From positions 1 to 15,376 of the forward strand of contig JASMME010000012.1 in assembly GCA_030748365.1 (NCBI GenBank): DNA of 15,376 nt. The letters run 5' to 3'. A program made the translations under genes and the position numbers. How positions within the stretch are numbered: the first letter of the stretch is position 1; each line of letters begins with the position of its first letter. The notes under the pieces were generated by a model, which saw only the letters and a program-made list of their open reading frames with translations, ran no database searches and had not been told where the DNA came from. Of this stretch, positions 1-15,376 are shown piece after piece. The stretch comes from Lutibacter sp. GTDB taxonomy: Bacteria; Bacteroidota; Bacteroidia; Flavobacteriales; Flavobacteriaceae.

Positions 1-3000
1 ACTTTTCGGAGGCTTCTCTTTTCCCTGCAGATTGAACAGACTCTGGGTATAGCCCCCCCTGTTGTTGGGAAGCAGTTCCTGGAAAGTGCCTTTCGTGGGG
101 TTTGGATAACAAGCGAAGGTATCAAATAAGAACAACTGTTCTTCCACCGTACCCTGGCAGTCGAGGTCCGTACTTACTTTTAAGCTGTTTAGCCCCTGTT
201 CTAAGGGGGCTTTATACACATTGGTAGCTACGGTTTCCGTGCTACCGTTGAGCATGACATAGTAGGTGTCTGCTCCGGATAACAGCAAGGTAAGGATGCC
301 GTTGGTTTGGTCTACTTCTGCCCTTCCTGTAAGCAATTCTGGGGCGCCAACCACTACGTTAAAGCACTGCTCATAGTGATCGATTCCTTCAATGGTAACA
401 CATACCTGATAGCTTCCCGCAGTGAGTCCATCGATCAAAAGTGGCGAGGGAGTAGTTTCATTGTAAGTCAGTGGATCCTGCCCTGTAATACTGAGCACAT
501 ATTCATAACTGGTATCTTCTATGCTTATTTCAATGGCGCCATTCTCTCCATCAACACAGGTGGCGTCGGTTGTAACAAGGCTATAGTTTGAAGGGGGAAA
601 AGCGAAGATTTCACATCCATTGGCATCTACCATTGCGCCAGCTGCACTGTTCGGACATTGGTCATCGGTGTCGGAAACCCCATCGTTGTCGCCGTCAAGC
701 ACGGTAAACTGCATCCAGTTGATATTAAACCCCGCGGCAAGCACTTTTATACGAAGCGTGTGAATCCCTTTGGGTAAAAAAAAATCAGTGCCCGTTGTAG
801 ACCATTGCTGCCAACCACCCGTTACGGGGGTATTCAGTTCTCCCAAATAGGTTTCCGCACCGTTGTCCATCAAGTAAAAGCCAATGCGACCAGACTGGTA
901 AGCGGCAGCCAATCGGCAGTCTAACTGATAAGCAGCTCCCTGGGAGACAAAAATTCGATAGTCTGCATAATCTCCCACATCTGTATATCCCAGGTTGACG
1001 CCCCCACCTTCATCGGTAGTATCTTCAGGGGAAAGCCCCTGCATCTGGAAATAATCTTCTGATTCAATCTTGCCAGGAACCCAATGCCTGTCTGGTAAAT
1101 TATTTATAACCACCTCATTGGTAAAGGAACCCAACACCTGCCCGTATACTGAAGCTATCTTGTCGGCGGTATAGCCCAATAAGATTTGATCTGTATGATA
1201 CAAGTAGTCCTCCAAGGAGATGACCAACACCCGGGGGTTCTCAGGATCCAGTTGATAGGCGGAAATTGTCAGGGAATTTCCGTTGACATTCAGGTCAAAA
1301 TCTGTGGGAGACAGGCTGGCCAACGTAGCCTGATCAACAGCGTGATTCAGAACCAGCCTGACTGATTTTTCATCCGTGCCGGTATAGGCATTCAATGGAT
1401 TGAAAGGAACGGATTCAACAGTCGCTGTTTTGGTGAATTCCAGGCTTGATATATTGAATGCCACATCGCTATCCACCTGAAAAACCAAGCTGTGTGATCC
1501 CGCTCCCATCACCACATTATAGATGTTTTTATCAGAGAACTGGGTCCACCCACCGGTCGAACTGACCTGTTGGACTTCCGTTATAGACTCACCATCGAGC
1601 AGCAGGTGGAACTGTCCGCCGGTTTCTGTACTGGCAACAGTGGCCTTTACTGTATAGGCACCAGGTTCCGAGACATGGACCGTATACTTGGTCCACTCTC
1701 CTTGATGGAGGTGTGATAAATGCAACCCATTGCCTGTACCCGTTTCATTTGACTCAATGTCTACCCCATCATTTCGATAGACCCATCCCGCATTCCAGGC
1801 GGTAAATTCACCGGTATCCTGTTGATAGTTTGCATAGTCGCGGTCGTAATAGGCATGGTTCAGCGTTCCCAGGTCATAATCGGATAGGTGTATAAGGCCT
1901 GGAATCGTATGGGTGCTAAAGGGGATGGTTGCGTCTGTTTGGGGCTGCCTGATCATCGCATCGACCACGTCTTTGTTAAAGGTGTTATTGGCTACCAGCA
2001 GGTTGTCAGCGATCTGCATCAGGGAATTATAAGCATTGTCAACAGAGGGCATAGCGGCCTGCCCTCGCCAGTAATTGAGGATTTGCTGATAACCGGCATT
2101 GGTGGCCACTGAAAAAGGGCTGACCGTGGTTTCAAAACGCTTGAAGGGCCACCAGGACCATCCTATGCCTTGTTCTTCAAACAGCTTGATCGCATCGCGG
2201 AACCAAACATTGGAATTTTCCCCCGATTCACCACACCAGATTGGAATGTTGTGTTGATTTCTCATGTCGAGCATCCACTGAATAGACTCCTGAGAGTTGT
2301 AACCCCAATATTTGTGAAAACTATATGCCATATTACTGTCCCATGGGGGCGTTAAGCCCGTAAAATCATTGGCAAACCAGTTCCCTTCGATAAAGATGAT
2401 ATGGGTCTGATCTACCGCCCTGATGGCAGTCGTGATATCGAGGTACAGGGATTTTAACAAGTCGTTATTGTCCATGTTCCAGTTGGTTTCGTTCAGCAGG
2501 TCATAGCCGCCAATCCAGGCTTTGTCGTGGTATCTTTCGGCAAGTTTTCGCCAAAGGGCCACGGTCTTATCCCTGTTTAGGGAGCTTTCCCACAGGGAGG
2601 GCTTGGTTTCGTCATAATCGCAAATATCTGCGTTGTATCCCTGTCCTCCTGGGGCTGCATGCAGGTCTAAAATAAGGTAGATTTCGTTGGAGGCACACCA
2701 GTCTAAAAGCCTGTCAACCATCTCAAAGCCTTTGGGCAACCAGGTATGGCTGCCTGCTACCGGTTCTTCCTCAATGGGCAGGGTAAACAGGTTGTAGTGC
2801 ATGGGCAATCGTACGCTATTAAAACCCCAGCTAGCCAGGGAATCAATGTCTGTTTTGGTCACGTGATTGGCCAACCATGCATCGTAAAAAGCGGCTGTTT
2901 TCGTCTCGCCGATCAGTTCAACCAGTTTTTGTTTAAAGCCGTGTTGGGTGCCAGCTCCCTCTATGTCGGCAGACTGCATCATATAGCCTTCCTGCAACAT

Positions 3001-3141
3001 CCATCCCCCCATACCCACGCCTCTCAAAATGACCTCCTGGCCGTTATGATCGACTATTTTTTTGCCAGCTGTCTGGAGGTGTTGCCCCCAACACAACAGG
3101 CTACAGAGTAAAAAGGAGAGTAAAATAAATGAAGTTCTCAT
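1..3141 (-). CDS. Secreted modular GH5-family glycoside hydrolase with two CBM6-like modules and T9SS sorting domain (partial, 3' end outside window)
   Basis: Open without a stop for 1047 codons from the ATG at 3141 to the window edge, so the C-terminus is missing. Residues 1-19 are a signal peptide ending before GQHLQT. A GH5-like catalytic domain covers about 25-360: DLHAAPGG (159-166), acid/base Glu218 in LLNETN, His276 in SFHKYWGY, nucleophile Glu305 in IWCGES, and aromatic GWSWWPFKR at 327-335. A first CBM6-like module lies at about 412-570, an Ig/X2-like bridge at 573-680, and a second CBM6 at 686-814 starting PGKIESEDY. A thrombospondin-3-like DGDNDGVSDTDDQCP follows at 816-830, then a flavobacterial linker module and a YPNPTKG motif at 1012-1018 that opens a T9SS type A sorting domain. 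It probably cleaves an internal beta-1,4 linkage of a glucan or mannan outside the cell; subfamily and substrate cannot be fixed from sequence alone. It is last in view of the susCD operon, 7 bp after the preceding stop. No strong Shine-Dalgarno sequence is seen, which is usual in this phylum. Confidence 0.9.
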   Translation of the reverse strand, partial: MRTSFILLSFLLCSLLCWGQHLQTAGKKIVDHNGQEVILRGVGMGGWMLQEGYMMQSADIEGAGTQHGFKQKLVELIGETKTAAFYDAWLANHVTKTDIDSLASWGFNSVRLPMHYNLFTLPIEEEPVAGSHTWLPKGFEMVDRLLDWCASNEIYLILDLHAAPGGQGYNADICDYDETKPSLWESSLNRDKTVALWRKLAERYHDKAWIGGYDLLNETNWNMDNNDLLKSLYLDITTAIRAVDQTHIIFIEGNWFANDFTGLTPPWDSNMAYSFHKYWGYNSQESIQWMLDMRNQHNIPIWCGESGENSNVWFRDAIKLFEEQGIGWSWWPFKRFETTVSPFSVATNAGYQQILNYWRGQAAMPSVDNAYNSLMQIADNLLVANNTFNKDVVDAMIRQPQTDATIPFSTHTIPGLIHLSDYDLGTLNHAYYDRDYANYQQDTGEFTAWNAGWVYRNDGVDIESNETGTGNGLHLSHLHQGEWTKYTVHVSEPGAYTVKATVASTETGGQFHLLLDGESITEVQQVSSTGGWTQFSDKNIYNVVMGAGSHSLVFQVDSDVAFNISSLEFTKTATVESVPFNPLNAYTGTDEKSVRLVLNHAVDQATLASLSPTDFDLNVNGNSLTISAYQLDPENPRVLVISLEDYLYHTDQILLGYTADKIASVYGQVLGSFTNEVVINNLPDRHWVPGKIESEDYFQMQGLSPEDTTDEGGGVNLGYTDVGDYADYRIFVSQGAAYQLDCRLAAAYQSGRIGFYLMDNGAETYLGELNTPVTGGWQQWSTTGTDFFLPKGIHTLRIKVLAAGFNINWMQFTVLDGDNDGVSDTDDQCPNSAAGAMVDANGCEIFAFPPSNYSLVTTDATCVDGENGAIEISIEDTSYEYVLSITGQDPLTYNETTPSPLLIDGLTAGSYQVCVTIEGIDHYEQCFNVVVGAPELLTGRAEVDQTNGILTLLLSGADTYYVMLNGSTETVATNVYKAPLEQGLNSLKVSTDLDCQGTVEEQLFLFDTFACYPNPTKGTFQELLPNNRGGYTQSLFNLQGKEKPPKS

Positions 3142-3148
3142 AGAGGGC

Positions 3149-4351
3149 TTATAAATTATCCAGGCCATAGAGGCTTATTTCAGAACCGTGCACATACGTT
3201 TCACTGCCATAATTAGAAGTAATACTCACTTTTAAATAGCGAAAAGCCTCGGTGGTATTGTCTAGGGAGAAATCGTGTCCGGCAGCCGCTTCCTCTAGTT
3301 TCTCAGAGGAAATGTTTCCGTTGGCATCCTTGGGATCACCGATGTCAAAACTACCTATCAGCTCCCACGATTGTTTATCATTACTGGTATATAACTCAAA
3401 AGATCGCATGTTCTCAGATTGGTAATAATAGGGGGTATCAGCGGGTCCGTTGTACCAATAGGCACGTTGCCATAATTTGATCCGGTTGATTTTTGCCTGT
3501 TTGTTTAAATCAATCACAATGTCAAGGGGCCAGTTCAGGATACCCCCGTTCTGATCTCTCCAGATAATAAAATAGCTGTTGTCACTGTCGGTTCCCTGGG
3601 TATCTACAATGTCGTCAAAAAAGTTGTCGGTCTCTCCTTCCCAGGCATTTCCGTTGACCGATAATTGCGAGACCAGGGTCCAGGTGGACTTATCGATCTT
3701 CTCTTCAAATTTTGGCGTAACGGTATCCACAAACACCTTCTCTGTTTTGTTGCCGTTAAAATCTTCAACCATTACGGAAAAATCATAGGGAATGGCTTCC
3801 AGGCCTCTGATAAAAAATGATTCGTTGACTTTGTCAGAAGAGAGGATCCGCTCCTGCTCACTGACCCCATCGTGATAGTACAGGTACACATACACGGTTT
3901 GGGCAGCTATGTTCTCCCAGCTGATCTTAACCCCGCCCAGGTCTGCTTCCAGTGCCATACTTTCCTGTACCAAGTATATAAAGGAGGTAAGGGGGGCCAC
4001 TGTTACCGCAACCGGGTCGGACTGATTGTTACTTTCGTCTACCACAGAAAGATTGATTGTCTGCGGAGTGGTATCTATAAAACCATCTACTTCAAGGGTG
4101 TCATTATGAACACTGGACACCCTAAACACCTCTGTTCCGTTCGGAATGGTGTACACGCCCTTGACATAGAGAATGTCATCATCGTTCGGAAGGTCATAAG
4201 CAATTTTAGCACCGCCATGAGTAGGGATGATGCCTGTAACGGATACTGCTCCCGGAGGGGTCTGGTCTACCGATGCTGTTTCGGCACAATGAATCAACAT
4301 CATCGATATGAGCAGTAGCCAACCTGTTTTATATACGTTCTTCATTTTCAT
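3149..4351 (-). CDS. DUF4959/DUF5126/DUF5000-type surface lipoprotein of a PUL
   Basis: A 400-residue protein with a lipoprotein signal (hydrophobic WLLLISMMLIHC, lipid-anchored Cys22). It is followed by TPPGAVSVTGIIPTHGGAKI, characteristic of the beta-sandwich DUF4959 domain (about 30-125). A second Ig-like domain (about 126-215, DUF5126-like) contains LGGVKISWEN. The C-terminal 215-398 region resembles DUF5000, a discoidin (F5/8 type C)-like fold, with IDLNKQAKINRIKLWQR, SFELYTSNDKQSWELIG and FRYLKVSITSNYG. Such proteins commonly sit just behind SusD in Bacteroidota PULs and are thought to be surface glycan-binding partners; no catalytic residues are evident. It lies 25 bp after the susD-like gene and 7 bp before the GH5 gene, so co-transcription is very likely. 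Residue 3 is an alternative Met start. Family placement is from recalled motifs; the glycan-binding role is inferred from context. Confidence 0.85.
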   Translation of the reverse strand: MKMKNVYKTGWLLLISMMLIHCAETASVDQTPPGAVSVTGIIPTHGGAKIAYDLPNDDDILYVKGVYTIPNGTEVFRVSSVHNDTLEVDGFIDTTPQTINLSVVDESNNQSDPVAVTVAPLTSFIYLVQESMALEADLGGVKISWENIAAQTVYVYLYYHDGVSEQERILSSDKVNESFFIRGLEAIPYDFSVMVEDFNGNKTEKVFVDTVTPKFEEKIDKSTWTLVSQLSVNGNAWEGETDNFFDDIVDTQGTDSDNSYFIIWRDQNGGILNWPLDIVIDLNKQAKINRIKLWQRAYWYNGPADTPYYYQSENMRSFELYTSNDKQSWELIGSFDIGDPKDANGNISSEKLEEAAAGHDFSLDNTTEAFRYLKVSITSNYGSETYVHGSEISLYGLDNL

Positions 4352-4376
4352 AAATTTGAGGTGTTTAATTGGGGCC

Positions 4377-6296
4377 TTACCAACCGGGGTTTTGTACCAG
4401 GTTCGTATTGACGGTCAACTCGCTGATTTTGATAGGATGAAAATAGTCTCTGGGTATGTTAAAGGTACGTTGCCCTACTTCGTCCACCTGGTAATAATCA
4501 TTGGCGTCCACTTCATTTACACGCCAACCTTTAACGGGTGAATTAAAATAGTCTTCAGCCATTTTCCAGCGCCTGATGTCATGGTAACGATGTCCCTCAA
4601 AAGCCAGTTCTATCATGCGTTCCTGCTGAATGATTTCCTTGAGGCCTTGTTTGTCTAAATGCTTATTGGGGGTTTTGGCCAAACTGGCATCGGACCAGGC
4701 AGCTTCAACATGGCGAATCCCTGATCGTTCCCGAATAAGGTTTAGGGCGTCGAATACTTCCTGGGAGGGGCCGTGGTATTCATTATAAGCTTCTGCATAG
4801 TTTAAATACAACTCCGCCATCCTAATCATTGGCCAAGCATAGGAAATGATCTTGTTATAACCGTCTCCCTGTGAATCAGGATGACAAATCTTTTTTAGGT
4901 CATAACCGGTTACCAGGTAATCGTTGGTATTGGCTTTTCTACCATGGGTTTCTCCCCTTCTCATTTGCAGGTTCCATTTTTCACCCCAGGTGCGGTTAAT
5001 CCCCCTGTCAAAACCGATAGAAGCGTAGAAACGGGGCTCTCTTTGGAGGTGAAGGCGAACGGTTTTTTCCCCAACCTGTGCATGCTGTTTGTCTGCCGCT
5101 GGAATGGAAACCAGTTGGAATCTTTGCTGGTAATTAAAGCTGAGATCCTCCTCTATGGGCAGGCCGTTATGGGTATAGTACAATTCTGCCATCCGTAGGG
5201 TGGGAGACAGCCACTGCCATGCCGCCTCTACAGAAGAGGCATTGGGTTTTTTCATAAGTGCCGGCGCCTGCAACTGCCACCAGTTGGTCACCGGATTGGA
5301 ATGGCCCCAAATCAGTTCACTGTTCCACTTATCTGTAAACATATAGCGGTAATTGTACAAAGACCTGACTTCAGAAAACTGAAAGGCCTCGTTGTCAAAC
5401 GCCGCCGGAACGTCGTTATAGTTGTACAGGGCAAGCCCGCTACTCAGGGCCAGTTCAATAGCCGCCTGACTGGCCTCCAAGGCTTTTTTCCATTTTTCCG
5501 GGTCCGCGGTGCTGTTGAAAAAATTAGCACCCCCAGCATCTGAAAAACCGTCATAATCAGTGTTCCCATTAAAAAGAGGGCTGGCTGCATAAAGCAGTAT
5601 TCTCGATTTTAAGGCCACCGCAATCACCTGATCGATTCTCCCCAGGTCATTGTTAGACATAACCCTCACTGGAAGATTTGGAAGGGCATTGTCAATGGTG
5701 TTGATCAGGTAATCAAAACAGTCATCAATACTTTTTCTGGAGACCCTTACCGCTTCCTCTCCGGCAGATATAGGAAGGTTTTCGTCGACAATCGGAATGG
5801 GGCCGTAGAGCCTCATTAACAAGAAATGAAACTGCGCCTTGAGCACTTGGACTTCTGCTTTCCATTGCTCTTTTTCGGCCGTTTCCATGTCGAGAACCCC
5901 GTCGATATTTTCGATAAGGGTATTGCAATTTCTGATCCCTTTCCACAAAGATTCCTGCCCCTGTCCGTTGGCGGAAAAGCCTGACCAGTATCCCATGATC
6001 GGATTGGAAGCAGATTGCATGCCCCGCATCAGTTGAATTCCACCAGGATCGTGGGCGATAGGGGTAGCCACTTCATCAGAAGCAAGCACGTAGGAACCGT
6101 AAATAGCATCTTGGCTTGGTAGAAAATGATAGCAGGTTGCCAGGGCCTTATAAGCGGCCTCTTTGCGTTCAAACAACAAATCGATTTCCTGTGTTTTATC
6201 TGGCACTATGTCTAAATAATCACTGCAGCCCGCACTAAATAGCATAGAGATCAGTGCAAACAATTGGGTTGGTTTGGTAAAATTCATATCTGCCAT
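4377..6296 (-). CDS. susD-like: SusD/RagB-like outer-membrane nutrient-binding lipoprotein
   Basis: A 639-residue protein with a lipoprotein signal (LISMLFSAGCSDYLD, lipidated Cys24) followed by the SusD opening DYLDIVPDKTQEIDLLFE. Helical TPR-like stretches follow, e.g. WKAEVQVLKAQFHFLLMRLYGPIPIV. The C-terminal part has the family hallmarks MIRMAELYLNYAEAYNE, ALNLIRERSGI and ERMIELAFEGHRYHDIRRW, and ends VQNPGW. Its role is to capture oligosaccharide at the cell surface and act as a lid over the SusC partner. The gene starts 2 bp after the susC-like stop, suggesting translational coupling. The second ATG (6287, giving MNFTKPTQ) would give an equally good signal peptide, so the true start may be three codons later. 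The length is somewhat above the family's typical 500-600 residues. Function is certain at family level; the ligand is inferred to match the GH5 substrate downstream. Confidence 0.95.
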   Translation of the reverse strand: MADMNFTKPTQLFALISMLFSAGCSDYLDIVPDKTQEIDLLFERKEAAYKALATCYHFLPSQDAIYGSYVLASDEVATPIAHDPGGIQLMRGMQSASNPIMGYWSGFSANGQGQESLWKGIRNCNTLIENIDGVLDMETAEKEQWKAEVQVLKAQFHFLLMRLYGPIPIVDENLPISAGEEAVRVSRKSIDDCFDYLINTIDNALPNLPVRVMSNNDLGRIDQVIAVALKSRILLYAASPLFNGNTDYDGFSDAGGANFFNSTADPEKWKKALEASQAAIELALSSGLALYNYNDVPAAFDNEAFQFSEVRSLYNYRYMFTDKWNSELIWGHSNPVTNWWQLQAPALMKKPNASSVEAAWQWLSPTLRMAELYYTHNGLPIEEDLSFNYQQRFQLVSIPAADKQHAQVGEKTVRLHLQREPRFYASIGFDRGINRTWGEKWNLQMRRGETHGRKANTNDYLVTGYDLKKICHPDSQGDGYNKIISYAWPMIRMAELYLNYAEAYNEYHGPSQEVFDALNLIRERSGIRHVEAAWSDASLAKTPNKHLDKQGLKEIIQQERMIELAFEGHRYHDIRRWKMAEDYFNSPVKGWRVNEVDANDYYQVDEVGQRTFNIPRDYFHPIKISELTVNTNLVQNPGW

Positions 6297-6298
6297 TT

Positions 6299-9200
6299 TT
6301 AAAATGTTAATTGGAGTCCAAGATTAAAAACCCGTTGTGTTGGATAGCCCAGTCCATTACCGGCCATTTCGGGGTCCCATAGCTTAAATTTACTAAAGGT
6401 GTACAGGTTCAGACCACTCAAATAGAAACGGGCCATGGATACATAGCCCTTTTTGCTCATTTTTTCCGGGAGCACATAGCCTATTTCCACACTTTTAAGT
6501 CTTAAAAAATCGCCGTCTCTCAACCACCAAGTAGCATTTTTTTCATTGTTCGGTACTGCATTGGTAGACAACCTGGGCCAAAAGGCATGCGGATCCGGAT
6601 TGTTATCTGACCAATGGTTCTCTGCAATAATGCTCAGGGCATTGCGCTCGTTCACAAAGGGCGCTATTTGAGATGGATTGATAAAAAAGGATTGCCTGGC
6701 AGCCCCCTGAAAAAAGAAGGACATATCTAGCTGCTTATAGCTGGCGGAGGCTCCAAATCCGTAGACAATTTCTGGCACTGATGGTTTTCCGATAGGCACC
6801 CTGTCAAGCTCATCTACCATTCCGTCACCGTTCACGTCGGTATACTTGATATCTCCAGGCATATAGCCCAGGCCTTGTCCACTGTCCTGGTTAAACTGAA
6901 TCGGTGAATTGGCAATGTCTTCCTCATCTACAAACAAACGCTCTGCCAGGTAGCCCCATTGCTGGTTGATGGAGTGACCAATCCTGCTCAGATAATCGTA
7001 GGCATAAGCCGGCTCTCCGTTCTTTACCACCTTGTTGGTCGCATAGGTAAAATTGGCGCGGGTGCTCAGTATAAAATCTCCTGAAAATGCATGGTTAAAA
7101 TCTAGGGAGGCATCCACACCTCTAGAGTGGGCCTCTCCAATGTTGCTGTTGATCGTGGTGCTTAGACCCATCGTTTCGGGAATATAGTCGCGGGGCATAT
7201 AGATATTGGTTCTCTTTTCAGTAAAATAATCTACCTGTAGGGTTGCTTTTTTGGCAATACCCAGTTCCAGCCCATAATTGGCTTTTTCTGAGATTTCCCA
7301 ACTCACATCAGGATTGGGATAACGGTTAATGATATAGCCCGGATAAGAATTGTTGAAGCCATTCCCAAAGGTATAGCCCATCCCACCATCGTTTATATTG
7401 ACATCCGACAGGTAAAAGAAACGATCATTCGGGTTTGAAATGGCGTCATTTCCTACCAACCCGTAGGTATATTTCAATTTGAGTAAGTTAAAGACCGGGG
7501 TCAGTTTTTCAAAGAAGGGTTCGTTGGAAACAATCCAGCCCAAACCGGCGGAAGGGAAGAACCCAAAACGATGGTTCTCGGCAAATTTTTCCGATCCGTT
7601 ATAGCCAAAGTTAAACTCGGTAAAATAACGACTGTCATAGGCATAGGTTAGTCTGCCGGAAACCCCCATATTTCTGGAAGGCAGGGTGGAATAAGCAGAC
7701 TGGCCTCCGATGGTGTTTAACAGCTCTGTCCTGTTAAAAACCAGGAGCCCACCAACCTGGTGTTTCTCTGAAAAAGTCCGGTTGTATTCAGTAATCAGTT
7801 CAAAATAAAAATTACTGTTGGCAAAATTGCTTACCGAAGGGTTGTTTAGGTATTCTGTACCCTCTTGAATCTGATAGAGGAAATTTTGAACGCCCTGATC
7901 ACTTTGTACCTCGGCAAGTCCGTAGTAAAAAGGGGTAAAACTACGCGTGTTTTCATTGGTGCTGTAATTTTTGACCGAAGCCATTCCCCTGAATTTGAGC
8001 CCTTCAGTAATAAACCCGAGGTCTTGTTCCAACTGGAACTGAGACAAGATTGTAGAAGAGAAACGGTCTTTATACCCCTTGACCATTTCTGCATAGGGAT
8101 TGGGGTAGCCGCCGTTCCCCTTGTTGCCAAATAGCGTATGGTTGAAATACTGCGTGGTTTCGTCTTTTTCAAAGTACTTGGGAAAATTGACCGGGTTTGC
8201 CTGCATGACGCTGTTAAAGAGCTGGTTTGCATTTTCCGAAGGCCCGTTATAACGTTCAAAAAGGGAATAGAATTTTACCGCTGCTTTGGTGGTTTTACTC
8301 AATTTGATATTAATGTTGGCCCTTAGGTTGGACCTTCCTATGTCAATATTGTTGTTGAAATTGTTCAGTGGATCAACTTCTAAGAGTCCGCGCTCCTTGG
8401 TATGTGAAACGGACAGATAGTACTGAGCAATATCTCCCCCTCCATTTACATTGAGGTTTGTTTTGGTATTCAGGGTATACGCTTTAAACAATTCCCCATA
8501 CCAGTCTACATCGGGATACAGGTTCGGATCCAGCTGATTTCTGGTCCCTTCTATTTTTTGCTTGGAATACATCAATAAGGCATTGCTATTCCTAGTTCGC
8601 TGGGCACGGTTATAGAGCTCCATATAGTCTACCGCTCCTAAAAATTGATTGATCCTGGTAGGAGCAGAAATAGCCGTTTCACGCCGGATAGATACTGATG
8701 GTTTTCCTTTTTTACCTTCTTTGGTGGTTACCAGTATTACCCCATTGGCCCCCCTTGCTCCATACAGAGCGGTAGCGGTAGCATCTTTCATGATGGAAAA
8801 GCTGTTGATATTATCTGGCTCAATCCTGGCCAGGTCGGAAGAAGATACCTCTAGGCCATCTACCAGAATTAATGGGTTGTTCTTATAGCCAAAGGACGTG
8901 ACTCCGCGGATAAAAAATTCGGCATTATCCTGGCCTGGTTCGCCCGAACGCTGATAGGAAATAATGCCGGCCATTCGCCCGGCCAAGGCCGCTGTTAAAT
9001 TGGAGGAAGGTTGTATCAGTTCGGCAGGTTTGATGGTGTTGATAGAGGCGATTACACTTTCTTTTTTCTGTTTTTGAAAGGCCACCACCTGCACCTCACC
9101 CAACGACTCCACACTTTCCTTCATAACAATGTTGATGGTTTTGGTAGTGGCAACCTCAACCACCTGCGTATCAAAACCCAGGTAGGAAAACTCGAGCAGG

Positions 9201-9409
9201 TCTCCCGGACCATTAGTTGGAAGGGCGTACTTACCATCAATGGTGGTGGTGGTGCCTTGTTGGCTACCCTTGATGATGATGGAAACACCTGGCAGTGGAA
9301 TCCCTTCCCTGTCCACAACCTCCCCAGATACCAATACTGACTGGGCATAAACTGGAAGACAGACAAGAAAAAACAGGAAGATCGAAGCGTATTTAACGAT
9401 GTGATTCAT
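6299..9409 (-). CDS. susC-like: SusC/RagA-like TonB-dependent outer-membrane transporter
   Basis: A 1036-residue protein with a Sec signal peptide ending at PVYAQS (about residue 23). An N-terminal carboxypeptidase-regulatory-like domain follows (about 26-99), including GVSIIIKGSQQGTTTTIDG. The TonB-dependent plug (about 115-235) shows the SusC signatures LAGRMAGI, FFIRGVTSFG, NNPLILVDGLEV, IEPDNINSFSIMKDATATAL and YGARGANGVILVTTK. The 22-strand barrel runs to the C-terminal LQLTF with terminal Phe1036, the usual outer-membrane signature. It imports oligosaccharides across the outer membrane using TonB energy. It heads the operon, with the SusD partner only 2 bp downstream. There is no N-terminal STN-type signalling extension, so signalling through a FecR/ECF anti-sigma system is not indicated. 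The ATG at 9409 follows a T-rich stretch without an obvious Shine-Dalgarno. Substrate specificity cannot be read from the sequence. Confidence 0.97.
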   Translation of the reverse strand: MNHIVKYASIFLFFLVCLPVYAQSVLVSGEVVDREGIPLPGVSIIIKGSQQGTTTTIDGKYALPTNGPGDLLEFSYLGFDTQVVEVATTKTINIVMKESVESLGEVQVVAFQKQKKESVIASINTIKPAELIQPSSNLTAALAGRMAGIISYQRSGEPGQDNAEFFIRGVTSFGYKNNPLILVDGLEVSSSDLARIEPDNINSFSIMKDATATALYGARGANGVILVTTKEGKKGKPSVSIRRETAISAPTRINQFLGAVDYMELYNRAQRTRNSNALLMYSKQKIEGTRNQLDPNLYPDVDWYGELFKAYTLNTKTNLNVNGGGDIAQYYLSVSHTKERGLLEVDPLNNFNNNIDIGRSNLRANINIKLSKTTKAAVKFYSLFERYNGPSENANQLFNSVMQANPVNFPKYFEKDETTQYFNHTLFGNKGNGGYPNPYAEMVKGYKDRFSSTILSQFQLEQDLGFITEGLKFRGMASVKNYSTNENTRSFTPFYYGLAEVQSDQGVQNFLYQIQEGTEYLNNPSVSNFANSNFYFELITEYNRTFSEKHQVGGLLVFNRTELLNTIGGQSAYSTLPSRNMGVSGRLTYAYDSRYFTEFNFGYNGSEKFAENHRFGFFPSAGLGWIVSNEPFFEKLTPVFNLLKLKYTYGLVGNDAISNPNDRFFYLSDVNINDGGMGYTFGNGFNNSYPGYIINRYPNPDVSWEISEKANYGLELGIAKKATLQVDYFTEKRTNIYMPRDYIPETMGLSTTINSNIGEAHSRGVDASLDFNHAFSGDFILSTRANFTYATNKVVKNGEPAYAYDYLSRIGHSINQQWGYLAERLFVDEEDIANSPIQFNQDSGQGLGYMPGDIKYTDVNGDGMVDELDRVPIGKPSVPEIVYGFGASASYKQLDMSFFFQGAARQSFFINPSQIAPFVNERNALSIIAENHWSDNNPDPHAFWPRLSTNAVPNNEKNATWWLRDGDFLRLKSVEIGYVLPEKMSKKGYVSMARFYLSGLNLYTFSKFKLWDPEMAGNGLGYPTQRVFNLGLQLTF

Positions 9410-9430
9410 AAAAAAAACTGCATTTAAGTG

Positions 9431-9476
9431 TGTTGGTTATAGGATGCACTACAAAGTACTATAGAAACAACCGACA
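9431..9476. repeat. Imperfect inverted repeat in the susC upstream region
   Basis: TGTTGGTTATAG (9431-9442) faces CTATAG...AACCGACA (9459-9476). TGTTGGTT pairs with AACCGACA (one T-G wobble) and ATAG pairs with CTAT, with unequal spacing between the arms. It overlaps the candidate promoter and could be an operator or a leader fold; it may also be chance. Confidence 0.25.
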
Positions 9477-9480
9477 CAAA
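9452..9480 (-). promoter_or_regulatory. Candidate promoter of the susCD operon
   Basis: Read on the minus strand, TTTG (plus 9477-9480) is followed 17 bases later by GTACTTTG (plus 9452-9459). This approximates the Bacteroidota sigma consensus TTTG-N(17-23)-TAnnTTTG, with the initial TA degenerate. Transcription would start near 9445, leaving a leader of about 35 bases before the susC-like ATG at 9409. It is the best match in the 9410-9620 gap but imperfect. Confidence 0.35.
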
Positions 9481-9599
9481 TATCTCCACCAACTAGTAGA
9501 AATACAAGAAAACACCTCCTACATCTGTCCTACACAAAGAAGAAAGCACCCCTACAAAAACACGACATCAGGAAAACAACCCCCTGGAGTAAATTGGCC

Positions 9600-9625
9600 A
9601 TTGATTCTTTTGTGAAAGACTCAAT
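9600..9625. terminator. Imperfect palindrome at the stop of the DUF3089 gene
   Basis: ATTGA-T-TCTTT-TGTG-AAAGA-C-TCAAT on the plus strand: ten base pairs with one internal mismatch and a four-base loop. One arm includes the TGA stop of the minus-strand DUF3089 gene (9621-9623). On the minus strand it sits exactly where transcription should end, but no T-run follows, so a classical intrinsic terminator is not shown. It may instead protect the 3' end or limit read-through into susC. Confidence 0.35.
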
Positions 9626-10676
9626 CTTGAGGGCGTTGGTGTAACCAACGCTGTACCCGTAGTTCGGCATTGTGACGGATATCCTGCCAAAACAAGTTGA
9701 TATCTCCCCGGTGGTAGCTCTTGTTAAACAAGGCCAAGTACCTGTGCGGAAAATGCGGTAAGGAGGTCCATACAAGGCCGTCGGTCAGGCTAATTTTTAG
9801 GGCCTGTCTGTACAATTTTCCATTGCTGTATAAAAATCCTTTGTGTTGCTGTCGCTGGGTACTGACTGCCCCATCCCAGGTGATCGGATTGGTAGTCACA
9901 GCACCGACATACCAGTTATCCCCTTTTTTAGGGCGCGTATATTGCCGGTAGGTATTCCACGACACAAAGCCGCCAGTGGCCGCTGGCTGGTCCATAGGAC
10001 GCAGGTGCTTAAACGTAGCAGGCTGCACCCCTATCCCAGGCAGGTAGGCGGCCACCAATTGCCGCTGTAGGGGCTTGCCGTCAAAAAATTCCTTTAGCAG
10101 GCGGATGGTATGGGTGGTTCCCTGGCTATGGCTTGCTATAATAATCGGACGGCCCTGGTTGTGGTTGCGCAGGTAATTGACAAAAGCCCTTTTAACATCG
10201 GAATAGGCAAGTTCAAGGGCCTGCCTGCCCCCAGCGGTCAGCTGCTCATAGGCACGTATATGGGCCTGGCGGTAATAGGGCACATAGAGTTTTCCGGCCG
10301 TGGCCCAGGCAGAAGCCTGGAACCGGACTGCCAGGTCAATGACTTTTTTTCTTTCTGTAAGGTCTGTGACAGGACTGTTCCAACGGATATCTTTCGCGTC
10401 GAGTAGCAAGGTAGGATACACATAGAAGACATCAGCTGCCAGGGAATCCGGTGAGCGGGGGCTAAGGGCTTGTAGGACCTCGGGATAGGCCCAAGGCAGT
10501 ACGGCCCAGTTATTTTCCTGATCGTAGTTGGGTGCATTGGGTGCTTTCGTGGAAGCAAAATCCTGGGTTTGGTAGGATACCTTACACCCTATAATGAGCA
10601 ATAATAAGGCCCACAACCAACTTTTTTGGGGGGAAATATTTTGAATAAGACGGTTTATAGTTTTGGCTTTTTTCAT
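9621..10676 (-). CDS. DUF3089-family alpha/beta-hydrolase lipoprotein
   Basis: A 351-residue protein when started at the ATG at 10676 (MKKAKTINRL). That start puts a clean lipoprotein signal (LWALLLLIIGC, lipidated Cys31) near the N-terminus. The in-frame ATG at 10775 would add 33 residues that bury the signal and reach toward the divergent tRNA promoter region. DUF3089 hallmarks are visible: DVFYVYPTLLLD (82-93), ASAWATAGKLYVPYYRQA (121-138), the nucleophile elbow SHSQG with Ser184, AAYLPGIGV (209-217), and the C-terminal HRYLALFNKSYHRGDINLFW (311-330), which probably supplies the acid and His. The family is thought to be esterase-like hydrolases; no substrate is established. It lies upstream of susC on the same strand, with a 211-bp gap holding hairpins and a candidate promoter, so it is probably its own transcription unit. 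A role in de-esterifying PUL substrate is possible but only suggested by proximity. Confidence 0.85.
   Translation of the reverse strand: MKKAKTINRLIQNISPQKSWLWALLLLIIGCKVSYQTQDFASTKAPNAPNYDQENNWAVLPWAYPEVLQALSPRSPDSLAADVFYVYPTLLLDAKDIRWNSPVTDLTERKKVIDLAVRFQASAWATAGKLYVPYYRQAHIRAYEQLTAGGRQALELAYSDVKRAFVNYLRNHNQGRPIIIASHSQGTTHTIRLLKEFFDGKPLQRQLVAAYLPGIGVQPATFKHLRPMDQPAATGGFVSWNTYRQYTRPKKGDNWYVGAVTTNPITWDGAVSTQRQQHKGFLYSNGKLYRQALKISLTDGLVWTSLPHFPHRYLALFNKSYHRGDINLFWQDIRHNAELRVQRWLHQRPQD
9633..9651. repeat. Perfect 8-bp hairpin inside the DUF3089 3' end
   Basis: GCGTTGGTGTAACCAACGC is an exact inverted repeat with 8-base arms and a 3-base loop. It encodes the last residues (QRWLHQR) of the DUF3089 protein and lies 7 bases from the palindrome at 9600-9625, so two hairpins lie in tandem around the stop codon. 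Confidence 0.5.
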
Positions 10677-10816
10677 ATTGTTTAAATATATAAAAAAATA
10701 GGATACAGCACCGTTTTTCAAGGCTTTATACGAGGCTAAAATGCCCCTAATATATGCTGAAGTTTGGCAGCCCATAAAAATCCTTTGGGAAGCGAGAAAA
10801 AATGGGAGGCTTTGTG

Positions 10817-10824
10817 TATATTTG
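10817..10824 (+). promoter_or_regulatory. -7 box of the tRNA-Arg promoter
   Basis: TATATTTG matches the Bacteroidota -7 consensus TAnnTTTG exactly and sits 7 bases before the mature tRNA 5' end at 10832. No -33 TTTG is present at the usual distance; the nearest TTTG (10784-10787) is 29 bases upstream, which is too far. Confidence 0.6.
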
Positions 10825-10831
10825 CGGTCCC

Positions 10832-10903
10832 GGCCCCGTAGTTCAATGGATAGAATAGAAGTTTCCTAAACTTTAGATACAAGTTCGATTCTTGTCGGGG
10901 CTA
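10832..10903 (+). tRNA. trnR(ccu): tRNA-Arg (anticodon CCU)
   Basis: A complete 72-nt cloverleaf can be folded by hand. The acceptor stem is GGCCCCG/CGGGGCT with a terminal G-U pair, the D stem is GTTC/GAAT, and the anticodon stem is GAAGT/ACTTT around loop TTCCTAA. The CCT anticodon is at 10865-10867, giving Arg for codon AGG. The T stem is ACAAG/CTTGT with loop TTCGATT, and the discriminator is A. The 3' CCA is not encoded. It stands alone on the plus strand between minus-strand genes. Confidence 0.95.
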
Positions 10904-10926
10904 CTACCTTTTCTTTATCCTGTTAA

Positions 10927-10960
10927 GACCGCTGCCACCGGTGGTCAATAGCGTTTTTTT
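10927..10960 (+). terminator. Putative terminator of the tRNA-Arg gene
   Basis: GACCGC (10927-10932) can pair with GTGGTC (10941-10946) with one G-U pair, around a GC-rich loop. A run of seven T residues follows at 10954-10960. The 7-base gap between stem and T-run weakens the call, but position and direction fit. Confidence 0.4.
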
Positions 10961-11259
10961 ACCCTATCAAAGGACTTAAACAAGAGTCACTCTCAGAGGC
11001 CTGTGTTTATACTACAAAACCAACAGGGATGCATATTTAGGCTGTACCCAGGTTCGTTTGAGCATAGACACTATCCAAAGAATATATTGACCTTCTATCA
11101 GCACTTTAATAATACCACTGGTTGTAAAGCCGGGGCTGGTATTCCGACAAGTACTGGGGTGGCTCTTCCCAAGGTGCTAGCAAGGTTTCCCAGCATTGCC
11201 AAGAAACAAGCGTATTGCTTCGTTGTATCAACGACAGTATAAACAAAAGAAACAACAAA
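10961..11259. other. Gene-poor stretch, possible gene remnant
   Basis: About 300 bp with no convincing gene. Short frames open on both strands (up to 79 codons), but none has a recognisable domain, credible start context or conserved neighbour. A noticeably GC-richer block at about 11125-11210 lies between AT-rich flanks and may be the remnant of a decayed gene. No insertion-sequence ends or target duplications were recognised. Confidence 0.3.
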
Positions 11260-11278
11260 CCTTTTTTCTGAAAAAAGG
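11260..11278 (-). terminator. Terminator hairpin of the surface-protein gene pair
   Basis: CCTTTTTTCTGAAAAAAGG has perfect 8-base arms and a 3-base loop, about 30 bases past the stop codon at 11308. On the minus strand it is followed by a T-rich tail (TTTGTTGTTTC). Position, symmetry and the T-rich tail fit an intrinsic terminator ending the unit 12928 to 11308. Confidence 0.55.
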
Positions 11279-11307
11279 ATAAACAGGGACAAAAAATTAT
11301 TAAAGAT

Positions 11308-12048
11308 TTATTCTCCAATTATCTTAAAAAAACCTATTTTAAATCTAATCTCATCATTTGTTAATACATCCTGGGTACGAACTTGAAATTTGATTGTATA
11401 AGAACCAGTATAACTTTTAAATTCAGTGGTATTTGCTAAAACATCGAGGTTGTCAAAACCAGTAAAAGTACGAATAGCACCCTGGCCATTATTATATTCT
11501 TCTTTATATGTTTGCGATACAATCTCATTGCTATTATAAGTAACCAACAACCTTGCGTCATATTTATCCACACCACTTGCTTGGCTATCCATCGTATAGT
11601 AGGTATCAAACGAAATAAATGCAGCTCCTGTTTCTTCTTTAGTAGCAGTTGTTGTGTAGATATCAACCCAAGCAGTAGTATAATTTTTAAATGTCTTTTC
11701 TTCAAAAACTCTAGCAGTAGCAGCTTCTTGGATTATATTAACCCAACTACTACCCGTATAGACCTGTAGTTCTCCACCATTACAATCCGTACAGTATACC
11801 ATAAGGCCCGTAGCAGGATTGGAAATGTCAGTTCGTTGTGCTGCCGTCATTCGGGGAGGTAAAAAGCCCTTAGTGTTACTCTGTACTTCTAGGGCTGCAG
11901 AGGCGTCTGGTGTTTCGGTTCCTATACCTATTTGGGCATGGCTACCGATCGTTATAAACAAGTACAAGACCAGTAATGGCTTGAGCTTATAGAAGACCCC
12001 CTTGGGGTGGTGTTGGGTTAATTGAACTTTGGTAACTGTTTTCATCAT
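11308..12048 (-). CDS. Secreted surface protein with flavobacterial 'IGIGTxTP' leader and variable C-terminal domain
   Basis: A 246-residue protein with signal peptide 1-38 (LLVLYLFITIGSHAQ). Residues 40-105 are the recurrent Bacteroidota segment IGIGTETPDASAALEVQS, GFLPPRMTAAQR, GLMVYCTDCNGGELQVYTGSSW, seen in front of many unrelated extracellular and tail-fibre-like domains. The remaining about 135 residues are beta-rich and unrecognised (TFKNYTTAWVDIYTTTATKEETG, DKYDARLLVTYN, YTGSYTIKFQVRTQD). No T9SS sorting domain is visible at the C-terminus, so the mode of display is unclear. The DNA for the C-terminal part is distinctly more AT-rich than that for the leader. It lies 16 bp after the T9SS cargo gene and probably shares its transcript. 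No biochemical function can be assigned. Confidence 0.75.
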   Translation of the reverse strand: MMKTVTKVQLTQHHPKGVFYKLKPLLVLYLFITIGSHAQIGIGTETPDASAALEVQSNTKGFLPPRMTAAQRTDISNPATGLMVYCTDCNGGELQVYTGSSWVNIIQEAATARVFEEKTFKNYTTAWVDIYTTTATKEETGAAFISFDTYYTMDSQASGVDKYDARLLVTYNSNEIVSQTYKEEYNNGQGAIRTFTGFDNLDVLANTTEFKSYTGSYTIKFQVRTQDVLTNDEIRFKIGFFKIIGE

Positions 12049-12064
12049 AGTATTAAGTAATTAA

Positions 12065-12928
12065 TTAGTGTATAAGTAATTTAATGGTGTGATTAGTTCG
12101 CTCGTCGGAGCGAAATTTTAAAACGTAAAGCCCCGTCGGTAGCACAGGCTTGGTAAAGCGGTTGAGCCCAGGCTTGGGTTCCGTATCTTTCTTGTAATAG
12201 ATGCGTTTGCCCAAGGAATTGTACAAACCGATGTCTACTTTTTTTATACCAAGGGGCAAACGGTAGTATATCTCTTGGGTGCTACCTGCCGGATTGGGGT
12301 ATACTTCCAAGTCTTGCCAAGTGATTTCTTCTAGGCCCAGGCCTCCTCCTACTACTGCCGCATAGGCAAATTCACCAAATCCAAGATTATCTTCGTATTT
12401 AACCCAATTGGAGCTAGTGTTGTCACGTCTTAGCAACACAGGTGTTCCTGTTGTGGTTTTGCCTCCATAGGTAGTAGCTGTATTGGTAAGACCGGTTACC
12501 TGAACATCTGTGGAAGAACCGGTACTTTGAGTGACCGTCCAATATTCGGTATCACTAAGTGCATAGTTTACTAAGGATGGGTCTATGGTACCTGAAGGGG
12601 CGGCCTTGGTATAACTTGTTTGGATATTATCATCGGCCGCTGTGGTAATCGTGATAGAAGAACTAGATGATCCATCAGTATGATATCTTGTAGTAGTCCC
12701 TGCTATACCGGCACCGTCCGGCAGACTTGCACCTTCTCCTAAGACAAAATTCCCGCCTTGGGCAACGATAATTGTTTTAGTAGACGTGGTAAAGGTGGTG
12801 CCCTCGGAAAGGTAGAATACACCACCAGATCCCACGAACAAAGATTGGGCATACACAATGGGAGATACCGCAATAAGCAGTACCATATAAACAAGAGAAG
12901 TCCTTAAAAGAAACGTATTCTTTTTCAT
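12065..12928 (-). CDS. Small T9SS cargo protein (type A sorting domain)
   Basis: A 287-residue protein when started at the ATG at 12928 (MKKNTFLLRTSLVY), which gives a normal signal peptide ending at IVYAQS. The upstream in-frame ATG at 12970 would add 14 polar residues before it. The mature N-terminus (29-80) shows a short beta-repeat pattern (GSGGVFYLSEGTTF, AQGGNFVLGEGASL), like the stem of a beta-helix or adhesin. The middle is Thr/Ser-rich with no recognised domain. Residues 208-287 form a classic type A sorting domain: VYPNPAG, KVDIGLYNSLGKRIYYK, LPTGLYVLKF and TIKLLIH. It should be exported by Sec, crossed by T9SS and attached or released at the surface. It is first of a two-gene unit with the protein 16 bp downstream, which it may display or support; that partnership is inference only. 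Confidence 0.85.
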   Translation of the reverse strand: MKKNTFLLRTSLVYMVLLIAVSPIVYAQSLFVGSGGVFYLSEGTTFTTSTKTIIVAQGGNFVLGEGASLPDGAGIAGTTTRYHTDGSSSSSITITTAADDNIQTSYTKAAPSGTIDPSLVNYALSDTEYWTVTQSTGSSTDVQVTGLTNTATTYGGKTTTGTPVLLRRDNTSSNWVKYEDNLGFGEFAYAAVVGGGLGLEEITWQDLEVYPNPAGSTQEIYYRLPLGIKKVDIGLYNSLGKRIYYKKDTEPKPGLNRFTKPVLPTGLYVLKFRSDERTNHTIKLLIH

Positions 12929-12947
12929 TTTTTGCAATTTTTCGTAA

Positions 12948-12957
12948 GCAATATTGC
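12948..12957. promoter_or_regulatory. Short palindrome upstream of the T9SS cargo gene
   Basis: GCAATATTGC is a perfect 10-base palindrome, 20 bases before the start at 12928, with a related TTTGCAA nearby at 12931-12937. It could be an operator half-site cluster, but symmetric 10-mers in AT-rich DNA are common. Confidence 0.2.
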
Positions 12958-13296
12958 AGTGAAAACTCAAAAAACCATATTTTATTGTTTAAAAGTTTAA
13001 ATAGTTCACTTCATTTGTTAATCGGGGGGTTAATTTTAAAGATTGGTACTTGGCTACTATGATTTGGAAAGGTTCCTTTTTATAATAAACACCTATTGTA
13101 ATGCCTGAAAAACTTGTTGCCTTTTTAGAGAGGGTTTGTCACCAAAACCATTGCTGTTTTTAACAACCTCCTTTATTGGTATTTTACCCATTATTACTAT
13201 CCAGGCTTATGCCGTCATGGAAAATACCTAGCTCATGATTCTCTCCTCCGCCAACACAGCCCACAACGTTTACTTTTATATAAAACTTATTTTCGT
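12958..13296. other. Divergent intergenic region
   Basis: About 340 bp of AT-rich DNA between divergent transcription units. Only trivial reading frames are present, such as a 20-codon frame at 13101 without a ribosome binding site. No RNA gene or mobile element was recognised. It must contain the promoter of the minus-strand surface-protein pair, though no good TAnnTTTG match was found on that strand. Confidence 0.5.
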
Positions 13297-13304
13297 TATA
13301 TTTG
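13297..13304 (+). promoter_or_regulatory. -7 box of the AraC-FGE-hydrolase gene
   Basis: TATATTTG is an exact match to TAnnTTTG, 31 bases before the ATG at 13336. It implies a start near 13311 and a leader of about 25 bases. The upstream GTTTAC at 13268-13273 is only a weak -33 candidate. The identical box precedes the tRNA gene at 10817. Confidence 0.55.
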
Positions 13305-13335
13305 GAAGTAGTCATCTTTTTGCAACCCTTACCCT

Positions 13336-15376
13336 ATGTCAGAGATTTACGAAAAAACCCTAGCGGATATTGCGCGTCACTATACTGACAGCCATTACTC
13401 CTCACTCACCTTGTTGGAAAATCTCGGACTGGATAAATCAGCGGTTAGGGAGAGCATCAAAAAAAAGACCCGGCGGTCATTGTCTAATTTTATCCGTTAC
13501 TACCGCCTAAAACAGGCCCAAAAGCTCTTGCGGGAAGGTAGCAGGAATATTTCTGAAGTGGCCTATGACTCAGGGTTCTCCTCCCTGTCTTATTTCTCAA
13601 AATCCTTCAAGGATGAATTTGGCTACAGCCCCAACACCTCCCTAAACAAGCTAAAATTTGTAAGAAAAGGCCAGTCAGTATTAATGGGCCTGATTCAACT
13701 CAGAAAAAAACCAGCCACCCTCCTGTCCGGGGTGCTGTTAGTGGCCATCACTCTTATGGGCATTCCCCAATGGCTTGGTTCAATCAACAGCCCCCAGAAA
13801 ACCCAGCGGTCAATGCTGGCGGCATACGCTGATATCAATGAGGTTTCACTCAAGACACTGAAGACAAACGACACCCTTTCTATTAACGAGGAAATGCAGC
13901 ATTACGATATTTCCTGGCGGCTCAATGATCGTTATGACTGGGTGCCAATTCATAAAATTTCTGATTCTACCTTCCTGTTCCCCTTAAAACTGACCCATCT
14001 TATCCAAATCCGCCTATCGGAAGTAGGAAAAGAGTCTTTTCAGTTTAAAAGTCGTATGTCTTCCTTAAAAAAATTGGCCATCAACCTAGATGTTTTGCAA
14101 GACGAGACCGGTATTTATTTTCCGGCTATGAAATTGAACTTGCCCAATGCCAATTTCCTAAAATCCTATGAAACACTGAACATCAAACCTTTTTATATAG
14201 ACAAATACGAAGTGTCAAACAAAGAGTTCAAGGAATTTGTAGATGACAATGGCTATTATAAAAAAGAGTTCTGGCCCGAAAAAATCCACTACAAAGGGCG
14301 TTTGATTCGTTTTGAAGAGGTCAAGGACCTATTTGTGGACAACTCGGGCTATCCCTCTCCCCGTTACTGGTTTAGGGGAAAATACGAAGCGGGAAAAGAA
14401 CTGTATCCTGTAAGTGGTATCTCGTGGTACGAGGCCACTGCCTACGCAAAATACCGTGGCAAGAGCTTGCCTAGTCTTGGCCAGTGGTTCTATGCTTTTA
14501 ACAGGAATCATCCCAATGATGCCCTTAAGAATGCCAACATCACCTCGGGCAGTCATACCATATCGAGGCTGGAGTCAACCGCCAAAAACTTTTACGGTAT
14601 ACACGACCTTGCGGGCAATGTAAGGGAATGGGTTAAAAACCCCGTCTTGGATAAAAACCAACGCGGAATTCTCGGTGGTTCCTTTGCTGACAACAGCTAT
14701 ATGGCCTTTGATTTCTTTGCGCAAAATGCCTGGAACAGGTCAATTTACAACGGGGTCCGGCTTGTAAAAAACGTGGACCTTGACAGTACGGGAATGATCT
14801 TCTATAAAAAGGGCGTGTCGCGTAACTTTTATAAAAATGCGGCAACGACCGAACGAGAGTGGCAACTTATCAAAAGCCTGTACTCATACGAAAAATCCCA
14901 ACGTTCCTTTGAGCAAAAAACGACCTTCACAAAGGTGCACGACCGGGCCTATTATCGGAAAAGAATCGATATCCTAGACAAAGACGGTACGGTTATCCCC
15001 ATGCACCACCTGTCTTATGATCCGACAAAAAAAGCCGACAAGGCCCTTGTCTATTTCCCTGGATCAAATGCCTTGTTTGAAGACGGCCTTCGTTTCTATT
15101 ATTTTTTTGATACGCTGCTAAAGAACGGTGTCGATATCATCTGTCCGGAATACCTAAGCACCTATTCCCGCAAGGACGAAATCAAGACAGACATCGGAGA
15201 CCTTTCACTGGCGTACAGGGACCATTCTATTACCTGGGTAAAAGAAACGCGCTACGCAGTTGACTACCTGGAACAGGCGGGTATCAGCCCGCATTTTATA
15301 GGGGTGAGCTGGGGCGGCCAAATGGGTGTCAACATCTTGGCCATAGAGCCGCGTTTTAAGACCGGAGTGCTGGTGG
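13336..15376 (+). CDS. Membrane-anchored AraC-type regulator fused to FGE/SUMF1-like and alpha/beta-hydrolase domains (partial, 3' end outside window)
   Basis: The frame is open for 680 codons from the ATG at 13336 to the window edge. Residues 10-105 are an AraC/XylS double helix-turn-helix domain, with FIRYYRLKQAQKLLREGSRNISEVAYDSGFSSLSYFSKSFKDEFGYSP as its core (52-99, key residues A61, L64, I72, V75, A76, G80, F81, Y86, F87, F91, G96). Basic residues at 110-125 precede one transmembrane helix (about 128-147), predicting an N-in, C-out topology. A beta-rich linker covers about 160-260. An FGE/SUMF1-like domain (262-478) shows PFYIDKYEVSNKEFKEFV, YPVSGISWYEATAYAKYRGKSLPS, GIHDLAGNVREW, ILGGSF and NGVRLVK. 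It lacks the paired cysteines of true formylglycine-generating enzyme. An alpha/beta hydrolase follows (about 540 on), with LVYFPGSNAL at 571-580 and nucleophile elbow GVSWGG (Ser658); acid and His lie beyond the window. The FGE-hydrolase half resembles proteins known with an N-terminal Ser/Thr kinase; here the DNA-binding domain replaces the kinase. Function as a membrane one-component regulator is inferred. Confidence 0.9.
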   Translation, partial: MSEIYEKTLADIARHYTDSHYSSLTLLENLGLDKSAVRESIKKKTRRSLSNFIRYYRLKQAQKLLREGSRNISEVAYDSGFSSLSYFSKSFKDEFGYSPNTSLNKLKFVRKGQSVLMGLIQLRKKPATLLSGVLLVAITLMGIPQWLGSINSPQKTQRSMLAAYADINEVSLKTLKTNDTLSINEEMQHYDISWRLNDRYDWVPIHKISDSTFLFPLKLTHLIQIRLSEVGKESFQFKSRMSSLKKLAINLDVLQDETGIYFPAMKLNLPNANFLKSYETLNIKPFYIDKYEVSNKEFKEFVDDNGYYKKEFWPEKIHYKGRLIRFEEVKDLFVDNSGYPSPRYWFRGKYEAGKELYPVSGISWYEATAYAKYRGKSLPSLGQWFYAFNRNHPNDALKNANITSGSHTISRLESTAKNFYGIHDLAGNVREWVKNPVLDKNQRGILGGSFADNSYMAFDFFAQNAWNRSIYNGVRLVKNVDLDSTGMIFYKKGVSRNFYKNAATTEREWQLIKSLYSYEKSQRSFEQKTTFTKVHDRAYYRKRIDILDKDGTVIPMHHLSYDPTKKADKALVYFPGSNALFEDGLRFYYFFDTLLKNGVDIICPEYLSTYSRKDEIKTDIGDLSLAYRDHSITWVKETRYAVDYLEQAGISPHFIGVSWGGQMGVNILAIEPRFKTGVLV

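What the first reader, a model, noticed from the sequence alone, without database searches (positions are those of the whole stretch)
13336..15376. AraC DNA-binding domain fused through a membrane helix to an FGE-like domain and an alpha/beta hydrolase
One uninterrupted frame encodes an AraC helix-turn-helix, one transmembrane segment, a SUMF1/FGE-like fold and a GxSxG hydrolase. The FGE-hydrolase half closely recalls the kinase-FGE-hydrolase proteins often annotated as bifunctional Ser/Thr kinase/formylglycine-generating enzyme. Here a transcription factor replaces the kinase. That would make a membrane-bound one-component regulator whose periplasmic part is an enzyme or pseudo-enzyme sensing a ligand and controlling DNA directly, a logic not described to my knowledge.
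Basis: partly seen in the sequence, partly recalled or inferred. Interest (0 to 1): 0.85.

Follow-up and report, generated by a model that had tools for sequence, protein, structure and literature searches.

The report
Membrane gene switch with enzyme-like sensor
A bacterium carries a single protein that appears to sense something outside its inner membrane with an enzyme-like module and to act directly on DNA inside; the same outside module is found elsewhere attached to kinases and other signalling domains, so it looks like a reusable bacterial sensor.

Summary
One frame (13336-15376, +; cut off by the contig end) encodes an AraC helix-turn-helix, one transmembrane helix, a small beta domain, an FGE/SUMF1-like domain and an alpha/beta-hydrolase. 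It is no frameshift or chimera: 36 further full-length relatives (53-56% identity) and a distant clade keep the layout. The FGE-like domain has no cysteine, so it cannot be a copper-thiolate formylglycine-generating enzyme. The hydrolase triad is intact in 35 of 36 close relatives but lost (N,N,N) in the distant clade. HTH and FGE-like domains are the most conserved parts. The same module is joined elsewhere to Ser/Thr kinases, class III cyclases, TIR-like domains or extra membrane helices. AraC fusions arose at least twice (AU p = 0.007). Best reading: a membrane-tethered one-component regulator whose extracytoplasmic pseudo-FGE/hydrolase module is a ligand sensor with exchangeable outputs. 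The overall logic (ToxR/CadC, SusR) is known, and AraC-TM-TPR proteins exist in relatives; I found no account of this sensor on a transcription factor in the open papers searched. Ligand and target genes are unknown; topology and DNA binding are inferred, not shown.

The parts
13336..15376 (+). gene for the AraC-TM-beta-FGE-hydrolase protein, 680 aa, cut off by the contig end (close relatives 762-775 aa)
13417..13638 (+). AraC-type helix-turn-helix (HTH_18), residues 28-101
   Evidence: Pfam E 4e-16; residues 1-105 64% mean identity to 36 close relatives, second-helix region nearly invariant
13711..13767 (+). single transmembrane helix, residues 126-144
   Evidence: Kyte-Doolittle 1.88; one TM in 38 of 38 AraC proteins; 7 K/R in the 30 residues before and 3 after it
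13867..14079 (+). small beta domain, about residues 178-248, at the place of the PEGA domain of relatives
   Evidence: strands in the model of P0002; Pfam PEGA over its cut-off at the corresponding place in P0102, P0233, P0245, P0262; no Pfam hit in the window protein itself
14170..14769 (+). FGE/SUMF1-like domain, residues 279-478, without cysteine
14908..15376 (+). alpha/beta-hydrolase domain, from about residue 525, truncated by the contig end
15301..15315 (+). nucleophile motif GVSWG, residues 656-660
   Evidence: sequence; aligned Ser in 49 of 50 rows of A1

Best explanation
A membrane-tethered one-component transcription regulator. The AraC HTH lies in the cytoplasm; one TM helix carries a beta domain, a cysteine-free FGE-like domain and an alpha/beta-hydrolase to the periplasmic side. 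The FGE-like domain, probably with the hydrolase active site, binds an extracytoplasmic small molecule or peptide and, most likely by changing dimerisation, alters how the HTH pair sits on its promoter. Shown: domains, single TM by hydropathy, conservation, homology of the module with kinase, cyclase, TIR-like and multi-TM fusions, at least two separate AraC fusions. Inferred: orientation, dimerisation, DNA binding, ligand sensing. Unknown: ligand, targets, whether the hydrolase turns over.
For: Same architecture in 36 close full-length relatives plus P0042 and L038_4; one TM in 38 of 38. HTH (64% mean identity) and FGE-like domain (63%) are most conserved, hydrolase 55%, beta domain 35%, TM 26%, juxtamembrane 18%: DNA-reading and FGE parts are constrained, the connector is free. 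The second-HTH region is identical in 32 of 38 rows and differs at one place in 5 more. The N-terminal types that I could name on this module are signalling or membrane domains; on a tree of 85 chosen rows the type changes at least 12 times, with 2 AraC origins (11 changes and 1 AraC origin on the first tree of 80 rows). FGE domain without cysteine. In the distant clade the triad is N,N,N while HTH, TM and FGE domain remain.
Against: The triad is intact in 35 of 36 close relatives, which suggests that catalysis matters there. K/R counts around the TM are nearly even in most relatives (often 5 before and 4 after), so orientation rests mainly on the HTH having to meet DNA. No shared upstream DNA motif in four regions. 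No conserved neighbour common to window and relatives. Four shorter hits with 49-59% identity, P0038-P0041 (387-498 aa), show FGE but no HTH in Pfam and were not sorted into fragments or lone modules. One N-terminal domain (P0242) stayed unnamed.
Confidence: 0.62

Rival explanations
1. Catalytic sensor: the hydrolase is an active periplasmic esterase/peptidase; turnover of its substrate, or the acyl-enzyme or product held by the FGE-like domain, is what is signalled to the HTH.
For: Ser, Asp and His at the triad positions in 48 of 50 aligned module rows, whatever the N-terminal type; fold closest to acetyl xylan/acetyl esterases.
Against: P0042 and L038_4 keep HTH, TM and FGE domain but have lost all three triad residues; no activity shown; Asp and His of the window protein lie beyond the contig.
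Confidence: 0.22
2. Regulated proteolysis: an extracytoplasmic signal leads to cleavage near the TM helix and release of a soluble AraC domain.
For: The juxtamembrane stretch is poorly conserved and may be flexible (18% identity; pLDDT 57-77 over residues 101-130 of the model).
Against: I saw no obvious protease gene beside the relatives' genes, by eye only; low conservation is also expected of a plain linker.
Confidence: 0.1
3. The FGE-like domain is a real sulfatase-activating enzyme tethered to a regulator.
For: Pfam FGE-sulfatase match over cut-off; automatic names such as 'formylglycine-generating enzyme required for sulfatase activity'.
Against: No cysteine in the FGE domain of the window protein, while FGE binds Cu(I) through two active-site cysteines (PMC12123546, abstract and passages seen).
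Confidence: 0.02
4. Sequencing or assembly artefact joining two genes.
For: The gene runs off a contig of a fragmented MAG (402 contigs); among the 99 other genomes of the 'relatives' search none had a match better than E 5.1e-16, and the rows listed cover only the HTH end of the query.
Against: Relatives with the same layout from ena, jgi, lgn and ncbi sources, and a named MAG; gene GC 0.452 against 0.454 for the rest of the contig.
Confidence: 0.01

Closest known systems
Kinase-(PEGA)-FGE-alpha/beta-hydrolase proteins, annotated as Ser/Thr kinase / formylglycine-generating enzyme / dienelactone hydrolase (P0043 and others)
   Same: Homologous FGE-hydrolase module, with near-invariant triad and FGE-core residues
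   Different: Output is a Ser/Thr kinase instead of an AraC HTH
ToxR-like receptors (CadC, ToxR)
   Same: DNA-binding domain, single TM, extracytoplasmic sensor in one chain (PMC5430869, passages seen)
   Different: OmpR-type DNA-binding domain, not AraC; unrelated sensor domains (recalled for the sensors)
[quoted passage not shown]
   Same: Membrane-anchored regulators; SusR senses in the periplasm (PMC3878776, passages seen); the best PDB match of the window's HTH is a hybrid two-component system protein, 12aw
   Different: SusR has a C-terminal DNA-binding domain without significant similarity to other TFs (same paper); HTCS hold two-component parts, absent here
AraC HTH-TM-TolB-like-TPR proteins of relatives in the window's family (L008, L010, L011, L013)
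   Same: N-terminal AraC HTH, a TM stretch and a large C-terminal half (HTH and TPR by Pfam in L010 and L013; the TM and L008, L011 by eye)
   Different: TPR repeats instead of FGE and hydrolase (TolB-like part named by eye and recall)
Metacaspase-TM-FGE-sulfatase proteins
   Same: FGE domain set apart by TM helices from an effector domain (PMC3501461, passages seen)
   Different: Protease effector, a pair of TM helices; no hydrolase mentioned in the passages seen

Membership tests
AraC/XylS-type DNA-binding proteins | AraC HTH domain over the curated cut-off | tested here: met
   HTH_18 59.5 bits, cut-off 33.6; HTH_AraC 30.7, cut-off 26.6
AraC/XylS-type DNA-binding proteins | Specific DNA binding | not testable with these tools
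   needs EMSA or DAP-seq
Formylglycine-generating enzyme (FGE/SUMF1) | FGE-type domain | tested here: met
   Pfam over cut-off; sequence matches to FGE and SUMF chains; fold match to EgtB, same fold group
Formylglycine-generating enzyme (FGE/SUMF1) | Two active-site cysteines that bind Cu(I) | tested here: not met
   single Cys at residue 603, outside the domain; requirement from PMC12123546
FGE-hydrolase module of kinase fusions | FGE-like domain followed by alpha/beta-hydrolase, homologous over both | tested here: met
FGE-hydrolase module of kinase fusions | N-terminal Ser/Thr kinase | tested here: not met
   only HTH_18, HTH_AraC and FGE-sulfatase found
ToxR-like receptors | Single TM between DNA-binding and sensor domains | tested here: met
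   (hydropathy; topology not measured)
ToxR-like receptors | OmpR-type DNA-binding domain | tested here: not met
   AraC HTH instead
Hybrid two-component systems | Histidine kinase and receiver domains | tested here: not met
   no such Pfam match up to E 1
Active alpha/beta hydrolase | Ser-Asp-His triad | tested here: inconclusive
   Ser present in the window; Asp and His lie beyond the contig; intact in 35 of 36 close relatives, lost in P0042 and L038_4

The most novel reading that the evidence does not exclude
An enzyme-derived extracytoplasmic receptor (pseudo-FGE plus hydrolase) serves as a general bacterial sensor cassette whose output has been swapped many times between kinase, cyclase, TIR-like, membrane-helix and, at least twice, AraC transcription-factor forms; in the AraC forms with an intact triad, substrate turnover at the membrane is read out directly as gene expression, and one clade turned the hydrolase into a pure binding domain.
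Probability: 0.22. Interest if true: 0.82.

Novelty: new variant of a known kind. Interest (0 to 1): 0.6.

Why it matters
The module is common (all 7998 scored candidates passed E 1e-30 in one region search, of which 120 were listed, many of them kinase fusions), and none of the papers listed by my searches was seen to deal with its function. The AraC version is the most tractable form: its output is transcription, so a reporter or a deletion plus RNA-seq could reveal the signal that the kinase and cyclase fusions may sense as well. It would also be a worked case of output swapping on one sensor, and of a hydrolase turning into a sensor.

Tried and rejected
Shared upstream motif: window 12971-13335 against the upstream regions of L036, L005 and L038; best 10- to 20-mers no better than Markov-resampled sequence (as low in 52-83 of 100), so rejected.

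Neighbourhood as a clue to the ligand: L005, L036 and L037 share a syntenic block (DUF6150 by Pfam in L005; other names by eye), but these are near relatives; window and L038 share none of it, apart from a weak 72-residue match between the window's sorting-tail protein and one of L036. A search of the window's own incomplete genome for the secreted upstream protein of L005 found nothing, and without a positive control that shows nothing. A SnoaL-type link is only a lead.

NCBIfam: the 25 shown of 36 families for the window protein all lie far below their cut-offs (EgtB, SenA, GldK, many AraC regulators), so no curated family names it.

TIR identity of the N-termini of P0056, P0069, P0075, P0088, P0105, P0262: named from the sequence pattern; Pfam TIR_2 only at E 0.12 in P0056 and not listed for P0105, and no TIR chain among the 60 shown of 121 PDB matches of profile A3. 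Hence 'TIR-like'.

Plasmid carriage: 15 of 72,556 records matched P0002, none over 80% of it.

Trees: the first made AraC one origin; rows P0233 and P0245, found later, overturned that. In the second tree I dropped three long-branch rows (G689_kin, P0118, P0061) and added eight. Rows were chosen and labelled by me, not at random; both are 'quick' trees. The two AraC rows were added after the first tree was seen, though the label comes from Pfam. The clade of P0042 and L038_4 sits on a very long branch, which the program warns about.

The regex triad count gave 33 of 36; P0003 and P0007 were missed by the regex but read S, D, H in alignment A1, and P0018 has Tyr for His, hence 35 of 36. The G496 locus was not resolved: my ORF picker took another frame in L045, and L055 was fetched but not examined; it is not in the trees.

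Literature. Three gave no paper. In the others I saw listings (titles and starts of abstracts; 20 of 24, 12 of 21 and 12 of 17 papers) and none described an AraC-FGE-hydrolase protein. Most listed papers were not opened, among them the three that hold both 'AraC' and 'FGE-sulfatase'. The library holds open-licence papers only.

Full report

Not an artefact. A search of 5.8 billion proteins (347 hits, 120 listed) found 36 further full-length clusters at 53-56% identity with HTH plus FGE (P0002-P0037) and a distant one at 35% (P0042); four shorter hits without HTH (P0038-P0041) were not sorted. A named MAG, Flavobacteriaceae ANT-5, holds the gene (L005). In 397 genomes of the window's family, 9 had a module match at E 1e-25 or better: 4 AraC-type (G000, G407, G226, G258), 1 cyclase-type (G378) and 4 with other N-termini (G285, G355 with two copies, G364, G156). 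Those open with membrane helices, by eye, in G285 and both G355 copies (one of these cut by a contig edge); in G364 and G156 my ORF list held only a shorter ORF, so their N-termini are unsorted. Among 100 genomes counting the window's own (37 others of the same genus), only the window's own shows the whole protein; no other genome has a match better than E 5.1e-16, and the rows listed cover only residues 4-220 of the query. So the gene is rare and patchy, and 37 congeners searched lack it. In the order and phylum samples, searched with other module proteins, 2 of 395 and 4 of 395 genomes besides the window's own matched.

The enzyme-like half. The window protein has one cysteine, residue 603, outside the FGE-like domain. 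FGE binds Cu(I) through two active-site cysteines (PMC12123546, abstract and passages seen), so this domain cannot do that chemistry. In the 50-row alignment Ser, Asp and His stand at the hydrolase triad positions in 48 rows; the exceptions are the truncated window protein and P0042 (N, N, N). Of 36 close AraC relatives, 35 keep the triad (P0018 has Tyr for His). P0042 and its near relative in G258 (L038_4) keep HTH, TM and FGE domain but have lost all three residues. Catalysis is therefore dispensable in one clade and apparently kept in the other.

Where the constraint lies. Mean identity of the window protein to the 36 close relatives: HTH 64%, juxtamembrane 18%, TM 26%, beta domain 35%, FGE-like 63%, hydrolase 55%; to P0042: 55, 15, 16, 23, 44, 27. 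The second-helix region of the HTH is identical in 32 of 38 rows and differs at one place in 5 more (the window's among them), P0042 differing most. The DNA-reading and FGE parts are held; the connector drifts.

Exchangeable outputs. The same FGE-hydrolase module follows Ser/Thr kinases, class III cyclases (P0053, P0061, P0064, P0072, L040), TIR-like domains (weak support), two- to three-helix membrane segments and AraC domains; P0242 has an N-terminal domain that I could not name. A region search with P0096 returned 7998 hits out of 7998 scored candidates at E 1e-30, the best 120 listed; two of these, P0233 and P0245, are AraC-TM-PEGA-FGE-hydrolase proteins whose module is 55% identical to that of P0096. 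On a tree of 85 chosen rows (quick IQ-TREE; three long-branch rows dropped and eight added relative) the N-terminal type changes at least 12 times, the AraC label at least twice, and one AraC clade is rejected (AU p = 0.007). The HTHs of P0233 and P0245 are closer to those of two AraC-TM-TPR proteins (39-50%) than to the window's HTH (28-31%). A caution: the clade of P0042 and L038_4 sits on a very long branch.

How it most likely works. HTH in the cytoplasm, one TM, beta-FGE-hydrolase outside: a one-component receptor. Ligand binding to the conserved FGE-like core, perhaps with the hydrolase site, would change dimer geometry and so DNA binding. Orientation rests on the HTH having to meet DNA; K/R counts (7 before and 3 after in the window, often 5 and 4 in relatives) support it only weakly. 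Ligand and targets are unknown: no upstream motif stood out and no neighbour is shared by window and relatives. In the window, the gene points away from a SusC/SusD/cellulase locus on the other strand; any regulation of that locus is speculation. The gene downstream is beyond the contig.

Known or new. ToxR-like receptors (PMC5430869, passages seen) and SusR (PMC3878776, passages seen) show the logic; AraC-TM-TPR proteins show the chassis in the same genus and family; metacaspase-TM-FGE proteins show FGE domains as movable parts (PMC3501461, passages seen). Nine literature searches listed no paper whose title or abstract start describes an AraC-FGE-hydrolase protein, and most listed papers were not opened; automatic JGI names already list the domains of some members. 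I rate it a new variant of a known kind, whose main value is that it makes the signal sensed by a large and, as far as these searches show, unstudied receptor module testable through transcription.

Noticed in passing
P0233 (824 aa), P0245 (830 aa): A second, separately arisen group of AraC-TM-PEGA-FGE-hydrolase proteins, with an HTH closer to those of AraC-TM-TPR proteins than to the window's.
   Followed up: yes
P0056, P0069, P0075, P0088, P0105, P0262: TIR-like N-terminal domains (FISYRQ pattern, Pfam TIR_2 only E 0.12 in P0056) joined by a TM helix to the same FGE-hydrolase module; possibly immune-type signalling.
   Followed up: partly
L038:4719-7070 and P0042: AraC relatives whose hydrolase triad is N,N,N: a pseudo-hydrolase clade.
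   Followed up: yes
L041:4329-4844 and L052:2863-3393: 48% identical SnoaL-type genes lie within about 4 kb of multi-TM FGE-hydrolase genes in two genomes (G355, G937) that each have only two SnoaL_2 matches; possible linked small-molecule binder.
   Followed up: partly
L005:5592-6341, L037:10094-10378, L041:7920-8648: A secreted-looking protein family sits directly upstream of the AraC gene in two relatives, and a homolog (31%) lies near a multi-TM version in another genome.
   Followed up: partly
L008, L010, L011, L013: AraC HTH-TM-TolB-like-TPR proteins of about 690 aa in relatives, three of the four in the window's own genus.
   Followed up: partly
window 1-9409: SusC-like, SusD-like, DUF4959/5126/5000 lipoprotein-like and GH5 cellulase with CBM6 genes, all on the minus strand: a likely polysaccharide utilisation locus.
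   Followed up: no
window 9621-10775 and 12065-12970: A DUF3089 alpha/beta-hydrolase gene and a gene with a Por_Secre_tail sorting domain, both on the minus strand.
   Followed up: no
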